64,000 nucleotides of DNA from Methylorubrum populi (GTDB lineage: Bacteria > Pseudomonadota > Alphaproteobacteria > Rhizobiales > Beijerinckiaceae): the NCBI RefSeq assembly GCF_002355515.1, contig NZ_AP014809.1:4984501-5048500 (forward strand), given 5' to 3'. Shown one piece after another: positions 1-64,000 of the stretch. The translations under genes and the position numbers were made by a program. Within the stretch, counting starts at the first letter, position 1; each line of letters opens with the position of its first letter. A model generated the notes under the pieces. That model ran no database searches. It was given only the letters and a program-made list of their open reading frames with translations, and was not told the DNA's origin.

Positions 1-210
1 CGGGTCGAGGCCGGCGCCCAGGGCGAGCACAAGCTCGCCCGCGGCTACCGCCCGGTGCCGATGTACTCGGCCCACGACATCGCCGACCCGGCGCTGGCCC
101 GTGCCGTCGCCGATTACCTGAAGCGGGAGCGCCGCCACGTGCGCGCGGCCATCGCCGAGTACGAGGCGATGTCGCCCTTCCGCCGGACCTGCGAGGACGC
201 CAGCGAATGA
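1..210 (+). CDS. C-terminus of a GNAT/DUF482-type acyltransferase (partial)
   Basis: An open frame of 69 codons enters from the left edge and stops at 208-210. The visible part, with AQGEHKLARGYRPVPMYSAH followed by ADYLKRERRHV, resembles the C-terminal end of the DUF482/COG3146 family (GNAT-fold proteins often annotated as peptidogalycan biosynthesis proteins). The catalytic core lies outside the window, so the role is inferred from this short tail only. Its stop overlaps the start of the next gene (ATGA), so the two are probably cotranscribed and translationally coupled. Confidence 0.65.
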   Translation, partial: RVEAGAQGEHKLARGYRPVPMYSAHDIADPALARAVADYLKRERRHVRAAIAEYEAMSPFRRTCEDASE

Positions 211-1364
211 ACACGATCGACCGCATCCGTGAATACGCCGACGAGTTGACCGCCCTGCGGCGGGATCTCCACGCCCATCCCGAGATCGGCTTCGAGGAGG
301 TCCGCACCTCGGGGATCGTCGCCGAGCAGCTGGAGAAATTCGGGATCGAGGTGCATCGGGGGCTGGGCAAGACCGGCGTCGTCGGCGTGCTGCAGGGCCG
401 GCCGGGCTCCCGCCGGATCGGCCTGCGCGCCGACATGGATGCCCTGCCGATCACCGAGGAGACCAACCTCCCCTACCGCTCCACGGTGCCGGGGAAGATG
501 CATGCCTGCGGGCATGACGGGCACACCACCATGCTGATCGGCGCCGCCCGCTACCTCGCCGAGACCCGCGATTTCGACGGCACCGCCGTGTTCGTGTTCC
601 AGCCGGCAGAGGAGGGATTGGGCGGCGCCCGCGCGATGATCGCCGACGGTCTCTTCGAGAAGTTTCCGGTCGACGAGATCTACGCCATCCACAACGCGCC
701 GCACGGGCCGCACGGCGTGTTGCAGGTGAAGCCCGGCCCGATCATGGCGGCGGCCGACTTCTTCGACATCCGCATCACCGGCCGCGGCGCGCACGCGGCG
801 ATGCCGCACCAGGGCATCGACCCGATCGTGATCGCCACGGGGCTCGCCCAGGCGATGCAGTCGATCGTCAGCCGCAACAGCAACCCGCTCAAATCCGCCG
901 TGGTCTCGATCACCCAGATCCATGCGGGCGCGGCCTACAACGTCATCCCCGAGGGCGCGCACCTCGCCGGCACGGTGCGCACCTTCGACGCCGATCTGCG
1001 CAAGCTGATCGCGGGACGCATCCGCGAACTGGCGGCCGGTTTCGCGGCGGCCTACGACGCCACCATCGAGGTGGACCTGCGCGACGTGTTCTCGGTGCTC
1101 GACAACCATCCGGAGCAGGCGGCGGCCGCCGCCGAGATCGCGACCGAGCTGTTCGGCTCCGAGAAGGTCGAAGCCAACACCGTGCCGCGCATGGGCAGCG
1201 AGGACTTTGCCGACATGGTCGCGGCGGTGCCCGGTGCCTATGCCTGGCTCGGCGCGACGCCGGGGCCGGGCCTGCACAATGCGAGCTTCGACTTCGACGA
1301 CAGCCTGATCCCGCTCGGTGCCGCCTACCTGGCGCGGATGGTGGAGCGGCGCACGGCGGCTTGA
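207..1364 (+). CDS. M20-family amidohydrolase (hippurate/N-acyl-amino-acid hydrolase type)
   Basis: A 385-residue cytoplasmic metallo-hydrolase that removes acyl groups from N-acyl amino acids or related amides. Family motifs are present: DLHAHPEIGFEE at the N-terminus, RADMDALPITEE near residue 75, MHACGHDGHTTMLIGAA near 98, QPAEEG near 132, and MGSEDFA near 330 that closes the metal site. The lid/dimerisation domain (RGAHAAMPHQGIDPI) sits in the middle as usual. Length is normal for the M20D/hippuricase group. The start overlaps the previous stop by ATGA, and a strong hairpin follows the stop. The substrate cannot be told from sequence; indole-acetyl-amino-acid or hippurate hydrolases look alike. 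Confidence 0.92.
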   Translation: MNTIDRIREYADELTALRRDLHAHPEIGFEEVRTSGIVAEQLEKFGIEVHRGLGKTGVVGVLQGRPGSRRIGLRADMDALPITEETNLPYRSTVPGKMHACGHDGHTTMLIGAARYLAETRDFDGTAVFVFQPAEEGLGGARAMIADGLFEKFPVDEIYAIHNAPHGPHGVLQVKPGPIMAAADFFDIRITGRGAHAAMPHQGIDPIVIATGLAQAMQSIVSRNSNPLKSAVVSITQIHAGAAYNVIPEGAHLAGTVRTFDADLRKLIAGRIRELAAGFAAAYDATIEVDLRDVFSVLDNHPEQAAAAAEIATELFGSEKVEANTVPRMGSEDFADMVAAVPGAYAWLGATPGPGLHNASFDFDDSLIPLGAAYLARMVERRTAA

Positions 1365-1372
1365 CGAAGCTG

Positions 1373-1404
1373 AGCCCCTCTCCCCGCGTGCAGGGAGAGG
1401 GGCT
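1373..1404 (+). terminator. Hairpin after the amidohydrolase gene
   Basis: The arms at 1373-1384 (AGCCCCTCTCCC) and 1393-1404 (GGGAGAGGGGCT) are perfectly complementary over 12 bp with an 8-nt loop, 9 bases after the stop codon. There is no T-run, so it is either a terminator of the type common in high-GC genomes or an mRNA-stabilising hairpin. Confidence 0.65.
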
Positions 1405-1497
1405 TGCGACGGCATCGGGATTTGACCGCAAGAGACGGGATGCGCGCGCCGCGCCGGTCCGTCAGGATCGCCGCATCCCCGTCTCCCGGAGGAGTCC

Positions 1498-2583
1498 ATG
1501 CTTGCCGAATCCAAAACCCGCTTCCCCGACGCGGTGCCCCTGACCGAGGCCCGCATGCGCGCGGCCGTCCTCGCGCGCGATGCCGGCTTCGACGGGCGCT
1601 TCGTCTACGCGGTACGCTCCACGGGCGTGTATTGCCGGCCGGGCTGTCCGTCTCGGGCGGCGCGGCCGGAAAACCTGTCCTTCCACGCCGATCCTGCGCA
1701 AGCCGAGGCCGCGGGCTTCCGGCCCTGCCGACGCTGCCGGCCAAGTGAGCCGGCCTTGTTCGATCAGCAGGCCGAAAGAATCACCCGCGCCTGCCGGCTG
1801 ATCGAGGCGGCGCAGATGCCGCCCTCCCTCGACGCCCTGGCGCGGGCGGCGGGTCTGAGCCCGTTCCACTTCCACCGGACCTTCAAGGCCGTGACCGGGG
1901 TGACGCCGGCGGCCTACGCGCAGGCGCACCGCGCCGCCCGCGCCGCCGATAGCCTTGCGGAGGGCAAAAGCGTGACCGAGAGCGTCTACGCGGCGGGCTA
2001 CGGCGCGCCGAGCCGGTTCTACGCGGACGGTGCGGAGCGGCTCGGCATGAGCCCGTCGGCCTTCCGCAAGGGCGGCGCGGGCGAGCGGATCGCCTTCGCG
2101 ATCGACAGCTGTGCCCTGGGGCGGGTTCTGGTGGCCGCGACCGAGCGGGGGATCTGCGCGATCCTGCTCGGCGACGACGAGGAGGCGCTCCGGCGCGATC
2201 TCGCGGCGCGTTTCCCGAAGGCGGCGATCGTCGGCGGCGACGCGGCCTTCGCGGCGACGGTGGCCGCGGTCGTGCGCCTCGTCGAGGCACCGGTGTCCGC
2301 CTTCGACCTGCCGCTCGATATCGGCGGCACCGCCTTCCAGCAGCGGGTGTGGCAGGCCCTGCGCCGCATCCCGGCCGGCAGCACGGCGACCTACGCGGAT
2401 ATCGCCCGCGCCATCGGTGCGCCGGCCGCGGTGCGCGCCGTCGCCATGGCCTGCGGCGCCAACGCGCTCGCCGTGGCGATCCCCTGCCACCGGGTGGTGC
2501 GCTCGGACGGGGCGCTCTCGGGCTACCGCTGGGGGACGGCCCGCAAGGCGGCCCTTCTCGCCCGCGAGGGCGTGAAGCGCTAG
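1498..2583 (+). CDS. ada: Bifunctional Ada: DNA methylphosphotriester / O6-methylguanine methyltransferase and activator
   Basis: A 361-residue protein with the full Ada layout. It has an N-terminal zinc domain with four cysteines (YCRPGCPSR near residue 40, then CRRC near 77) that takes methyl groups from phosphotriesters, an AraC-type helix-turn-helix (about 95-180), and a C-terminal O6-alkylguanine transferase domain ending in the active site IPCHRVVRSDGALSGYRWG (about 325-345). Methylation of the N-terminal cysteine is known to turn Ada into an activator of its own regulon. The ATG has a GGAGGAG Shine-Dalgarno nearby. It stands alone here, with no alkA or alkB neighbour. Confidence 0.95.
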   Translation: MLAESKTRFPDAVPLTEARMRAAVLARDAGFDGRFVYAVRSTGVYCRPGCPSRAARPENLSFHADPAQAEAAGFRPCRRCRPSEPALFDQQAERITRACRLIEAAQMPPSLDALARAAGLSPFHFHRTFKAVTGVTPAAYAQAHRAARAADSLAEGKSVTESVYAAGYGAPSRFYADGAERLGMSPSAFRKGGAGERIAFAIDSCALGRVLVAATERGICAILLGDDEEALRRDLAARFPKAAIVGGDAAFAATVAAVVRLVEAPVSAFDLPLDIGGTAFQQRVWQALRRIPAGSTATYADIARAIGAPAAVRAVAMACGANALAVAIPCHRVVRSDGALSGYRWGTARKAALLAREGVKR

Positions 2584-2584
2584 G

Positions 2585-2684
2585 GCATCATCCCGAAAGG
2601 TGGTTTGCGGCTTTCGGAAAAAGATGATGCAAAAACAGATCCCTAGCGCATCGTGCTGGATCCGATATCCAGCACGATGCGCTA
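2585..2684. repeat. Composite interspersed palindromic repeat (Rhizobiales type)
   Basis: Two adjacent palindromes lie between the convergent ada and cation-efflux genes. The first has outer arms GCATCATC (2585-2592) and GATGATGC (2623-2630) with inner arms CCGAAAG/CTTTCGG. It matches the well-known Rhizobiales intergenic repeat whose core reads CCGAAAnnCGGTTTnC...TTTCGG. The second is an 18-bp perfect stem, 2644-2661 with 2667-2684, and a 5-nt loop. It probably also acts as a bidirectional terminator. Confidence 0.7.
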
Positions 2685-2689
2685 GGCGC

Positions 2690-3700
2690 TCACGCCGGCA
2701 CCGCCGAGCCGGGCGGGGCCGCGTCCGATCCCGTGGGCGCCGCGACCGGGGCACGCCCGGCGGCATCCGCTTTCCGCGACTGGATCTCGATGAAGACGCG
2801 GGTGACGTTGCGGCTTTTCGCCTTGATGCGCTGTTCCAGCCGGGCGACCGTCCGCTCGACCTCGCCCGCGGGCACGTCGTCGGCGAAGTCGAGGCTGAGG
2901 TTCACCAGGATGTCGGAGGGGCCGAGATGCTGCGTCAGCACCTCGTTGACGTGCTGCACGGCGCCCTCCTCCCGCACTGCCGCCCGGATCGTGCGCACCA
3001 CCTCCGGATCGGCGGCCTCGCCGATCAGCAGGCCGTGGGTCTCGATCATCAGGAAGATCGACATGCCGATCAGCACGAGGCCGATTCCGATCGAGGCCCA
3101 GCCGTCGAGCGCCGGCTTGTCGAGAAGGTGGGCCAGCACCACGCCGGTCATGGCGATGACGAGGCCGATCAGCGCGGCGACGTCCTCCACGAGGATGGTG
3201 TAGAGCGACGGATCCTTGCTTCGGTGGATCGCGGTGATCGCGCTGCGCTCGCCCTTCTCGGCCCAGAACGCCCTGACCGCGACGAGGCAGGAATACCCCT
3301 CCGCCAGGATCGCGAAGCCGAGGATCGAGACGTTGGTCCAGAAGCCGGACAGGTGAAAGCCGAACACGGTCGCGTCGGCGGCGGGCTCGGGATGCTCGAT
3401 CTTGTGCGCGCCCTCGTAGATCGCGAAGATGCCGCCGCCGAGGAAGATGAACAGGGCGACGATGAAGGCGTAGAAGTACACCTCGCGCCCGTAGCCGAAG
3501 GGGTGCTTGGCGTCCGCCGGCTTCTTCGCCCGCTTCAGCCCGACCAGCAGCAGGAGCTGGTTGGCGGTGTCCACCAGCGAGTGCGCGCCCTCGGCCAGCA
3601 TCGCCGTCGAGCCGGTGAGGAAGGCGCCGACGAACTTCGCCGCCGCGATGGCGAGGTTGGCGCCCGCCGCCGTGTAGATCGCACCCGTGCTCTCGGCCAT
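2690..3700 (-). CDS. Cation diffusion facilitator, ZnT9-like subfamily
   Basis: A 336-residue inner-membrane cation/proton antiporter. The first half has about six hydrophobic segments. The metal-site motif in the second helix reads AEGAHSLVDTANQ, and the fifth-helix region reads LVEDVAALIGLVIA, where acidic residues replace the usual HxxxD. This pattern and the segment GGGIFAIYEGAHKIEHPEP are typical of the SLC30A9-like branch. The C-terminal cytoplasmic domain (about 210-310) has the CDF beta-alpha fold (VNEVLTQHLGPSDILVNLSL). A tail of about 25 residues rich in Ala and Pro is likely disordered. Zinc is the best guess for substrate; other divalent metals are possible. Confidence 0.88.
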   Translation of the reverse strand: MAESTGAIYTAAGANLAIAAAKFVGAFLTGSTAMLAEGAHSLVDTANQLLLLVGLKRAKKPADAKHPFGYGREVYFYAFIVALFIFLGGGIFAIYEGAHKIEHPEPAADATVFGFHLSGFWTNVSILGFAILAEGYSCLVAVRAFWAEKGERSAITAIHRSKDPSLYTILVEDVAALIGLVIAMTGVVLAHLLDKPALDGWASIGIGLVLIGMSIFLMIETHGLLIGEAADPEVVRTIRAAVREEGAVQHVNEVLTQHLGPSDILVNLSLDFADDVPAGEVERTVARLEQRIKAKSRNVTRVFIEIQSRKADAAGRAPVAAPTGSDAAPPGSAVPA

Positions 3701-3831
3701 GTCCCGCTCCTGCGCGGCAGGCGCCCAGGCGCGCCGCCGTCACGGGGGCGACAACGCCGCCGGAGCGGCCGAGGTTGCTGCGAGGCGACGGCCCGTGCAA
3801 CCTGCCGCCCATCTCTGCGAGGAACCGTGCG

Positions 3832-4263
3832 ATGCCCCCCTACGATCCGGACAACATCTTCGGGAAGATCCTGCGCGGGGAGATCCCCTGCCACAAGGTC
3901 TACGAGGACGAGCACAGCCTCGCCTTCATGGACGTGATGCCCCAGGGGGAGGGCCATACCCTCGTCATCCCGAAGACGCCCTCGCGCGGGCTGCTCGACG
4001 CCGAGCCGCAGACGCTCGCGGCGCTGATCGCCACGGTGCAGCGGGTCGGACGCGCGGTGAAGGCGGCCTTCGACGCGGACGGGCTGACACTGTTCCAGTA
4101 CAACGAGCCGGCGGGCGGGCAGACGGTGTTCCACCTGCATTTCCACCTCGTGCCGCGGCACGACGGCGTGCCGCTGAAGCGCCACGAGGGCGGCATGGCC
4201 GACAACGCCGTGCTGGCCGAGCACGCCGCACGCATCCGCGGCTCGCTGGAGAACGCGGGCTGA
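3832..4263 (+). CDS. HIT-family nucleotide-binding hydrolase
   Basis: A 143-residue histidine-triad protein, probably hydrolysing adenosine phosphoramidates or similar nucleotide conjugates in the cytoplasm. It begins MPPYDPDNIFGKILRGEIPC, the classic HIT N-terminus, and carries the catalytic triad HLHFHLVPR near residue 100. An upstream in-frame start at 3775 would add 19 unrelated residues; the start at 3832 matches the family. It diverges from the cation efflux gene, whose start lies about 130 bp upstream. Confidence 0.92.
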   Translation: MPPYDPDNIFGKILRGEIPCHKVYEDEHSLAFMDVMPQGEGHTLVIPKTPSRGLLDAEPQTLAALIATVQRVGRAVKAAFDADGLTLFQYNEPAGGQTVFHLHFHLVPRHDGVPLKRHEGGMADNAVLAEHAARIRGSLENAG

Positions 4264-4306
4264 TCCGCGCGCTGCGGCGTCACGCCCTTCGGGGGCGGGC
4301 GTCGCA

Positions 4307-4714
4307 TCAGGCGAGCCGGGTTCCGTTCGCGACTCCGGTTCCCATGCTGGCGATGACGGCGCGCAGGCCGGCATTCTCGGCCTCCAGCTCGGCGATCCGG
4401 CGCAGCAGGATGGCGATCGACGGGTCGGTCGCCGAAACGGGCTCGGGCGAGGCGGGCTTGTGTGCTTCCGAGAACGCGACGCCCACCGCGTCGCCCCGGC
4501 GCCAGCGCAGGTTCGACCGCAGGGTCATCTCCTTCTGCGGGATATAGAGGTCGAACGATTCCGGCAGGGTGTTGGTCTCGCTCAGTTCCAGCCGCGCGCC
4601 CATCTCCGAGAAGTCGCGGATGAGGCAGTCCATGCTGGACGCCCCCTTGTTGAAGTGGATCCTTCCCTTGAGGAAGGTGCGCTTGCGAGCCTCCTGGCGC
4701 TTCTCGCTGATCAT
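4307..4714 (-). CDS. PilZ-domain protein
   Basis: A 135-residue protein from the ATG at 4714. The PilZ signature starts at once: RQEARKR near the N-terminus (an RxxxR-like motif that binds cyclic di-GMP in the family), then DCLIRDFSEMGARLEL (a variant of the D/NxSxxG motif). The last 35 residues form a predicted coiled coil (IAILLRRIAELEAENAGLRAV), suggesting self-association. Longer starts up to 4792 exist but add low-quality sequence. It may link c-di-GMP to motility or surface behaviour; no partner gene is nearby. Confidence 0.85.
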   Translation of the reverse strand: MISEKRQEARKRTFLKGRIHFNKGASSMDCLIRDFSEMGARLELSETNTLPESFDLYIPQKEMTLRSNLRWRRGDAVGVAFSEAHKPASPEPVSATDPSIAILLRRIAELEAENAGLRAVIASMGTGVANGTRLA

Positions 4715-4796
4715 GATCGGTCTCCGGCCCCTCCGACGGCCCGACTTGTCTGGCATGCCGGCCGTTAAGGAATGCTCGACGCGACCGCGCACCCAC

Positions 4797-5045
4797 TCAA
4801 GGTTCTTCGGCCGATCGCCGCTTCTCGCCCTCGTCGAGGCAGTGGAACAGGTAGAAGCCGTTGAAGCGCACGGCGGTCGCCGCGGCGCGATCGTCGAAGC
4901 CGGGAGGAGGGCTCGCGCTGCCGTCGATCCGGCCGCCGAAGGTCCAGCGGCGTCCGCCGACGAAGCGCGGCACGGCGCAACTCTCCGGGACGGCGCAGAA
5001 GAGCGCCTCCCCGCCCCGGCGCCGGAACAGGTTGTAGCTTCGCAT
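4797..5045 (-). CDS. Conserved hypothetical protein (82 aa)
   Basis: A short protein beginning MRSYNLFRRRGGEALFCAVP and containing GGRIDGSASPPPGFDDRAA. The start at 5045 gives a sensible N-terminus; an upstream in-frame ATG at 5069 adds eight residues. No known domain, signal peptide or membrane segment is visible. The composition and frame look coding, and the overlapping plus-strand frame is repetitive. It may be a lineage-specific Methylobacterium protein; that is a guess from style only. Confidence 0.55.
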   Translation of the reverse strand: MRSYNLFRRRGGEALFCAVPESCAVPRFVGGRRWTFGGRIDGSASPPPGFDDRAAATAVRFNGFYLFHCLDEGEKRRSAEEP

Positions 5046-5138
5046 CGGATCGCCTCCGCATCGCCGCACCCTCGAGCGAAGGGTTAACCCGACAATCGGT
5101 CCGGTTTGTGTCGATCGGCGCCGATCAGGCCGGGCCGA

Positions 5139-7055
5139 TCATGCCGGGACCGCATCGGATTCCGCCCGGCAATCCGGCTCGTCGGTCCGGGTCTCGCCGT
5201 CGGCCGCGGCGAGGCGGACGGCGTGGTTGATCACCGCCATGTGGGTGAAGCCCTGGGGCACGTTCCCGCGCTGCTCGCCCGATTCCGCGTCGATCTCCTC
5301 GGCGAACAGGCCGAGATCGTTGCCACGCGCCAGCAGCCGCTCGAACAGGGCGGTCGCCTCGCCGTTCCGGCCGGCCAGCGTAAGGCAGCCGACCCGCCAG
5401 AAGGCGCAGGCGGTGAAGGTCGCCTCGTCGCCCTCCAGCCCGTCGTCGATCCGGTAGCGGTAGAGGAGGTCGCCCGCGCCGAGATCCTCGCTGATTCGTT
5501 CGACGGTTCGGGCGACGCGCGGATCGTGCGCATCGAAGGCGTCGAACAGCACGGTGCGCAGCACCGCCGCGTCGAGGTCGTCCGCGCCGTAGGCCATGGT
5601 GTAGGCGCCGCGCGCGGGGTTCCAGCCGCGGGCGTGGTACTCCGCCCGGATCTCGGCGGCGGCCTGCTCCCACCGCTCGATCGTGGCCGGGTCGGCGAGG
5701 CGGTGCTTCGGATCGGAGCGGGCGATCTGCACGGCGCGGTCGAGGCCGACCCAGAGCATCGCCTTGGTGTGCAGGCTCTGGCGCTTCTCCGTCCGCATCT
5801 CCCACAGGCCGTGGTCGGGGGCGTGGCGGGCGCGCAGGATGTGGTCGGTGAGGTGTCCGAGGGCCTCGGGCAGGTGGTCGTTGACCTTGACCGGCGGGTC
5901 GTACTCCACCGCCTCCAGGTAGCCGTGGAGGGCCACCAGGAACTCGCCGTAGATGTCGTACTGATCCTGATCCGCCGCCGCGTTGCCGATCCGGACCGGG
6001 CTGACGCCGCGCCAGCCGCACAGGTGGTCGAGGGTCTCCTCCGGCGGCACTGCTCCGTCGAGGGCGTACATCAGATGAAGGTCGCGGCCCCGGCTCGCAT
6101 CGGCCTCGCGCAGGAAGCGCAGGAACTCGGCGGCCTCGCGGTCGTAGCCGAGATTGACGAAGGCGGTGACGGTGAAGCTCGCGTCCCGCATCCAGACGTA
6201 GCGGTAATCGTAGTTGCGGTTGCCCGGCACCGCCTCGGGCAGGCCGGCGGTGGCGGCGGCGACGATCCCGCCCGAGGGGCCGTGGGTCAGGAGCTTGAGG
6301 GTGAGCGCGCTGCGCAGGACCGCCTCGCGGTAGGGACCCTCGTAGGTGCAGCGGCCCGACCATTCCTCCCAATAGTCCCGCGTGGCGGCGAGCGAGGCGT
6401 CCACCGCGTCGGGGAGCGCCGCTCCCGCCGCGTGATCATCGCCGTCGCCGTGAGCGATCACGAGGTCGGCACGCCCCCCGGCCTCGAGCGCGAAGGTCCC
6501 CTCGGCGCCGTCGTCGCGCCGGGCGAGCGGGACGGCGCAGAGGGCGCGAAGGCTGTCGCCGCCGCCCTGGAAGCGGAGGCAGGCCTCGCCCCGCGCCACG
6601 ATCTCGGTCGGGGCGCGGGCATAGTCGAAGCTCGGGCGCAGCCGCCAACGGCCCGAGACGTGGCCGGACAGGCAGGCGAGTCTTCGAATCACCTGGGCCT
6701 GGGCACGGCCGTCCGGTCCCTCCTCCGGCACGGTTTCGGGCCGGTGAAGGGGCATGAAATCGGTGAGCACCGCCCGGCCGGTGGCGGTGACGAAGGTGGT
6801 CTCGAGGATGTTGGTTTCGGGCAGATAGCGGCGGGTGGTCTCGGTCAGGCCGTCGAGGACGAGGCGGCAGGAGCCGCCGCGCTCGCTGTCGAGCAGGGCC
6901 AGGAACACCGCCGGCCCGTCGTGCCGGGGCCAGCACAGCCAGTCGAGGGAACCGTCGCGGGCGATCAGGGCCGTGGTGCAGGTATCGCCGATCACGGCGT
7001 AGTCGGCGATGGGTCTGTCCGTCACGGTCGCTTCCGTCGAGTGGCGCCGCGCCAA
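5139..7055 (-). CDS. Glycoside hydrolase family 15 (glucoamylase/trehalase-like)
   Basis: A 638-residue protein with the bacterial GH15 layout: a small N-terminal beta domain (IADYAVIGDTCTTALIARDG, about 17-230) and an (alpha/alpha)6 barrel from about 235. The barrel holds the NYDYRYVWMRDASFT signature, a first catalytic glutamate in GLWEMRTEKRQSLHTKAM, and a second in FAEEIDAESGEQRGNVPQ. No signal peptide is seen, so it is probably cytoplasmic. In alphaproteobacteria such enzymes are often trehalases or act on alpha-glucans; the sequence does not decide between them. It is not in an obvious operon. Confidence 0.92.
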   Translation of the reverse strand: MARRHSTEATVTDRPIADYAVIGDTCTTALIARDGSLDWLCWPRHDGPAVFLALLDSERGGSCRLVLDGLTETTRRYLPETNILETTFVTATGRAVLTDFMPLHRPETVPEEGPDGRAQAQVIRRLACLSGHVSGRWRLRPSFDYARAPTEIVARGEACLRFQGGGDSLRALCAVPLARRDDGAEGTFALEAGGRADLVIAHGDGDDHAAGAALPDAVDASLAATRDYWEEWSGRCTYEGPYREAVLRSALTLKLLTHGPSGGIVAAATAGLPEAVPGNRNYDYRYVWMRDASFTVTAFVNLGYDREAAEFLRFLREADASRGRDLHLMYALDGAVPPEETLDHLCGWRGVSPVRIGNAAADQDQYDIYGEFLVALHGYLEAVEYDPPVKVNDHLPEALGHLTDHILRARHAPDHGLWEMRTEKRQSLHTKAMLWVGLDRAVQIARSDPKHRLADPATIERWEQAAAEIRAEYHARGWNPARGAYTMAYGADDLDAAVLRTVLFDAFDAHDPRVARTVERISEDLGAGDLLYRYRIDDGLEGDEATFTACAFWRVGCLTLAGRNGEATALFERLLARGNDLGLFAEEIDAESGEQRGNVPQGFTHMAVINHAVRLAAADGETRTDEPDCRAESDAVPA

Positions 7056-7133
7056 CGTTCCGTGATGCGCAGGGTTCGCCCCTGCGACATCAGGCGACGC
7101 GGTGCGCAGGCGTGGGAGGACCGGAGGCGCGGC

Positions 7134-7391
7134 TCAGTAGCGGCGTGCGCCGCGCATCAGACGGCGCGGATGGGTCTTGACCGAACGGTAGGCCCCCCGC
7201 GTGCCGTAGCCGCCGGGCCGGCGGTAGTTGCCGTTGTTGACGCCGGCGGTGCGGTCGTTGCCGGTGGCGGCCGCCGAAGGCGACAGGCCGCTGCCGGCAT
7301 TGCTGCTGGCGCCCTGCGCGGCGGCGGGGCCGGCCGCGAGGACGAACGCCGCGGCCAGGGCGAAGAGGCCGCTTCGAAGCGGATATGTCAT
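7134..7391 (-). CDS. Small secreted basic hypothetical protein
   Basis: An 85-residue protein with a clear signal peptide (SGLFALAAAFVLAAGPAAAQ, cleavage probably after AAAQ or AAA). The mature part is rich in Gly, Asn, Arg and Tyr (NNGNYRRPGGYGTRGAYRS), ends in RRLMRGARRY, and would be disordered and positively charged. No family recognised. The start at 7391 (MTYPLRSG) gives a normal signal peptide. Confidence 0.6.
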   Translation of the reverse strand: MTYPLRSGLFALAAAFVLAAGPAAAQGASSNAGSGLSPSAAATGNDRTAGVNNGNYRRPGGYGTRGAYRSVKTHPRRLMRGARRY

Positions 7392-7448
7392 GGTTCTCAA
7401 TCCTCTGAAAAAGGCCCCGAGAGGCTCCGTGAGAGGGCGAACCGCGGC

Positions 7449-8615
7449 CTAAGGGGCTTGTTCCCCGGCGATCCACGTGCCGAGCACCGACAGGTCGGTG
7501 GAGAGGGCGACGAGGTCCGCAGCCGAGCCGGGGGTAATCCGGCCGAGCCGGGCGTCGAGCCCGAGGAAGCGGGCCGGCGTCGATGAGGCCATGGCCAGGG
7601 CCTCATCGAGGGAGGCGCCGCCCCGGGTGCTCATGTGGCGCACGGCCTCGGCCATGGTGATCGCCGCGCCCGCCAGGGTGCCGTCCTCGCCGGTGAGGCG
7701 GTCGCCGGTAAGGAGGATGCGGCGGCCGAACAGGGTGAAGGACGCGTCCGCGCGGGTGTCGCCGACCGGCGGCATGGCGTCGCTCACCAGCATGAGCCGG
7801 TCATGCCCCTTGAGGCGCAGCGCCAGCCGGAGCTGGTCGTCGCCGACATGGTGGCCGTCGGCGATGATCCCGGCAAACGTCGCCGCTTCCGAGAGGGCGA
7901 CGCCGACCGCGCCGGTCTCGCGCGGGCCGATCTGCGACATCGCGTTGAACAGATGGGTGAAGCCGGTGAGCCCCTCCGCCATCGCCGCACGGATCGCGGG
8001 GCCCGCATCCGCCGTGTGCCCGGCGCAGACCCGCGCACCGCGGGCGACGAGGTCGGCCACCGCGCCGGCGGGCACCCGCTCCGGTGCCAGCGTCACCAGG
8101 GTGATGCCGCGCGGTCCCAATCCGGTCAGGAGCTCGGCGTCGCCGGGGCCGAACCCGGCGAGGCGGCCGGGATCGTGGATGCCGATCCGCTGCGGGCTCA
8201 GGAACGGCCCTTCGAGATGAATGCCGAGAATGCCGGGAACGCCCGCGGCGATCGCTGCCGCAACGCCCTCGATCGCCGCCCGGATCGCCGGCCTCGTGTC
8301 GGTGATGAGGGTCGGCAGCAGGGCGGTGGTGCCGCCACGCCGGTGCGCCGCCGCGATCCGGGCGATGCCTGCGACGCTGGAATCGTCGTTGAGGAGCACC
8401 CCGCCGCCGCCATTGACCTGAAGGTCGATGAAGCCCGGGGCCAGGATCGCGCCGGCCGGCAGCCGCACGAGGGGCAGGCCGGCGGGCGGATCGGTGGCGA
8501 CATCGGCGATCCGCCCCTCGCGCAGCACGACGACGCGGTCACGCATCATTCGCTCGCCATCGAAGACCCGCTCGGCGGCGAGCGCCTGATGATCCTGGGA
8601 TCGCAAAGGGGTCAC
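7449..8615 (-). CDS. nagA: N-acetylglucosamine-6-phosphate deacetylase
   Basis: An amidohydrolase of about 388 residues that converts GlcNAc-6-P to glucosamine-6-P and acetate. Motifs in order: APGFIDLQVNGGGGV (about 55), HLEGPFLSPQRIGIHDPG with the metal-binding Glu (about 125), ARVCAGHTADA (about 190), FTHLFNAMSQI (about 215), and MLVSDAMPPVG with the catalytic Asp (about 270). The GTG at 8615 is the best start by family length; the frame stays open to 8894 but that extension is low-complexity. It is the third gene of the murQ, SIS, nagA set. Confidence 0.9.
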   Translation of the reverse strand: MTPLRSQDHQALAAERVFDGERMMRDRVVVLREGRIADVATDPPAGLPLVRLPAGAILAPGFIDLQVNGGGGVLLNDDSSVAGIARIAAAHRRGGTTALLPTLITDTRPAIRAAIEGVAAAIAAGVPGILGIHLEGPFLSPQRIGIHDPGRLAGFGPGDAELLTGLGPRGITLVTLAPERVPAGAVADLVARGARVCAGHTADAGPAIRAAMAEGLTGFTHLFNAMSQIGPRETGAVGVALSEAATFAGIIADGHHVGDDQLRLALRLKGHDRLMLVSDAMPPVGDTRADASFTLFGRRILLTGDRLTGEDGTLAGAAITMAEAVRHMSTRGGASLDEALAMASSTPARFLGLDARLGRITPGSAADLVALSTDLSVLGTWIAGEQAP

Positions 8616-8721
8616 CCCTTCGGCGGGGCGGACAATGGGAGGTCCGGGCAGAGCCCTGGCCTCCCTCCAGGGCCCTGAGCTGGACCCGCGAAATGGCTCG
8701 CCCTTTCGAGATCCGGATTCA

Positions 8722-9735
8722 TCACAGCGTCTCCGTGACCTTGGTGAGGCCGACCGGCTTGTCCGGGTCGAGACCGCGGCGGCGGGCCTCGGCCTCGATG
8801 GCGCGGTAGGCCGGCACCAGCATGGCGACGGGATCGCAGGCCGGATGTCCGTCGCCGAGCCAGGGCAGCGTGCCGAGGGGACCGCCGCAGGCATGAACCC
8901 GCAGGCCGTCCCCGGTCAGGTCGCGCACGAGGTCGTCCACGCCCTCGGCGAGCGGATCGGCCTGACGCAGCGCCAGAACCGGCGTCGCGGCGGAGACGGA
9001 GGCGCGCGGGCCGTGGCGCAGCTCCGCCGCCGAGTAGCCGAGCGCGGGCAGGCGCAGGGTCTCGGCGAGCTTGAGGGCGATCTCGCGCAAGGGGCCGAGG
9101 CCGTGACCGCGCCCGGTGACGAAGGCCGCGGGCGCGCCGGCGAGATCGGCGCTCCAGGCGGACCAGTCGAGAGCGCGCGCGCGGTTCAGGCGCTCCGGCA
9201 GGGCGGCAAGGCCCTGGTCGAGCGCTCGATCGCCGGCCCAGGCGGCCACCAGGGCGGCGCCGGCGATGGCGGAATTCGTCACCGTCTTGGTGGCGGCGAC
9301 CGCCCGCTCCGGTCCGGCCAGGATCGGAAGGACGAGGTCGCTCGCCCGCGCGGCCGGCGAGTCGGGATCGTTGACGAGGGCGAGCGTCAGCGCGCCGCCG
9401 GCCCGCGCGGCTTCAGTCGCCGCGACGAGGTCGGGCGAGCGGCCCGATTGCGAGACCACGATGAAGAGCGCCCCCGCGACCTGTGGGGGGCGGGCATAGC
9501 CCGTCACCACCGAGGGCGCGGCGGCCGAGACCGGCAGCGCGAGCCGCGTCTCGATCAGGTAGCGCAGATGCACGCCGGCATGGCCGGAACTGCCCCGCCC
9601 GCACACCACCACGAACGGGAATGTCCTGGCACTCAGTGCCGCGCCGATCCGCGCCGCCTCGCCCGCCGTCAGCACCGCTTCGGCGGCGGCGGGGATCTCG
9701 GCGATCTCCCGCGCCATGAAGGTCGTCGCGCTCAT
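8722..9735 (-). CDS. SIS-domain sugar isomerase / glucosamine-6-P deaminase, NagB-II type
   Basis: A 337-residue protein made of two SIS domains without the glutaminase domain of GlmS. Visible motifs include VVCGRGSSGHAG (about 43), FIVVSQSGRSPDLVAA (about 90), AATKTVTNSA (about 147), and FVTGRGHGLGPLREIALKLAE in the second domain. Such proteins deaminate/isomerise glucosamine-6-P to fructose-6-P. Its ATG overlaps the murQ stop by four bases (ATGA), so translation is probably coupled. Together with MurQ and NagA it forms a salvage route from MurNAc-6-P to fructose-6-P. Confidence 0.88.
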   Translation of the reverse strand: MSATTFMAREIAEIPAAAEAVLTAGEAARIGAALSARTFPFVVVCGRGSSGHAGVHLRYLIETRLALPVSAAAPSVVTGYARPPQVAGALFIVVSQSGRSPDLVAATEAARAGGALTLALVNDPDSPAARASDLVLPILAGPERAVAATKTVTNSAIAGAALVAAWAGDRALDQGLAALPERLNRARALDWSAWSADLAGAPAAFVTGRGHGLGPLREIALKLAETLRLPALGYSAAELRHGPRASVSAATPVLALRQADPLAEGVDDLVRDLTGDGLRVHACGGPLGTLPWLGDGHPACDPVAMLVPAYRAIEAEARRRGLDPDKPVGLTKVTETL

Positions 9736-10619
9736 GATCGCCCCACCTCGCGCAGCGCCCGGCGCAGGCTGCCGTCGTGGCGGTTGAGCAGGTCGTCGGC
9801 CCGCATCGCGCTCATCCCGCCGGCGATCAGCACCGCGCGCTTGATGTCGCCCTCGGCCCGCGCCAGGGCATCGGCGGCGGTCTCCGCCGGGCAGCCGGCG
9901 AGTTCGGACACCATGGCCACGCCGCGGGCGCGCAGCTTCCGGTTGGTCGCGCGCATCGCCACCATCCGCCCGCGATAGACCCGGCCGAGCCGGATCATCA
10001 CCAGCGTCGAGAACAGGTTGAGGATCACCTTCTGCGCCGTGCCCGCCTTCATGCGGGTGGATCCCGCCAGCACCTCGGCGCCCGTGGCGGCGAGGATGCC
10101 GTGAGCGGCCTCGCGCAGGATCGGCGCCTCGGGATTGTTGCTGACGCCGACGGTGACGGCGCCGCGGGTGCGGGCCGCCTTCAGCGCCTCGACGGTGAAC
10201 GGCGTCGAGCCGCTGGCGGCGAGCCCGATGACGACGTCGCGGGGACCGATCGCCGCGCGGGCGATCCACCCGGTGCCGTCGGTGGTGGAATCCTCGGCAT
10301 CCTCCACGGCGCGCAGCAGGGCGCCCTCCCCGCCGGCGATGGCGAAGCCGAGTTGCGTCTCCGGCCAGTCGAAGGTCGGCGGCAGCTCCGCCCCGTCCTG
10401 CACGCCGATCCGCGCGGAGGTTCCCGCCCCGACATAGACCAGCCGCCCGCCCTCGCGCAGGCCCGGCTCGGCGGCCCGCGCCGCCGCGTCGATCGCCCGC
10501 AGGGCCGGCCCGACCGCCGCGACCGCCGCGAGCTGGCCCTCCCAGAGCGCCTGGAGGATGTCGAGACCGCCCCAGGCGTCGAGGTCGACGTAGCGGGCGC
10601 TGGCGTCCTCGGTCCTCAT
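9732..10619 (-). CDS. murQ: N-acetylmuramic acid 6-phosphate etherase
   Basis: A 295-residue SIS-fold enzyme that cleaves the lactyl ether of MurNAc-6-P to give GlcNAc-6-P and D-lactate during cell-wall recycling. Family motifs: GRLVYVGAGTSARIGVQDGAELPPTF (about 50-75), GLAASGSTPFTVEAL (about 125), NNPEAPI (about 155), and LAGSTRMKAGTAQKVILN (about 180). The C-terminal CUE-like helix region (GCPAETAADALARAEGDIKRAV) is present. First gene of the operon; MurNAc kinase (anmK) and a GlcNAc kinase are not seen in the window. Confidence 0.94.
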   Translation of the reverse strand: MRTEDASARYVDLDAWGGLDILQALWEGQLAAVAAVGPALRAIDAAARAAEPGLREGGRLVYVGAGTSARIGVQDGAELPPTFDWPETQLGFAIAGGEGALLRAVEDAEDSTTDGTGWIARAAIGPRDVVIGLAASGSTPFTVEALKAARTRGAVTVGVSNNPEAPILREAAHGILAATGAEVLAGSTRMKAGTAQKVILNLFSTLVMIRLGRVYRGRMVAMRATNRKLRARGVAMVSELAGCPAETAADALARAEGDIKRAVLIAGGMSAMRADDLLNRHDGSLRRALREVGRS

Positions 10620-10633
10620 GCCCCGCGCGCTCC

Positions 10634-10669
10634 TTGCAGGGCCTTTTGCAGGGCCTCTTGCAGGGGCCC
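10634..10669. repeat. 12-bp tandem repeat, three copies, upstream of murQ
   Basis: Three 12-bp units of the form TTGCAGGGCCTY start at 10634, 10646 and 10658 in the murQ leader, 15 to 50 bp upstream of its start. The third unit differs at its end. The period of 12 keeps frame. It lies between the divergent murQ and EEP-hydrolase genes and may be slipped-strand duplication; no known operator is recognised. Confidence 0.5.
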
Positions 10670-10784
10670 TTGCCGCGCTCCTTGCCGCACCCTTCTTTGC
10701 GTCCCTCGCGTCCGCATCGCCCTCATCCGGTCCCGCCTCGGCGCCGTATCGCGCCCCTCGCCTGTTCGAAAGAGGTGATCCCCG

Positions 10785-11783
10785 ATGCGGTTCCGCCGGG
10801 CGCGGAAAACGGCCTCCGGCGCGGTTTTGCCGCGCGGGCCGCGGATCGATCCGGGATCGGTTGGCCCCTCCCGGCGTTCGGTTGGCGCGCCTCTCTGGCT
10901 CTTGCAGACGGATGCGCTGGGATCGGCCGGGGGAGCGGGCGTGGGAGCGGAGCAGATCGACGGACAGGCAATCGACGGGGAGACGCGTGATCGGCCGGAT
11001 CCGGCGGGGGAAGCGGCGCTCCCGGCGGCCGCGCGGCGCTTGCGCCTGCTCACCTACAACGTCCGCCATTGCCGCGGCACCGACGGGCGGGTGGCGCCGG
11101 AGCGAGTCGCGCGGGTGATCGCTGCCCTGGAGCCCGACATCGTCGCCCTGCAGGAGGTCGATGTCGGGCGCGCGCGCACCGGTGGCCTGGATCAGGCGGA
11201 GGAGATCGCTCGGCTCGTCGGCATGTTCACGCATTTCCACCCGGCCCTGCATATCGAGGAGGAGCGCTACGGCGACGCCCTGCTCACCCACCTGCCCTCG
11301 CGGCTCAGGCGCGCCGGCCCCCTGCCCGGCCTGCTGCGGCGCCCCAGCCTGGAGCCGCGCGGGGCGCTCTGGGTCGAGGTGACGGCCGGCGGCACGGCGC
11401 TCCAAGTGCTCACGACCCATTTCGGACTGCTCGGCGCGGAGCGCATCGCCCAGGCCGAGGCGCTGCTCGGACCCGACTGGCTCGGCGATCCCGCCTGCCG
11501 CGCGCCGACGGTGTTGCTCGGCGACTTCAACGCCACGGGCTGGTCGCGCGCCTACCGCCGGCTGAGCCGGGGCCTCACCGATGCGCGCCGTCTCACCGGG
11601 GAGCGGGGCTGGCGGCGCGGCGGCGCGAGCTTCCCGAGCCGCTTCCCGTTGCTGCGCATCGACCATGTCTTCGTGAGCGCGCAGGTCGGCGTCGAGCGCG
11701 TCGCGGTGGTGGACACGCCGCTGGCGCGGCAGGCGTCGGATCATCTGCCGGTTCTGGCGGAGATCCGGATCGGGCCGGGTTGA
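10785..11783 (+). CDS. Endonuclease/exonuclease/phosphatase (EEP) family hydrolase
   Basis: A 332-residue EEP-fold protein. From about residue 85 the catalytic blocks appear in order: LRLLTYNVRHCRGTDG, DIVALQEVDVG with the metal Glu, THFGLLGAERIAQAEALL, VLLGDFNATG with the DFN core, LLRIDHVFVS and SDHLPVLAEI at the C-terminus. Substrates in this superfamily include DNA, phosphoinositides and sphingomyelin; not decidable here. The first 80 residues are Arg/Gly/Ala-rich and unlike the family, but the ATG at 10785 has a good AGAGGTGA ribosome site, so the extension may be real. A shorter GTG start at 10939 is the alternative. Confidence 0.85.
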   Translation: MRFRRARKTASGAVLPRGPRIDPGSVGPSRRSVGAPLWLLQTDALGSAGGAGVGAEQIDGQAIDGETRDRPDPAGEAALPAAARRLRLLTYNVRHCRGTDGRVAPERVARVIAALEPDIVALQEVDVGRARTGGLDQAEEIARLVGMFTHFHPALHIEEERYGDALLTHLPSRLRRAGPLPGLLRRPSLEPRGALWVEVTAGGTALQVLTTHFGLLGAERIAQAEALLGPDWLGDPACRAPTVLLGDFNATGWSRAYRRLSRGLTDARRLTGERGWRRGGASFPSRFPLLRIDHVFVSAQVGVERVAVVDTPLARQASDHLPVLAEIRIGPG

Positions 11784-11862
11784 GGGTTTTTTCCGCGTAT
11801 GAGCATGCTCCTCCGCGGGCCGGCCCGACGACCGGCCGTGGATGGGTGAGGACGCGCGCACG

Positions 11863-12945
11863 ATGACGAAGACGACCGGACAGAAGACGAGCGGACCCCT
11901 GACCGCTCTCGGTCTCGCCGCCCTGATCGCCCTCACGGCCGGGCCGGCTCTGGCCGAACCGCCGCGGATCGCCGTGGTCGCGACCGGCGGCACCATCGCG
12001 ATGAAGCTCGATCCCAAGACCCACGCGCCGGTGCCGGCACTCTCCGGCGAGGATCTTGTCGCGGCGGTGCCCAAGCTCAAGGACATCGCCACCATCGAGG
12101 TCACCGAGTTCAGCAACGTGCCGAGCGACTACATGGGCCCGGACCGCTGGCCGGCTCTGACCGCCAAGCTCGACGCGCTGCTCGCCGATCCCGGCATCCG
12201 CGGCGCGATCGTCCTGCACGGGACCGACACCCTCGACCAGACCGCCTACTTCCTCGATCTCACCTTGAAGAGCGACAAGCCGGTGGTGCTGGTGGGCGCC
12301 CAGCGCAACGCCTCCGACGCGGATGCCGACGGCCCGCGCAATCTCCTCAACGCGGCCCGGCAGATTCTGGCCGAGGGCGCTGGGGGCCAGGGCGTGACGG
12401 TGACGCTCAACCACCGCATCAACGCCGCCCGCGAGGTGCGCAAGACCCACACCAGCAACGTCGAGACCTTCAATTCGGGGGAGGCCGGCATCCTCGGCTA
12501 CGTTGACGAGGATCGCGTCGTGTTCAGCCGCCGTTCCCTGCGCCGCCAGACCCTGCCGCTGCCGGAGCGGATGCCGCGGGTCGATCTCGTGGCGATGTAT
12601 GCCGGGGCGGACGGCTCGCAGGTGCGCCACGCCGCCGAGAGCGGAGCCGAGGCGATCGTGGTCGAGGCCTATGGCTGGGGCAACGTCAACGCCGAGATGC
12701 ACGACGCCATCGCCGAGGTCATCGCCAAGGGCGTGCCGGTGGTCGTGGCGACCAAGGTCCATGACGGTCGCGCCCTGCCGGTCTACGGCTTCAAGGGCGG
12801 CGGAAACACCCTGCGCAAGGCCGGCGCCGTATTCGCGGGCGACCTCACGCCGGACAAGGCGCGCATCCTTACCCTGATCGCCCTCCCCGCGGACAAGGAG
12901 GCCCGCAAGGATCGGGCGGCCCTGCAGGCGGTGTTCGACAGATAG
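11863..12945 (+). CDS. ansB: Periplasmic type II L-asparaginase
   Basis: A 360-residue enzyme hydrolysing asparagine (often glutamine too) to the acid and ammonia. A signal peptide (TALGLAALIALTAGPALAEP, cleavage after ALA) precedes the first nucleophile motif IAVVATGGTIAM. The second threonine motif is IVLHGTDTLDQTAYFLDL (about residue 115), and the catalytic lysine region (VLVGAQRNASDADADGP) is intact. The start at 11863 (MTKTTGQ) gives a normal signal peptide; an upstream start at 11842 adds seven residues. The C-termini of this gene and the minus-strand phospholipase gene are 3 bp apart. Confidence 0.93.
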   Translation: MTKTTGQKTSGPLTALGLAALIALTAGPALAEPPRIAVVATGGTIAMKLDPKTHAPVPALSGEDLVAAVPKLKDIATIEVTEFSNVPSDYMGPDRWPALTAKLDALLADPGIRGAIVLHGTDTLDQTAYFLDLTLKSDKPVVLVGAQRNASDADADGPRNLLNAARQILAEGAGGQGVTVTLNHRINAAREVRKTHTSNVETFNSGEAGILGYVDEDRVVFSRRSLRRQTLPLPERMPRVDLVAMYAGADGSQVRHAAESGAEAIVVEAYGWGNVNAEMHDAIAEVIAKGVPVVVATKVHDGRALPVYGFKGGGNTLRKAGAVFAGDLTPDKARILTLIALPADKEARKDRAALQAVFDR

Positions 12946-12948
12946 CCG

Positions 12949-14502
12949 TCAGGACGGCTCCAGCACCTCCCGCCGCGCGGCCGTCCCGACGTCCGAGGCG
13001 GCCTCCCCGCGGGCCTGGCGCAGGAGGGCGCGCCGCCGCCAGGGACGCCACGCGTCGGCGGGGCCCACCGGATCGCCGAGATGGAACGCCTCGACGAGGC
13101 GCGCCACGGGACCGCGGCGGGAGGGAACCAGCGGACAGACCCGCGGGCTCGGCATCAGGCGGGGGTCGTCGAGGACCGCCCTCAGGGAGCCGCGCGCCTC
13201 GAAGGCTTCCGCGAACACGTCCGGCGGGCAGCCGCCGTGATGGGCGAGCAGCCGCACGAGCAGCCGTCGCACCGCCGCGCGGGACTCCCTATCCTCGGCC
13301 GGCACCTCCACGGCGAGGTCGCACTCGGTGTCGTAGCCGAAGGAGCGATTGTTGAGGTTGGTCGAGCCGATCCTGAGCAGGCGCTCGTCGATGATCGCGA
13401 CCTTGGCGTGAACCAGGATCGGCCGGCGCTTCTCCGTGTGCGGCGCCACGATCCGCAGGCGGCCGAAGCGGTCCGCCCGGCGCAAGCCGCGGATCAGGCC
13501 GCGGCGGGCGCTGTCCATGGTCAGGCGGTCGAAGCCGCTCGGGCTGCGCTCGGACAGCACGATCACGATCTCCGGCCCTTCCGGCTCGGCGAGGCGCGCG
13601 GCCAGCGCCTCCGCCACGACCGGCGAGGCGAGGTATTGGTTCTCGAGATAGATGAAGCGCTCCGCCGCCCGGATCGAGGCGCGGTACAGGGCGGCGCTCT
13701 CCGTGACCGCCGGACGGCCGCCGAACGGCGGATCGGTGCGGGTGAGCCCCACCGTCACGTCGGTCAGGTGCGGCGCCAGGGTAGTCGGCCAAGGATCGTG
13801 GCAAGGATCACGGCAAGGATCACGGCCACCATCGGGAGCGGCGAGCGGAAAGGTCTCGCCGGTGGCGCGGTGCCAGCGCTCGCGGGCGAGTTCGGCCAGC
13901 GCCCGCGCGGCGGAACGATCGACCAGCATCATCACGTCGTGGCGCGGCGGGTAGTCCTCGCCGGAGGGCAGGCGCCGACGGGGATCGCGGTCGCGGTGGG
14001 CGGGGGTATCCCAGCGGTTCACCTCGAAATCGCTGCCGCCGCAGAACGCGATGGTGTCATCGACCACGAGGATCTTCTGGTGCTGGCAGGCACCGAAGGG
14101 CAGCGTGCCGTCGATACGGAAGTCGATCGCGGGGCCGAGGCTCGCGCGCACGCTGTCGGGCGTGTGGTCGTTGCCCGCCGAGATCGGCCAGGGCATGTCC
14201 CAGATCAGGATGCGGATGGCCAGTTCGGGCCGCGCGGCCTTGAGGCGTTGCAGCAGCTCGGCCAGGGTCTCGCCCGCATCGGGCGCGTCCCCCGGCAGCA
14301 GGCGCGCCCTCGGGTCGAAGCTCCAGCCGATCAGGGTGATGGAGCGGCGCGCGTTCGTGAGCGCCGCGTGCGCCGCGGCGAAATAGGCCGCCCCGTCATG
14401 CAGCACCGCGACGCGTCCCGCCCGCTCCCGCCGCCAGCAGGTGAGCCCGGGCCGCAGCCAGCTCTCGCCCGATCCTTGACCCACCCCGAGTTCCATCCTC
14501 AT
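12949..14502 (-). CDS. Phospholipase D / cardiolipin-synthase-like protein
   Basis: A 517-residue protein with two HKD motifs: HQKILVVDDTIAFCGGSDFE (about residue 155) and HAKVAIIDERLLRIGSTNLN (about 370), the paired catalytic sites of PLD enzymes. No N-terminal membrane anchor is obvious, unlike true cardiolipin synthases. It lies just upstream of, and may be cotranscribed with, the TVP38-type gene; such PLD plus SNARE-associated pairs are common and are sometimes fused. An in-frame 12-bp tandem triplication at 13791-13826 gives a short DPCRDPCHDP-like stretch between the motifs. Confidence 0.88.
   Translation of the reverse strand: MRMELGVGQGSGESWLRPGLTCWRRERAGRVAVLHDGAAYFAAAHAALTNARRSITLIGWSFDPRARLLPGDAPDAGETLAELLQRLKAARPELAIRILIWDMPWPISAGNDHTPDSVRASLGPAIDFRIDGTLPFGACQHQKILVVDDTIAFCGGSDFEVNRWDTPAHRDRDPRRRLPSGEDYPPRHDVMMLVDRSAARALAELARERWHRATGETFPLAAPDGGRDPCRDPCHDPWPTTLAPHLTDVTVGLTRTDPPFGGRPAVTESAALYRASIRAAERFIYLENQYLASPVVAEALAARLAEPEGPEIVIVLSERSPSGFDRLTMDSARRGLIRGLRRADRFGRLRIVAPHTEKRRPILVHAKVAIIDERLLRIGSTNLNNRSFGYDTECDLAVEVPAEDRESRAAVRRLLVRLLAHHGGCPPDVFAEAFEARGSLRAVLDDPRLMPSPRVCPLVPSRRGPVARLVEAFHLGDPVGPADAWRPWRRRALLRQARGEAASDVGTAARREVLEPS
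13791..13826. repeat. In-frame 12-bp tandem repeat inside the phospholipase D gene
   Basis: Three units of AAGGATCNNGGC start at 13791, 13803 and 13815; the last two are identical. The unit length is a multiple of three, so the protein gains repeated four-residue blocks of Asp-Pro-Cys/Trp type in what should be a surface loop between the two HKD motifs. Confidence 0.6.
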
Positions 14503-14569
14503 GCGTGCAGCGATCCGCCATGCGGCGACGGGCGCCGAGTATCCGGTGCGGATCGTGGGAGCGAAGCCC

Positions 14570-15268
14570 TCATCGCGCCATTGCCTTTCCCGCCTCGAAC
14601 TTGCCCGTTTCCAGCTTGGCCCGCACCCGCCGCCGGGTCAGTTCCACCGCCGCGACGGTGGCGAGAAGGCCGAGGCCGAGGGTGATCCAGTGGGTTGGCT
14701 CGTCGCTGCCGGCATGGCGGCCGATCACGCCGAGATAGACGCAGACCACCGTGCCCGGCAGCATGCCGATCACCGTGGAGATCAGATAGGCGGAGGTGCG
14801 GACATCCGTCACCCCGAGGACGTAGTTCTGGGCATTGAACGGCACGAAGGGGCTGAGCCGCATCAGGGTCATGAGCCGCCAGCCCCCGTCGCCCACCGCC
14901 TCCACGGTGGCGTTCAGCCCCGGCCGGCGCTCGATCAGCCCCCGCACCCGGTCGCGGAAGAGGTATCGGGCGGCCACGAAGGCGAGCCAGGAGCCGAGCG
15001 TTGCCGAGAGCAGCACCACCGGCATCACCGCCCAGCCGAAGGCGACCGCCCCGGCAATGGTGAGCGGGGTGCCCGGCACGACGAGGAGGGTCGCGAGAAA
15101 GAACAGCACGCCGAAGGCCAGGAGGCCGTAGGGTCCGAGGCCGTTCGCCCAGCCCGAGAAGGCGCGCAGCCATTCCTCGACCGGCAGGAGGTACCAGGCT
15201 CCGACCGCCAGGGCGGCGGCGCCGGCCGTGGCTGCCCAGGTCTGGGCCGAGCGGCTGGGTTTATCCAT
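14570..15268 (-). CDS. TVP38/TMEM64 (SNARE-associated, DedA-superfamily) membrane protein
   Basis: A 232-residue inner-membrane protein from the ATG at 15268, with about five to six hydrophobic segments. The VTT-domain blocks are present: LLVVPGTPLTIAGAVAFGW (about 70), LAFVAARYLFRDRVRGLI, and MRLSPFVPFNAQNYVLGVTD (about 140). Family members are linked to lipid scrambling or envelope homeostasis. The frame is open farther upstream to 15505 but that part is Arg-rich and unlike the family. Next gene downstream on the same strand is the phospholipase D protein, 67 bp away. Confidence 0.87.
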   Translation of the reverse strand: MDKPSRSAQTWAATAGAAALAVGAWYLLPVEEWLRAFSGWANGLGPYGLLAFGVLFFLATLLVVPGTPLTIAGAVAFGWAVMPVVLLSATLGSWLAFVAARYLFRDRVRGLIERRPGLNATVEAVGDGGWRLMTLMRLSPFVPFNAQNYVLGVTDVRTSAYLISTVIGMLPGTVVCVYLGVIGRHAGSDEPTHWITLGLGLLATVAAVELTRRRVRAKLETGKFEAGKAMAR

Positions 15269-15393
15269 TCGGTGGCTCGAAGGGGATTGGTGCGGCTTGT
15301 GCCCGCGTCCGCAAACCGTTGGCCGGCGTAACTGTTCCCGCCAAGCTCGGCCGTTTTCGCCTGCGACCCCGACCGTGCCGCCCTCGGCTCGGC

Positions 15394-15804
15394 TCACCAG
15401 TCGCGGTCGAGCCGCACCGCGATCCGGCTCGGGCGGGCCCCGGCGAGCGTCCGTTCGAGGGAGGCGAGCGCCTGCCGGGCCTTGCCCAGGCGGGGGCTGC
15501 GCCAACGCTGCTCGTAGCCCCGCGGCGCGATCACCGCCTCGCCGAGGCGGTCGCCGGCGAGGATGAGGCGATCCACCGCTCGCCGGATCCGCGGCGTCTC
15601 CTCGGTCAGCACGCAGAGGTCGGAGAGGTAGTTGCGCAGGGCATGCAGCTCGTTGCGGCCTCCGCCCTCCCCCGCCAGCGCGGCCAGGGTCCGGTCCATG
15701 GAGACGATGAGACCCGCCAGGGGCACGGGCACGCGCGCGGACGGCTCGTCGCTGTCCCGGCGGCCGAGTCTCTCTCGCGCAAGCCCGTGCAGGGCGACTC
15801 CCAT
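15394..15804 (-). CDS. Hypothetical protein (136 aa), helical
   Basis: Begins MGVALHGLARERLGRR and is mostly predicted helix (LVSMDRT-like and LHALRNYLSDLCVLTEETPRI segments). No signal, membrane span or known domain is seen. Codon pattern fits a real gene better than the overlapping frames. It sits between the cyo/SURF1 operon and the TVP38 gene on the same strand. Confidence 0.5.
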   Translation of the reverse strand: MGVALHGLARERLGRRDSDEPSARVPVPLAGLIVSMDRTLAALAGEGGGRNELHALRNYLSDLCVLTEETPRIRRAVDRLILAGDRLGEAVIAPRGYEQRWRSPRLGKARQALASLERTLAGARPSRIAVRLDRDW

Positions 15805-15838
15805 ACGGATTCCTTCACGTCACCCGAGGATGCGATGA

Positions 15839-15857
15839 CCGCCGCGAATCGCGGCGG
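15839..15857. terminator. GC-rich hairpin downstream of the cyo-SURF1 operon
   Basis: A perfect 8-bp stem (CCGCCGCG / CGCGGCGG) with a 3-nt loop, about 140 bp past the SURF1 stop on the minus strand. There is no T-run. It is a candidate end of the cyo transcript. Confidence 0.4.
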
Positions 15858-15994
15858 CAGCCAGCGTGCAGAGGATTAACAACCTGAGCGGTCGAATCGA
15901 CATGATTGCGTAATCTGAGCAGCAAAGAAAGTTTTGACGGACGGCTGTGCGTGCAGCCCGCCCCGGTGCCGCGGCTGTGCGCCGCCACGCGGGG

Positions 15995-16747
15995 TCAGGC
16001 GCTCGGAGCTTTCGGCGCTCTGCTCGAGACCTTGAGCGCATAGACGAGGGCCGCGGCGCTCATCAGGGCGAGGGCGTACCACGTGAGCGCGTAGACGAGA
16101 TGGTTGTTGTGGAAGGCCACCACGGTGAGGCCGCCGACCGGCAGGCCGCCGGAATTGGGCGCGGCATCCGCATCCACGAAGTAGGGGGCGACCTCGGCCG
16201 GAATCCGGTCGATCCCGCGGGCGGCGGCGATGGCCGCGACATCGCGGGAATACCAGCGGTCGCCCGCCGGATCGTTGCGGCGGAGAAAGCCGCCGCCGGG
16301 CTCGGTCAGGCGCAGCAGGCCCGTGACCGTCACCTCCCCGTCCGGCTCGCCCGCGGCGCGGGCCGCGCGCTCGCGGGATTCCGTCGGCACGAAGCCGCGA
16401 TTGACGAGGACGGTGAAGCCGCGATCGGTCGCGAGCGGCACGAGCACCCAGAAACCGGCGCCGCGCCCGGTCACCGCCTGGACCAGGGTGGCGCGGTCGT
16501 AGGCGAAGCGGCCGGTGAGCCGGACCCGCCGGTACTCGGCCGAGGCCGCCGTAAGCCCGGCCCAATCCTCCGGCCCCGGTGCGGGCGCCGGCTCGGCGCG
16601 GCTGCGGGCCTCGACCCGGTCGATCAGGTCGAGCTTCCACACCCGGCGCTCGACCTGCCAGGTGCCGAGGCCGAGGAACACGCCCGTCACGGCCAAGCCC
16701 GCCAGGACCAGCACCAGCCGGGCAAGCAGAGGGCGCCGACGGCCCAC
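15995..16747 (-). CDS. SURF1-family oxidase assembly protein
   Basis: A 250-residue membrane protein with one N-terminal helix (LVLVLAGLAVTGVFLGLGTW), the SURF1 motif GTWQVERRVWKLDLI, the large periplasmic loop with LTGRFAYDRATLVQAV and VLVNRGFVPTE, and a C-terminal helix (LVYALTWYALALMSAAALVY). It helps insert haem into subunit I of haem-copper oxidases. GTG start at 16747. It is the last gene of the quinol-oxidase operon, about 40 bp after cyoD, so it is likely dedicated to this oxidase. Confidence 0.9.
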   Translation of the reverse strand: MGRRRPLLARLVLVLAGLAVTGVFLGLGTWQVERRVWKLDLIDRVEARSRAEPAPAPGPEDWAGLTAASAEYRRVRLTGRFAYDRATLVQAVTGRGAGFWVLVPLATDRGFTVLVNRGFVPTESRERAARAAGEPDGEVTVTGLLRLTEPGGGFLRRNDPAGDRWYSRDVAAIAAARGIDRIPAEVAPYFVDADAAPNSGGLPVGGLTVVAFHNNHLVYALTWYALALMSAAALVYALKVSSRAPKAPSA

Positions 16748-16790
16748 CGCCGGGGTGGCGGGCCGGGGACCAGCGGGTTTCGGTGAGGCG

Positions 16791-17186
16791 TCAGGGGGCG
16801 TGACGCATCTCCTCGGCCGAGATCGGCATCATGTTGGTGTTGAGGTGGTGCATGACCCAGATCGAGCCGCACAGGGTGATGACCACGATCGTGACCGTGA
16901 AGATCAGCGCCAGGAAGGTCCAGCCGCCCTCCGACTTCGTGTTCATGTGCAGGAAGTAGATCATGTGGACCACGATCTGCACCACGGCCAGCCCGAGGAT
17001 GACGGCGCCGGTGACGACCTTGTCGTCGATGACGTTGCCCATCACCAGCCAGAACGGGATCGCCGTCAGAATGACGGAGAGCACGAAGCCCGTCACGTAA
17101 TCCTTGAACGAGCCGTGGCCGTGGGCGTCCTGCCCGTGGCCGTCATGGCCATGCCCGTGATCGTCGGCGTGCGCTGCCCCGCTCAT
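16791..17186 (-). CDS. cyoD: Cytochrome bo quinol oxidase subunit IV
   Basis: A 131-residue subunit with three membrane helices ([60 protein letters not shown]). The N-terminus is strikingly His/Gly/Asp-rich ([20 protein letters not shown]) and could bind metal. Its ATG overlaps the cyoC stop (ATGA), so synthesis is coupled. The subunit is small and thought to stabilise subunit I. Confidence 0.92.
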
Positions 17187-17836
17187 TGCAGGACTCCCAT
17201 CAGGTACACGAAGGTGAAGACGCCGATCCAGATGACGTCGAGGAAGTGCCAGAACATCGACAGGCACATCAGCCGGCGCTTGTTCTCGGGCACGAGGCCG
17301 CGCAGCCGGGTCTGGACCATCAGCGTGACGAGCCAGATCAGGCCGAAGGTGACGTGCAGGCCGTGGGTGCCGACCAGGGTGAAGAAGGCCGACAGGAAGC
17401 CGCTGCGCTGGGGCGTGGCGCCCTCGTGGATCAGGTGCGCGAACTCGTAGAGTTCGAGCCCGACGAAGGCCGCGCCGAACAGGCCCGTCACCGCCAGCCA
17501 GAGCTGGGTCTTGGCCAGATCGTTCCGCTCCATCGCCAGCATGGCGAAGCCGTAGGTGATGGAGGAGAACAGCAGCATCGACGTGTTCACCGCCACGATC
17601 GGCAGGTCGAACAGGTCCTTGGGCGAGGGCCCGGCCGCGTAGCTGCGGCCGAGCACGGCGTAGGTGGCGAACAGGACCGCGAAGATGAGGCAGTCGCTCA
17701 TCAGGTAGATCCAGAAGCCGAGCATCGTGCTCCCTTCCGGGTGATGCTCGCCCTCGAGATCGAGGAAGTCCGGCACGTCGGCGGAGGCCGCCCCGGCGAT
17801 AGCCGGGTTCAGGGCGGGATTTGCATGGGATGCCAT
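17183..17836 (-). CDS. cyoC: Cytochrome bo quinol oxidase subunit III
   Basis: A 217-residue, five-helix subunit. Typical blocks: [53 protein letters not shown] and [21 protein letters not shown]. It starts 8 bp after the cyoB stop in the operon order cyoA, cyoB, cyoC, cyoD. Confidence 0.95.
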
Positions 17837-17843
17837 GGTGTCC

Positions 17844-19850
17844 TCAGGCCCGCACCGCCGCCAGTGCCTCGGTCCGCCGCTGCTCCGTGCGGCTGACCGT
17901 TTCGGCGGGGATGTAGAAGTCGCGGTTGTAGTTGAAGGTGTGACCGATCGCGATCGCCAGGGCCGCCACGAAGGTCAGCGCCGCCAGCCACCAGATGTAC
18001 CAGATCATCGCGAAGGAGAAGGCGATGCTGACCACGCCCAGGATCACGCCGGTGGCGGTGTTCTTGGGCATGTGGATCGGCTTGTAGCCCGAGGCCGGGC
18101 GCTGGAAGCCGCGGGCCTTCATCTCCCACCACGCGTCGAGGCCGTGCACCACGGGCGTGAAGGCGAAGTTGTAGTCCGGCGGCGGCGAGGAGGTGGACCA
18201 TTCCAGCGTCCGGCCCTGCCACGGGTCACCGGTCACGTCCCGCAGCTTCTCGCGGTTTTTGATCGAGACCGCGAACTGCACGATCATGGCGCCGATGCCG
18301 ATGGCGATCAGGCCCGCGCCGATGGCGGCGACCACGAACCAGGGCTGCAGCGACGGGTCGTCGAAATGCTGGGCACGGCGGGTGACGCCCATCAGCCCCA
18401 GCACGTAGAGCGGCATGAAGGCGACGTAGAAGCCGATGGTCCAGAACCAGAAACTGACCTTGCCCCAGAACTCGTCGAGGCGGAAGCCGAAGGCTTTCGG
18501 GAACCAGTAGTTCACGCCGGCGAACATGCCGAACAGCACGCCGCCGATGATCACGTTGTGGAAGTGCGCGATCAGGAACAGCGAGTTGTGGAGCACGAAG
18601 TCGGCCGGGGGCACGGCGAGCAGCACGCCGGTCATGCCGCCGATGACGAAGGTCACCATGAAGCTGACGGTCCACAGCATCGGCACGTCGAAGCGGATCC
18701 GGCCGCGATACATCGTGAACAGCCAGTTGAAGATCTTCGCACCCGTCGGGATCGAGATGATCATCGTCGTGATGCCGAAGAACGAGTTCACGCTGGCACC
18801 CGAACCCATCGTGAAGAAGTGGTGCAGCCACACGAGGTAGGACAGGATCGTGATGACGACGGTCGCGTAGACCATCGAGGTGTAGCCGAACAGGCGCTTG
18901 CCGCAGAAGGCCGAGGTGACCTCCGAGAACACGCCGAAGGCCGGCAGGATGAGGATGTAGACCTCCGGATGACCCCAGATCCAGATGAGGTTGAAGTACA
19001 TCATCGGATTGCCGCCGAGGTCGTTCGTGAAGAAGTGCGTGCCGACGTAGCGGTCGAGGGTCAGCAGCGCGAGAACGGCGGCGAGGATCGGGAAGGCGGC
19101 CACGATGAGCACGTTGGTGCACAGCGAGGTCCAGGTGAAGATCGGCAGCTTCATCATCGACATGCCGGGCGCGCGCATCTTCACGATGGTCGCGATCAGG
19201 TTGATGCCCGACAGCGTCGTGCCGATGCCCGCGATCTGCAGGCCCCAGATGTAGTAGTCGACGCCGACCCCCGGACTCATGTCCGCGCCCGACAGCGGCG
19301 GGTAGGCGAGCCAGCCGGTGCGGGCGAACTCGCCGACGAACAGCGAGATCATGATCGTGACCGCGCCCGAGACCGTCATCCAGAACGAGAAGTTGTTCAG
19401 GAACGGGAAGGCGACGTCGCGGGCGCCGATCTGCAGCGGCACGACGTAGTTCATCAGGCCGGTGACGAAGGGCATCGCCACGAAGAAGATCATGATCACG
19501 CCGTGGGCGGTGAAGATCTGATCGTAGTGGTGCGGCGGCAGGTAGCCCTCGTTGGCGCCGAAGGCGATCGCCTGCTGCGAGCGCATCAGCAGCGCGTCGG
19601 CAAAGCCGCGCAGCAGCATCACCAGCGCCAGCACCACGTACATGATGCCGATCTTCTTATGGTCGACCGAGGTCAGCCAGTCGCGCCAGAGCGGGCCCCA
19701 GAAGCGAAAATAGGTGATTGCGGCGAGCACCGCGATCCCGGCCACGGCGACGCCTGCGAAGGTGACTTGCAGGATCGGTTCGTGGAACGGGATGTCCTCC
19801 AGCGAGAGGCGCCCGAACAGCAGGTGCTGCAGGTCCGTGTTTGCGAACAT
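17844..19850 (-). CDS. cyoB: Cytochrome bo quinol oxidase subunit I
   Basis: A 668-residue haem-copper oxidase catalytic subunit that oxidises ubiquinol, reduces oxygen to water and pumps protons. Ligands are visible: the haem histidine in [15 protein letters not shown] (about residue 105), the CuB His-Tyr region [19 protein letters not shown] (about 285), the paired CuB histidines [10 protein letters not shown] (about 333), and the haem histidines [13 protein letters not shown] (about 420). Length and the extra N-terminal helix match bo-type rather than aa3-type enzymes. Confidence 0.97.
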
Positions 19851-19889
19851 GGGTCGAAACTCGTCCGTAAATCCTGAGGCGGCGACGGA

Positions 19890-21038
19890 TCAGTTGTTGG
19901 TCTGGTCGGGGGCCGGTTGGCCCTCGCCGCTCTTCTCGTGGGTCTTGCCGTCCGGCGACCCGGTCTTGGGCGACTCGCTCTTGGGGGCGCGGTGCGAGGC
20001 CGGCGTCGTCGCCCCCGGTGCCTCGTCGCCGCGCTGCGTGTGGCGGTTGTCGTACTGGAGCCGCTCGACGTTCTCGCGGCTCTCCTTGCCGGCGCCCCCC
20101 TTGGCGTCGATGGCCATCATCTCGCCCATGCACATCTTGCCGGGAACGGCGCACATGCCGACGATCTTGCTGAAGAGGCCGTCGGCGAACGTGGAGTAGT
20201 AGGTGACGGGCACCCGCTCGCTCGGGCGCTCGAGTTCGAGATAAGCATCGCGGCTCAGCTCGGAACCCTGCTGCTTCACTTTGGCAATCCACTGGTCGAA
20301 GCCGTCGCCCTCGAGCCCGTGGAACTTGAACGTCATGCGCGAGAAGCCGCTGCCGCTGTAGTGCGAGGACAGGCCTTCATACTCGCCGGCCTTGTTGATC
20401 ACCGCGTGGAGCTGCGTCTGCATGCCGGGCATGGCGTAGATCATGCCGGCGAGCGCGGGGACGTAGAAGGCGTTCATCACCGAGGAGGCGGTGATCTTGA
20501 ACTGGATCGGCCGGTTCACCGGCGCGGCCAGCTCGTTGACGGTGGCGACATTGTATTCGGGGTAGAAGAACAGCCACTTCCAATCGAGGGCGACGACCTG
20601 CACCTCGAGCGGCTTCACATCCGCCGCGACCGGCTTGCCGGGCTCGATGCGCGAGAGCGGCCGGAACGGGTCGAGGGTGTGGGTGCTGATCCAGGTCAAC
20701 GCGCCGAGCGCGATGATGATCATCAGCGGCGCGGTCCAGATCACCACCTCGAGTCCGGTCGAGTGGTCCCAGTCGGGATCGTGGCGGGCGGCCGTGTTCG
20801 AGGCGCGGTAGCGCCACGCGAACAGCAGGGTCAGCACGATCACGGGCACGATGATGAGCAGCATCAGGCCCGTCGAGGCGAGGACGAGGTTGCGCTGCTG
20901 CACGGCGATGTCGCCGGAGGGCTGCATCACCACGAGGTTGCAGCCGGCGAGCAGCCCGAACAGGGGCAGCAGGACAAGGCCCCTCAGGATCCGGCGCGCG
21001 GAGCCTGCACGGGCTCTCAGTGAACGGTCGGCGGTCAT
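19890..21038 (-). CDS. cyoA: Cytochrome bo quinol oxidase subunit II
   Basis: A lipoprotein of about 382 residues. The signal ends in LFGLLAGCN (lipobox), followed by two membrane helices (ASTGLMLLIIVPVIVLTLLF and VIWTAPLMIIIALGALTWIS) and a cupredoxin domain (VQVVALDWKWLFFYPEYN to SGSGFSRMTFKFHG). The CuA ligands of cytochrome c oxidases are absent, as expected for a quinol oxidase. A charged, Pro-rich tail of about 60 residues follows. An in-frame ATG at 21059 is the alternative start. It is followed by cyoB after 39 bp. Confidence 0.93.
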   Translation of the reverse strand: MTADRSLRARAGSARRILRGLVLLPLFGLLAGCNLVVMQPSGDIAVQQRNLVLASTGLMLLIIVPVIVLTLLFAWRYRASNTAARHDPDWDHSTGLEVVIWTAPLMIIIALGALTWISTHTLDPFRPLSRIEPGKPVAADVKPLEVQVVALDWKWLFFYPEYNVATVNELAAPVNRPIQFKITASSVMNAFYVPALAGMIYAMPGMQTQLHAVINKAGEYEGLSSHYSGSGFSRMTFKFHGLEGDGFDQWIAKVKQQGSELSRDAYLELERPSERVPVTYYSTFADGLFSKIVGMCAVPGKMCMGEMMAIDAKGGAGKESRENVERLQYDNRHTQRGDEAPGATTPASHRAPKSESPKTGSPDGKTHEKSGEGQPAPDQTNN

Positions 21039-21156
21039 GGCCACGAATCTTCGTTCCATCACAAGGGCCGCGCGGGCATCTTCCCGCGCGGCGACGGTTC
21101 GTTTCTCACAAGGCTCCGCGCGGCGAGAGGCACACTCCGCCCGCGGGCCGAAACCA

Positions 21157-22491
21157 TCACATCTGGCGCATCTCGGAGCGATCGAGCGAGAGCGCGAGCA
21201 GCGTCGCCAGGGCACCCGACAGCAGGTACACGCCGACCATGGCGAGCCCGTAGGCGGTGGAGAGGTACAGCACCACGAGGGGCGCGAATCCGGCACCGAA
21301 CAGCCAGGCGAGGTCGGAGGTCAGCGCCGCGCCGGTGTAGCGGTAGCGCGCGCCGAGCCGCGAGGTCACGGCGCCGGCGGTCTGGCCGTAGGACAGGCCG
21401 AGCAGCATGAAGCCGATATTGACGTAGATCGTCTGGCCGATGGCGTTCTCGCCGAAGATCAGCGGCGCCAGGATGCTGCCGCAGGCGAACACGGCGATCA
21501 GCCCGGCGCTGATGAGCAGCACGTTGCGGCGCCCGATCTGGTCGGCGATCAGGCCCGAGGCGGCGACGGCGCCGGCGCAGATCAGCGCACCGGAGAACTG
21601 CACCATCAGGAAGTCGCCGGCGGAACGGTCGCTCGACAGGGCGAGCCACGCGATCGGGAAGATCGTGACGAGGTGGAACAGAGCGAAGCTCGCCAGCGGC
21701 ACGAAGGCACCGATCCACACGTCGAGGGCGTGATGGCGGGCGAGGTCGACGACGCTGACCGGTTCCAGCCGGCCCTTGTCGAGCAGGCGGGTGAATTCGG
21801 GGGTGGCGACGAGCCTGAGCCGGGCGAACAGGGCCACGACGTTGATGGTGAAGGCGCAGAAGAACGGGAAGCGCCAGCCCCAGTCGGTGAAGTCCTCCGG
21901 GGTCAGGTTGACGGCGAAGAACGCGAACAGGGCGCTCGCCACCATGAAGCCGAATGGCGCGCCGAGCTGCGGGAGCGACGCATACCAGCCGCGGCGCTCG
22001 CGCGGGGCGTTGAGGGCCAGCAGCGAGGCCATCCCGTCCCAGGCGCCCCCGAGCGCGAAGCCCTGCGCCACCCGCAGGATCGCGAGCAGCTCGATGGCGA
22101 CGGCGCCGATCGAGTTGTAGCTCGGCAGGAAGCTGATCGCCGCGGTCGAGCCGCCGAGCAGGAACAGGGCGGCGGTGAGCTTCACCCCGCGCCCGTGCCG
22201 CTTGTGCACCCACATGAAGAAGATCGACCCGAGCGGGCGGGCGACGAAGGCGAGCGCGAAGATGGCGAAGGAGTAGAGCGTGCCCGTCAGGGGATCGGCG
22301 AAGGGGAAGAACACCTTCGGGAACACCAGCACCGAGGCGATGCCGAACACGAAGAAGTCGAAATATTCCGAGGCCCGCCCGATCACCACGCCGAGCGCGA
22401 TGTCGTTCGGGCTGACGTCGTGATGGCTCATGGCCACCTGCGCGTCGCGCTCGAGCGGATGGGAATTGGCGGTGGCGTGGTCGGGGGTCAT
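21157..22491 (-). CDS. MFS transporter (metabolite:proton symporter family), first gene of cyo operon
   Basis: A 444-residue, 12-helix carrier. It begins MTPDHATANSHPLER and has the family signature GRASEYFDFFVFGIASVLVF, the loop motif RPLGSIFFMWVHKRHGRGVK and, in the second half, LIADQIGRRNVLLI. The length and the EYFDFF motif are those of the citrate/proline/ShiA-type symporters. It lies about 120 bp upstream of cyoA in the same direction, a pairing found near cyo operons in other Rhizobiales. The substrate is not evident; an organic acid is a guess. Confidence 0.88.
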   Translation of the reverse strand: MTPDHATANSHPLERDAQVAMSHHDVSPNDIALGVVIGRASEYFDFFVFGIASVLVFPKVFFPFADPLTGTLYSFAIFALAFVARPLGSIFFMWVHKRHGRGVKLTAALFLLGGSTAAISFLPSYNSIGAVAIELLAILRVAQGFALGGAWDGMASLLALNAPRERRGWYASLPQLGAPFGFMVASALFAFFAVNLTPEDFTDWGWRFPFFCAFTINVVALFARLRLVATPEFTRLLDKGRLEPVSVVDLARHHALDVWIGAFVPLASFALFHLVTIFPIAWLALSSDRSAGDFLMVQFSGALICAGAVAASGLIADQIGRRNVLLISAGLIAVFACGSILAPLIFGENAIGQTIYVNIGFMLLGLSYGQTAGAVTSRLGARYRYTGAALTSDLAWLFGAGFAPLVVLYLSTAYGLAMVGVYLLSGALATLLALSLDRSEMRQM

Positions 22492-22642
22492 CGCGGGCAG
22501 CCGGCTCGCCTGAAGGTACGATCGAAGCCGCCTTGCCGCGGCGTTCGGCACGTGCCTAGCGGATGGGTTGACATACGAAAAGAGAATTTGGCGTCGCAAT
22601 AGGCCGCACAGCCCGGCTATGCAAGCAGGACAGGGATACGGC

Positions 22643-22679
22643 GTTTACGCGCGCTTATGGCGGATTGATGCGCGTAAAC
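22643..22679. promoter_or_regulatory. Inverted repeat upstream of the MFS-cyo operon
   Basis: Perfect 10-bp arms GTTTACGCGC (22643-22652) and GCGCGTAAAC (22670-22679), separated by 17 bases, about 150 to 190 bp upstream of the MFS start and about 120 bp downstream of the RND pump stop. It could be an operator for the cyo operon or a weak terminator of the efflux operon. The surrounding 22500-22797 region holds no gene that I can support. Confidence 0.45.
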
Positions 22680-22797
22680 TGCATAATAGATCCGGATTTA
22701 TCCTGATCGACAGCACATCCCGGCCCGCCGACGGAGTGAGCGCACCAAATCCGCCGAATCCGGCCAGGGACCGGATCAGCAGATTCGGCAGCATCCG

Positions 22798-25700
22798 TCA
22801 GTGCGCGGCGGCGGCGCGGCTTTCGGTCGCCGTGCCCCGCGGCGGCGCCTTGATCCGGTACCAGCCGACATAGAGTGCGGGCAGGAACAGCAGCGTCAGC
22901 GCCGTCGCGGCCAGGATGCCGCCGATCATCGCGTAGGCCATGGGACCCCAGAACACCTCGCGGGCGATCGGGATCAGGCCGAGGCTCGCCGCCGCCGCCG
23001 TGAGCAGGATCGGCCGCATGCGGTGGCGGGTGGCCTCCACCACGGCGTCCCACGGTGCCATCCCCTCCGCCTCGCATTCCTCGATCTGGCTCACCAGGAT
23101 CACGGCGTTGCGCACGATGATGCCGATGAGCGCCAGGATGCCGAGGATCGCCACGAAGCCCATCGGCTTGTCGAACAGCAGCAGCGCCGGCACCACGCCG
23201 ATCAGCCCGAGCGGCGCCACGGAGAACACCAGGAACAGCTTCTGGAAGCTCTGCAGCTGGATCATCAGGAAGAAGGCCATGGCCAGCAGCATCACCGGCA
23301 CCACGGCGGCGATCGGTCCCTGGCCCTTGCCCGCCTCCTCGACCGCGCCGCCGGTCGCCAGCGTGTAGCCCTCCGGCAGCGCCTTCACGTAGGCGTCGAT
23401 GGCGGGCTGGAGCGCGGCGACGACGGTGGGAGGCTGCGTCGCGTCGTTGATGGTGGCGCGCACCGTCAGCGTCGGCACCCGGTCGCGGCGCCAGACGATC
23501 GGCTGTTCCAGGTCGTAGTCGATCTTGGCGAAGGCCAGGATCGGCACGACCGAGCCGTTGGAGAGGGCGACCTGAAGGCTCTGGAGCGTGTCGAGCGAGG
23601 TCCGCTCGACGGTCCGCGCCCGGCCGACCACGTTCACGAGGTAGATCGAATCGCGCACCTGCGTGATCGCCTGGCCGCCGACGATGCCGTTGAGGATGCC
23701 GGCGATGTCCTGGCTGGTGACGCCGAGCTGACGCGCCTTGTCCTGCAGGATCTCGACGCGCAGCACCTTGCCCGGCTCGTTCCAGTCGAAGGTCGGCACG
23801 GCCAGCCGCTTGTCGGTGGCCACCACGTCGGCGAGCTTGAGCGCGAGGCGGCGCACCTCCTGCACGTCGGGGCCGGAGAGGCGGTACTGGATCGGGCGGC
23901 CCACGGGGGGGCCGAGATTGAGCGGCTGCACCAGCACGTCGGTGCCGACGAAGTCGCGCCGGCCGATTCGCTGCAGGCGCTTGATGACCTCGTCGCGCAC
24001 CGCGAGCGACTTCGTGACGATCACGATCTGCCCGTAGAAGGCGTTGGCGAGCTGCTGGTCGAGGGGCAGGTAGAAGCGCACCGCGCCCTGGCCGACATAG
24101 GAGGACCAGCGCTCGATATCGGGGTCGTCCTTCAGATGGGCCTCGAAGCGGTCCATCTGCGCCCGCGTCTCGGTGATCGTGGCGTTCTGCGGCAGGGTCA
24201 GGTCGACCAGCACCTCGGAGCGGTCGGAGGACGGGAAGAACTGCTGCTGCACGTGGCCCATCCCGACCACGGCCAGCCCCATCAGGGCGACGCAGACGAT
24301 CACGGTGATCCAGCGGAGCCGCATCGCGACCCGCAGCACCGCCATGAAGGCGCGAGTGAACAGCCCCTGCTTCTCCGAATGGTGCTTCATGGTCTTCGGG
24401 AGAATGGTCACGCCGAGCAGCGGCGCGAACAGCACCGCGACCACCCAGGAGACCAGCAGCGAGGCGGCGATCACCACGAACAGCGAGTAGGTGTACTCGC
24501 CGGCGGAAGAGCCGTTGAAGCCGATCGGCAGGAAGCCCGCCACCGTCACCAGCGTGCCGGTGAGCATCGGGAAGGCGGTGGAGGTGTAGGCGTAGGTCGC
24601 CGCCTTCTTCAGGTTGTCGCCGAGTTCGAGGCGGGCCACCATCATCTCGACGGTGATCATCGCGTCGTCGACGAGGAGCCCGAGCGCGATGATGAGCGCG
24701 CCGAGCGAGATGCGCTGCAGCGTCACGCCCATGATCTGCATGATGACGAAGACGATGGCGAGCACGAGCGGGATCGAGACCGCGACGACGAGCCCGGCGC
24801 GCAGGCCGAGGCTGACGAAGCTCACCACCAGCACGATGACGACCGCCTCGACGAGCGCCTTGGTGAAACCGCCGACCGCCTCCTCGACGATCTTGGGTTG
24901 GTCCGAGACGAGGTGGATGCCGACGCCGATGGGCAGCTTGCCCTCGACGACGTGCATGCGCTCCTTCAGATCCTCGCCGAACTTCAGGAGGTTGGCGTTC
25001 GGGCGCATGGCGATGGCGAGTCCGATCGCCGGCTTGCCGTCGACGCGGAACAGGGCGGCCGGCGGGTCCTCGTAGCCGCGGGAGATCTCGGCGACGTCGG
25101 CGAGGCGGAAGAACCGGTCGTTGAAGCGCAGGTTGACGTTTCGCAGCGACTCCTCGGAGCTGAACTGGCCGCTGACGCGAAGGCTCACCCGCTCCGGTCC
25201 CGCCTGGACCACGCCGGAGGCGGCCACCGCGTTCTGCGATTGCAGCGCCTTGATCAGGGCCTGGATGTCGATGCCGTAGCCCGCGAGCTTGCGGGTGGAG
25301 AAGTCGAGATAGATCGTCTCGCCCTGCACGCCCATCAGCAGGGTCTTGCCGATATTGGGCACCTTGAGGATCTCGGTGCGCACCCCCTCGACATAGTCGC
25401 GCAACTGCCGGTGGGTCAGGCCGTCGGCGGTGAAGGCGTAGACGTTGCCGTAGACGTCGCCGAACTCGTCGTTGAAGGCCGGGCCCTGCACCCCTTGCGG
25501 AAAGGTGTGCTGGATGTCGCCCAGGCGCTTGCGCACCTGATAGAAGGCGGGCTGGATCTCCTCCTTCCGCGTCGTGTCGCGGAACTGCACGAACACCGTC
25601 GCCTGTCCCGGCGTGGTGTAGCTCCGCACGTAATCGAGGGCGTTGATCTGCTGCAGCTCCTTCTCGATCCGGTCGGTGACCTGATCGAGGGTGTCCTTGA

Positions 25701-25875
25701 TCGTGGCGCCGGGCCAGCTCGCCTGGACCACCATGGTCTTGATGGCGAAGGGCGGATCCTCCTCGCGGCCGAGCCGGGAATAGGCCATCACGCCGGCGAC
25801 CAGGCAGACGAGCATCAGGAACCAGACCAGCGAACGGTGGCCGAGCGCCCAATCGGAAAGGTTGAAGTCCTTCAC
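22798..25875 (-). CDS. RND-type multidrug efflux permease
   Basis: A 1025-residue inner-membrane proton/drug antiporter. It begins with helix WALGHRSLVWFLMLVCLVAG; periplasmic loops after helices 1 and 7 contain GREEDPPFAIKTMVVQASWPGA and FFPSSDRSEVLVDLTLPQNA. The proton-relay motif GLLVDDAMITVEMM (about residue 405) and RISLGALIIALG are intact. The full set of 12 helices is there. It is the third gene after two periplasmic adaptors; no outer-membrane TolC-like gene follows, so one from elsewhere would be used. Substrates cannot be read from sequence. Confidence 0.94.
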   Translation of the reverse strand: MKDFNLSDWALGHRSLVWFLMLVCLVAGVMAYSRLGREEDPPFAIKTMVVQASWPGATIKDTLDQVTDRIEKELQQINALDYVRSYTTPGQATVFVQFRDTTRKEEIQPAFYQVRKRLGDIQHTFPQGVQGPAFNDEFGDVYGNVYAFTADGLTHRQLRDYVEGVRTEILKVPNIGKTLLMGVQGETIYLDFSTRKLAGYGIDIQALIKALQSQNAVAASGVVQAGPERVSLRVSGQFSSEESLRNVNLRFNDRFFRLADVAEISRGYEDPPAALFRVDGKPAIGLAIAMRPNANLLKFGEDLKERMHVVEGKLPIGVGIHLVSDQPKIVEEAVGGFTKALVEAVVIVLVVSFVSLGLRAGLVVAVSIPLVLAIVFVIMQIMGVTLQRISLGALIIALGLLVDDAMITVEMMVARLELGDNLKKAATYAYTSTAFPMLTGTLVTVAGFLPIGFNGSSAGEYTYSLFVVIAASLLVSWVVAVLFAPLLGVTILPKTMKHHSEKQGLFTRAFMAVLRVAMRLRWITVIVCVALMGLAVVGMGHVQQQFFPSSDRSEVLVDLTLPQNATITETRAQMDRFEAHLKDDPDIERWSSYVGQGAVRFYLPLDQQLANAFYGQIVIVTKSLAVRDEVIKRLQRIGRRDFVGTDVLVQPLNLGPPVGRPIQYRLSGPDVQEVRRLALKLADVVATDKRLAVPTFDWNEPGKVLRVEILQDKARQLGVTSQDIAGILNGIVGGQAITQVRDSIYLVNVVGRARTVERTSLDTLQSLQVALSNGSVVPILAFAKIDYDLEQPIVWRRDRVPTLTVRATINDATQPPTVVAALQPAIDAYVKALPEGYTLATGGAVEEAGKGQGPIAAVVPVMLLAMAFFLMIQLQSFQKLFLVFSVAPLGLIGVVPALLLFDKPMGFVAILGILALIGIIVRNAVILVSQIEECEAEGMAPWDAVVEATRHRMRPILLTAAAASLGLIPIAREVFWGPMAYAMIGGILAATALTLLFLPALYVGWYRIKAPPRGTATESRAAAAH

Positions 25876-25926
25876 GCGCGAAAAACCTTTGCGGCTCTCT
25901 TGCCGGGATTGCTGCCGGGTTCCGGC

Positions 25927-27054
25927 TCAGTTGCGGTCGTCGGCCAGCCGGACGGTCTGGCCGTCGCGCAGGGAGTGGACGCCCGCCACCACGACCCGCT
26001 CGCCGGGTTTCAGCCCCGCGCGAACGGCGACGCGCCCGTGCCGGTCCGGCCGGTCGCCGTCGAGGGTGACATCGCGGCGCTCGACGTGCCGGTCGCCCGC
26101 CGCCTTGTCCGCATCGGCCTCCCCCGGCTGGCCGGCCTCCGGCACGATCCAGACCGAGCGGCGCCCGTCGGCGTCGAGGAGCGCGGTGGCCGGCAGGATG
26201 AAGCGGCGCTCGGTGCTGCGCTCCAGCGCGACGGTGATGGTGGCCCCGAGCCGGAAGGCGGGACCGGGCTCCTCCAGGGTCAGGCGGACGCGGCGGGTCC
26301 GGGTGCCGGATTCGGCGAAGGGGGCGACCTCGCGCACCCGGCCGCGGGCGGTGATCTCCGGCGCGCTCTGGAGCACCACCGTGAACAGGCCGTCCTTGGG
26401 CATGGCGCCGGTCAGCGTCTCGGGAATGTCGACCACCGCCTCGCGGGTCTCGGGCCGGGCGAGCGTGACGATCCCCTGGCCCGGGCTCACCACCTGCCCG
26501 ATCTCGGCGAGCCGCTGGGTGACGACGCCATCGAAATCGGCGTGCAGCTCGGTGTAGCCGATCTGGTCGCGGGCCTTCTGCAGGCTGGCCCCGGCCTGGG
26601 CGAGGCGGGCCTGGGCGGTGTCGCGCCGGGCCACCGCCGCGTCGAGCTGGGCCTGGGTGACGTTGCCGCCTTCCATCAGCCGCCGCGTGCGCGCCTCGGT
26701 GGCCGTCGCGTTCTCGGCCTGAGCCTTGGCGTCGGCCAGTTCCGCCTCGGCCCGGCTGAGGTCGAACCGTGAGACGATCGGGTCGAGGGCCGCGAGCCGC
26801 TGGTCCTTCTTCACGACATCGCCGACGGTGACGTCGCGGGCCACCACCCGGCCACCGATCTGAAAGCCGAGCTGCGACTGGTAGCGCGGCTCGACCGTGC
26901 CGGCGAAGGGGCCGAAGATCTCGCTGTCGGTGGGCTGCGCCAGGGTGGTCAGGACCGGCCGCACCGGCGGCGGCGGCGCCTCCTGTGACGGCTGGCAGGC
27001 GGTGAGTAGAGAGGCGCCGACGACGAGGATAGCGACGAGGGGCGCCCACTTCAT
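25927..27054 (-). CDS. RND efflux periplasmic adaptor, lipoprotein
   Basis: A 375-residue membrane-fusion protein with a lipoprotein signal (LVVGASLLTACQ), a biotinyl-lipoyl-like domain (GGRVVARDVTVGDVVKKDQ), a coiled-coil hairpin (DLSRAEAELADAKAQAENAT to ASLQKARDQIGYTELHADFD), and a beta-barrel/membrane-proximal region. Its start overlaps the stop of the upstream adaptor (ATGA). It feeds into the RND permease 51 bp downstream. Confidence 0.92.
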   Translation of the reverse strand: MKWAPLVAILVVGASLLTACQPSQEAPPPPVRPVLTTLAQPTDSEIFGPFAGTVEPRYQSQLGFQIGGRVVARDVTVGDVVKKDQRLAALDPIVSRFDLSRAEAELADAKAQAENATATEARTRRLMEGGNVTQAQLDAAVARRDTAQARLAQAGASLQKARDQIGYTELHADFDGVVTQRLAEIGQVVSPGQGIVTLARPETREAVVDIPETLTGAMPKDGLFTVVLQSAPEITARGRVREVAPFAESGTRTRRVRLTLEEPGPAFRLGATITVALERSTERRFILPATALLDADGRRSVWIVPEAGQPGEADADKAAGDRHVERRDVTLDGDRPDRHGRVAVRAGLKPGERVVVAGVHSLRDGQTVRLADDRN

Positions 27055-28214
27055 TGTCCGTCCTCCCCCGCCGCGGATCTCCTGGTGTCTCGCGCGCGCT
27101 CCTGCCCCGCCAGCGCGACCTGCTGTCCGGGACGCAGGAACTGGATGCCGGCGGTCACCACCGCCTCGCCGGGCTCGACGCCGCCCTTGAGCACGATGTC
27201 GTCGAAGCCGTAGCGGTCGATCTCGATCGTGCGGACCGCGACCGTGCCGGTCTTGGCCTCGTAGATCCACACCGCCGGGCGGTCGTCGAAGCGGTAGAGC
27301 GCCGACCAGGGCAGCACCACCGCCTCGCGCGAGGCGAAGCGGCCCCGGCCGATCACCACGGCGCCGAGCGACATGGCGGGCGGCGTCCGCTCGAGGCCGA
27401 CCTTGACCCGCACCGTGCCGCTCGCCGCGTCTACCGTCGGCGAAATCTCGCGCACATGCCCCTTCGCCGCCACCGTGGGGTCCGACTGGAGGGTGACCTG
27501 AATCGTCTTGTCGCCGGGCGGGTGGGCGGTCAGCGCCTCGTAGACGTTGAACACCGCGTCGCGCGGTCCGTCCTGGGCCAGCACCATCACCGCCTGTCCC
27601 GACTGCACCACCTGCCCGACCTCGAAGGTCCGGCTCAGGACGATGCCGGGCACGCCCGCGCGCAGCTCCGTGTAGGAGAGCTGCTCCTCTGCGGTGCCGA
27701 GCGCCGCCCTGGCCGAATCGACCGCGGCCTGGGAGGTGCGCAATTGCTGCTCGGCGTTGTCGTAGGCCGGACGCGTGGTGTAGCCGCCGCTGATGAGCTG
27801 CTTCTGGCGCTCGAAGGTCACCTTGGCCTGGGTGAGCTGCGCCTCCGCCGAGGCCAGGGCGGCGCGGGCATTGTCGAGATTGGCGCGCTGCACCAGCGGT
27901 TCCAGTACCGCGAGCACCTGATCGGCGGCGACGTGGTCGCCGACCTCGACCCGGCGCTCGGCGACCTTGCCGTTGGTGCGGAAGGCGACGTTGGTCTGAG
28001 CCTGAGCCTGGACGTCGCCGGTCAGCACTACGTCCGAGGTGACGGGCTCCTTCTTCGCCGTCACCACGCGCACCATCACCACCGACGGGTTCTCCGCCTC
28101 CGGGAGGGCGGAGGCGGCCGATGCGGGCGTTGGGAGAGCCGCGGTCGCGAGAAGGGCCGACAAGACGGCCGCGCGTGCGGTTGCGGTGAGGATGGGGCGT
28201 CGCCCTGAGGACAT
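27051..28214 (-). CDS. RND efflux periplasmic adaptor (first of two)
   Basis: A 387-residue membrane-fusion protein with a signal peptide ending in LPTPASAAS. It has lipoyl-like halves (TNGKVAERRVEVGDHVAADQ), a coiled-coil hairpin (RANLDNARAALASAEAQLTQ onward), and the barrel domain (AVVLPWSALYRFDDRPAVWI). Start at 28214. Two non-identical adaptors with one permease is a known layout (VexM/TriABC-like pumps). Expression is probably controlled by the divergent TetR gene and the palindrome at 28387. Confidence 0.91.
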   Translation of the reverse strand: MSSGRRPILTATARAAVLSALLATAALPTPASAASALPEAENPSVVMVRVVTAKKEPVTSDVVLTGDVQAQAQTNVAFRTNGKVAERRVEVGDHVAADQVLAVLEPLVQRANLDNARAALASAEAQLTQAKVTFERQKQLISGGYTTRPAYDNAEQQLRTSQAAVDSARAALGTAEEQLSYTELRAGVPGIVLSRTFEVGQVVQSGQAVMVLAQDGPRDAVFNVYEALTAHPPGDKTIQVTLQSDPTVAAKGHVREISPTVDAASGTVRVKVGLERTPPAMSLGAVVIGRGRFASREAVVLPWSALYRFDDRPAVWIYEAKTGTVAVRTIEIDRYGFDDIVLKGGVEPGEAVVTAGIQFLRPGQQVALAGQERARDTRRSAAGEDGQ

Positions 28215-28386
28215 CGGCCGAGCTTCCGGGCAGGGAGTGGAGCTTGAGACGGGACTTGGTGGGACGCTGCGTGATTTGGACCAGGACTCGAACCGGACTT
28301 GAACCGGAATCCGGACACGGGAGGGCCCGGGCGACCAATTCCGACGAGCCCGCTTTCGCGGCGCAGGCTTATCGCGTATCTTACCG

Positions 28387-28400
28387 ACCGTCCAGACGGT
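28387..28400. promoter_or_regulatory. Palindromic operator between RND operon and TetR gene
   Basis: The sequence ACCGTCCAGACGGT is a perfect 14-bp palindrome with a 2-bp centre, embedded in TACCGACC...TTTTTA, very like known TetR-family efflux operators. It lies in the divergent intergenic region, 173 bp from the adaptor start and 128 bp from the regulator start. Confidence 0.7.
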
Positions 28401-28527
28401 TTTTATCTCGGCAGATCGGGGAACCCGGTCTTTCTGCTCCGAAAAATCAATATTCCACAGAGATTTAGTTTGGCGATCCGGATATGGCATCCGGGACGGC
28501 GTACGGGAGTGGAGTTCGGGGGCGATC

Positions 28528-29088
28528 ATGTCGCAGAGAACGCGCAGCCGCCGCGACGACCGCGCGGAAGTGATTCTTGAGGCGGCGGGCGCGGTGCTGC
28601 GCCGCGGCGGGGCGCGGGCTCTGACCATCGATGCCGTGGCGGCGGAGGCGGACCTAAGCAAGGGCGGGGTCCTGCACCACTACGCCTCGAAGGATGCGCT
28701 GATCCTCGCTCTGGTCGAGCGCAAGCTGCAGCATCTGCGCGCCGGCATCGCCGCCTGCGAACCCGAGCAGGCGGGGGGAGCCGAGGGGCTCGCGCTCGGG
28801 ATGATCGAGCACCTGCGCCGCAGCTACTGCGACGAGGACGAGTTTAGCCGCGCGCTGCTCCTCGCCTCGGCCGAGAATCCGGACGCGCTCGCCGGCTACC
28901 GCGCCTTCGTGGCCGAGAGGCTCGCCCGGTTCGAGGCCGCGGAAGGGCCGGCAGGGGTCGGGGCGGCGCTGTTCTTCGCCCTACTCGGTGTCGTGATGGG
29001 CCGCACCCTCGGCTTCCATGATCTGAACTCCGCGCAGATCGAGCCGCTCCTGGGTGCGCTGGAGCGCGCGGCGCGAGAACTCGCCTGA
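28528..29088 (+). CDS. TetR-family transcriptional regulator
   Basis: A 186-residue repressor. The N-terminal helix-turn-helix region reads ALTIDAVAAEADLSKGGVLH followed by HYASKDALILALVE (residues 32-65), classic TetR. The C-terminal ligand domain belongs to the TetR_C group with LRRSYCDEDEFSRALLLAS. It is divergent from the two-adaptor RND operon and most likely represses that operon and itself through the palindrome at 28387-28400. Confidence 0.92.
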   Translation: MSQRTRSRRDDRAEVILEAAGAVLRRGGARALTIDAVAAEADLSKGGVLHHYASKDALILALVERKLQHLRAGIAACEPEQAGGAEGLALGMIEHLRRSYCDEDEFSRALLLASAENPDALAGYRAFVAERLARFEAAEGPAGVGAALFFALLGVVMGRTLGFHDLNSAQIEPLLGALERAARELA

Positions 29089-29362
29089 AGCGCCTCGGCC
29101 GATTCCCTCGAACGGAGCGGAGCCGTCGATGTCCGTCCGTGTCTCGCGGCTCGTGCGTCTGATTTGGATCGTGGGCGCTCGTCCCGCCCTGCGTCGCGGG
29201 GAACCGGGGTCCGTTGAACCGGATCGAAGAAATCAATTCGGAGACATCAGGATCAGCAGAATCGGATCGGCGGAGGCAGACTTGATCCAGCCGGGTCCCA
29301 GGTGCGGAGCGGGCTCGAGGGGCACTCTGCTCCCGGACATTGAAATGGTGTTTTCGAAAAGC
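29089..29362. other. Intergenic region, 274 bp, no feature recognised
   Basis: Lies between the convergent TetR and response-regulator genes. I see no open frame with coding character, no strong hairpin and no repeat. Confidence 0.6.
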
Positions 29363-30073
29363 TCACATCAAGGGCGATGGCCGATCCGACGGGTGTCGTC
29401 TATTCTCCATCTCGAGCCAGCCCTGTCCGAGAGCGTAGCGGACGATGCTGGCGCGGGAACGCAGGCCGAGTTTCTTGCAGCCACGGATTTTATAGGTATC
29501 GACCGACGCGACCGAGATCGACATGGAGAGGCTCACCTCCTTCATCGTCATGCCGAGAGCGATCAGCCGGAGCACGTCGCGCTCCCGCGCGGTGAGGCCA
29601 CCTTCCTCGCCGGCTTGGGGTGCGGGCGGTCCGGCTTCCGTGCGATCGGACAGGGATGGCGGCGAGCGCATCTCGTTGTCGATGTAGCGGCCGCCGGAGA
29701 CGACGGCCTCAATGGCCTCCAGCAGGCTGGTGCCGGCGGAGCGCTTCAGGACGTAGCCCTGTGCTCCCGCGGTCAGCGCCTCGTCAACGAAGGCGAAATC
29801 TTCGTTGACCGTGAGGAAGATGATGTGCACCGCCGAGCCGGCGTCGCGGAGGGCCCGCGCGACGGCGAGGCCGCTCATGCCGGTCATGGTGATGTCCATG
29901 ACAACGACGTCGGGCAGCGTTCGACCAACGAGGTCGAGGGCGTGCCGGCCGTCGCTGGCCTCTCCGACGACCTCGATGCCGGCGGTCTCGCCGAGCAGAC
30001 CGCGGACGCCGCTCCTGAAGATCGGGTGGTCGTCGATCAGGGCGACCCTGATTCTTGCTTTCGCCGTACGCAC
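29363..30073 (-). CDS. NarL/FixJ-type response regulator (LuxR HTH)
   Basis: A 236-residue regulator. The receiver has the acidic pocket RVALIDDHPIFRSGVRGLL, the phospho-acceptor Asp in PDVVVMDITMTGMSG (about 58), the Thr in IIFLTVNED and the Lys in GYVLKRSAG, so it is a canonical, phosphorylatable receiver. The C-terminal LuxR HTH is GLTARERDVLRLIALGMTMK through VDTYKIRGCKKLGLRSRAS. It starts with GTG 12 bp after the histidine kinase stop, so the two form a cognate pair. Confidence 0.93.
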   Translation of the reverse strand: MRTAKARIRVALIDDHPIFRSGVRGLLGETAGIEVVGEASDGRHALDLVGRTLPDVVVMDITMTGMSGLAVARALRDAGSAVHIIFLTVNEDFAFVDEALTAGAQGYVLKRSAGTSLLEAIEAVVSGGRYIDNEMRSPPSLSDRTEAGPPAPQAGEEGGLTARERDVLRLIALGMTMKEVSLSMSISVASVDTYKIRGCKKLGLRSRASIVRYALGQGWLEMENRRHPSDRPSPLM

Positions 30074-30085
30074 ATCATCCCCCTG

Positions 30086-31279
30086 TCATCGGCAAGCGCG
30101 CAACAACGGCAAGCGCGCGAGAATCGTCGTCCCACCGCCGGGAGGCGATTCGATTAAGAGCTTTCCTCCGAGCAGCATCAGCCGCTCGCGCATCCCCGCG
30201 AGTCCGAACCCGCTCCCCGCACGACACTTCTCCGACACCGGCCCGTCCACGGATTCCGATTCGGGGTCCGGTCCGAGACCCGGCCCGTCATCCTCGATCG
30301 CCAGCGTGACGCCGTCGCGGTTGTACTGAAGGGTCACCGAAACGTGCCCTGATCCCGGCGCGTGCTTGACGATGTTGGTCAGCGCTTCCTGCACGAGCCG
30401 GAAGATCGTCACCTCGATTTCCGGTGTGAGAGGCACCGAGGCGCCGGAGAGCTGGAATTCGATCGGGACTCCGCACCGGTCGGACCATTCGCGCACCAGG
30501 CCGTTCAGGGCGAGGATGAGGCCGAGTTCGGCCAGCGCGACCGGGCGCAGTTCCCGAACCACCTGCCGCAGGCTGGCTGAAATCGCGTCGACCTGGTTCA
30601 GCATCGCCCCGACTTCCTCGGGCGAGGGCTCGCGCCGCAGGCGGTCGAGCCGCAGTTTCAGCCACGCGAGCTGCTGGCCGGCCTCGTCGTGAAGCTCGCG
30701 GGCGAGGCGTTCCCGCTCCGCCTGATGCGCCCGGTAGAGCTGAGCCAGCACCGCATCCCTGTCGCACTCGGCGCGGGTCCGGGCCTGGTCGGTGCTGCGA
30801 AGGTCGGCCAGCAGCAGGTCGCGCTCGCGCAGCAGCGCTTGAAGGCGTTGCTGATAGCGCTCGCGCTCGGCGAGTTCACGGCGCAGCGTGACGGCCTCGT
30901 TCGCCAGCAGGCTGAAACGCGCGTCCCGCACCGACAGCAGCCGCACGAGAACCAGGGGATCCAGCCTGTTACGGTTCAGGCGGCAGCCCTGACAGCGGTA
31001 GCGGCGCACTCCTGTTCCCCGCTTGACCGCGACCACGCCGGGAAGCGGTCTTCCCGCCGCCCGGACCCGCGCCAGGAAGGCCGTCGAGGCCTTGCCGGTG
31101 AGATGGATCCGGGATGGATCCTCCCGCGGCAGCAGCAGATGGGCGGATTCGTTGGCGAAGGCGACGCTGCCGGAGCGGGTGGCGACCAGGACCGGGTCGC
31201 CGATCGCCTCCAGGGCCCGCATGTCCTCCGGGGTCAGCGGACCCGGGCGGACCGCTGCCGATGCCATGTCCTGGTCCAT
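30086..31279 (-). CDS. Sensor histidine kinase, HisKA_3 (NarX/DegS) type, cytoplasmic
   Basis: A 397-residue kinase with no membrane segment. An N-terminal PAS-like region (ALEAIGDPVLVATRSGSVAF) contains a CQGC motif near residue 98 that might bind metal or sense redox. A coiled coil (about 130-195) leads to the phospho-acceptor His in RLARELHDEAGQQLAWLK, then the HATPase with IFRLVQEALTNIVKHAPGSG and EDDGPGLG, GFGLAGMRERL. Paired with the response regulator 12 bp downstream. The signal is unknown. Confidence 0.92.
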   Translation of the reverse strand: MDQDMASAAVRPGPLTPEDMRALEAIGDPVLVATRSGSVAFANESAHLLLPREDPSRIHLTGKASTAFLARVRAAGRPLPGVVAVKRGTGVRRYRCQGCRLNRNRLDPLVLVRLLSVRDARFSLLANEAVTLRRELAERERYQQRLQALLRERDLLLADLRSTDQARTRAECDRDAVLAQLYRAHQAERERLARELHDEAGQQLAWLKLRLDRLRREPSPEEVGAMLNQVDAISASLRQVVRELRPVALAELGLILALNGLVREWSDRCGVPIEFQLSGASVPLTPEIEVTIFRLVQEALTNIVKHAPGSGHVSVTLQYNRDGVTLAIEDDGPGLGPDPESESVDGPVSEKCRAGSGFGLAGMRERLMLLGGKLLIESPPGGGTTILARLPLLRACR

Positions 31280-31986
31280 CGACGAGGCCCCCCTCGGCGT
31301 GTCAGCGGCTGAGCGTACCGGGCCGGGTCGATCCGTCCCACGGATGGCGTTGCGCCGGGCATGTCCGCGACGTGTCGCACGAGGGGGCGTGCGGCCACTC
31401 GGCAGTCGAAATCGTGGGCGAATGGGCGTCGCCTGCCGCGATTACTGACGTCATCAGAGCCCCCAAAGATGCACGGCGGCTGCGGCGGCATGATCCATTC
31501 GGGCTACGGCCTAGACATTGGATCGGTATCGCGCAGGCCACTGTAGGGTGACACGATATGCCTCAGTTGCACCGCGGTATATAACAAAAGCGATTCGATG
31601 ATACCTCATTGTTGATAGTCCGAAGGGCGTATTCAATGACAGATTCTGGACTGGGTGGGCGTATCCTGGCTTCGATCGACCGCTTGGACGGAGACTCGGA
31701 ATATTATTCGACCATAGAGGGTAGCCTCTCGAAGGATGCTTGATGTCGCTCGGACGAGTGCTCAGAATCGGCGGCGTTGAGCTTTGCTGTGGCGTGGCGA
31801 ACTTGCGATCTTGCCCTTAGCCAAGGGTTTTCCCCATCGAATTCGTTCGCGCCATCCGTTGTACAGCTCGGCGGCAAACCCTTTGCGCACAATCGGCGCG
31901 CCTCCTTCGCTTCTGGAGCGCGATAGCCAAGTCGGAGTGGATTTCACCCGAATATTGTTTGCCGCCAGTGGAGTAAGCACTCAATC
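31280..31986. other. Long intergenic region (707 bp), less GC-rich, one possible small ORF
   Basis: This gap between the divergent kinase and the orphan LuxR gene is less GC-rich than its surroundings from about 31540. It carries no convincing gene. Short minus-strand frames at 31704-31980 give Arg-rich, non-family proteins. A promoter for the LuxR gene is expected here but no site stands out. Confidence 0.5.
31636..31743 (+). CDS. Possible small protein (35 aa)
   Basis: The frame starts with ATG and encodes MTDSGLGGRILASIDRLDGD followed by 15 further residues ending in SLSKDA, with acidic, ordinary composition. No Shine-Dalgarno is convincing and no homologue is known to me. It is listed because it fills part of an otherwise empty region and its codons look normal. 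Confidence 0.25.
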   Translation: MTDSGLGGRILASIDRLDGDSEYYSTIEGSLSKDA

Positions 31987-32637
31987 ATGTGGCGGATCAT
32001 TATCGCGGATGAACAGAAGAGCTTCCGAATCGGTCTGCGCAGGGCTCTGGAAGCCGGCTTGAGCGGCGTGATCATCGTCGATGTGTCCGGGGCATCCGAG
32101 TTGATCAACGATGTCCGGTCACCGATGAAGACGGACCTCGTCATCGTCGGGTCCCGCCTCCTTCCCGCCGGCGACCCGACCTATCTGGGGGCCCTGAAGC
32201 GGGCGGCCGGCGCCGCGCGCCTCCTGCTCGTCGTCCCGCAGGCTTCCGCCGACCTGTTTCAGGACGCCTTGAGCCTCGGCTTTCACGGCTTGATCATCCG
32301 GCGGCAGCGCCACGAGGAGATGGTCGAGGCGATCCGCACAACGCTCGACGGCCGGCTCTACGCTCCCGACGCGATCCTGGTCGCGAAGCCGCCCGATGCC
32401 GTCCCGGCCATGCGACCACCGGAGCGCAACGTGCGGGCGATCGGGCTGACCCTGCGTCAGCGCGAGGTTCTGGCTCTGATCGGCAAAGGATTGTCCAATC
32501 GAGAGATTGCGTTCGCGCTGAACATCGCCGAAGCGACAGTGAAGATTCACGTCTCCGGTGTGATCCGGGTGCTCGGAGTCAGAAATCGGACCGAGGCTGC
32601 GCTCCTCGCTCCGACAATTCTCAAGGGCAAAAACTAG
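31987..32637 (+). CDS. Orphan LuxR-type regulator with degenerate receiver
   Basis: A 216-residue protein laid out like NarL. The receiver starts WRIIIADEQKSFRIGLRRAL, but where the phospho-Asp should be it reads TDLVIVGSRLLPAGD, with Gly in place of Asp. The conserved Thr is replaced (LLLVVPQA) and the conserved Lys by Arg (LIIRRQRHEE). The C-terminal HTH (GLTLRQREVLALIGKGLSNR to VRNRTEAALLA) is intact. It probably acts without phosphorylation. A second similar regulator follows about 190 bp downstream, suggesting a tandem duplication. No kinase is adjacent in this orientation. Confidence 0.87.
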   Translation: MWRIIIADEQKSFRIGLRRALEAGLSGVIIVDVSGASELINDVRSPMKTDLVIVGSRLLPAGDPTYLGALKRAAGAARLLLVVPQASADLFQDALSLGFHGLIIRRQRHEEMVEAIRTTLDGRLYAPDAILVAKPPDAVPAMRPPERNVRAIGLTLRQREVLALIGKGLSNREIAFALNIAEATVKIHVSGVIRVLGVRNRTEAALLAPTILKGKN

Positions 32638-32827
32638 TACGGACTGGATAGATCCTAATGGGTGTCCAAGTTTTTTCCGACGTGACAGGAAAGGTCCCAT
32701 TCGGTCTAGTTAATTTGTGCCTAACATCCTGCGGTGCACAATACGTCGGCGCGAATGGTCCGAATAGAAGCGGCGTTCAGGAGAATCGGGCGCGGGAGGT
32801 TTCTTGCAGATCAGGGGAGTGGCTCCG

Positions 32828-33592
32828 ATGGAACACGTCGATACACTGATTGTCAGCGACAATCGCATGGTCAGAGAAAGCCTGGTCGCGCTCCTGTCCG
32901 GCACCCGCTTCACGGTGCGACAGGTCGCGGCGTGTCCCGGGCTGCACCTCGACGACCTTGAGGCGGCGCGATTGGCACTCGTCGTCATCGACGAGGAGGC
33001 GGCCTGCATCGTCGGGCAGGTCGCCGAGGCGCTGCCCGAGGTCAAGATCGTGGCGCTGGCGCTGCGGGATACCGAAGGGCTGATGCTGCGCAGTCTTCAA
33101 CTCGGCGCCTCGGCCTATCTGACGGAGGACGTCTCTCCCGCCGACCTTCTGAAAACTCTGGAGGTGGTGATCGCCGATTGCGCGGTGCTGCCGATGAGCT
33201 TCCTCGGGCGTCTGTGCTTGGCGGCCGATCCCGTGCGGGCGCCCGGCCCGGTCGCCGCCCTGACCGGGCTTCAGCGGGCGGACGGAACCTCGCTCTCCAG
33301 CCTGTCGAGCCGCGAGGTCAACATCCTCGAAGGCTTGGCGCTCGGAGAATCCAACAAGGTCATCGCCCGCAACCTCGACATCGCCGAGGCCACCGTGAAG
33401 GTCCACGTCAAGGCGATCCTGCGCAAGGTCCGGGTCAAGAACCGGACGCAGGCCGCGGTCTGGGCGATGAACAGAGGCATCGTGACGAGCGCCGCCCCGC
33501 CCGCCGAGCGGTTCGGGAGCGTTCTGTCCCCCTTCCCCCTCGTCTCCGGTCGCGACGGATTTACCTCCGGCACCCTGGTGGCTGTCGCCTGA
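32828..33592 (+). CDS. Second orphan LuxR-type regulator
   Basis: A 254-residue protein. The receiver-like domain keeps an Asp in LALVVIDEEAACIV (about 54) but lacks the Thr (IVALALRD) and has Glu in place of the Lys (AYLTEDVSP), so signalling may be atypical. The LuxR HTH (LSSREVNILEGLALGESNKV to VKVHVKAILRKVRVKNRT) is close to that of the gene before it (both share IAEATVKxHV and RNRT). A tail of about 40 residues follows the HTH. Start chosen at MEHVDTLIVSD; an upstream in-frame ATG at 32804 adds eight residues. Confidence 0.87.
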   Translation: MEHVDTLIVSDNRMVRESLVALLSGTRFTVRQVAACPGLHLDDLEAARLALVVIDEEAACIVGQVAEALPEVKIVALALRDTEGLMLRSLQLGASAYLTEDVSPADLLKTLEVVIADCAVLPMSFLGRLCLAADPVRAPGPVAALTGLQRADGTSLSSLSSREVNILEGLALGESNKVIARNLDIAEATVKVHVKAILRKVRVKNRTQAAVWAMNRGIVTSAAPPAERFGSVLSPFPLVSGRDGFTSGTLVAVA

Positions 33593-33786
33593 GGATAGCG
33601 CGGCGCCGTGAGGGGCCCGGTGCCGCTCCCAACATACCCGCCATCGATGCGATCCGAGCGCCAGACAATCCGGAGACGAGGAAACCGGCCTGAAGTCGTC
33701 TGTGGTCAGTTCGACACTGAACCGCTCGAAGCGGCGCTGGGCGGTGGATCGGCGGTCGCGGTGGGCTCGCCGCGCCGCCCAACCGG

Positions 33787-34512
33787 ATGACGCCGCGCAT
33801 GCTCGTGTGCCTTGGCTGGAACCCAGTCATGTACATCGCGACCCACATCTCGCGCGATCTCTACGCCGACCTCCGGCGGCTTCGATCACGCGTTCAAGGA
33901 TTGCGGTGGCTGCGAGATGTTCCGCCGAACCCTGGCGCGGGAGCCCTATGCGCGTCGCCCGCCCGGTGGCCTGCTTTCGCCGCACCGGGCAGAACAACAG
34001 CGCCAACCTCGCCCGCAAGGCGCGGGCGCTGGGCGAGGTCGCCCCACTGGGCAGCGTCCCGACTCTTCGATACCCGTCCGCTGACGGGCATCGAACCCTT
34101 CCTGCACGGTCGCGAGGGGTTCTACCTCGACCCGCGGGAGGATCTGGAGCGGGCCCTCGGCCTCATCCTGCGCACCGACGACGCGCAGGTCGATCGGACG
34201 ACGGCCGCGGCCCAGGCTCCGGTCCAGCGGATCGACACGTTCGACGCGCTCGCCCGATACGTGATCGAGGAGACGCTGGCGCCGGGTCCGGTCGCCCGGC
34301 CCGCGCCTCCGCCCGCGGGAAAGACGCTCGTCAAAGCCGAAGCCAGTCACAGACAGCCCTCAATGAACAGATTTGTGGAACAGATCCGTGCCTCCGGTCC
34401 CGCAGGCCGCGCGATCGGACCGGATGAGAGCGGGCGAGCGTGGCCGTCAGGCCTCACCACGCCGACGATGCGTGCAGCCATGTTGACGCGGCGCCCGTCA
34501 CAGCCTATCTGA
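33787..34512 (+). pseudogene. Decayed gene with three frameshifts, next to tRNA-Gln
   Basis: Protein-like segments run on continuously while changing frame: MYIATHISRDLYADL (to about 33875), then GGFDHAFKDCGGCEMFRR (33875-33952), then VACFRRTGQNNSANLARKAR (33948-34058), then FDTRPLTGIEPFLHGREGFY and LDPREDLERALGLILRTDDA (from 34063). Each break falls within a few bases, as expected for single indels in one ancestral gene of roughly 200 codons. Product unrecognised. Sequencing error is the other explanation, but three indels so close makes decay more likely. The end is uncertain: the last frame stays open to 34512. Confidence 0.55.
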
Positions 34513-34592
34513 CGCCAGCACCGAGCTCGGGGATACGGCCAACGCTTCCCCGAACGCGCTAGTCCGATCAGCCGGACGCGCGAAAGCCCCGG

Positions 34593-34666
34593 TGGGGGAT
34601 AGTTTAACGGTAGAACCGCGGACTCTGACTCCGCTAGTCCTGGTTCGAATCCAGGTCCCCCAGCCA
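34593..34666 (+). tRNA. tRNA-Gln (anticodon CTG)
   Basis: A complete 74-nt cloverleaf with encoded CCA. The acceptor stem is TGGGGGA/TCCCCCA, the anticodon stem GCGGA/TCCGC closes the loop CTCTGAC with anticodon CTG, and the T-arm is CCTGG-TTCGAAT-CCAGG. It reads CAG codons. The DNA changes character just after its 3' end, so it is the probable attachment site of the prophage to its right. Confidence 0.95.
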
Positions 34667-34817
34667 CTTCCTGCAAATCGCTAAGTGATTGGTGCTGTAG
34701 GCCGATTTCAGGCTTTCACGGCAGCGCATCGCTCGACCCATATCCCGCATTTTACAGCCGTTTTACAGGCTGCGAATCGCTTGCCAGCCTGTCCGGTTGC
34801 GCCGGGAGGGCCGGCGC

Positions 34818-35177
34818 ATGATCCGCGTCCTCGTCTGCGGCGGTCGCGACTATGCCGACCGCGATACCCTTTTCGGGACGCTCCACGAGATCGCCCAGCG
34901 CCACAACGGCGTGCGGGTGATCCAGGGCGGAGCACCCGGTGCCGACATGCTGGCACGAGAGTGGTGCCGCACCTACGGCTACGATTACGAGCACTTCCCG
35001 GCTGATTGGAAGAAGCACGGCAAGGCGGCTGGCCCGATCCGCAACGCTCACATGCTCGCCGAGGGCAAGCCCGACGTTGTGATCGCCTTCAAGGGTGGGC
35101 GCGGAACTCAGGATTGCGTTCGGCAGGCTCGCGCCGCCGGAATACCCGTCGTCACGGTGGGGTGGTTCGATGAATAA
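34818..35177 (+). CDS. DUF2493 (YspA-like SLOG) nucleotide-binding protein
   Basis: A 119-residue SLOG-fold protein: MIRVLVCGGRDYADRDTLFG at the N-terminus, then VIQGGAPGADMLAREW (the GGAxGAD signature, about 40), AAGPIRNAHML (RN motif) and VIAFKGGRGTQDCVRQA. SLOG proteins bind nucleotides or nucleotide-derived ligands and are common in phages and defence loci; the ligand is unknown. The start at 34818 matches the family. First gene of the prophage, overlapping the next by 8 bp. Confidence 0.88.
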   Translation: MIRVLVCGGRDYADRDTLFGTLHEIAQRHNGVRVIQGGAPGADMLAREWCRTYGYDYEHFPADWKKHGKAAGPIRNAHMLAEGKPDVVIAFKGGRGTQDCVRQARAAGIPVVTVGWFDE

Positions 35178-35967
35178 GCGCAGATGGCAGCCCGACGAAG
35201 TTGAGCGGGTTCGGGAGTGGTACGCGTCTGGCGAGGATGACGCCGCTATCGCGGTGGCGCTCGGCCGGTCTGTCGGCTCGGTGTCCAACCTCCGTCAAGC
35301 GAAGGGGATACAGCGCCCTCGCGAGACCCTCAAACGAGGTGCCGACTGGTCCGACGAGGAATTGGCACTTGCGGCCGATATGTACGCCAAAGGCGAGAGC
35401 AACAACGCGATTGCTACCGCACTCGGAAGATCGCGCGTAGCGATCAAGCGGCTCGTCACAACGCACGGCCTCAGGCGTTCAATGGAATGCCTGCCGGACC
35501 CGAGCAAATACGATACCGAAAACGAGAAATGGCGCTTGGTCCGCGGTGGGCTGCCCTATGCCGTTTCCAGCATAGGGCGTGTGATATCCCTGCTGCCTGG
35601 GCGAATGGGTGAGTACCTGTCTACTTGGATGGACGAGGACGGCTACGTTCACGTCCAGTTGCAAGTTGACGGGAAGTCCAAGCGGCACTCGGTGCATCGT
35701 CTGATAGCCCACGCCTTCAGGGGAGAGCCGCCGACGGCACTGCATCAGGCAGCGCACAACGACGGCAACCCGTCCAACAATTCGGACAAAAACATCCGCT
35801 GGGCAACGCCGGCCGAAAATCAGGCTGATCGCTTGATCCACGGCACGGCCGAGAGAGGGCCGGGCGGACAGTTCATCAGAGGCACTGCCGACATGATCCG
35901 GCAGGCCGAAGCGGCTGGCGTGTCCGTCGAGCGTATCCCTACCCCCATCCGATCCGAAGGAGCCTGA
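35170..35967 (+). CDS. HNH homing-type endonuclease with two SANT/Myb-like repeats
   Basis: A 265-residue protein. Two N-terminal helix-turn-helix repeats resemble each other (WQPDEVERVREWYASGEDDA and WSDEELALAADMYAKGESNN, each ending in a VALGRS/TALGRS motif). A NUMOD4-like block follows (EKWRLVRGGLPYAVSSIGRV, about 145), then an HNH_3 nuclease core: HRLIAHAFRGEPP, LHQAAHNDGNPSNNSDKNIR, WATPAENQAD. Phage HNH enzymes of this kind are mobile free-standing endonucleases that cut intron-less alleles. The repeats probably confer DNA specificity. Confidence 0.85.
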   Translation: MNKRRWQPDEVERVREWYASGEDDAAIAVALGRSVGSVSNLRQAKGIQRPRETLKRGADWSDEELALAADMYAKGESNNAIATALGRSRVAIKRLVTTHGLRRSMECLPDPSKYDTENEKWRLVRGGLPYAVSSIGRVISLLPGRMGEYLSTWMDEDGYVHVQLQVDGKSKRHSVHRLIAHAFRGEPPTALHQAAHNDGNPSNNSDKNIRWATPAENQADRLIHGTAERGPGGQFIRGTADMIRQAEAAGVSVERIPTPIRSEGA

Positions 35968-35970
35968 GCG

Positions 35971-36348
35971 ATGAACCTCGCAACCTACGTCGCCGGCTTG
36001 CCGCTCCTCGTGCTCGGGATCGGTGGCTTCATCTTCGGCGTCGGCCGGCTTTTCCGAGCCGCAAGCAAGCGCTCCCGCGACCGTCGCGCCCTCGTCCTCA
36101 ATGCAGTCCGCGCACAGCAGCCCAACGGCACAGGCTACACGCTGACGAAGGAGTGCGAACAGCGGCTCGGCAAGCGCTGGCCGATCGCCTCCATCTACGG
36201 GCACCTGTTCGACCTAGAGCGTGAAGGCGTCATCGCTTCTCGGTGGGGTGAGGCAACCGCGGCTCGGGGCGGATATCGGCCCCGGCACTACTGGGTCAAA
36301 GCCGACCTTCCCGACCTCGCCCCCCCGCCCTTCCCCGCCATCCGATGA
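35971..36348 (+). CDS. Membrane-anchored winged-helix-like protein
   Basis: A 125-residue protein with one N-terminal membrane helix (YVAGLPLLVLGIGGFIFGVG) followed by a basic stretch (ASKRSRDRR). The rest resembles a PadR-type winged helix: GYTLTKECEQRLGKRWPIAS, IYGHLFDLEREGVIASRW, and a beta wing ending in RGGYRPRHYWVKAD. It may be a membrane-bound regulator; the PadR resemblance is by motif only (SIYGHLxxLExEGxIxS). Confidence 0.6.
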   Translation: MNLATYVAGLPLLVLGIGGFIFGVGRLFRAASKRSRDRRALVLNAVRAQQPNGTGYTLTKECEQRLGKRWPIASIYGHLFDLEREGVIASRWGEATAARGGYRPRHYWVKADLPDLAPPPFPAIR

Positions 36349-36367
36349 TCGCTGAAGGAGAGTAGCC

Positions 36368-36727
36368 ATGGGCTTCAACACGGTTGCCGTTCTGCTCAAC
36401 GACTATGCCGCAGACTTCGAGCGCGAGGGGCGGATCGGTCGTAGCATGGCCGACGCCATCAGGCAGTACGACCACCCGAACCCGTTTCACCGCAACTTCC
36501 TCGGCGGCACGGTCGTCTCGCAGGCGCACGCTGATTGGTCTCAGGTCGTGATCGTCAGCCGGAACAGTGGCGTCCGAGCCGACGAGGCGAACGATCTCGA
36601 TTTCGTCGCGCTCAACCAGATGCGTCAGTGCCTTGAGCGCCACGGCTACAGCGTCACGAAGCCTCGCAAGCGGCGTCCTTCCCCCTCCCTGCTCGCGGCT
36701 GAAGGGAAATCGGAGGGCGAGAGATGA
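36368..36727 (+). CDS. Hypothetical phage protein (119 aa)
   Basis: Soluble protein starting MGFNTVAVLLNDYAADFERE, with SMADAIRQYDHPNPFHRNFL and NQMRQCLERHGYSVTKPRKR. No known domain recognised. A GGAG ribosome site precedes the ATG. Overlaps the next gene by ATGA. Confidence 0.65.
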   Translation: MGFNTVAVLLNDYAADFEREGRIGRSMADAIRQYDHPNPFHRNFLGGTVVSQAHADWSQVVIVSRNSGVRADEANDLDFVALNQMRQCLERHGYSVTKPRKRRPSPSLLAAEGKSEGER

Positions 36728-37263
36728 GCGACGATCTTGGGCGCGTCCCTTCGGGACCGGACCACTCGGGCTCTGCCCCGAGCCCTTCGGTCTCAGCCTC
36801 CGGCGAGTGTTCCTCGCGCGACGGCTGGCGGCCAATCGCAACGCTGCCAAAGGATGGCGAAGCGTTTCTTGCCGCCGATGCTCGTATAGCGGGCGGCTTT
36901 CAGCAGGTCGTCTTCTGGGACGACGATCCGCCCCGCGTCGGCTGGGAGCTTTCTACGGCCGACGGCCCGAGTTACCACCGAAAGGCATTCACTCACTGGA
37001 TGCCCCTCCCTGAGCCGCCCGCCGCCGAGGGAATTGCCGATGGCGCTGACCCTCCCTGCCCTCGCCGGGACAAGTGGTTCCGGGGCTGCCGGTTCGAGCC
37101 GCGGTATGACGTTGGGGCGCCAGACATGACCGGTATGGGCCGTGTTCGGTTCGCAGACGCCGAGGACGCCGGCCCCTTCTACGAGGCGCTGAAGCCTAAG
37201 ACGTACCTGCACGACATCTGCGTCCAGTGCGGGAAGGTGGTGGATCGGGGAGGGGCGCGATGA
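36724..37263 (+). CDS. DUF551-like phage protein
   Basis: A 179-residue protein. The middle part, DGWRPIATLPKDGEAFLAAD through THWMPLPEPP, matches the DUF551 pattern (W-x-P-I-x-x-x-P-x-DG...W-x-P-LP), frequent in phage early regions and of unknown function. The C-terminal third, with CPRRDKWFRGCRFEPRYD and ICVQCGKVVDR, has cysteines that might bind zinc. Its stop overlaps the next start by ATGA. Confidence 0.7.
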   Translation: MSDDLGRVPSGPDHSGSAPSPSVSASGECSSRDGWRPIATLPKDGEAFLAADARIAGGFQQVVFWDDDPPRVGWELSTADGPSYHRKAFTHWMPLPEPPAAEGIADGADPPCPRRDKWFRGCRFEPRYDVGAPDMTGMGRVRFADAEDAGPFYEALKPKTYLHDICVQCGKVVDRGGAR

Positions 37264-37571
37264 GCCTTTTCCGCTCCATAGGGCAAAAGATCGGCGAGGA
37301 TGCGGTCGCTGATCTGCAAGCCTCTGGTGAGATGGATTGGATCATCCGCTCGGCCGTTCTCGATAACATGGAGAGCGCGTGGCGGCATGCTCCGCAATCG
37401 CCGGATCGCGAGCGAGCGATGCGCCGTATAGCAGTCGAGCGTGGGAGGCTTGGTATCCGACCGTGCCGCCCTGAGGATCGCACGAGCGGGTGGGATATCG
37501 CCTTCGGCATCGTGCTGGCCATCGCGCTTATGCTCGGCGCGGTCTTGGTCAGCTTCGCCCTTTTCCCTTGA
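37260..37571 (+). CDS. Small phage protein with C-terminal membrane helix
   Basis: A 103-residue protein starting MSLFRSIGQKIGEDAVADLQ; the last 25 residues form one membrane span (IAFGIVLAIALMLGAVLVSF). Likely tail-anchored with the bulk in the cytoplasm. Family unknown. Last gene of the first plus-strand run; the next 107 bp hold no gene. Confidence 0.6.
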   Translation: MSLFRSIGQKIGEDAVADLQASGEMDWIIRSAVLDNMESAWRHAPQSPDRERAMRRIAVERGRLGIRPCRPEDRTSGWDIAFGIVLAIALMLGAVLVSFALFP

Positions 37572-37678
37572 GCCGCCCGCGTCAGGGGATGGACGCCCGT
37601 AAGGGCCGGAATGCGCAGCAGTCCGGTGCGGAGCACGACAGCCCGGCCCACGCAGTGGGGACGCCCTAGGTTTCTCCC

Positions 37679-37903
37679 CTACCCCTCTGCGGGGGAGGGT
37701 TTGGAGGGACGAGCCGTAGAGTCTTCCTCGCGCTGAAGCTTTTCCTCAACGGCCGTGCGGATGAATGTAGCCATGCGCTGCTCCCCAACCAGCGCAATTA
37801 TGCGCTCCTTGGCCCCAGCATTCAGCCGGACCTTCGTCTCTTCGAGGTTCATGGCAGGGCGGCCCATACGTCGGCCCATAACCGGGGACGGAATATTCGT
37901 CAA
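37679..37903 (-). CDS. Ribbon-helix-helix regulator 1 (TTG start)
   Basis: A 74-residue protein if read from TTG at 37903, which sits 5 bases after a GAGG ribosome site. The core TKVRLNAGAKERIIALVGEQ then FIRTAVEEKLQREE has the beta-strand plus two helices of RHH (CopG/Arc) DNA-binding proteins. It aligns with the RHH protein at 42271 (TLVRFKEG...RIDAVAG...YIRDVVETSLARDE). Later ATGs at 37879 and 37852 are possible, but the TTG is supported because the same leader and start occur in the paralogue. Divergent from the gene at 37985; probably autoregulated through the operator array at 37878-37978. Confidence 0.75.
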   Translation of the reverse strand: MTNIPSPVMGRRMGRPAMNLEETKVRLNAGAKERIIALVGEQRMATFIRTAVEEKLQREEDSTARPSKPSPAEG

Positions 37904-37978
37904 AATCGCCTCATAAGCGGGGACGCTTATTGACATATAAGCGGGGACGGTTATTTTGTCCATATCCGCGACGGAGAT
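37878..37978. promoter_or_regulatory. Operator array and face-to-face promoters of RHH module 1
   Basis: Copies of the motif ATAAGCGGGGACGSTTAT are centred at 37886.5 (imperfect), 37921.5 (arms ATAAGCG/CGCTTAT perfect), 37945.5 and about 37969.5 (degenerate): spacings 35, 24 and 24. A plus promoter TTGACA (37930-37935), 16 bp, TATTTT points to the gene at 37985. A minus promoter TGGACA (37962-37957), 16 bp, TTATAT points to the RHH gene. The third operator fills the space between both -35 boxes, so one bound repressor would block both. Confidence 0.7.
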
Positions 37979-37984
37979 ACCGCC

Positions 37985-38170
37985 ATGGCCTACTGCTACC
38001 CCGATCCGAACAGGGACTATCCCGAACGCGAGTGGAAAGTTTGGGAGGTCTTCAGCAAGGCGACCGGCTTCGTCGGCACGGTCCGCGCGCCCCGCAAGGC
38101 GCTGGCCGCATTCCACGCCGAGCGTGAATTCTGCCTGCGGGCCGGCTCCTACTATCTCGGGAGGGCCTAA
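37985..38170 (+). CDS. Hypothetical phage protein (61 aa)
   Basis: Starts MAYCYPDPNRDYPEREWKVW and contains FCLRAGSYYLGRA at its end. Small, aromatic-rich and soluble; no known domain. First gene behind the RHH-1-controlled promoter, and its stop overlaps the next start (TAATG). Confidence 0.6.
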   Translation: MAYCYPDPNRDYPEREWKVWEVFSKATGFVGTVRAPRKALAAFHAEREFCLRAGSYYLGRA

Positions 38171-38466
38171 TGCTCACCGACGCACAGCACCTAGCCCTCA
38201 AGAAACTCCGCGATCACGGGGGCGAGGGCGTCATCGACAAGCATGGCAAGGTCGTCGCGAGCGGTGAACGCTTGCTCGGCTTGGAGCCCGTGACGTGGCT
38301 CCGGCTCATCACAACCGGCCACATTGAGGTGCGCGGAGATCTGCGCATCGGGATCACGGCGAAGGGGCGCGATGCGCTCGCTGCTGCGCCGGGGCTGAAG
38401 GTCAACCCGCACGGCATCCAGGGCAGCAGTCATCAGCAGCCCGCCCGGCACGCAGGAGCAGAGTGA
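38170..38466 (+). CDS. Hypothetical phage protein, possible winged helix (98 aa)
   Basis: Starts MLTDAQHLALKKLRDHGGEG; the pattern LKKLRDHGGEGVID, LEPVTWLRLITTGHIEV, RIGITAKGRDAL resembles a short winged-helix fold whose C-terminal strand pair ends in ITAKGRDAL, as in many MarR/PadR-like domains. The last 25 residues look disordered. Function unknown. Overlaps its neighbours at both ends. Confidence 0.55.
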   Translation: MLTDAQHLALKKLRDHGGEGVIDKHGKVVASGERLLGLEPVTWLRLITTGHIEVRGDLRIGITAKGRDALAAAPGLKVNPHGIQGSSHQQPARHAGAE

Positions 38467-38771
38467 TGGAGGTCGGACGCGTACAGGGCGCCACCCGCTA
38501 TCTCGGGGCGCCGGCCGGATGGGAGCCTGAGAAAGACGGGCACTGCGCACATCTGCCGATCAGAGACGAGCCGCACAGCCCTGGCGTCAATCGGATGACT
38601 TCGGCTTGGTTGCCGACGCCAGACGAGCTTTCGCGGATCGCAGCAGGAGCGCCAATCTACCTCGTCATCCTTGGTGTCTCACACCCGCCCGTAGCCCTCA
38701 TGGTTGGCGATCCACCGAGCCTGACCGAGCATCAGCCAGATCACGCTCAACCGCAGCCGAGGCAAAGATGA
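38466..38771 (+). CDS. Hypothetical phage protein (101 aa)
   Basis: Starts MEVGRVQGATRYLGAPAGWE with TGA/ATG overlap to the previous gene. The C-terminal half (SAWLPTPDELSRIAAGAPIY, LVILGVSHPPVALMVGDPP) resembles a short conserved phage domain of unknown function. No membrane segment. Confidence 0.55.
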   Translation: MEVGRVQGATRYLGAPAGWEPEKDGHCAHLPIRDEPHSPGVNRMTSAWLPTPDELSRIAAGAPIYLVILGVSHPPVALMVGDPPSLTEHQPDHAQPQPRQR

Positions 38772-38962
38772 GAACGCAGAAGACCACTCAGTTGCGCGAG
38801 AGCCGCGAGGCGGACGACGAGATCGCCTCCGTCGATTGGAAGGCGGCGCCGCATGTCGTGCTGGAGGCCGTAGATCGTCTCCTAGCCGAGGAAGGGCTTG
38901 AGATCGTCATGCTCGACACAGGCAGCGACCAGTACGAGTTCATCGTGGAGGCGCGGCGATGA
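38768..38962 (+). CDS. Hypothetical phage protein (64 aa)
   Basis: Small acidic protein from ATG at 38768 that overlaps the previous stop (ATGA). It contains VDWKAAPHVVLEAVDRLLAE and IVMLDTGSDQYEFIVEARR, a compact alpha/beta pattern. Unknown function. Confidence 0.6.
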   Translation: MRTQKTTQLRESREADDEIASVDWKAAPHVVLEAVDRLLAEEGLEIVMLDTGSDQYEFIVEARR

Positions 38963-39486
38963 GCATGTCCGTCGAGGCCAAAGCCGTCACCGCGTGGCTG
39001 TCCGATCAGATGTGTCGCGTGGAGGAGCCTCTAGTCTGCGGCTTCGGCAACTCCCTGAGTGAGGACGGCGCGCGTCGCCTCCTTGCCGTGATGGATGGCG
39101 TCACAGAGCACCCGACGAACGACACGCTTCAGAAGCTCGGCGCCTTCGAGCGCAAGACGAAGGTCAACAAGCACACGGCGACCCATTGGGGCTATCTGCG
39201 GGGTGTGATCGACGCGCTGGACGCGGCCGGTCACTCAGACGCCGCCGACGTGCTGGTCTGGCAGGTATGGCACCGGATGAACAGCGCCGCCCGCCACAAC
39301 GAGTTCTATCGTCTTGTCCTCAAGGAGAAGGCCGAGGTCGAGACCGAGAACGCCCGCCTGATGCGGTTGCTGACGGACGGTCCAGCCAACCCGCAGGAAT
39401 GCGCCGAGTTCTGTCGCACGGCTCGGGATGACGGCGATGGCAAGCCCTGCCTCGACTGCGATCCTGAACGCTTCTGCATTGCCTAA
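38959..39486 (+). CDS. Hypothetical phage protein (175 aa)
   Basis: Starts MSMSVEAKAVTAWLSDQMCR (ATGA overlap with the gene before). Helical middle part (THWGYLRGVIDALDAAGHSD, LVWQVWHRMNSAARHNEFYR), then a coiled-coil-like stretch, and a Cys-rich C-terminus (CAEFCRTARDDGDGKPCLDC) that may bind a metal. Function unknown. Confidence 0.6.
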   Translation: MSMSVEAKAVTAWLSDQMCRVEEPLVCGFGNSLSEDGARRLLAVMDGVTEHPTNDTLQKLGAFERKTKVNKHTATHWGYLRGVIDALDAAGHSDAADVLVWQVWHRMNSAARHNEFYRLVLKEKAEVETENARLMRLLTDGPANPQECAEFCRTARDDGDGKPCLDCDPERFCIA

Positions 39487-39520
39487 CCCGCCCTCCCCTT
39501 CCTGCTGAACGGAGAGAATG

Positions 39521-39832
39521 ATGAGCGAGAACGAGACCTTCTACGACAATGAGATCGCCCCGGCTCTCGCCGGTCTGGCCAAGCGCTGCCAGGATCGCGG
39601 CTTGTCTTTCCTAGCCGTGGTTGAGTGGGAACCCGGCGAGCACGGTCGGACGCTCACCCTTCAAGCCGGCAGCGGCCTCGGCATCCGCATGGCTGACGCG
39701 GCGGCGCAAGCCGGCAACAACGCCGATGGCTTGATCCTCGCCCTGATGAAGTACGCGCACGAGCACGGTCATAGCTCGATGCTGTTGAAGCAGCTCGGCG
39801 TGCCGCTGACGCCCGAGAAGAGCGCCGCCTAG
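39521..39832 (+). CDS. Hypothetical phage protein (103 aa)
   Basis: Starts MSENETFYDNEIAPALAGLA with a GGAGAG ribosome site 6 bases upstream. Soluble, mixed alpha/beta (RGLSFLAVVEWEPGEHGRTL); the C-terminal helices include LILALMKYAHEHGHSSMLLK. Unknown family. Confidence 0.6.
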   Translation: MSENETFYDNEIAPALAGLAKRCQDRGLSFLAVVEWEPGEHGRTLTLQAGSGLGIRMADAAAQAGNNADGLILALMKYAHEHGHSSMLLKQLGVPLTPEKSAA

Positions 39833-39875
39833 CCCCACCCCACCCGATCCGTCCTTCGTGAAGAGAGGCCAAGCC

Positions 39876-40112
39876 GTGAGTGCAGAGATCGTCTTTGATC
39901 GTGATTGCCAGAGCGCTCCGTTCTGGCTCCGCATTCCGGTTGCCGAGGGTAACGTCGCTATCGTGGAGCTTCCCGGCTGCGTTTCGCTTCCGGCCGCCGT
40001 TCGCCGAGCCGACGAACTCGGCCACTTCCCGATGCACTGGTGGCAGGCAGACAGCCGAGTCCGCATGCCGATCCCGAGCGGTATCGTCCGCACGCTACTC
40101 CCCGCATCCTAG
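39876..40112 (+). CDS. Hypothetical phage protein (78 aa)
   Basis: GTG at 39876 is preceded by GAGAGG; an earlier GTG at 39858 lacks a ribosome site. The sequence SAEIVFDRDCQSAPFWLRIP and GHFPMHWWQADSRVRMPI is beta-rich and aromatic. Function unknown. Confidence 0.55.
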   Translation: MSAEIVFDRDCQSAPFWLRIPVAEGNVAIVELPGCVSLPAAVRRADELGHFPMHWWQADSRVRMPIPSGIVRTLLPAS

Positions 40113-40123
40113 GAGCCCTCCCG

Positions 40124-40393
40124 ATGTCAGAACAAGCCGTGTGGAAGTTCCCGGTTCGCATCGCGGACGGACGCCAAGAGATAACCGGGCCGGGGCTGCC
40201 GAGGCCGGTCCACTTCGCTCTGCAAGACGGCATCCCAACCGTGTGGGCCGTCGTCTCACCATGGGAGCGGCACGAACTGCCGCGCGGCATCTACATCGTC
40301 GGCACGGGGCATCCGATCCCCACAGGATGCACGCACGTCGGCTCGCTGCAAGACGGCGGCTTCGTCTGGCACCTGTTCATGGAAGGCCAGTGA
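40124..40393 (+). CDS. DUF7352-like phage protein (89 aa)
   Basis: Starts MSEQAVWKFPVRIADGRQEI and has HFALQDGIPTVWAVVSP, IYIVGTGHPIP, HVGSLQDGGFVWHLFME: a small all-beta domain that occurs widely in phages and bacteria (DUF7352-type pattern WxFPxxxxD...GxGHP.....HVGSxxxGxFVWHxF). Role unknown; a host-modulation or structural role cannot be told apart. Confidence 0.7.
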   Translation: MSEQAVWKFPVRIADGRQEITGPGLPRPVHFALQDGIPTVWAVVSPWERHELPRGIYIVGTGHPIPTGCTHVGSLQDGGFVWHLFMEGQ

Positions 40394-40450
40394 CCGCCTT
40401 CGCCGGCAGATCGAACGGCTGGAGAGCCTGGAGTTTTAGGGGAGAGGATG

Positions 40451-40714
40451 ATGGCTCCGACCCGCCTACGAATGAGGATCAGGTGCGCCGTCTGTGACAA
40501 GCCGGTCGATGAGTGGACGATGTGGGAAAACCCCGCCGACATGTCGCGGGGGATCAAGGTCCGCTGTCACGGCGAGGAAGACAGCATGAAGATGACGTGG
40601 GGCTTTTTGGCCGACCTCACTCCGGATGAGCGGCGCCGGCTAGAGCAGTCCGAGGGGGTTGCCTTCGCCACGAAGCGCTTGCCCCGCCCCACCGCATGCA
40701 AGGCAGAAGGATAG
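40451..40714 (+). CDS. Small zinc-ribbon-like phage protein (87 aa)
   Basis: Starts MAPTRLRMRIRCAVCDKPVD. The CAVC pair near residue 12 and a CH pair in VRCHGEEDSMKM (about 39) could coordinate one zinc ion. The C-terminal half holds TPDERRRLEQSEGVAF. An in-frame ATG directly before (40448) is the alternative start; GGGGAGAGG lies upstream. Confidence 0.55.
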   Translation: MAPTRLRMRIRCAVCDKPVDEWTMWENPADMSRGIKVRCHGEEDSMKMTWGFLADLTPDERRRLEQSEGVAFATKRLPRPTACKAEG

Positions 40715-40718
40715 GACG

Positions 40719-40886
40719 ATGGACGCCAGAGAGATCGCGAACCGGATTGCGCTCCTGCTCAACCCGATGCCCGATATGAGCGGCCAGCAGATCAACCGCT
40801 TCCATGGCGAGCGGCGTCGGCGCATCGAAGACCTAGCCGCAGAAATTGCAGCTATCGAGAAGGATTGGTTGATCCGACCTCGCTAG
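40719..40886 (+). CDS. Small helical phage protein (55 aa)
   Basis: Starts MDAREIANRIALLLNPMPDM; the second half (NRFHGERRRRIEDLAAEIAA) is a charged helix. Its stop codon overlaps the stop of the convergent transposase gene by 2 to 3 bases, so no spacer or element end separates them. Confidence 0.5.
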   Translation: MDAREIANRIALLLNPMPDMSGQQINRFHGERRRRIEDLAAEIAAIEKDWLIRPR

Positions 40887-42274
40887 GCGGCAAGGTCGAA
40901 ATCGGGGTCCAGGGTTGATAGGCCCTTCGGCTGGTCGAACCGGCGACCGTCCCGGACGATGTAGAATTCGGCGCTGAACACGTCGGAAAGGCGGCCCAGG
41001 TCCACGCCCCAGTGGTACGTTTCCAGCGGCTCCACGTTGGCCCCGCCGCCCATGAAGGCGCCGGGGTGCCGGTCCCGGAAGGTCTTGTTCTCCAGCTTGC
41101 CGGCGAGCATCAGCTTCGCCCGCATCACCTCGAACGAGTAGCCGCGCCCGTCCCGCTGTAGGTCGTCGAGAAAGCGGTTGACCGACTCGACGTAGCCGGT
41201 GGTGTAGGGTTCCTCGAAGTAGGCCAGAACCATCGGCATCCAGCGTCGCTGGATCGCGCACTTAGTCTTGTAGGCCAGAGACACGGTCGGCGGTAACGTG
41301 GCGAGCCAATCCTTGTAGTAAGTCTCGGCCTCAGCAGGGGACGAGCACAGATAGAGGTCGCAGTACCGCTCCTTGGTCCAATAAGCGTCATGCAGGATCG
41401 GCCAGCGGTTGCACCAGTTGTTGATGGTAGCTTTCTGCTCCTCCGAAGTCTGGCTCCATCGGGTGCGGAATAGCTGCCGGGACATGCGCAAGGCGGCCCC
41501 CTCGCGCCTATCCGGCAGCCGCTTCGCCACGGCGGCGCGGATGTTGTCCAGCACCTCGTTGGCCGCGCGCGTGACGTGGAAGCGGTCGGTCACGTGAAGG
41601 CGCCCAGGCAGACACCTTCGTATCATCTTGCGGTAACCGTCGAACCGATCAGTGACAACGACTTCCAGCCGCCGATCCTCGGACAACTGGTTGAGGTAAA
41701 GTTCAAGCGTCTCACCTCTGTCCTTCAGCATGTCGAGGACGGTCAGTTCCTCAAGGTTGCCCATCACGGCACGGAACTCGCCGCGTAGCTTCTTCTCGTC
41801 GATCCCAAGGACGCGCGGCGTCTCGCGATGGAGCTTTGCTATCTCAACTGAAGTGTAGGCGTCGAACGCTTTTGCAACCGACTTCGGGTCCACATAAACA
41901 TCACGGCCGATCTCGGCGAACGTCCGACGCATAGCTTGTCGGGCCATCCAGAGTACAAGACGGCGTGTCATCAAGAAGCCGGGCTCCTTGAAGGGCAGCG
42001 TTTCCGAGATCGCGTCGTTGCCGACGACTTCGCCCGCCTCGTTCTTACAGTCAGGGCAAGCGAACCTCTGAACGCTGAACTCGATCAGCGTCGCCTTGCC
42101 GTGGTGCGGCACGTCGTTGATGCCCGTGACCCTCGTACCGTTCTTGCGCAGCTTGCACGCGAGGTTACACGCCTGCGCGGTCGGCCTGCGAGACCGTGCG
42201 TGGACAACGTAGTGATCGTCCGCCTCTTCTCGTGCCGTCTCTACGACGCCGGGCAGGTTGAGCAGATCGCTCAC
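40883..42274 (-). CDS. ISL3-family transposase
   Basis: A 463-residue DDE transposase. An N-terminal zinc-finger region (CNLACKLRKNGTRVTGIND through QRFACPDCKNEAGE), an HTH (LVLWMARQAMRRTFAEIGRD) and then the catalytic triad: Asp in RVLGIDEKKLRGEF (about 168), Asp in RLEVVVTDRFDGYRKMIRR / HVTDRFHV (about 222-247), Glu in TTGYVESVNRFLDDLQRDGR (about 375). All look intact. Its ATG overlaps the stop of the RHH gene (ATGA), so it is the second gene of an RHH-controlled operon. No terminal inverted repeats are visible to me around the pair. Confidence 0.88.
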   Translation of the reverse strand: MSDLLNLPGVVETAREEADDHYVVHARSRRPTAQACNLACKLRKNGTRVTGINDVPHHGKATLIEFSVQRFACPDCKNEAGEVVGNDAISETLPFKEPGFLMTRRLVLWMARQAMRRTFAEIGRDVYVDPKSVAKAFDAYTSVEIAKLHRETPRVLGIDEKKLRGEFRAVMGNLEELTVLDMLKDRGETLELYLNQLSEDRRLEVVVTDRFDGYRKMIRRCLPGRLHVTDRFHVTRAANEVLDNIRAAVAKRLPDRREGAALRMSRQLFRTRWSQTSEEQKATINNWCNRWPILHDAYWTKERYCDLYLCSSPAEAETYYKDWLATLPPTVSLAYKTKCAIQRRWMPMVLAYFEEPYTTGYVESVNRFLDDLQRDGRGYSFEVMRAKLMLAGKLENKTFRDRHPGAFMGGGANVEPLETYHWGVDLGRLSDVFSAEFYIVRDGRRFDQPKGLSTLDPDFDLAA

Positions 42275-42492
42275 GGCTGCTCCCCCTCGGCAGCCCCTTT
42301 GCGCGACTTCCGCTTCTCGTCCCTCGCCAGGGATGTCTCGACGACATCGCGGATGTACTCAGCGCGGCGAAACTTGCCCGCGACCGCGTCGATGCGGTCG
42401 AGCGTGCCCTCCTTAAAGCGGACGAGCGTCTTGTCTTTGAACGGTTCCTTGGGCACGGCCACGGTTGTGACCGATATCGGTTTCCGAGTCAA
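42271..42492 (-). CDS. Ribbon-helix-helix regulator 2 (TTG start), upstream of transposase
   Basis: A 73-residue protein read from TTG at 42492, five bases after GGAGG. It aligns over the RHH core with the protein at 37679 (TLVRFKEGTLDRIDAVAGKF versus TKVRLNAGAKERIIALVGEQ). The C-terminal tail is basic (KRKSRKGAAEG). It probably represses its own operon and the divergent gene at 42577 via the array at 42471-42565. An upstream TTG at 42504 is in frame but overlaps the ribosome site. Confidence 0.78.
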   Translation of the reverse strand: MTRKPISVTTVAVPKEPFKDKTLVRFKEGTLDRIDAVAGKFRRAEYIRDVVETSLARDEKRKSRKGAAEGEQP

Positions 42493-42565
42493 AACCGCCT
42501 CCAATGCGATATCGCTTGTTGACCCGTATCCGATGTCGGATTAGGTTTCAATCAGATATCGGATT
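42471..42565. promoter_or_regulatory. Operator array and face-to-face promoters of RHH module 2
   Basis: Four GATATC-centred palindromes: CCGATATCGG (42471-42480), GCGATATCGC (42506-42515), ATCCGATGTCGGAT (42528-42541) and AATCAGATATCGGATT (42550-42565, one mismatch). Centres are 35, 24 and 23 bp apart. A plus promoter TTGACC (42519-42524), 17 bp, TAGGTT serves the gene at 42577; the third palindrome fills that spacer exactly. A minus -35, TTGAAA (42551-42546), serves the RHH gene. The layout matches module 1 base for base in spacing, with a different operator sequence. Confidence 0.75.
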
Positions 42566-42576
42566 GGAGCCTGTTC

Positions 42577-43392
42577 ATGGATCAATCATACGTCGATGCC
42601 GCCGCAGCGGTCGAAGGCGTCGCCCAGGAGCTTGAGGGCATCGGTCGTTCAGGCTCTGCGAAGATGCTTCGCAATGCCTTCGACGCGCTGCTCGGCGTGG
42701 ATGAGGCGGCGGACTTGCCACCGGCAGATGACGCCACCCGTCGCACCGTAGTTCAGGCTTGGGATCGGTATCGACAGGGCGTGGGCGCAACCGAGGTCGC
42801 GGATTTGAAGCGTGAGAACGCGGACCTCATAGCGCGCAACTTCGCTTGCGGGCAGCAGCTTGAGGAGATGAGCGACGCGCTGATGATCGCCGAGCGGGAT
42901 GTGAGTGAGGCCGCCCGCGATGTGCTGGCCGAGAGGCGACGACAGATTGAGGTAGAAGGCTGGACGCCGGAGCATGATGACGCCCACAACGGCGGGCAAC
43001 TTGCGGCGGCGGCGGCGGCCTATGCGACCGCCGGTCGGCAGCTTGATGCGCTCGGCGGTCCCGGCCCCTTATGGCCCTGGGAGCTTCAGTGGTGGAAGCC
43101 GCGATCTTACCGCGACAACCTCGTGAAGGCCGGAGCCCTGATCCTCGCTGAGATTGAGCGGCTGGACCGGAGGCGCCTGCAAGTTTCGGCTGGGCGAGAG
43201 AATAGCGAGACCTATGAAAAGGCCCGCGCCATTGCCGAGGCTGCCGCCAATCGGTGGGATAAGTTCAGCGATACCGCTGGGGTGCGCTGGCTGACTGACG
43301 CGATCATGGAGTTTGGCGCTCTACCTCGCGACGATGGCCGGTGCATGTGCGCCGCCTGCCGAGATGCACGAGAGCGAACTAAACCCGCATGA
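42577..43392 (+). CDS. Phage protein with ERRRQI-EGW-HDD module (271 aa)
   Basis: An N-terminal helical region (MDQSYVDAAAAVEGVAQELE), a coiled coil (VADLKRENADLIARNFACGQ), then a conserved phage module: DVLAERRRQIEVEGWTPEHD, DAHNGGQLAAAAAAYA, WPWELQWWKPRSYRDNLVKA, GALILAEIERLDR. The module occurs in many phage proteins; its role is unknown to me. A Cys motif (CMCAACRDARER) ends the protein. First gene of the RHH-2-controlled plus operon, with GGAG before the ATG. The same module recurs at 43814. Confidence 0.72.
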   Translation: MDQSYVDAAAAVEGVAQELEGIGRSGSAKMLRNAFDALLGVDEAADLPPADDATRRTVVQAWDRYRQGVGATEVADLKRENADLIARNFACGQQLEEMSDALMIAERDVSEAARDVLAERRRQIEVEGWTPEHDDAHNGGQLAAAAAAYATAGRQLDALGGPGPLWPWELQWWKPRSYRDNLVKAGALILAEIERLDRRRLQVSAGRENSETYEKARAIAEAAANRWDKFSDTAGVRWLTDAIMEFGALPRDDGRCMCAACRDARERTKPA

Positions 43393-43434
43393 AGGCGGCT
43401 CTGCGCTGTGTGGGGCTACGCGCCGCCTTCATGC
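43387..43434. terminator. 13-bp perfect hairpin at the end of the 271-aa gene
   Basis: Arms GCATGAAGGCGGC (43387-43399) and GCCGCCTTCATGC (43422-43434) with a 22-nt loop, starting at the stop codon. There is no T-run. It may terminate or attenuate transcription before the DUF305 gene, or protect the mRNA. Confidence 0.5.
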
Positions 43435-43541
43435 TCTCGATGGGCCGATCAACCCGATTTTCCCGTGTGGTGTCCGGCCCGATGGATCACTCATCAGCCC
43501 GATGTTCCCGATACCCTGGATATCTACTAAGGAGGCTTCGC

Positions 43542-43766
43542 GTGAAAGACTACAACGATAACGATGTCCGGTTCATCCGGGGCATGATCCCGCACCACGA
43601 GATGGCAATTCGAATGGCGAACACGGAGATCGTCTACGGGTCGAACCCCTGGGCGAAGCAGTTGGCGCTTCGCATCAGGGCTGCTCAACAGAACGAGATC
43701 GACCAGATGCGGGCATGGCTTAGCCAACGGGGCCTGTCGGAGTCCGGAGGCGGGCATTCGATGTAG
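43542..43766 (+). CDS. DUF305-like protein (74 aa), GTG start
   Basis: A GTG at 43542 with an excellent AAGGAGG site 6 bases upstream begins KDYNDNDVRFIRGMIPHHEM, then AIRMANTEIVYGSNPWAKQL and IRAAQQNEIDQMRAWLSQRG. This is the DUF305 pattern (D-x-x-F-x-x-x-MIPHHxxAIxMA...I...Q..EI..M..WL), a helical bundle whose His/Met residues are thought to bind metal in copper-related proteins. Most DUF305 proteins are exported; this one has no signal peptide. An ATG-started longer frame from 43389 lacks a ribosome site. Confidence 0.8.
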   Translation: MKDYNDNDVRFIRGMIPHHEMAIRMANTEIVYGSNPWAKQLALRIRAAQQNEIDQMRAWLSQRGLSESGGGHSM

Positions 43767-43813
43767 TCGTCTTTCCGGAAGACGGTGAGGTTATGCACTT
43801 GTGGGAGCCCTCA

Positions 43814-44272
43814 ATGGACGCCAAAGGCATCTACGACTGCCCATATTGCGGAGTTGATCGTGAGCCATGCCACGGCGAGGCCCAAATCCGAGAGCGGACA
43901 CAGGCTGGCGACGCGCAATGCGCCAGTGCACTGACTCACATCGTCTCGTCGCGTGCTCGGCGTGACATTTTGGCAGAGCGAATGCGCCAAGTGTCTGCCG
44001 AAGGCTATTCTTTCGAGCACGACGACAATCATGCTCGCGGTGAGTTGGCCGCCGCCGCTGCGTGTTACGCTCTGCCCGTGGCAGTCTACACTGGCTGTTT
44101 AGCGCCATTTCCCCCGAGGGGAACTCTTGGGCTTAAGCTGGCCAATCACGTCTGGCCGTGGGCTCCAGGCAGCTTTAGGCGGAAGAGCCGCAGAGAAGAT
44201 TTGATCCGCGCAGCAGCGTTGCTTATCGCTGAAGTGGAGCGGCTGGATCGTTTAGAGGTGCGCGGCAAATGA
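43814..44272 (+). CDS. Second phage protein with the ERxRQ-EG-HDD module (152 aa)
   Basis: ATG at 43814 follows GGGAG. The N-terminus has a CPYC zinc-like motif (GIYDCPYCGVDREPCHGEAQ). Then the module seen at 42577 returns: DILAERMRQVSAEGYSFEHD, DNHARGELAAAAACYA, HVWPWAPGSFRRKSRREDLI, RAAALLIAEVERLDR. So it is a diverged paralogue of the module. Its stop overlaps the next start (ATGA). Confidence 0.7.
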   Translation: MDAKGIYDCPYCGVDREPCHGEAQIRERTQAGDAQCASALTHIVSSRARRDILAERMRQVSAEGYSFEHDDNHARGELAAAAACYALPVAVYTGCLAPFPPRGTLGLKLANHVWPWAPGSFRRKSRREDLIRAAALLIAEVERLDRLEVRGK

Positions 44273-44562
44273 AAGACACCACGAGAGGTTATGCTGCTGT
44301 TCTCGCGGTCGTCCGCTCGGCCTGGGCGCTCGTGGACAATACGGCTTATCACGATTGGCTTCCACTCACCGTCAGCCGCGATGATTGGAATGACTTGGTG
44401 GCCGATCTCAACACACTGAAAGCGCTCATCCCGCCTGATGAGCTGCCGGCCGAGCCGCCTCACGCTGTTACCTGCCTGTGGCCTGGGCGTTCATCAACCC
44501 GGAATGGCGAAGCGGAGTTCGAGCCCGCCTCCTTGCCATCAACCAAAGCTTCTCAGGTGTGA
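44269..44562 (+). CDS. Hypothetical phage protein (97 aa)
   Basis: Starts MKDTTRGYAAVLAVVRSAWA; helical N-terminal half with WNDLVADLNTLKALIPPDEL, and a low-complexity C-terminus. The second half runs into the 20-bp direct repeat, so the native C-terminus may have been altered by duplication. Unknown function. Confidence 0.5.
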   Translation: MKDTTRGYAAVLAVVRSAWALVDNTAYHDWLPLTVSRDDWNDLVADLNTLKALIPPDELPAEPPHAVTCLWPGRSSTRNGEAEFEPASLPSTKASQV

Positions 44563-44601
44563 AACGGACTGCATGGCCCGTGCCATCAACCAAAGCTTCT
44601 C
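44535..44601. repeat. 20-bp direct repeat, two copies
   Basis: GCCATCAACCAAAGCTTCTC occurs at 44535-44554 and again at 44582-44601, 47 bp apart start to start. The first copy is inside the 97-aa gene, the second just after it. It could be a recombination scar or a protein-binding pair. Confidence 0.6.
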
Positions 44602-44656
44602 GATATGCCGAAAAAGCCCGCCAAGCGGGTGCCGAGCGGGCTGAGAGGAGGCGGGG

Positions 44657-44881
44657 ATGGCTGTCGCTGAGTTCAAAAGTTGGTTTGATGCCGGCATCTT
44701 AATCCGTGGCAGAATGGTCAACGAGATCAAGGGCGCAGCTTGGAAGTATGGGCTTGAGTTCGAGCACGAGCGCGCCGGCAGCGTTGTCCGTTTCAAGGTG
44801 TGGGGCGACCCGACTGCGGTCTCAAGCTTCCAGAAAGCCTATGCGCGTTGGGGCCGCGATCTCATGGAAGCGAACGCCTAG
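44657..44881 (+). CDS. Hypothetical phage protein (74 aa)
   Basis: ATG follows a GAGGAGGCGGGG ribosome site. Sequence MAVAEFKSWFDAGILIRGRM, then WKYGLEFEHERAGSVVRFKV, AYARWGRDLMEA suggests a small alpha/beta domain. Last gene of the plus-strand block. Confidence 0.6.
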   Translation: MAVAEFKSWFDAGILIRGRMVNEIKGAAWKYGLEFEHERAGSVVRFKVWGDPTAVSSFQKAYARWGRDLMEANA

Positions 44882-44891
44882 ACACGACGAA

Positions 44892-44916
44892 CCCCGCTCG
44901 GGCGGACCCGGCGGGG
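44892..44916. terminator. Strong bidirectional hairpin between early and late blocks
   Basis: CCCCGC-T-CGGG-CGGA-CCCG-GCGGGG: ten paired bases with one bulge and a 4-nt loop, between the last plus-strand gene and the end of the minus-strand block. Most likely the shared terminator of the two convergent transcripts. Confidence 0.7.
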
Positions 44917-44976
44917 CTGAGATTGAGCGAGTTTAGGATGGTTTAGCGGGGAGCGGCTATAACTCGGCTAGGACCC

Positions 44977-45567
44977 TCAGGCCGGTGGGTTCGGCGGCCC
45001 TGTCGGAACCGCACCGGTTCGGAATAGGTCTCGGGTCCAAGGCGGTATCCGGTCAATGACCGGCTGCACATCCGGCTTATAGACGAGCGTCGCGAAGACG
45101 AGCACCGCCGCGATGCCAAACCCGACGAGAACGGAGTACGTGTTGCCCCGAGGCACGACGCCATTGGCGGCCCCCTTCGGGACGATGTGCAGAACCGCTG
45201 CAATCACCGTCAGCAACTTAATTGGGACGAACAACTCACTGTTTGCGAAGGCCGGATTGAAATTCGACAGTCGCAGGATCGTCCTAAGCCAAGCCTGCCC
45301 GTCCTGAGACAGCCAGGATAGAGCGATGCCGACGATCAGATAGTCGGTATTGGTGCGCGAGCCGGTCCATAGCGCTAAGATCCCGGCTCGGATGTAGAAG
45401 CTGAGCACCACCGTTGCCATCACGCCGATCAGGATATCGACGGCGATGTTCATGTCGTTGTTCGGCAGAACCGCATTTAACGCGATGTAGCCGCAGCCGA
45501 GCAGAAACGCGGTCCAGGCGATGACGCTTCGAATGTTCTCTGGCCTCGGGTCGTGATAAATCAGCAC
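44977..45567 (-). CDS. Phage membrane protein (196 aa)
   Basis: About five hydrophobic segments (VIAWTAFLLGCGYIALNAVL, NIAVDILIGVMATVVLSFYI, LIVGIALSWL, VPIKLLTVIAAVLHIV, YSVLVGFGIAAVLVFATLVY) and a soluble C-terminus of about 30 residues. Last gene of the late operon after the lysis genes; overlaps the gene before it by 7 bp. Function unknown; a superinfection-exclusion role would fit but is a guess. Confidence 0.65.
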   Translation of the reverse strand: MLIYHDPRPENIRSVIAWTAFLLGCGYIALNAVLPNNDMNIAVDILIGVMATVVLSFYIRAGILALWTGSRTNTDYLIVGIALSWLSQDGQAWLRTILRLSNFNPAFANSELFVPIKLLTVIAAVLHIVPKGAANGVVPRGNTYSVLVGFGIAAVLVFATLVYKPDVQPVIDRIPPWTRDLFRTGAVPTGPPNPPA

Positions 45568-45866
45568 GGCGGGCCGTCCTTCTGCCTCTCAGGCGAAGCC
45601 TCAAAGCTCCGCAGCATGTCATCCACGAGGGCGCGAACCTCGCTCGTTTGAAGCGCCTGCTTCCGCAATTGGTGTGAGGCGGCGCGTGCCTGTCTTCGCT
45701 GGATCACCGCCTCACGGCGCTGCCGCTGCGCCGAAGCTGCGGCGGCGTCTCCCGCTCGCTGCACGGCCTTCTGTGCCGCCACATTGCCGGCAATCGCAGC
45801 GTCAAGCTTCGCCAAGCTCTCAGCCGGCGGCCCCCATCCAAGCCATGTCATGAAGCGTCTCCACAT
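45561..45866 (-). CDS. Small phage protein, helical and charged (spanin-like?)
   Basis: A 101-residue protein starting MWRRFMTWLGWGPPAESLAK, then a long Ala/Arg/Gln-rich helix (AAASAQRQRREAVIQRRQAR). No clear membrane span, so it is not a typical i-spanin, although size and position in the lysis cluster are similar. Start overlaps the previous stop (TGATG). Confidence 0.5.
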   Translation of the reverse strand: MWRRFMTWLGWGPPAESLAKLDAAIAGNVAAQKAVQRAGDAAAASAQRQRREAVIQRRQARAASHQLRKQALQTSEVRALVDDMLRSFEASPERQKDGPPC

Positions 45867-46240
45867 CAGGAGCGCCCCCGTTCGGCGCGTTCTCTTCGAT
45901 CATCGCGTATCCGCTGAAGCTCGCTCGTCACCCCCTGCATTGCTTGGGAGGTATTGCCGAAGCCGTGCTGGACCTTCTCGATGAGAATGCCGATCTGGTG
46001 AGTATGGTCCCCGATTGTCTTGCCGCTCGCGTCGATTAGAGCGCGGAGTTCGTTGAGAGCGCTCTGCACGCCACCAGCCGCCTGCGTGGCCGCCGTTAGG
46101 CCCGTGATAAGCCGCTCGATGTGCCCGCCGCTGAGCGCCTTGTTGTCTGCGTACTGCTTCGCGATCACGCCCATGAGGATGGCAGACAAGCCCCACCCCC
46201 CATATTCGCGAAGCAGCCCTGCCACATCAAGGCTCGTCAC
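45866..46240 (-). CDS. Phage membrane/coiled-coil protein (124 aa)
   Basis: From GTG at 46240: an N-terminal hydrophobic stretch (VAGLLREYGGWGLSAILMGV) followed by a long helical region (GHIERLITGLTAATQAAGG through IGILIEKVQHGFGNTSQAMQ). The pattern of one helix plus a coiled coil is common among phage lysis-cluster proteins. Longer starts reach 46294. Confidence 0.5.
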   Translation of the reverse strand: MTSLDVAGLLREYGGWGLSAILMGVIAKQYADNKALSGGHIERLITGLTAATQAAGGVQSALNELRALIDASGKTIGDHTHQIGILIEKVQHGFGNTSQAMQGVTSELQRIRDDRRERAERGRS

Positions 46241-46405
46241 GATCTCGCGCCTCCCGCTCTCGTGTGGCGGATCGGCACTTGCGAGTCGGGCCATAAGCGG
46301 GGGATCAAGCTCTCAGCCATTGCGCCCTCTGTTGGCGTTGATGGTCAGGGATCGGTCGCTCGGGTTCCAAGCTCGCGACCGGTCCCGCCTGCTTCGGGGG
46401 AAGGG

Positions 46406-46843
46406 TTAGCGGCGAGCGACCGCCGCCGCCGCAATCGAGCCGAGGGCCTTGATGCCCTGCACGGCCGGCGCGACGAGGAAGAAGCTCAGAAGGATCTCTT
46501 TCTGATAAGCGTCATACGGAGGCGGCGGCTTCGGCACGCCCCAGGCGCCGACGATGTGCGCCCCCCAAGGGGTCCAGAACGGCAGGCTATCAAGGTAGAC
46601 GCCTGCGGCCTGGAGGGCTGGTGGTAGCGCTATGAGGTAGATCAGGAAGCGAAACTGCGGCTGGGCTGCGGCGCGGAGGCGGTTGGTCTCAGCGGCAGCC
46701 TGAAGCTGCGCGACGACCTGTTCTTTCTCCGAGCCGATGCCGGCGATCGTGATGTCTCGACCGCTGGCGTCCCGCTGCTTCATGTAGTCGAGGATCGGCC
46801 CCGCGAAGAGCTTGAGGACGAAACCGCCGAGAGCGCCCCACAT
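46406..46843 (-). CDS. Holin-like phage membrane protein (145 aa)
   Basis: From ATG at 46843: MWGALGGFVLKLFAGPILDY, a charged stretch with EKEQVVAQLQAAAETNRLRA, then hydrophobic segments (FRFLIYLIALPPALQAAGVY, LSFFLVAPAVQGIKALGSIA). The order, an amphipathic N-terminus, a linker of about 50 residues and C-terminal helices, resembles 3TM holins of gene-transfer-agent type. It is in the lysis cluster with the endolysin. Confidence 0.6.
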   Translation of the reverse strand: MWGALGGFVLKLFAGPILDYMKQRDASGRDITIAGIGSEKEQVVAQLQAAAETNRLRAAAQPQFRFLIYLIALPPALQAAGVYLDSLPFWTPWGAHIVGAWGVPKPPPPYDAYQKEILLSFFLVAPAVQGIKALGSIAAAAVARR

Positions 46844-47148
46844 CACGGCCCCTCGTGCGAGGGGTGCACCGTCGTCTGCACCGTCTCGGAGGGCGAGAAC
46901 CACTGCCGCAGGATGATCGTCAGGACGTTGATGCCGACCATCCACCACAGCGCGGCTTCGGCAGAGACGATGCCGTTGAGGTTGATCGTCTGGAGGTAGC
47001 CGAGCACGGCAAGAGCGGTCGTCGCGATGGCATTGACGGCGTTCAACAGCACGATCTTGAACGGCCGGCGCTTGACGATGGTCGTCGTGACGGTCGCAGC
47101 CGCGGCGGGCGTGGCAACAGTGATAGGCGGCAATTGCTCCTGCGGCAT
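46843..47148 (-). CDS. Small phage membrane protein (101 aa), possible holin
   Basis: Starts MPQEQLPPITVATPAAAATV; two hydrophobic segments (VLLNAVNAIATTALAVLGYL and AEAALWWMVGINVLTIILRQ). It overlaps the next gene (TGATG). A second holin/antiholin is possible. Confidence 0.6.
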   Translation of the reverse strand: MPQEQLPPITVATPAAAATVTTTIVKRRPFKIVLLNAVNAIATTALAVLGYLQTINLNGIVSAEAALWWMVGINVLTIILRQWFSPSETVQTTVHPSHEGP

Positions 47149-47149
47149 G

Positions 47150-47350
47150 TCAGTGACTCCATGCCTTAAGAATGATGCCGCCGATCACGGCGAGAGCGAT
47201 GCCGCCCACCACGAGCGCAATCAGGCCGAGGCCGATCCAGCCGAAGATGGCGCCCAGCGCGCCCCAAGTGACGGGCTCTGCGGCCTCTGCGGCGAGAGCG
47301 GGGAAGCAGGCACAGGCGAGCGCCAGCGCCGCGAGAAGCAAACGGGTCAT
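47150..47350 (-). CDS. Small phage membrane protein with signal-like N-terminus (66 aa)
   Basis: MTRLLLAALALACACFPALA is a signal-like segment, followed by a second hydrophobic span (IGLGLIALVVGGIALAVIGG). Lysis-cluster member of unknown role. Confidence 0.55.
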   Translation of the reverse strand: MTRLLLAALALACACFPALAAEAAEPVTWGALGAIFGWIGLGLIALVVGGIALAVIGGIILKAWSH

Positions 47351-47466
47351 GTCGTTGTCTCGTTCTGGAGGTGCGCGGCAACCGGCCGGCGGCGGGGCTT
47401 GTCTTCAACGAAAGCCGATTTGTGAGAGGCAAGCCCGCTTGTGTTCAGCGGGTGAGGGGCAAAGGC

Positions 47467-47649
47467 TCAGCGAAACGATACCCACGCCATCCAGAGTAGG
47501 AACGCCAAGCCGAGGCAGGCGGCCCCGAGGATGGCAAAGATCGCGGACCCGAGCCGTTCGTCTGCACTGGTGGGGCGAGCGTTGTCGCTCCATGCCATCC
47601 AAAACAGAGCACAGCCGATGACGAGAAGGACGAGAGCAGCCCAGCCCAT
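47467..47649 (-). CDS. Small two-helix phage membrane protein (60 aa)
   Basis: From ATG at 47649: MGWAALVLLVIGCALFWMAW, then AIFAILGAACLGLAFLLWMA. It begins within the stop of the endolysin gene, so it is coupled to it. A holin-sized protein with two spans. Confidence 0.6.
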   Translation of the reverse strand: MGWAALVLLVIGCALFWMAWSDNARPTSADERLGSAIFAILGAACLGLAFLLWMAWVSFR

Positions 47650-48260
47650 TACGAAGCCCACCGGAACAGCGAGGACAGCCAGCCGCCGAGGGCGCCGGTC
47701 TTCACGGTCGCCTCAGCAACAGGCGGGGTGGGCTTCGGCAGAACAGCGGGCGCCGGGGCAGGTACGGGCGCCATGAAGTTCGGCGTCTTCACGGGCGAAC
47801 GGTCTCCGCGCCGAGCTTTCGGCAGAGCTACGGCGTAGGGCGTGCGGAACTGGTCGTACTCGCCCTGCCGCCGCGAGATGATTGCTGCCGGCTTGTTCCA
47901 CATCAGGATCGCTTCGGCGGCGCCCTTGACGTCTCCGGCCTTCAACCGCTTGGCCACGGTGGAGCGCGTGAACGCCGGCTGGCCGATGTTGAAGCAGAGC
48001 GACACGAGTGCGTCGAACTGGTGCTGTTCGAGCTTCACGCCGAGATCCGACACCGGCTTGGCATATGCCTTCACGGCCTCGGTGAAGAGCGCGTCGCTGG
48101 TGGCCGCCGTGATCGTCAGCCCCGGCGTCACCTTGATCAGCCCGGAAGCCGTCGTAATCCCGACGCCGATCGTGAGGATACCCACGCTGTCTTTGTAGGC
48201 GGTCAGCACCTCGCCTTCGCGCGACTTCAGAGCCGCGCGCCCGATGGGCGACAGGTCCAT
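47649..48260 (-). CDS. Endolysin, GH24 lysozyme
   Basis: A 203-residue T4-type lysozyme that cleaves peptidoglycan. The catalytic pattern is clear: SREGEVLTAYKDSVGILTIG then VGIT (Glu near residue 15, Asp near 24, Thr near 29). Downstream blocks ALVSLCFNIGQPAFTRST and AILMWNKPAAIISRRQGEYD are typical of the family. A Pro/Ala-rich linker (about 155-185) leads to a hydrophobic C-terminus (LGGWLSSLFRWA), unusual, perhaps membrane-interacting. No signal peptide, so a holin is expected. Confidence 0.92.
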   Translation of the reverse strand: MDLSPIGRAALKSREGEVLTAYKDSVGILTIGVGITTASGLIKVTPGLTITAATSDALFTEAVKAYAKPVSDLGVKLEQHQFDALVSLCFNIGQPAFTRSTVAKRLKAGDVKGAAEAILMWNKPAAIISRRQGEYDQFRTPYAVALPKARRGDRSPVKTPNFMAPVPAPAPAVLPKPTPPVAEATVKTGALGGWLSSLFRWAS

Positions 48261-48368
48261 TCGTGTTCTCCGGATTGTCAGGAAGGGCGGGCGTTGAGCG
48301 GCCCGAGATCGATTCGTCAGCGGCGCGTTGATGCCGACCGCGATGAGGGCTAGGCAACCAATGAGCAG

Positions 48369-49121
48369 TCAGGCTGGCGCCGTAGCCTTGTACGGGTGCG
48401 CGGCCGGCAAGCGCCCTTGGATGCCGTGCTCCCAAGCCACCCGGCCCTGAACCTTCGCCCGGGTCGCCGCGTCAGGGATGTTGCCTTGGACGACGCCGAT
48501 TTCGTGGATAGAGCCAACGAAGTTCTCGCCGCTCTGGCGCCCGCCGATAAACGAGGTCACTCCCGCAGCATAAGCGTCGTTGACGGTGCCCGACGCAGAC
48601 TGGACGGCATCGACCCAGATCTGGGTCGGCAGCGTTGTCGATCGCTGCCTGATCCACTCGACAAGCTGCTTCTGCCCCGCGACGATCCGGCCGCTCGCGG
48701 TGCCGATCTGCTGCGATTGCCCCTGACGGTTCATCACGATACCGCCGGACGTGTTCACCGCGATCTGGCGACCGCTGTTGCCCGAGCCGTCGGTCGAGCC
48801 GATGATCGACTTGTTGCTGCCCGTCAGGACCGGGATCGTGATGACGGCCCAGCCGTATTCGATCTCAGGATCGGCCGGCAACGTGGAAGGGATCTTCTGC
48901 GTGCTGGTCGTCGTGATGCCGCCGTCTGTCGTGTTCGCGGTCGGACGGCTTCCGGCCGTGGCCTGGACGCTATCCCGGTTGATCGGGCTGATGTCGTCCC
49001 ACGTTCCGGTCCCGGCCGTGTCGCCCTGCCGCCGAGCCTCCAGCGACCCGGCCGGGAACGGCGTCGCCACCCCCGTGATGCACAGGACGTTGCGATCGGC
49101 GAGGTACTGGACGACGATCAC
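48369..49121 (-). CDS. Phage tail/host-recognition protein, LamG-like (250 aa)
   Basis: GTG start overlapping the previous stop (GTGA). Beta-rich with SNKSIIGSTDGSGNSGRQIA and TSFIGGRQSGENFVGSIHEI, ending in the VQGRVAWEHGIQGRLPAAHP motif that closes many phage LamG/concanavalin-like tail proteins. Probably a glycan-binding fibre tip or related structure. Confidence 0.65.
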   Translation of the reverse strand: MIVVQYLADRNVLCITGVATPFPAGSLEARRQGDTAGTGTWDDISPINRDSVQATAGSRPTANTTDGGITTTSTQKIPSTLPADPEIEYGWAVITIPVLTGSNKSIIGSTDGSGNSGRQIAVNTSGGIVMNRQGQSQQIGTASGRIVAGQKQLVEWIRQRSTTLPTQIWVDAVQSASGTVNDAYAAGVTSFIGGRQSGENFVGSIHEIGVVQGNIPDAATRAKVQGRVAWEHGIQGRLPAAHPYKATAPA

Positions 49122-49747
49122 GGCGCAGCCACCAAGGGAGTCACGAACAAGGTCTCTTGCGAGAGCCGGACCGGGACCGACGCGCGCAGCATGATTTTGG
49201 CGCCGTTCGCGAGGAAACCTGACCGCGGGGTCACTTGGAACAGTTCATCAATGCGGTGGGGCGTGCCGGCCGCTTCCGTCAGCGGCACGGTGCGCTCGGA
49301 GGTCGCGCCCTCAAGGCCCGAGATATTGCCGGCGATGTAGATCCCGATCTTGAGCCAGCCGCCGAAGAGCTGCGGCACGGCCGTCACTCGGAGCGAAAGC
49401 TGGTAGGAGTCGCCCGACTTGCGAGCACGCAGCACGCCGTCGTCATCCAGAAAGGCGAAGTCGGCGAAGGGGCCGCGCAGGTTGCCGAGCACATCCCTCG
49501 GCGCGGTCACGATAAAGGGAGCATCCGTGTTGGCGGGCAGATCCGTGACGGTCGCCCCCATCATCTCGCCGTAGCGGACCGTGCCGTAGTCGCCCGAGTC
49601 GCCCTGCGGCCCTCGCTCGCCTTGGATGCCCCGTGCGCCCTGCTGGCCGGGGACGGTCACGGAAGCCACGGCAGGCCGCCCAAGGGCCGCTACGGCCACC
49701 TGAGGGCGCCCCTGTACGGCGATGGCATAGACGGGCAACTTGCTCAC
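49118..49747 (-). CDS. Phage tail protein with collagen-like segment (209 aa)
   Basis: From GTG at 49747 (overlaps the previous stop). Near residue 35 a collagen-like G-x-y run (GQQGARGIQGERGPQGDSGD) joins a short N-terminal part to a beta-rich C-terminal domain. Collagen-like linkers trimerise phage fibres. The partner genes on both sides are tail fibre proteins. Confidence 0.65.
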   Translation of the reverse strand: MSKLPVYAIAVQGRPQVAVAALGRPAVASVTVPGQQGARGIQGERGPQGDSGDYGTVRYGEMMGATVTDLPANTDAPFIVTAPRDVLGNLRGPFADFAFLDDDGVLRARKSGDSYQLSLRVTAVPQLFGGWLKIGIYIAGNISGLEGATSERTVPLTEAAGTPHRIDELFQVTPRSGFLANGAKIMLRASVPVRLSQETLFVTPLVAAP

Positions 49748-50142
49748 GCAGCACCCGTGCTCGGCAGAACCCGGATCTGAATGCGGCCGATGCCCTTGGG
49801 CTCGCCCTGCGCTGTAGCTCGGCGGAAGAGATCTCCGACGACCGTGGATGGAAGCAGGAGCGCGCCGGGACGTACAGCCGACAGTCGCCAAGTCCGCCCC
49901 TGGCTCGGCACGCTCACCCGCACCTTGCCGGCGGCGGGCTCTACGATGGTCAGCGAGCCATTCGCGGCAGCCGTGTTGCAGACGCCAACCGACACGTTGT
50001 CCGACAGTGACACGAACCTCACGAAGAGTTCCGAGCCGGTCAGGTTCATTGGAGCGGAGCCGTCCAACTCGTTGACCGTCAGATCGAACTCCCACGGCTC
50101 GGCGTCGTAAAACGCGTCGGGGGCGGAGACGATGATCGCCAT
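49744..50142 (-). CDS. Hypothetical phage tail-region protein (132 aa)
   Basis: Starts MAIIVSAPDAFYDAEPWEFD and is predicted all-beta (LTGSELFVRFVSLSDNVSVG, AGKVRVSVPSQGRTWRLSAV). It resembles small beta-domain proteins that pair with tail fibres (BppU N-terminal type), by pattern only. Its ATG directly follows the stop of a 35-residue gene. Confidence 0.6.
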   Translation of the reverse strand: MAIIVSAPDAFYDAEPWEFDLTVNELDGSAPMNLTGSELFVRFVSLSDNVSVGVCNTAAANGSLTIVEPAAGKVRVSVPSQGRTWRLSAVRPGALLLPSTVVGDLFRRATAQGEPKGIGRIQIRVLPSTGAA

Positions 50143-50250
50143 CTACAGGTCACCCCAACCGTAGGTCATGCAGCGCTCCCACCAAAGGCGCCATCCAGCT
50201 TCCCAGACGGCAAGGCAGAGACCGAAGTAGGCGGCTTCTTCGCGGCGCAT
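50143..50250 (-). CDS. Very small Trp-rich phage protein (35 aa)
   Basis: ATG at 50250, TAG at 50145-50143, immediately before the ATG of the next gene. The peptide starts MRREEAAYFGLCLAVWEAGW and ends in WGDL; it has five tryptophans and a hydrophobic middle. The tight packing in the operon supports it as a real gene. Function unknown. Confidence 0.5.
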   Translation of the reverse strand: MRREEAAYFGLCLAVWEAGWRLWWERCMTYGWGDL

Positions 50251-50303
50251 GGCCCTCTCCAGTATGGAGGCAAGGTGTCGGGCGAGCAGGACCAGCGCCC
50301 AAT

Positions 50304-51851
50304 TCAACCGTCGAAGATGGCTACGGAGATAATACTCGCGTCTCGCAGGGCATCATTTCGGTCGAACAACCGAATTGCAACTTGAGACGCACTCTCGCCG
50401 AACGTCTGCACAGTAACCGGGGCATTCGTTGAGACAACGGGTGTTTTAGTCGCGTTCCCCGTTGAGTCGAGTAGAGTTATCGTGTAGGTGCCGGTTGCAT
50501 CTTTAGAAATATTCGCCACACCAAATGACGATACCGGCGCAACTTGCCCGCTCGCCACAGTGCCGTCGAACCTAGCGCGGGCGATAACCCGAGCGCTGAG
50601 TAGTCCAGGCGCCTCAACCGGGCTGTTGTAAATCGGTGAACTATCGCTGAAGGTAAACTTGTTCGACGGGCCGTAGTGCTGGATATATCTGCGAGAAGCC
50701 AGAGGCTGATAATCATTGTAACTTCGATGAGCGCACGCCCTCATATCAAGTTTGACATGGCCAGAATTCGCACTTGTCTCAACCATGACGTTGTGCGTGG
50801 CAAAATGCGATGAATCCGGCCGATTGAAGGTAACTCCGGTCATTGAATAGGTTGAGGGATCGCTGCCTGCGGTCAGCATTATATCGGAGAGTCCAATATT
50901 CCCCTCAACATATGTACCCAGCATCGACAGCGCTGCTCCGCCTTCGCCGCCCGAGTTGAGCATCTGAAGGCCGAACCCAAATCCCCCAGCATCTCCCCCG
51001 TTTGCCTCGATGCTTCCCCCTACAATCGCCACACAAGATGCAGCTTCGATATGAGCCCCGTAGAGAGAATTTAGAGAAATAACGGGGGCGTTAAATGTAA
51101 GCGCGTTTCCATTCGAGAATGTAGTTCTCGGGAATACGCGCAGCCCAGCACGATTGTATTTTGCTTCCCACTTACTAAAGGAGCAAGAGACGACGTCTGT
51201 GAGTCCGAACCCGAGCCCGAACCCTTCCACATAAATGGGATCAAAATCGGCAAAGGCTAGTTTTTTCAGCGACAGGCCGACGGCCTGCTGTTTGCCGCCC
51301 GTCGTGATTGTAAATCCCCCCAGGCGGTGCCTCAAATAGGCGCCGAAATTTCCGCTGATGGCCGGGTCTCCAACAATCGTCAGCGCTGACAGATTGCCAT
51401 CTGGCCCGTCATAGAACAATTGTGCCGATGAGGGGCCAGCAGCCTGGAAGTTTGGCGTGCGCCCATCTTCAAGTCGCTTGGAGATATCGAGGGTGAGCGG
51501 TCTTACAAATCTAAATTTCCCTTTGTTTAGAAAGAAACGATCCGCCCTCAGGGAGGCGTTCCCCAAGGCATCTTCCAAGTATGCCGTTGCATCGGTAACA
51601 CCATCCCCTGGCGCTCCAAGCGCTTTGAAGTTGATGTCGTCACTGAACCAATCACGCAACAGTCGCCCGGCGACGGGCTGCTGTGGGAGCTTGTCTTTTT
51701 GGACCGCGCCGTCGATAGCGGCGGCGATCGTCTTGATTCCACCTTCAAGCGGCACAGGTGCCGCAGCTAACGCTGCGCCAACCCGCGCATCTCCAGGCTT
51801 CAATTCGGACAGAACACCGTCGATATATGCGCCAAAGCGAAACTCGGGCAT
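50304..51851 (-). CDS. Phage tailspike-like protein, beta-helix type (515 aa)
   Basis: The N-terminal part starts MPEFRFGAYIDGVLSELKPG; at about residue 75 the tailspike signature NFKALGAPGDGVTDATAYLE opens a probable right-handed beta-helix (pectate-lyase-like fold) with Asn-rich repeats to the C-terminus. It should bind or cut capsule or LPS. The gene is clearly more AT-rich than its neighbours, pointing to recent exchange of the host-range determinant. Confidence 0.75.
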   Translation of the reverse strand: MPEFRFGAYIDGVLSELKPGDARVGAALAAAPVPLEGGIKTIAAAIDGAVQKDKLPQQPVAGRLLRDWFSDDINFKALGAPGDGVTDATAYLEDALGNASLRADRFFLNKGKFRFVRPLTLDISKRLEDGRTPNFQAAGPSSAQLFYDGPDGNLSALTIVGDPAISGNFGAYLRHRLGGFTITTGGKQQAVGLSLKKLAFADFDPIYVEGFGLGFGLTDVVSCSFSKWEAKYNRAGLRVFPRTTFSNGNALTFNAPVISLNSLYGAHIEAASCVAIVGGSIEANGGDAGGFGFGLQMLNSGGEGGAALSMLGTYVEGNIGLSDIMLTAGSDPSTYSMTGVTFNRPDSSHFATHNVMVETSANSGHVKLDMRACAHRSYNDYQPLASRRYIQHYGPSNKFTFSDSSPIYNSPVEAPGLLSARVIARARFDGTVASGQVAPVSSFGVANISKDATGTYTITLLDSTGNATKTPVVSTNAPVTVQTFGESASQVAIRLFDRNDALRDASIISVAIFDG

Positions 51852-51901
51852 GCAGATGCCTTGCTGTCAGGTGATGTACGGAAGACAGGAGCGCGCGAGC
51901 G

Positions 51902-54172
51902 CTAGAAGCCCTCAACCGTCCAGTACGCCGCCAGGGTCACCCCAGAGGCGTTGCCGGCGACAACGACAGTGATTACCGTGCCCGTGACGCTGATGATCGA
52001 GAGCCCGACTGTGGCGCCGTTCGAGTTGCCCGGCGTCACCATGGCGACCGGCGTCTCGTGGAAGAACGGGAGGACGCCGCCGGACCGGCGCGGGAGCGGG
52101 ATGGTAAACCGTCCCTGAGCGTCGGACGTGTACACGCCGACTCCCTTGAACCGATAGTAGCCGCTGTCGCTGACCGTCCCGCCTTTTGAAGCCGCATCGG
52201 CCTCGCTGATCTGGTACGGCTGATCGCCCGTGCCGGCGTAGACGACGACCGGCGGGTTGCCCCACCAATTCAACAGTTTCGTGCGACGCTCGACGATCGT
52301 GCCCGTCTTCGACCCACCCATACGGAAGGCGCACGTTGCGGTGGCGTGGTCGGTGAGCAGCGAGCTTCCGGTGATCTCGCCCGCGAAGCAGGCCGTGTCC
52401 GTGTGGACGAGGACGTAGTTGGTACGCGTGCTCCCGTCCGAGGGGGCTCCGGCCGAGAACTGCATTCCGTCCAGCATGAAGTCGTTCACGTCGCGGAAGT
52501 TGACGTGCCGCAGCTCGCCCCCATCCGTCACGACGCCGGCCGGCAGCGGTCGGCCGGCGTTGTTGGCCGTCTGTATCCAGAACCCGCCACGCACGCGCAC
52601 GCCCTTGCAGCGGTACATGTCGAGGGCGAACCCGAGGCCTTCCCAATCGCAGCCATTGAACTCCCAGAGGAGGGAGTAATAGAAGCCGGAGCGACTGTTG
52701 TTGACGCGACAGAAGCCCCAGCCGTTGTAGCCATGGCATCCAGAAAACAGCACGGCTTCGAGGGCTTGAGCGCAAGAACAGTCCCACGCCCACGTATAGT
52801 TGGCGACGATGACGTCCTTCCACGAGTAGGCGAACGAGCCGTAGGTGCAGGCATTGGTGACCTTGACCTCAATGCCGGCGCCAGCCTGCATCTGATTGTC
52901 GGGACCGAACACCTGAAGGTCGTAGATCGTCGCCCCGCGCGGCATATCTCCGAGCAGCCATCCGCGTGTACCGCGATCAAATCGAGCCTTCTGCACGGTG
53001 AGGCATTGGCCGCGTCCGATCCCGCCCACACCGAAGAATGTCGTGAGCAGGGTCGTCGGAACGCTCGACGCACTGTCGAGATCGACGCCGCGCCATGTGA
53101 AGGGCCCCGACGCCTTCGCGGCCTCCGTGCCGTGATTCCAGCACCCCGACGAGGCTCCGACGCATTTGATCGTCGCGGGACCGGGGCTTGAGACGTGGCA
53201 TGCCTTGGTTGCGGTGCTGTCGATCGGGAACGAGGTCAGCGCCGTGCAGCCGCGCGGGAGCACCGTGCAAGAGGCCATCCCGTTCCCGACGGCAATATCG
53301 ATCCGACGCTGGATCGCGTGGCCGTCGATCTCCTCCGTCAGGGCGACCGCACGCGGGAATACGGCTTTCGCTGCCGCTAGGCCCGCCGAGCCCGTGCCGA
53401 ATCGCTCGCTGAGCGGATGGCTCTGCCCGTCTCCAACGAAGCCGAGCGCGCGCAGCTCAGCGCCCTCAATCATCAGGTCGGCGAGCCAATCGAGGATCGT
53501 CTTGTTCGAGGACGGAAGGTTGTAGCCGGCCGCCGCTTGAAGGAACGCGGCGAGACCGAGCTTGCCCGACAGAGCGGGGTCCAGCGCGGCCGGCGTCACG
53601 AACTTGTCGGTCGCCTCGCCTTGATCCACGTCGGCGGACGATGCGGCCGAGGCGAACCCGCCCGGCACGACGAGCGCCGTACCCTCCTCGGCAACGACGC
53701 GCGCCTCCCCGAGGGCGACGACGACCTGACCTGATGCCGTCGCGGTCGCCACAATCTGCCGCCAGCCAGAGGCGGGAGGGGTCGTGACGAGGGTGCCGTT
53801 GGCTCCGACGAAGAGTGTTGTCCCAGCCGTGAAGCCGCCGTCGGGGCCGAGCAAGTCCCCGGCATTCTGGATGGAGGCCGGCAATCCAACCGAAGCGCCC
53901 CGTGCCGTGATGCCGATGATTCGGCCTCGGTGGGTAGGATCGGAGGGGGCCGCAGGAATGACCGAGCCGTCCGCATTGGCAACGAGAGCCCGCCAGGCCG
54001 GGATGCTCGCCGCAGCGGTGCGGGTAAAGATGACGCCCTGCCCCGGTGCGCCATCGCGGCCATCGGTGCCGTTCCGGCCATCCACGCCGTCAGTGCCGTC
54101 ACGCCCTGGCGTGCCGATGCCCGGCACATAGATGGCGGACGGTGCGGGCACCGTGCTGTTTACGATAGCCAT
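51902..54172 (-). CDS. Large phage tail fibre/spike protein with collagen-like N-terminus (756 aa)
   Basis: From ATG at 54172: MAIVNSTVPAPSAIYVPGIG followed by a collagen-like run (GTPGRDGTDGVDGRNGTDGR), a linker, a block typical of tail fibres (FVTPAALDPALSGKLGLAAF), then LRALGFVGDGQSHPLSERFG, resembling the pectate-lyase-type entry (residue about 245), and a long beta-rich region to the C-terminal LAAYWTVEGF. GC content is that of the phage, unlike the spike gene next to it. Probably an adaptor or fibre bearing depolymerase-like domains. Confidence 0.72.
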   Translation of the reverse strand: MAIVNSTVPAPSAIYVPGIGTPGRDGTDGVDGRNGTDGRDGAPGQGVIFTRTAAASIPAWRALVANADGSVIPAAPSDPTHRGRIIGITARGASVGLPASIQNAGDLLGPDGGFTAGTTLFVGANGTLVTTPPASGWRQIVATATASGQVVVALGEARVVAEEGTALVVPGGFASAASSADVDQGEATDKFVTPAALDPALSGKLGLAAFLQAAAGYNLPSSNKTILDWLADLMIEGAELRALGFVGDGQSHPLSERFGTGSAGLAAAKAVFPRAVALTEEIDGHAIQRRIDIAVGNGMASCTVLPRGCTALTSFPIDSTATKACHVSSPGPATIKCVGASSGCWNHGTEAAKASGPFTWRGVDLDSASSVPTTLLTTFFGVGGIGRGQCLTVQKARFDRGTRGWLLGDMPRGATIYDLQVFGPDNQMQAGAGIEVKVTNACTYGSFAYSWKDVIVANYTWAWDCSCAQALEAVLFSGCHGYNGWGFCRVNNSRSGFYYSLLWEFNGCDWEGLGFALDMYRCKGVRVRGGFWIQTANNAGRPLPAGVVTDGGELRHVNFRDVNDFMLDGMQFSAGAPSDGSTRTNYVLVHTDTACFAGEITGSSLLTDHATATCAFRMGGSKTGTIVERRTKLLNWWGNPPVVVYAGTGDQPYQISEADAASKGGTVSDSGYYRFKGVGVYTSDAQGRFTIPLPRRSGGVLPFFHETPVAMVTPGNSNGATVGLSIISVTGTVITVVVAGNASGVTLAAYWTVEGF

Positions 54173-54255
54173 GATGGGAGACCCACGGCGCAAGGGACCG
54201 CGGAGGCGGACAGCCTCGACACGATCAGGAGCGGAAAAGGGTGATGCGTGACCCG

Positions 54256-54933
54256 TCAGGCCACGCGGGTGACGCCCGGCACGATGTTCGCCGTGCCGCT
54301 GTAGACGCGGCGCGTGATGCTGCCGTCGCGGGCAATCAGGTCGTAGTCGTAGAGGGCTGGTGCGATGCCCTGCATCTTGGCGGCAGGGAAGGCGATGTTG
54401 ACCGTTCCACCGGCGCCTGCGTTGACCAGCGTCGGCGTCGGGGCCGCTTCGGTCGAAGCCGACAGAACCACCGTGGCAGGATAGTCCGAGGCCGTGCCAA
54501 GCGTGCGCCGAAGCTGCATGTCGAAGCGGATGCCAGACACGTCCTGCAAGGCGCCGAGCACAGCCAGCGAGAACCCATCATCGACCGCGAAAGCCGTTGA
54601 ACCCTGATTGACCGTCAGGCTCATTCCGTTGACGACGAGCGGCGCGCCGACGACCCCGCGGGCGAGTTCGTTCGCTCCCCCGCCGACTTGGAGCAGTGAG
54701 AGCGAGTAGAAGGTTGCCCCCGCCTCGATATCGGTGATGACGATGCGATACGTGCCGAGCGGCGTGTAGGGCTGCACCGTCACGGCGCCGACCGTGCCGT
54801 TGCCCTTGTTGGATGGATCGGCCACCTCGACCGGCGACGCTGCCACGACGAAGGCGAAGCCATCGACCCAATCCTCGTTGGTGCCGGTCTCGAAATTCTG
54901 CTTGCGCGGGATGATATTGAGGATCTGGCTCAC
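54256..54933 (-). CDS. Phage tail protein with paired beta domains (225 aa)
   Basis: From GTG at 54933 (or 54936): VSQILNIIPRKQNFETGTNE, then a beta domain (TYRIVITDIEAGATFYSLSL) and a second beta domain with an upper-baseplate/BppU-like pattern (GFSLAVLGALQDVSGIRFDM, YDYDLIARDGSITRRVYSGT). Lies between fibre genes. Exact role unknown. Confidence 0.6.
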   Translation of the reverse strand: MSQILNIIPRKQNFETGTNEDWVDGFAFVVAASPVEVADPSNKGNGTVGAVTVQPYTPLGTYRIVITDIEAGATFYSLSLLQVGGGANELARGVVGAPLVVNGMSLTVNQGSTAFAVDDGFSLAVLGALQDVSGIRFDMQLRRTLGTASDYPATVVLSASTEAAPTPTLVNAGAGGTVNIAFPAAKMQGIAPALYDYDLIARDGSITRRVYSGTANIVPGVTRVA

Positions 54934-54944
54934 CACGAGAGGGC

Positions 54945-55370
54945 TTAGCTCCCGATCGTCACGGCTTGGCGAAAAAGGTCGTCGATGGCGGCGCTGTCGA
55001 GGTCCACAAGTTCGCCGATCGCAGTCACGTAGGCGTTGTTGCGCTCCCACGTGCCCGCAAGTGCGTACCAGTCCTTGACGTCGTCATCCGCCTTGGCGAT
55101 GGCCGCCTCCACCTTCTCACGCAGATCAGAGCGGCGAAGCTGGATCTTGGCCTGCGCCGCACTGATGCTCGGCGGAACTGGATCGGGCTGCGGCGGGGGC
55201 TTCTTGAACTTGCCCTTGGCGTAGAGGTCTCCTTCCGCCACGCTGTCGTTGCAGGCAACCAGAGCCGCAGCGAACTCGGGCCGGAACACATCCTCGCCGG
55301 GCTTCAGGCCATCTTCGACGGTCAGGATCTCGCGAACCGTCCCGTCCACGACATGGGCGAAGGTCTGCAT
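54945..55370 (-). CDS. Phage tail-fibre-region protein (141 aa)
   Basis: Starts MQTFAHVVDGTVREILTVED, then a Pro-rich linker (KKPPPQPDPVPPSISAAQAK) and a helical C-terminus (LREKVEAAIAKADDDVKDWY). The layout (a short N-terminal domain, linker, helices) is that of tail-fibre assembly or connector proteins. Confidence 0.6.
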   Translation of the reverse strand: MQTFAHVVDGTVREILTVEDGLKPGEDVFRPEFAAALVACNDSVAEGDLYAKGKFKKPPPQPDPVPPSISAAQAKIQLRRSDLREKVEAAIAKADDDVKDWYALAGTWERNNAYVTAIGELVDLDSAAIDDLFRQAVTIGS

Positions 55371-55385
55371 GTCAAAGAGCCCCGA

Positions 55386-56570
55386 TCAGTACTGAATGAA
55401 GATGGCGCCATCCGCGCCGTTACCGCCGACCTGAGCGGTGTTCGTGTGCCAGATGCCGCCGCCGCCGGAGCCCGGAGCGAAGCCGTCAAGCACGCCGTTG
55501 GTGTTGTTGGTCGCAGTTCGACCGCCGCCACCGAAGGCTGATGCCGCACCCTGGCCGCCTTGGACGGCGTTGCTGTAGGGGTTCCCGTCGCCGCCGTTTG
55601 AGCCGTAGAGATTGCGCTGGCCGCCGAGCCCGCCGCCGGGCGTGCCGCCAGGCGAGCCGTTGCCGCCTCCGCGTCCACCTGTGCCGCCGGACGCCTGCAT
55701 CAGCGAACCGACCGTGGTTGTGCCACCGGTTGTCGCCACAGCATTGTTGCCGTTGTTCGCGCCGATGCCCTTGGCTCCGACGACGAGCGCGATGGTGTCG
55801 CCGGGATTGACGCTGAACCAGCCCGCAGCGTATCCGCCCGAGCCGCCGCCGCCCGACGACCACGTCGCGCCGCCGCCGCCGCCTCCACCGCCACCGCCAG
55901 CGCCAACGCACTCGGCGAAGATCCAGAACACGCCGGGCGGGACCGTGAAGGTGTAGTTGCCTGCTGCCGTGTAGGACGAGAGACGCCGCGCCGGGAGGTT
56001 GGAGGACCGGATGCCCTGCACCCGCAGAACCGAGCCGTCATCCGACATGAGCAGGATGTCGCCCGTGCCCCAATCGCCAGCCTGGATCTGCGTGCCATCC
56101 GATCTGACGACTGCACGAGCACCCTGCCCGTCGAGGTTGGCAACCACGGCCCCGGTTGGCGCAAACAGCACGCGGATCTGGTAGAGCGCGCCGGCCACGT
56201 AGCTTGCGATGTCGGGCGAGACGTTGGCGACGATGTTGTTCTGCGTGCCCGTATCTAGACCATAGTGAACCCGCTCGACCGAAGGCACCACGTTGGCGCC
56301 AACGTATTGACCAAGCGCGTTCTGAAAGTTGGTCCGCAGTCCAGCGATGTCGCCGTTATCGCGCGCATCGTAGTTTTGCGCCGCGATGAAGTCACCGATC
56401 ATGGAGGCGAGGACGGTGCCTTGTCGCCATGCATTGTTGGCGAGGAGCGGATCGGCCTCCCCTTCCACGACGCCGGTTTGCCGCGCCGCGTTCGCCATGT
56501 AACTGGCGACGGTGTAGACATTCGCTCCCGAACCCGTAGCGAACGGGTAGAAGTCGTTCTGACCAGCCAT
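55386..56570 (-). CDS. Phage tail fibre protein with glycine-rich domain (394 aa)
   Basis: Starts MAGQNDFYPFATGSGANVYT, typical of phage tail fibres. From about residue 195 the sequence YTFTVPPGVFWIFAECVGAG leads into a very long Gly-rich domain (Gly runs near residues 222-250, then many GGxGG repeats to the end, finishing in NGADGAIFIQY). Such domains form polyglycine-II sheets in some phage adhesins. The domain is a slippage-prone, host-binding tip. Confidence 0.75.
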   Translation of the reverse strand: MAGQNDFYPFATGSGANVYTVASYMANAARQTGVVEGEADPLLANNAWRQGTVLASMIGDFIAAQNYDARDNGDIAGLRTNFQNALGQYVGANVVPSVERVHYGLDTGTQNNIVANVSPDIASYVAGALYQIRVLFAPTGAVVANLDGQGARAVVRSDGTQIQAGDWGTGDILLMSDDGSVLRVQGIRSSNLPARRLSSYTAAGNYTFTVPPGVFWIFAECVGAGGGGGGGGGGATWSSGGGGSGGYAAGWFSVNPGDTIALVVGAKGIGANNGNNAVATTGGTTTVGSLMQASGGTGGRGGGNGSPGGTPGGGLGGQRNLYGSNGGDGNPYSNAVQGGQGAASAFGGGGRTATNNTNGVLDGFAPGSGGGGIWHTNTAQVGGNGADGAIFIQY

Positions 56571-56601
56571 TGCTTGCCTGCAAGTTAGGGGAGGCGGAGC
56601 C

Positions 56602-57393
56602 TCAAGCTTTGTTCAGCAGATATTCCGGGGAAACGGCCCAAGCGCCTGCCCCCCAGCCGGAAATGTACTTGTTCTGCACGCCGAATCCGAAGATCGGCCG
56701 CCGATTGACCGAGGTGACGCGGTACGTCACCGTCACGCCGGCTGGTTTCAACCGAAGTGCGTTCTGACCGAGCAATCCGAGCATGACCGGAGGCGGGATC
56801 TTGCCGGCGATGCAAATGCTCATGGCGACGTTGACGGTGCCGATATTCGGCTTCTGCACCCCATCGCCTCGCCAGGAACCCCGCTGCCATCCTCGGCCAG
56901 CGATGCCCCACGCGAACGTGGCGCGCGGGAACGGCACCTGCCCCTTGTCCTGGATAAAGACGAAGGTCTCGGGGTCGATGAAGAAGGCGTCCAACACCTC
57001 CTGCGCTCCCGGCACCGTGCCGTCCCACCGATTGGCGAGCACCACGGCCTTCAGCAGACGCCGATAGGTCTCGTCATCAAGGAGGGAGACACCGAAGCGC
57101 TGCGAGAAGGGCTGGCGCCAAACGCCTTGGCCCCATCCCCGCCCCGGCGTCGCCCACGCGAAATAGGCATTCGGGATCGGCACCGGCACGCGGCGTGATG
57201 GGCCAATCCACTCACCGTCTACATCGAGTTGCGCGCCGGCCGCCGTGTCGAGATCGTAGGCGACTGGGATTGAGGCGATGACGGCCTTCGCCGTGGTGAT
57301 CGGCTCCAAAGTGGCCGAGACCGTCGCGCTGAACTTCGGACGCGGCGATTGCCACGGCGTGATCCGGCCGAGGTAGTCGTCGAGCGTGACCAT
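56602..57393 (-). CDS. DUF2612 baseplate-associated protein (263 aa)
   Basis: Starts MVTLDDYLGRITPWQSPRPK; typical DUF2612 blocks are YDLDTAAGAQLDVDGEWIGP, DDETYRRLLKAVVLANRWDG and IPPPVMLGLLGQNALRLKPA. The family sits after baseplate J in contractile-tail phages and joins baseplate to fibres. Two internal FAWGIAGRGWQRG/FAWATPGRGWGQG segments (and a third GWGAGAW) are repeats. Starts within the stop of the baseplate J gene. Confidence 0.82.
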   Translation of the reverse strand: MVTLDDYLGRITPWQSPRPKFSATVSATLEPITTAKAVIASIPVAYDLDTAAGAQLDVDGEWIGPSRRVPVPIPNAYFAWATPGRGWGQGVWRQPFSQRFGVSLLDDETYRRLLKAVVLANRWDGTVPGAQEVLDAFFIDPETFVFIQDKGQVPFPRATFAWGIAGRGWQRGSWRGDGVQKPNIGTVNVAMSICIAGKIPPPVMLGLLGQNALRLKPAGVTVTYRVTSVNRRPIFGFGVQNKYISGWGAGAWAVSPEYLLNKA

Positions 57394-58580
57394 CAGCCGA
57401 CGACCGTGACGTTCACGTCCTCAGCGGCGCACACCAAGCGCTCGTAGAAGGCCACCTCCAAGTCAGAGGGCTCGCCCGGCGCAAAGCCGTCGCGCGTCGC
57501 TACCATGCCATCCGGCACGATCTCGAACGGCGCATTGATCGGCGACTCCTTCAGGTTCGCGGCGTCATAGGCGCGGCTGAGCGGGAGACGGTTGCCAATG
57601 CCGAGGGCGTTGACCCAAGCCGCTACAGCCTGCTGGATCGCAGCCTTGGTATCGGCGGTGTAGCCGCGAAACACCCGGATCGGGATGTAGAACGCGACCT
57701 TGACAGGCTTGGAGCGGAAGAACCCGACGTCGTGCGGGACGCCGTAATTGTCGGTCACGGGCACGATGACGTCGCCGTAGGTGCCGACACCGGGGGTCTT
57801 CTTCCGCGCGATGATGCCCGCGATGTCGTTGACGTCCCCGCCATCCACCACGGCCGCGATAGAGTGGGCCGGCACGCCATAGACGTCGATGATGTTGCTG
57901 TCGTTCTCGTAGACCCGGCTCGCCGCCACACCCGATACTGCCATCAGGGCACCGCGGAGGGAGTCAAGCGGGGTGTTCGCCGGCAGGCCTGTGGAGAGCG
58001 TCTGTCGCTGCCGAAGCTGGAGGTCCGTTTCAACAGGCAAGCCGGGCGAAGCCGGGCTCGGGTTCGTGACCGACTGCCATCCAAGCGTCGGAGTTGCGAC
58101 GATGGTGACGGTATTGGTCGGCGCCTGGACGTCGCCCTTCACCTGACAGGTTGCTGTTACGGTGATCTGTCCGCTGTTCGGGATGACAACCGGATCAGGC
58201 AGGCTCCATGCCACGCCGCTGGCATCTCGGGCCACGCCATCGGAAATGACCGAACCGACTTGGCCGACAATGAGGAGATCGACGGTGGAGAATGTCGCCG
58301 ACTTCCGGCGGATGCCGTTCAGCTTGACCACCGAAGACAGCCCCTCCCCCTGCGCGGTCGAGGGCGAGAAGGCGTTGAAGACGGAGACGGTCTCACCGTT
58401 GCAGTCGTGGATCGCGTTCGCCAGCAGGGCCATGAATTGGCCATCCTGGCTGTCCGCGCCGAGATACACGTCCTGCCCATAGATGCCGCGGTAGGCCGTC
58501 TGCACGTAGCCTAGGACGCTCTCGAACGTCGGCCGCACGATACCGGCCGCGGTGATCTGACAAGTTGGGGTGGTGCCCAT
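57393..58580 (-). CDS. Baseplate J-like protein
   Basis: A 395-residue contractile-tail baseplate wedge protein. Family blocks: FESVLGYVQTAYRGIYGQDV, LSSVVKLNGIRRKSATFSTV, VETDLQLRQRQTLSTGLPAN, AASRVYENDSNIIDVYGVPA with HSIAAVVDGG, and VKVAFYIPIRVFRGYTADTK. It works with the wedge protein encoded immediately upstream and DUF2612 protein downstream. Confidence 0.92.
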   Translation of the reverse strand: MGTTPTCQITAAGIVRPTFESVLGYVQTAYRGIYGQDVYLGADSQDGQFMALLANAIHDCNGETVSVFNAFSPSTAQGEGLSSVVKLNGIRRKSATFSTVDLLIVGQVGSVISDGVARDASGVAWSLPDPVVIPNSGQITVTATCQVKGDVQAPTNTVTIVATPTLGWQSVTNPSPASPGLPVETDLQLRQRQTLSTGLPANTPLDSLRGALMAVSGVAASRVYENDSNIIDVYGVPAHSIAAVVDGGDVNDIAGIIARKKTPGVGTYGDVIVPVTDNYGVPHDVGFFRSKPVKVAFYIPIRVFRGYTADTKAAIQQAVAAWVNALGIGNRLPLSRAYDAANLKESPINAPFEIVPDGMVATRDGFAPGEPSDLEVAFYERLVCAAEDVNVTVVG

Positions 58581-58581
58581 A

Positions 58582-58977
58582 TCAGCGCGCCTCGCGGACC
58601 GACGTGGTGACGGTCGCGGTGTTGACGGTCCGGCCCTGCTGGTCGGTCCGGCTGAAATCGGTGATGATCGCCGCGCTGACCAAGAAGCCGCGGGTATCGC
58701 GGTTCAGGACGCTGCTGTAGTCCGCGATCTCGGTAACGCCGGGCGTGTCGAGGATGCGAGCGCGCAGAGCCGGATCACGCATCGCCTCGGTGCGCTTGCC
58801 GAGCACCTGTGTCTCGTAGGGCGTGCCCTCGTCGAGATCCAAGTACCACTGGCCAGACCAGAGTTGCAGGCGGCTCTCTACGATCTGGGCGACTGCGTCG
58901 GGCGTGTCGCGGTGGAAGGCCGCTTGGTTGCCGCCGAACACGTAGTCGCCGGTCGCATCGACTTTCCGAACCCGCAT
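58582..58977 (-). CDS. Baseplate wedge protein, gp25-like role (131 aa)
   Basis: Starts MRVRKVDATGDYVFGGNQAA and contains VAQIVESRLQLWSGQWYLDL, DEGTPYETQVLGKR and RARILDTPGVTEIADYSSVL: the compact wedge-protein pattern found between spike and baseplate J genes in small myophages. Overlaps the spike gene by one base. Confidence 0.82.
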   Translation of the reverse strand: MRVRKVDATGDYVFGGNQAAFHRDTPDAVAQIVESRLQLWSGQWYLDLDEGTPYETQVLGKRTEAMRDPALRARILDTPGVTEIADYSSVLNRDTRGFLVSAAIITDFSRTDQQGRTVNTATVTTSVREAR

Positions 58978-59798
58978 CAGCGGATCACCTTAGCGAGCGT
59001 GTAGGAAGCGCGTTGGACGCCGTCAGAGGGCGCCTGGGCGGCCATGGCGATCAGAACGGCACCCGCGCCGATCAGGGCGCCCACAAAGCCGTTGGCGATG
59101 CCTGTGAAGCCGCCGCCGACCTGTCCAGTCAGGGTAGGTGCCTTGAAGCTCTTGTCCGAACTCACGGCATCGGTGAAGTGCGCGGCGCCCTTGAAGGTCG
59201 TGCCCTTGGCGGCATCCACAGCGAGCGCCGTCGAAGTCTTGATGGAGATGCCGCCGGTCGGGTTCACCGAGACCACGTGCTTGCCCCCATCGGCCGCCAT
59301 GGACGGCCCGTTCTTTGGGTGGAGGTCGAACACGTGCTTCCCGTCGTCGGACCGCATCTGCGCCGACTCCGTCGAGTAGTTCTCCAGCTTGCGCTTGCCG
59401 CTGCGAACGCCGGGGATGAAGAAGCCGTCCGACAGGCTGTTCCGCCGAGCATCGATCGCTGGCTGCGCGCCGCCCTGCTGATGCCATGCATCAAAGCCGC
59501 GCGAGGCGACAAGATAGATCCCCTCCTCGCCAGACTTGATCGGAAAGGTTGCTGTAGTCCCCCCACCGCTCGCGAACTGGATCGGCACGTCAGAGAACGG
59601 AGGCATCTCCACCAGTTCCTTGCTGCCGTCTGGCTTCCTGCGCACCGCCTTCACGAGCGCCTTTAGCTTCACGGTGTGGCCGTCCTTGCTGTCCTCGGAC
59701 ACGCCGACCGGGATCGCGATGTGCAGGCCCGAGAGCACCGCGTCGCGGATCGTCTCGTGCATCTCGGTCTCGTCGTCGAAGCGGTAACGCAGATCCAT
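58977..59798 (-). CDS. Gp138-type membrane-puncturing spike (273 aa)
   Basis: The N-terminal OB-like domain reads LSGLHIAIPVGVSEDSKDGH, VKLKALVKAVRRKPDGSKEL, PPFSDVPIQFASGGGTTATF, PIKSGEEGIYLVASRGFDAW: classic Gp138_N. A beta-repeat region follows (DGKHVFDLHPKNGPSM, GKHVVSVNPTGGISIKTSTA) and a hydrophobic Gly/Ala-rich tail (GIANGFVGALIGAGAVLIAM). It would form the tail-tip spike. Confidence 0.88.
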   Translation of the reverse strand: MDLRYRFDDETEMHETIRDAVLSGLHIAIPVGVSEDSKDGHTVKLKALVKAVRRKPDGSKELVEMPPFSDVPIQFASGGGTTATFPIKSGEEGIYLVASRGFDAWHQQGGAQPAIDARRNSLSDGFFIPGVRSGKRKLENYSTESAQMRSDDGKHVFDLHPKNGPSMAADGGKHVVSVNPTGGISIKTSTALAVDAAKGTTFKGAAHFTDAVSSDKSFKAPTLTGQVGGGFTGIANGFVGALIGAGAVLIAMAAQAPSDGVQRASYTLAKVIR

Positions 59799-60772
59799 CA
59801 GTTGCCCTCCGCGTCCGAGATGCCGCGCGAGATCAGCGCGGGGGAATAACCGCCATCAGCCTTCACGCAGACGATCTCGGTGTACCAATTTGGTCCACGG
59901 GTATCGCCGTTGTGCTCAACCAGCAGAGCCTTGTAGAAGCCGTCTGCCGCGATCCCGAGGATGCCGCTCTGCAAGGCTTCGTTCGGGCTCTGATCTCGGA
60001 AGAACGTGTTCTGCGCGCCTGCCGCGTAGGCCGGGCTGATCGCCGCCCGCTGAATGCTTGACTCATTAATCTGAAGCTTCGTGCCGGGCCGGATGCGGTA
60101 GTTCAGCAGGCACCGGACGATGACCCCCTGAAGCGTCTGCTCCGGCAGTCCCACCATGCCCGTGTCGGAGTTCAGAACCACTGCGCCGTCAGGCAGCGTG
60201 TTCTGGTTCTTGAGGATGTTCAGCTTGCCGTTGTGGATGTGCCATGAGGCGCCGGTCGCCTCACAGACCTCTCGCAGCAAGTCTTTCGCCATGCCGAAGC
60301 AGATGAAGTTGCGCGGGAATTTCTTGTTGCCGAGGTCGTCGATGTGCCCGACGCTGACGCCGTACTCCTGAAGCGCCTTAGCGGCGACATCAACCCGATC
60401 CCGGAAGGTGTGGCCCGCAGCGAGCGCCTTGTTGACCACCGCGAAGTTGCGGGGGCGCTCCGAGCCGGTGGCGAGGATGTGGACGTAGGTGTCCACGACG
60501 TTCTCCCGACCGGACCGCACTTGAATGATCTCACCGGAGAAGATCGTGCCGATGTCCTGATCGTAGCCGGCGCTGATCTCGACCTTCTTGTACTCCTCGC
60601 GGATCGCCTCGATGGTCGTCCGGCTCGGGTTCGTGATGAACAAGTTCAGGACGTGCGGCGTCGAGGTGTCTTTCTGCTGCGTCGCAAACCGCATGCGAAG
60701 GCTACTCGGATCAAGCGCCTTGCCGCCGACCGTGAAACTGGCCTTCCAGTTTCGAGCGTATTGCTGTCCCAT
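59798..60772 (-). CDS. Baseplate hub protein (324 aa)
   Basis: Starts MGQQYARNWKASFTVGGKAL. Blocks RTTIEAIREEYKKVEISAGY, IFSGEIIQVRSGRENVVDTY and WHIHNGKLNILKNQNTLPDG, LNSDTGMVGLPEQTLQGVIV are those of hub proteins (gpD/gp27-like) in small contractile-tail phages. The Gp138 spike is encoded next, with overlapping stop and start. Confidence 0.82.
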   Translation of the reverse strand: MGQQYARNWKASFTVGGKALDPSSLRMRFATQQKDTSTPHVLNLFITNPSRTTIEAIREEYKKVEISAGYDQDIGTIFSGEIIQVRSGRENVVDTYVHILATGSERPRNFAVVNKALAAGHTFRDRVDVAAKALQEYGVSVGHIDDLGNKKFPRNFICFGMAKDLLREVCEATGASWHIHNGKLNILKNQNTLPDGAVVLNSDTGMVGLPEQTLQGVIVRCLLNYRIRPGTKLQINESSIQRAAISPAYAAGAQNTFFRDQSPNEALQSGILGIAADGFYKALLVEHNGDTRGPNWYTEIVCVKADGGYSPALISRGISDAEGN

Positions 60773-60778
60773 CGCCCG

Positions 60779-61090
60779 TCAGATCGTCACGAAATAGAGG
60801 TGCGATGTGGCGCCGAGGCCATCAAAGGTCGGGATCTCGCCGGTATCGCGGTCGGTCGTCACCACCAGCGCTCCTGGCCAGTCCATGTGCGCGTGCTGGG
60901 CGAGCAGATCGACGCCCGGAATGAGCGGCACGCCGGCAAGGAGGAGCGCGCCGCCCTGGTCGCCAATGTCGAGCGTCCAGCCGCCCTCGTCGGCATCGTT
61001 GAACATCAAGCGCATTCGGTAAGACACACCACCGAGCGTGATGGAAAATGACTGCGCCTCAGGCGTCAGCGGGATTTCGACGATCGCCAC
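60779..61090 (-). CDS. Baseplate plug protein, DUF6983-like (103 aa)
   Basis: Starts MAIVEIPLTPEAQSFSITLG, then VSYRMRLMFNDADEGGWTLD and GALLLAGVPLIPGVDLLAQH: the pattern of the small beta-domain plug proteins encoded between the Dit-like and hub genes in Pam3-type myophages. Confidence 0.8.
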   Translation of the reverse strand: MAIVEIPLTPEAQSFSITLGGVSYRMRLMFNDADEGGWTLDIGDQGGALLLAGVPLIPGVDLLAQHAHMDWPGALVVTTDRDTGEIPTFDGLGATSHLYFVTI

Positions 61091-61093
61091 AGA

Positions 61094-61870
61094 TCAAGAT
61101 CCGAAGACATTATAGGGGTCCGCGTAGACGCCCCCGGCGCCTGCCGAAGGGCTGCTTCCCACCACACTCTGTTCAGGCAGCGTCACCTCAAGCGGCCCGC
61201 CCGAGCTGATGCCGTCCAAGCCGAATTGGTTAGGGCTCAGGCCGAACGAGCCATTTCCGTCTGTGCCGAAGCCACCTGGAGAAAAGCTTGGATTGTTCGG
61301 GTTGAAGTTCGGCTGGGCGGCGCCGATGAATTCTTGGTTGCCGACGCCGACGCCCTGTTGCTCGCCCTTATTCTGCACGCTACCCGTGGACTCAGGATTG
61401 GCCTGCGCACTCTGCGAACCGCCGGCCGTCGTCGTGCTCGTGCCCGTACCCGTCGTTTTAGTAGAGACGATGATGATCTGCTGGAGCCGCACCGCGACAG
61501 CCAGCACGTTCTCTGTCCTCGCCTCCGTCGTCACGCCAAGATCGGCGATGAGCATGTCGCGGTAGGCGCGCTTGCCGGTATAGACGCTAAACGGCTGCCG
61601 CGAGGCTTGGAGGCGCCTTAGCGCGTCGTAAACCTGCCTCGCATACCCCGCATCGCCGTGGGACGAATTGGAGAACCCGCACCGCATCTCAACCTCGGCA
61701 GGCCGCAAGAATGCGTGATCGGTGATCGCCGCGCCCTTCTCCACGGGGTGCTGCGTGATGATGAGGCTGTCGCGGTGGGTTTCCTCGATCACGACATCGG
61801 GGATGATGCCACCGATGGACCGCGAGGACGTAGAGATCAGGGCGTAAGTCAGCTCGCCAAGAAGGGCCAT
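61094..61870 (-). CDS. Dit-like baseplate protein (258 aa), first gene of the late block in view
   Basis: From ATG at 61870 (a TTG lies one codon earlier). The N-terminal Dit-like domain reads IGGIIPDVVIEETHRDSLII, TQHPVEKGAAITDHAFLRPA and YDALRRLQASRQPFSVYTGK. The C-terminal third is a Gly/Ser/Asn-rich low-complexity tail. In known phages the tape-measure gene precedes this gene; here, instead, the start is followed within 100 bp by the divergent higBA promoter. Confidence 0.8.
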   Translation of the reverse strand: MALLGELTYALISTSSRSIGGIIPDVVIEETHRDSLIITQHPVEKGAAITDHAFLRPAEVEMRCGFSNSSHGDAGYARQVYDALRRLQASRQPFSVYTGKRAYRDMLIADLGVTTEARTENVLAVAVRLQQIIIVSTKTTGTGTSTTTAGGSQSAQANPESTGSVQNKGEQQGVGVGNQEFIGAAQPNFNPNNPSFSPGGFGTDGNGSFGLSPNQFGLDGISSGGPLEVTLPEQSVVGSSPSAGAGGVYADPYNVFGS

Positions 61871-61883
61871 CAACGAAACCCGC

Positions 61884-61936
61884 GTATCACGAGGCGATAC
61901 AAAATTGTTGACGTGGATGTATCATCGTGCGATACA
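61884..61936. promoter_or_regulatory. higBA promoter with two 17-bp operators
   Basis: Two copies of the 17-bp motif GTATC-N7-GATAC lie at 61884-61900 and 61919-61935, 35 bp apart centre to centre. Between them is TTGACG (61908-61913), then 17 bp, then GATACA (61931-61936) as a -10 box that overlaps the second operator. HigA-type antitoxins bind such palindromes to repress their own operon. If this is the promoter, the HigB start must be downstream of 61940, supporting GTG at 61963. Confidence 0.65.
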
Positions 61937-61962
61937 TGGGCCGTTCAGACGCGAGCTGCCAC

Positions 61963-62247
61963 GTGGCGATCCAGAGCTTTCACGACAGCCTGACCGAGAC
62001 AGTGGCGCAAGGTCTGCGCCCGAAGGGTTTCCCGGCCGACCTGTTCAAGGCGACGCGGCGTAAGCTGGCAGCCTTGAACGCCGCTGAGACCCTGGAGGAC
62101 CTTCGCTCGCCGCCCGGCAATCGGCTTCACGCCTTGGAGCGCGACCGCGCCGGCCAGCACGCGATCCGCATCAATGATCAATTCCGTCTCTGCTTCGTCT
62201 GGACCGAAGCCGGGCCGGAGCGGGTCGAGTTCACCGACTATCACTGA
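61963..62247 (+). CDS. higB: HigB-family toxin (RelE-type mRNA interferase)
   Basis: A 94-residue protein from GTG at 61963. VAIQSFHDSLTETVAQGLRP, LFKATRRKLAALNAAETLED, LRSPPGNRLHALERDRAGQH and AIRINDQFRLCFVWTEAGPE match HigB toxins, including the C-terminal R-x-N-x-Q-x-R motif. In-frame starts at 61927 and 61936 overlap the predicted promoter. HigB cleaves ribosome-bound mRNA and is neutralised by HigA, encoded 38 bp downstream. Confidence 0.92.
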   Translation: MAIQSFHDSLTETVAQGLRPKGFPADLFKATRRKLAALNAAETLEDLRSPPGNRLHALERDRAGQHAIRINDQFRLCFVWTEAGPERVEFTDYH

Positions 62248-62285
62248 CCGCCCGTCACCACTCCGCCGCCACGGAGATCCGTCCG

Positions 62286-62636
62286 ATGACCGCTTATCCG
62301 CCCCTTGCCGAACTACGCGCCCTCGACCTCACTCAGATTGAGGAGATCACATCTCCCATCCACCCCGGCGAAATCCTCCGGGAGGAGTATCTCGTGCCGC
62401 TCAACCTGTCGGCCGGCGCCGTTGCTCGCGCCTGCGGCGTGCCGCGCACCCGCATCGAGCGGATCGCAACGGAGGAGACCGGGATTTCGACCGACACGGC
62501 GCTGCGGCTCGGGCGTTACTTCGGCACCACCCCCGCGTTCTGGCTCAACCTTCAGCGCAAGTACGAAATCGACGTCTTGGACCGCGAGATCGGGGCAGAG
62601 ATCGCTGCGATCAGACCGTTGGAGACGGCTGCATGA
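62286..62636 (+). CDS. higA: HigA-family antitoxin
   Basis: A 116-residue Xre-type protein: ITSPIHPGEILREEYLVPLN, LSAGAVARACGVPRTRIERI, STDTALRLGRYFGTTPAFWL, NLQRKYEIDV. This is the HigA/VapI-like HTH, binding HigB and the operon's operators. The last bases overlap the start of a third gene (ATGA), so the operon has three members. Confidence 0.93.
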   Translation: MTAYPPLAELRALDLTQIEEITSPIHPGEILREEYLVPLNLSAGAVARACGVPRTRIERIATEETGISTDTALRLGRYFGTTPAFWLNLQRKYEIDVLDREIGAEIAAIRPLETAA

Positions 62637-62878
62637 GTGTTGGCACCGTCACTTTGGATCAGGCGCCACCGCGCGATCTCGACGTGGTGCGCCTGCTGTC
62701 AGATGCCGTAGGAGACGAAGGCGAGCGCATACCGTCTGGGTCTGAAGGTACGGTCGTGCATGTCGTCAATCTGGGTGACACCTACGTGGTCGAATTCGAT
62801 GTCCCAGCTTTAGGTACGCTTGCAACGGTAGGCGCTCAAGCCCTAGCGGTCGTGTGGCTGGTATCGTCCATTAAGTGA
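62633..62878 (+). CDS. DUF4926-like protein, third gene of higBA operon (81 aa)
   Basis: Contains RDLDVVRLLSDAVGDEGERI then PSGSEGTVVHVVNLGDTYVV and EFDVP, the DUF4926 pattern (D-x-V-x-L...G-x-x-G-T-V-V.....-Y-x-V-E-F). DUF4926 genes sit next to varied toxin systems. Whether it is part of the TA unit or a passenger is unknown. Confidence 0.65.
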   Translation: MSVGTVTLDQAPPRDLDVVRLLSDAVGDEGERIPSGSEGTVVHVVNLGDTYVVEFDVPALGTLATVGAQALAVVWLVSSIK

Positions 62879-62883
62879 GTGAC

Positions 62884-62931
62884 GAGGGCGGCACCTCTCG
62901 GCTGGGGCGCGCTGATACATCGGCCGCCCTC
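62884..62931 (+). terminator. Hairpin after higBA-DUF4926
   Basis: Arms GAGGGCGGC (62884-62892) and GCCGCCCTC (62923-62931), perfect over 9 bp with a 30-nt loop, starting 5 bases after the stop. Probable end of the TA transcript, between it and a convergent gene. Confidence 0.4.
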
Positions 62932-62958
62932 GCCTCACCGCCGAGGCGGTGTCTGCGA

Positions 62959-63939
62959 TTAGTGGGTGAGAGCGGCGCCTGCCATTTGGGTGCCGTCCAT
63001 CAGATGGCCACCCTCACCCTTCCTCCATTGGGACCAGAGGTCCCGGAGAAATCGCTTCTCGACGTAGCGCTGCGCCCGATTGTGCGCGTGCGCCTTGGTC
63101 TCGACCCGTTCGGCCTCGTAGACCTTCCGTGCGTCGTAAATTACCTTGAGCGGCCCGCCAGCCTTCACGATGCAGGCACCGAGGTTCCACATCACCGAGC
63201 GCCGAGCCGGGCTGTACCCGTGGTCAAGCGCCTCGACACCACCGACACGCCGCTGCCGGCCGCCATCAGGCATCACGGCCAGCCCCATGCGCTTCCATAG
63301 TTTGGCGGGATTGCCGTAGGAGCCGAGATCCCCAGCCTCGCCGACGATGGCCGCCAGAGACAGCAAGCCGACGCCGCGTGTGGCCTCAACCCACGGCGCG
63401 ACGGGTAGCCCCTTCGCCAAGGCCACTAGCCGCTTCTCAACAGCCCTGCGGTGGCGCTCGACACCATCTCGGGCTTCGGTCAGAGGAAACATTGCAGCCA
63501 GGGCAACCTCACCCATGGGATGAGAGCCTTTGCCGATGGCGGCACCGTAGATCTTGTCCGCTTCCTTTTTGTCGCCGCCCTCAGCGAGGCGACGGCACAG
63601 GGCCTTTGCCTGCAAGGTCAACGACTTCTCGGCGCGGTGCCACGCCTGCCGGCGCCGCCATTGTTCACGGACCTCTGCAATAAGGTCGGCGAGGTCGGCA
63701 GGGGGTAGTTGGATAACGCGTCTGCCATGGCCGGCCTCGCCTTCGCCGGCCTCACGGTCGGCGATCTCGGTATCATGGGCGACGAGGCTGGCAGTGGTTG
63801 TATGGGTGCCACGAAGGCACTGGCCAGCCTCGTCATCGGCGTTACCGCCGATTGGGTAAAGGGGTGCGGTGGGCGACGCATCGTGATGGGGTGGCAGATG
63901 TTCAACGGTCGCCCGACCGCGCCGGGACGTGCCCGGCAT
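62959..63939 (-). CDS. Stand-alone Transposase_20 (IS110 C-terminal) protein, phage type (326 aa)
   Basis: From ATG at 63939, 8 bases after the upstream stop. The N-terminal 75 residues are disordered and His/Asp/Thr-rich. A coiled coil follows (LADLIAEVREQWRRRQAWHR, AEKSLTLQAKALCRRLAEGG), then the Transposase_20 domain: VEATRGVGLLSLAAIVGEAG, YGNPAKLWKRMGLAVMPDGG, GYSPARRSVMWNLGACIVKA. The N-terminal RuvC-like DEDD domain of IS110 transposases is missing, so it is not a complete IS110 enzyme. Similar solo proteins are found in phages of Alphaproteobacteria and annotated as transposase; their role is unknown. Confidence 0.72.
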   Translation of the reverse strand: MPGTSRRGRATVEHLPPHHDASPTAPLYPIGGNADDEAGQCLRGTHTTTASLVAHDTEIADREAGEGEAGHGRRVIQLPPADLADLIAEVREQWRRRQAWHRAEKSLTLQAKALCRRLAEGGDKKEADKIYGAAIGKGSHPMGEVALAAMFPLTEARDGVERHRRAVEKRLVALAKGLPVAPWVEATRGVGLLSLAAIVGEAGDLGSYGNPAKLWKRMGLAVMPDGGRQRRVGGVEALDHGYSPARRSVMWNLGACIVKAGGPLKVIYDARKVYEAERVETKAHAHNRAQRYVEKRFLRDLWSQWRKGEGGHLMDGTQMAGAALTH

Positions 63940-63946
63940 CTCTGAA

Positions 63947-64000
63947 TTACTCCGCGAGGCCACGTGCCGCCTCCTGCAATTCGCGCAGGCGCCGATCGGT
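63947..64000 (-). CDS. C-terminal fragment of the next phage gene (partial)
   Basis: The minus-strand frame from the right edge ends in TAA at 63949-63947 and encodes TDRRLRELQEAARGLAE. Only 17 residues are visible. It sits just before the Transposase_20 gene with an 8-bp gap, so an operon continues to the right. Confidence 0.45.
   Translation of the reverse strand, partial: TDRRLRELQEAARGLAE

Follow-up and report, generated by a model that had tools for sequence, protein, structure and literature searches.

Phage P22 carries two RHH repressors, Arc and Mnt, in a single immunity region. The locus described here resembles that arrangement: a single phage has two RHH repressors whose operators differ, and an operator lies between the −35 and −10 boxes. 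It differs in that its two modules, A and B, are separate cassettes with arrays spaced at 24/35 bp, belong to a large family, and have one of their sites within the beginning of the gene. A second point of comparison is the Cluster A mycobacteriophages, whose stoperators are dispersed over the phage genome. The open-licence literature, in the portions of text available, yielded no description of arrays or of a recognition code for this RHH family. In the Cluster A report (PMC6550527), the repressors are described as a family in which immune specificity evolves along a continuum; the present family is likewise a set of often phage-borne putative repressors with apparently evolving specificities, but unlike in that immunity system, the operators of the window lie almost only at their own modules.

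Among curated protein families, YlcI/YnfO (NCBIfam NF041551) matched 15 of 21 members at E ≤1, with a best value of 2.1e-7. In Escherichia coli, ynfO and ylcI are prophage genes too, next to the packaging gene noh and with lysis genes a few kb away. Neither window protein, however, passes the curated cut-off of that family, and at this cut-off (30 bits) a search of the window's genome returned 0 places. No repeat of the kind described below was found upstream of E. coli ynfO or ylcI, and the two were rejected as array-bearing family members for lack of an array. The ynfO and ylcI loci (L204:4757-4990 and L205:14252-14446) resemble the window modules in position. The best NF041551 match in the window's genome (L203) had, by eye, an unrelated layout and was also rejected. 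CopG-type regulators of known structure (chains 6iya, 7etr, and 7by2) matched weakly over the RHH part (E 0.0017 to 0.0064), and Pfam RHH_1 was matched by 1 of 21 members (E 0.0029). A structure model of the gene A product contains two helices, H31-39 and H44-63, which are preceded by an invariant arginine, R26; in this single-chain model (pLDDT 71.7) the RHH strand is not formed, and a Foldseek structure search with it gave no match.

The window, by which we mean the whole 64-kb stretch of DNA that was analyzed, holds one end of a prophage of ~77 kb, which extends from ~34.6 to ~112 kb in extended window coordinates, with limits estimated from gene content. The prophage genes include an integrase, portal, terminase, major head, tail sheath, and CI-like repressor, and an endolysin gene and a baseplate gene fall within the window. 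Modules A and B are placed between the lysis genes and the left prophage end. Phage and plasmid collections contained no near match to the window stretches searched.

A preliminary description of this DNA had reported one layout occurring twice, and both reading and computation confirmed it. RHH gene A (37679..37903, minus strand, 74 aa) starts with TTG at 37903 behind a GAGG, and RHH gene B (42271..42492, minus strand, 73 aa) starts with TTG at 42492 behind a GGAGG. In both modules a plus-strand TTGAC, at 37930 and 42519, respectively, lies 27 bp from the TTG, as had been claimed, and the minus −35 box starts 27 bp past the start of the plus −35 box (by eye). The operator spacings of 35/24/24 bp in A and 35/24/23 bp in B were also borne out, the last site of A being degenerate and read by eye, and the operator sequences of the two modules do differ.

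In module A, operator O1 (37879..37894, centre 37886.5) lies within the first codons of the RHH gene. O2 (37914..37929, centre 37921.5), which reads TAAGCGTCCCCGCTTA along the gene, comes directly after the divergent −35 box; O3 (37938..37953, centre 37945.5) occupies the spacer common to both proposed promoters; and O4 (37962..37977, centre 37969.5), read by eye, is degenerate and retains 6 of 8 core bases. The divergent promoter (37930..37957, plus strand; TTGACA-16-TATTTT) passes the consensus scan. The proposed promoter of RHH gene A (37934..37962, minus strand; TGGACA-17-TATATG), with its −35 box at 37957-37962, was read by eye and is absent from the scan list. With the minus promoter so read, the two opposing promoters overlap almost completely, and O3 therefore sits in both spacers. 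A run of small phage genes (37985..40886, plus strand) lies behind the module, divergent from the RHH gene. When up to one mismatch was allowed, operator A occurred at only 2 sites in the 5.94-Mb genome, both in its own array.

Module B repeats this order, with O1 (42468..42483, centre 42475.5) within the first codons of the RHH gene, followed by O2 (42503..42518, centre 42510.5), O3 (42527..42542, centre 42534.5), and O4 (42550..42565, centre 42557.5). Its proposed divergent promoter (42519..42547, plus strand; TTGACC-17-TAGGTT) was read by eye and is absent from the scan list, and its minus −35 box is TTGAAA at 42546-42551 (by eye). Because neither proposed promoter of B passes the consensus scan, the −10 boxes of this module are uncertain; the plus promoter of A is the only one of the four proposed promoters that passes. 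Exact copies of operator B were found in the 5.94-Mb genome only at its own array, and at one mismatch there were one further array site and five scattered single sites elsewhere in the genome, none of the five within the window. A run of phage genes (42577..44881, plus strand) lies behind B, divergent from its RHH gene. On the other side, an ISL3-type transposase gene (40883..42274, minus strand; Pfam DDE_Tnp_ISL3, 9.2e-41; phrog_5749, 7.8e-72) has a 4-bp overlap with the end of RHH gene B.

Further RHH modules, which the preliminary description had proposed to seek among relatives, proved to be numerous, and the RHH family of A and B is large and often phage-borne. In the genus, 43 of 111 genomes matched at E ≤0.001, many of them weakly. 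In the order, at least 10 of 397 genomes matched at E ≤1e-6, at least 7 of them outside the genus; these counts are lower bounds, since part of the candidates per genome was scored. Named genomes yielded 17 loci and virus contigs 1, 54, and 25 loci, partly overlapping, and a protein database held at least 1,500 relatives. The record set drew on 24 of the 51 match rows of the genus search (E ≤5.4e-10, both window genes included), all 7 listed places outside the genus, the named-genome loci except L091, which was already in the set, and virus loci. Five of the latter (L127, L141, L145, L160, and L170) were removed manually because each was a gene already represented by another locus, and L071 and L072 are not in the set. 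This gave 120 records, from which 3 without the anchor residue and one without upstream DNA (L014) were removed to leave 116; after removal of 9 near-copies, 107 nonredundant upstream regions were available.

As a sequence feature, the arrays and their position beside the −35 box are real and conserved. Direct repeats 20 to 39 bp apart were found upstream of the gene in 84 of 107 members, compared to 98 of 812 control windows drawn from those same records, and were lacking in the other 23 regions. The corresponding counts with inverted matches, 96/107 and 180/812, also take in hairpins, while the 84 are direct repeats only. Direct 10-base repeats with at most one mismatch lay 25 bp apart in 24 promoter regions, compared to 0.4 expected from the control windows, and 35 bp apart in 12, again with 0.4 expected. 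Overall, the repeat distances peaked at 25, 23, 24, 35, 43, and 60 bp. Among triplets scoring >28, the commonest O3-O2/O2-O1 spacing was 25/35 (15 loci), followed by 24/35 and 23/33 (6 each). The divergent −35 box, read as GTCAA along the gene, was present in the expected stretch in 61 of 107 regions versus 18 of 728 background windows, leaving 46 regions without GTCAA in the stretch searched. The sequence adjoining it recurred nearby in 55 of these 61; the six rows lacking a recurrence (L075, L086, L087, L111, L113, and L125) were dropped. Recurrences of the sequence after GTCAA fell mainly at −25 (20 loci), +35 (13), −43 (13), and −24 (12).

We propose, with a probability of about 0.7, that each module may be a divergent cassette that regulates itself, is portable, and serves accessory phage genes, with a specificity that is diversifying. 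Three or four short near-palindromic sites would make up the array bound by the RHH protein. Of these, O1 lies in the first codons of the protein's own gene, O2 next to the −35 box of the divergent promoter, and O3 in the spacer of that promoter and, in module A, of the opposing one as well. From this anatomy we infer that the array mediates repression of the RHH gene itself together with the divergent run of accessory phage genes; since binding would shut both directions, the switch would be autoregulated and local. Binding, repression, and the overlap of promoters would all be part of this mechanism, and diversification may proceed through avoidance of cross-talk. The operator spacing would be inherited and kept nearly constant, while the operator sequence would change in all copies together, along with residue 24 and its neighbors on the strand inserted into the DNA groove. 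Exchange of the cassette among phages would also occur, so that one gene set would come to be found behind different specificities.

The genes behind the two modules bear on this last step. Positions 38968-39463 of the window, behind A, are 89% identical to a stretch behind the module of L046, the operators of which are CGCCATACG; L046 also has pieces of the window's lysis side, between 46247 and 47701. Behind B, positions 43518-43770 and 44186-44544 are 89% and 86% identical, respectively, to stretches behind the module of L058, with operators (CAGATATCTG and variants) unlike those of B. Genes behind A and B thus recur behind modules with other operators, which suggests that the specificity of the switch changes while the adjoining genes stay. 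Those adjoining divergent genes would be under the control of the module's switch.

How a repressor and all of its sites can change together without loss of control is an old question. Because position is enough to locate the sites in many relatives, this family offers paired protein and operator sequences, with 20 distinct operator cores among 55 loci, and makes an RHH recognition code directly testable. For ten of the 55 operators, the centre was reset with a palindrome rule that took no account of the protein; the rule also shifted some nonpalindromic cores. After recentring, strands of the L-V-R, V-V-R, and V-I-R types went with the core CGATATCG in 11 of 12 loci and with AGATATCG in one; A-V-R went with CGATAACG in 4 of 5; P-A-R went with TGATATCA or AGATATCA in 14 of 14; and K-V-R went with CGGGGACG in 2 of 3, A being one of them. 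Residue 24, on the predicted DNA-reading strand, is K in A and L in B. When all 47 protein columns were ranked by their association with the core, residue 24 came first (0.526) and residue 22 second, and the same two led after the ten operators were recentred (0.597 for residue 24). For the outer operator base, residue 25 came first in one ranking and second in another. In 27 independent pairs, with any core difference counted, residue 24 again ranked first (P = 0.0012, compared to 0.07 before recentring); when at least two core differences were required, it fell outside the top five columns. A partial Mantel test gave a weak correlation for the three strand residues (r = 0.074, a value reached in 12 of 999 permutations), and more of the operator distance was explained by the remainder of the protein (partial r = 0.259). 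A candidate specificity code for the RHH family is supported by these comparisons, though not by every test.

A closer comparison was provided by A and L045. Outside the cores, their leaders are identical at 29 of 34 positions as far as O2 and at 17 of 33 beyond it; the three cores are all CGTCCCCG(C/G) in A and all CGCCATACG in L045, with 10 of 27 bases in common. The N-terminal peptide was compared with the strand in the best 120 of at least 1,500 database proteins, of which 110 carry the strand motif. Within these best 120, K-V-R (K at residue 24) occurred with an N-terminal GT or SP in 9 of 9, P-A-R with IS in 45 of 50, and L-V-R with IS in 9 of 16 and with other peptides in 7. Such a pairing would in part be expected if the N-terminal peptide is the translation of O1. 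The value of the GT-versus-IS test (2.5e-9) overstates the association, since the proteins are related and the classes were picked after the pattern had been seen. A fuller reading, which we hold tentatively and at slightly less than even odds, is that the family is a portable phage cassette of locked geometry in which the reading strand and all operator copies would change together and many independent specificities coexist. Because one operator copy is written in the repressor's own first codons, the N-terminal peptide would then betray the operator, and a natural RHH recognition code could be read from nothing more than sequence. The modules point to small, apparently independent repressor-promoter units, and this RHH switch family is a possible natural record of how repressor recognition changes.

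Several other explanations have to be weighed against the proposed cassette. The association between operator and residue might reflect shared ancestry rather than recognition, and two results lean that way: operator distance tracks the identity of the rest of the protein, as noted above, and several other columns associate with the operator too, outranking residue 24 in one pair test. We nevertheless regard ancestry as an unlikely explanation, given that residue 24 ranked first in all-column tests without having been preselected and that RHH gene B (winB) and L126, which are 32% identical outside the strand, have the same strand residues, T-L-V-R, and the same core, CGATATCG. Ancestry of another sort had been invoked in the preliminary description, which took A and B for a duplication within this phage that then diverged to two specificities. 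They do have the same layout, and B finds A at 39% identity, but a tree of 116 rows contradicts this origin. There, P0092, P0094, and L014 stand with A inside a 14-row branch (100/81) from which B is absent, and L047 and L054 stand with B (100/94), so that each has relatives from other genomes beside it. Few columns underlie the tree and many of its forks elsewhere are open, but the branches that part A from B are supported, and in this tree A and B are not each other's nearest relatives. The layout, moreover, occurs family-wide; because this geometry belongs to the whole RHH family, its presence in both modules is no mark of a private duplication, and a recent duplication inside this phage is scarcely tenable. 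What stands of the two divergent switches proposed earlier is one architecture with two specificities, layouts suggesting autoregulation, and sites (almost) only at the own locus; what falls is the duplication origin.

The modules could also be lysogeny repressors that set superinfection immunity, as their divergent layout, several operators, and diverse specificities resemble immunity regions, and some phages carry two modules with different operators. This seems improbable. At another place, the same prophage has a separate CI-like repressor gene (L068:2204-3100, corresponding to 96203-97099 in extended window coordinates; phrog_4, 6.1e-19), which makes it unlikely that the modules act as the master lysogeny switch of this prophage. 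Across loci, the mechanically chosen first divergent ORF varies and by eye is mostly small and unknown; this variability, together with the CI-like gene, is why we rate a master immunity switch low. The sites of operators A and B are not spread over the genome, as the dispersed sites of such an immunity repressor would be. The best match also lies within 10% of the record end in 25 of 45 virus records, a placement in keeping with accessory regions located at the ends of prophages; many of the records, though, may be fragments. As for phages with two modules, the count covered 46 of 78 virus loci, in 45 records, and 5 of the 45 had at least two matches. Four of them (G501, G506, G508, and G511) carry two modules each, with different operators, and the window adds a fifth case. 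G508 has a third match, which lacks an array, and G502 has two additional ones, both weak and located at a hairpin rather than at an array. A random pair of members has the same core about 1 time in ten, as estimated from core counts, and different operators in 5 of 5 two-module phages therefore say little; five cases are too few to show cross-talk avoidance. Toxin-antitoxin pairs commonly include a small RHH gene with autoregulatory sites, so the RHH protein could in principle be an antitoxin and the arrays the autoregulatory sites of such a pair. No conserved downstream partner was seen in the 120 records (near-copies included), however, and we consider this reading very improbable: a downstream ORF of ≥60 aa was absent in 56 records, cut in 5, and present in 59, and the 59, picked mechanically, had diverse products by eye. 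The gene next after gene A is placed on the other strand, though a mechanically picked ORF of 151 aa on the strand of gene A also exists.

Several minor features of the relatives were recorded. Among the listed members, L048, L049, L050, L053, and L056 were without obvious phage context, and several lay beside resolvase-like genes (by eye). L202 (G502:C1:44000-45300) has two short RHH-like genes back to back across a long hairpin, with weak family matches. In L054, a copy of the B operator stretch (L054:1887-1961; 84% over 75 bp) is separated by ~330 bp from the RHH match, as though something had been inserted between the two. An ISL3-type transposase gene directly 3′ of the RHH gene was seen in 6 of 120 records (the window, L014, L047, L076, L125, and L137), that of L047 being short. 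The RHH genes so followed span distant branches, for example, those of A (L014) and B. In L101, an ISL3-type transposase lies ~2 kb downstream of the RHH gene, and L058 has a short look-alike (by eye).
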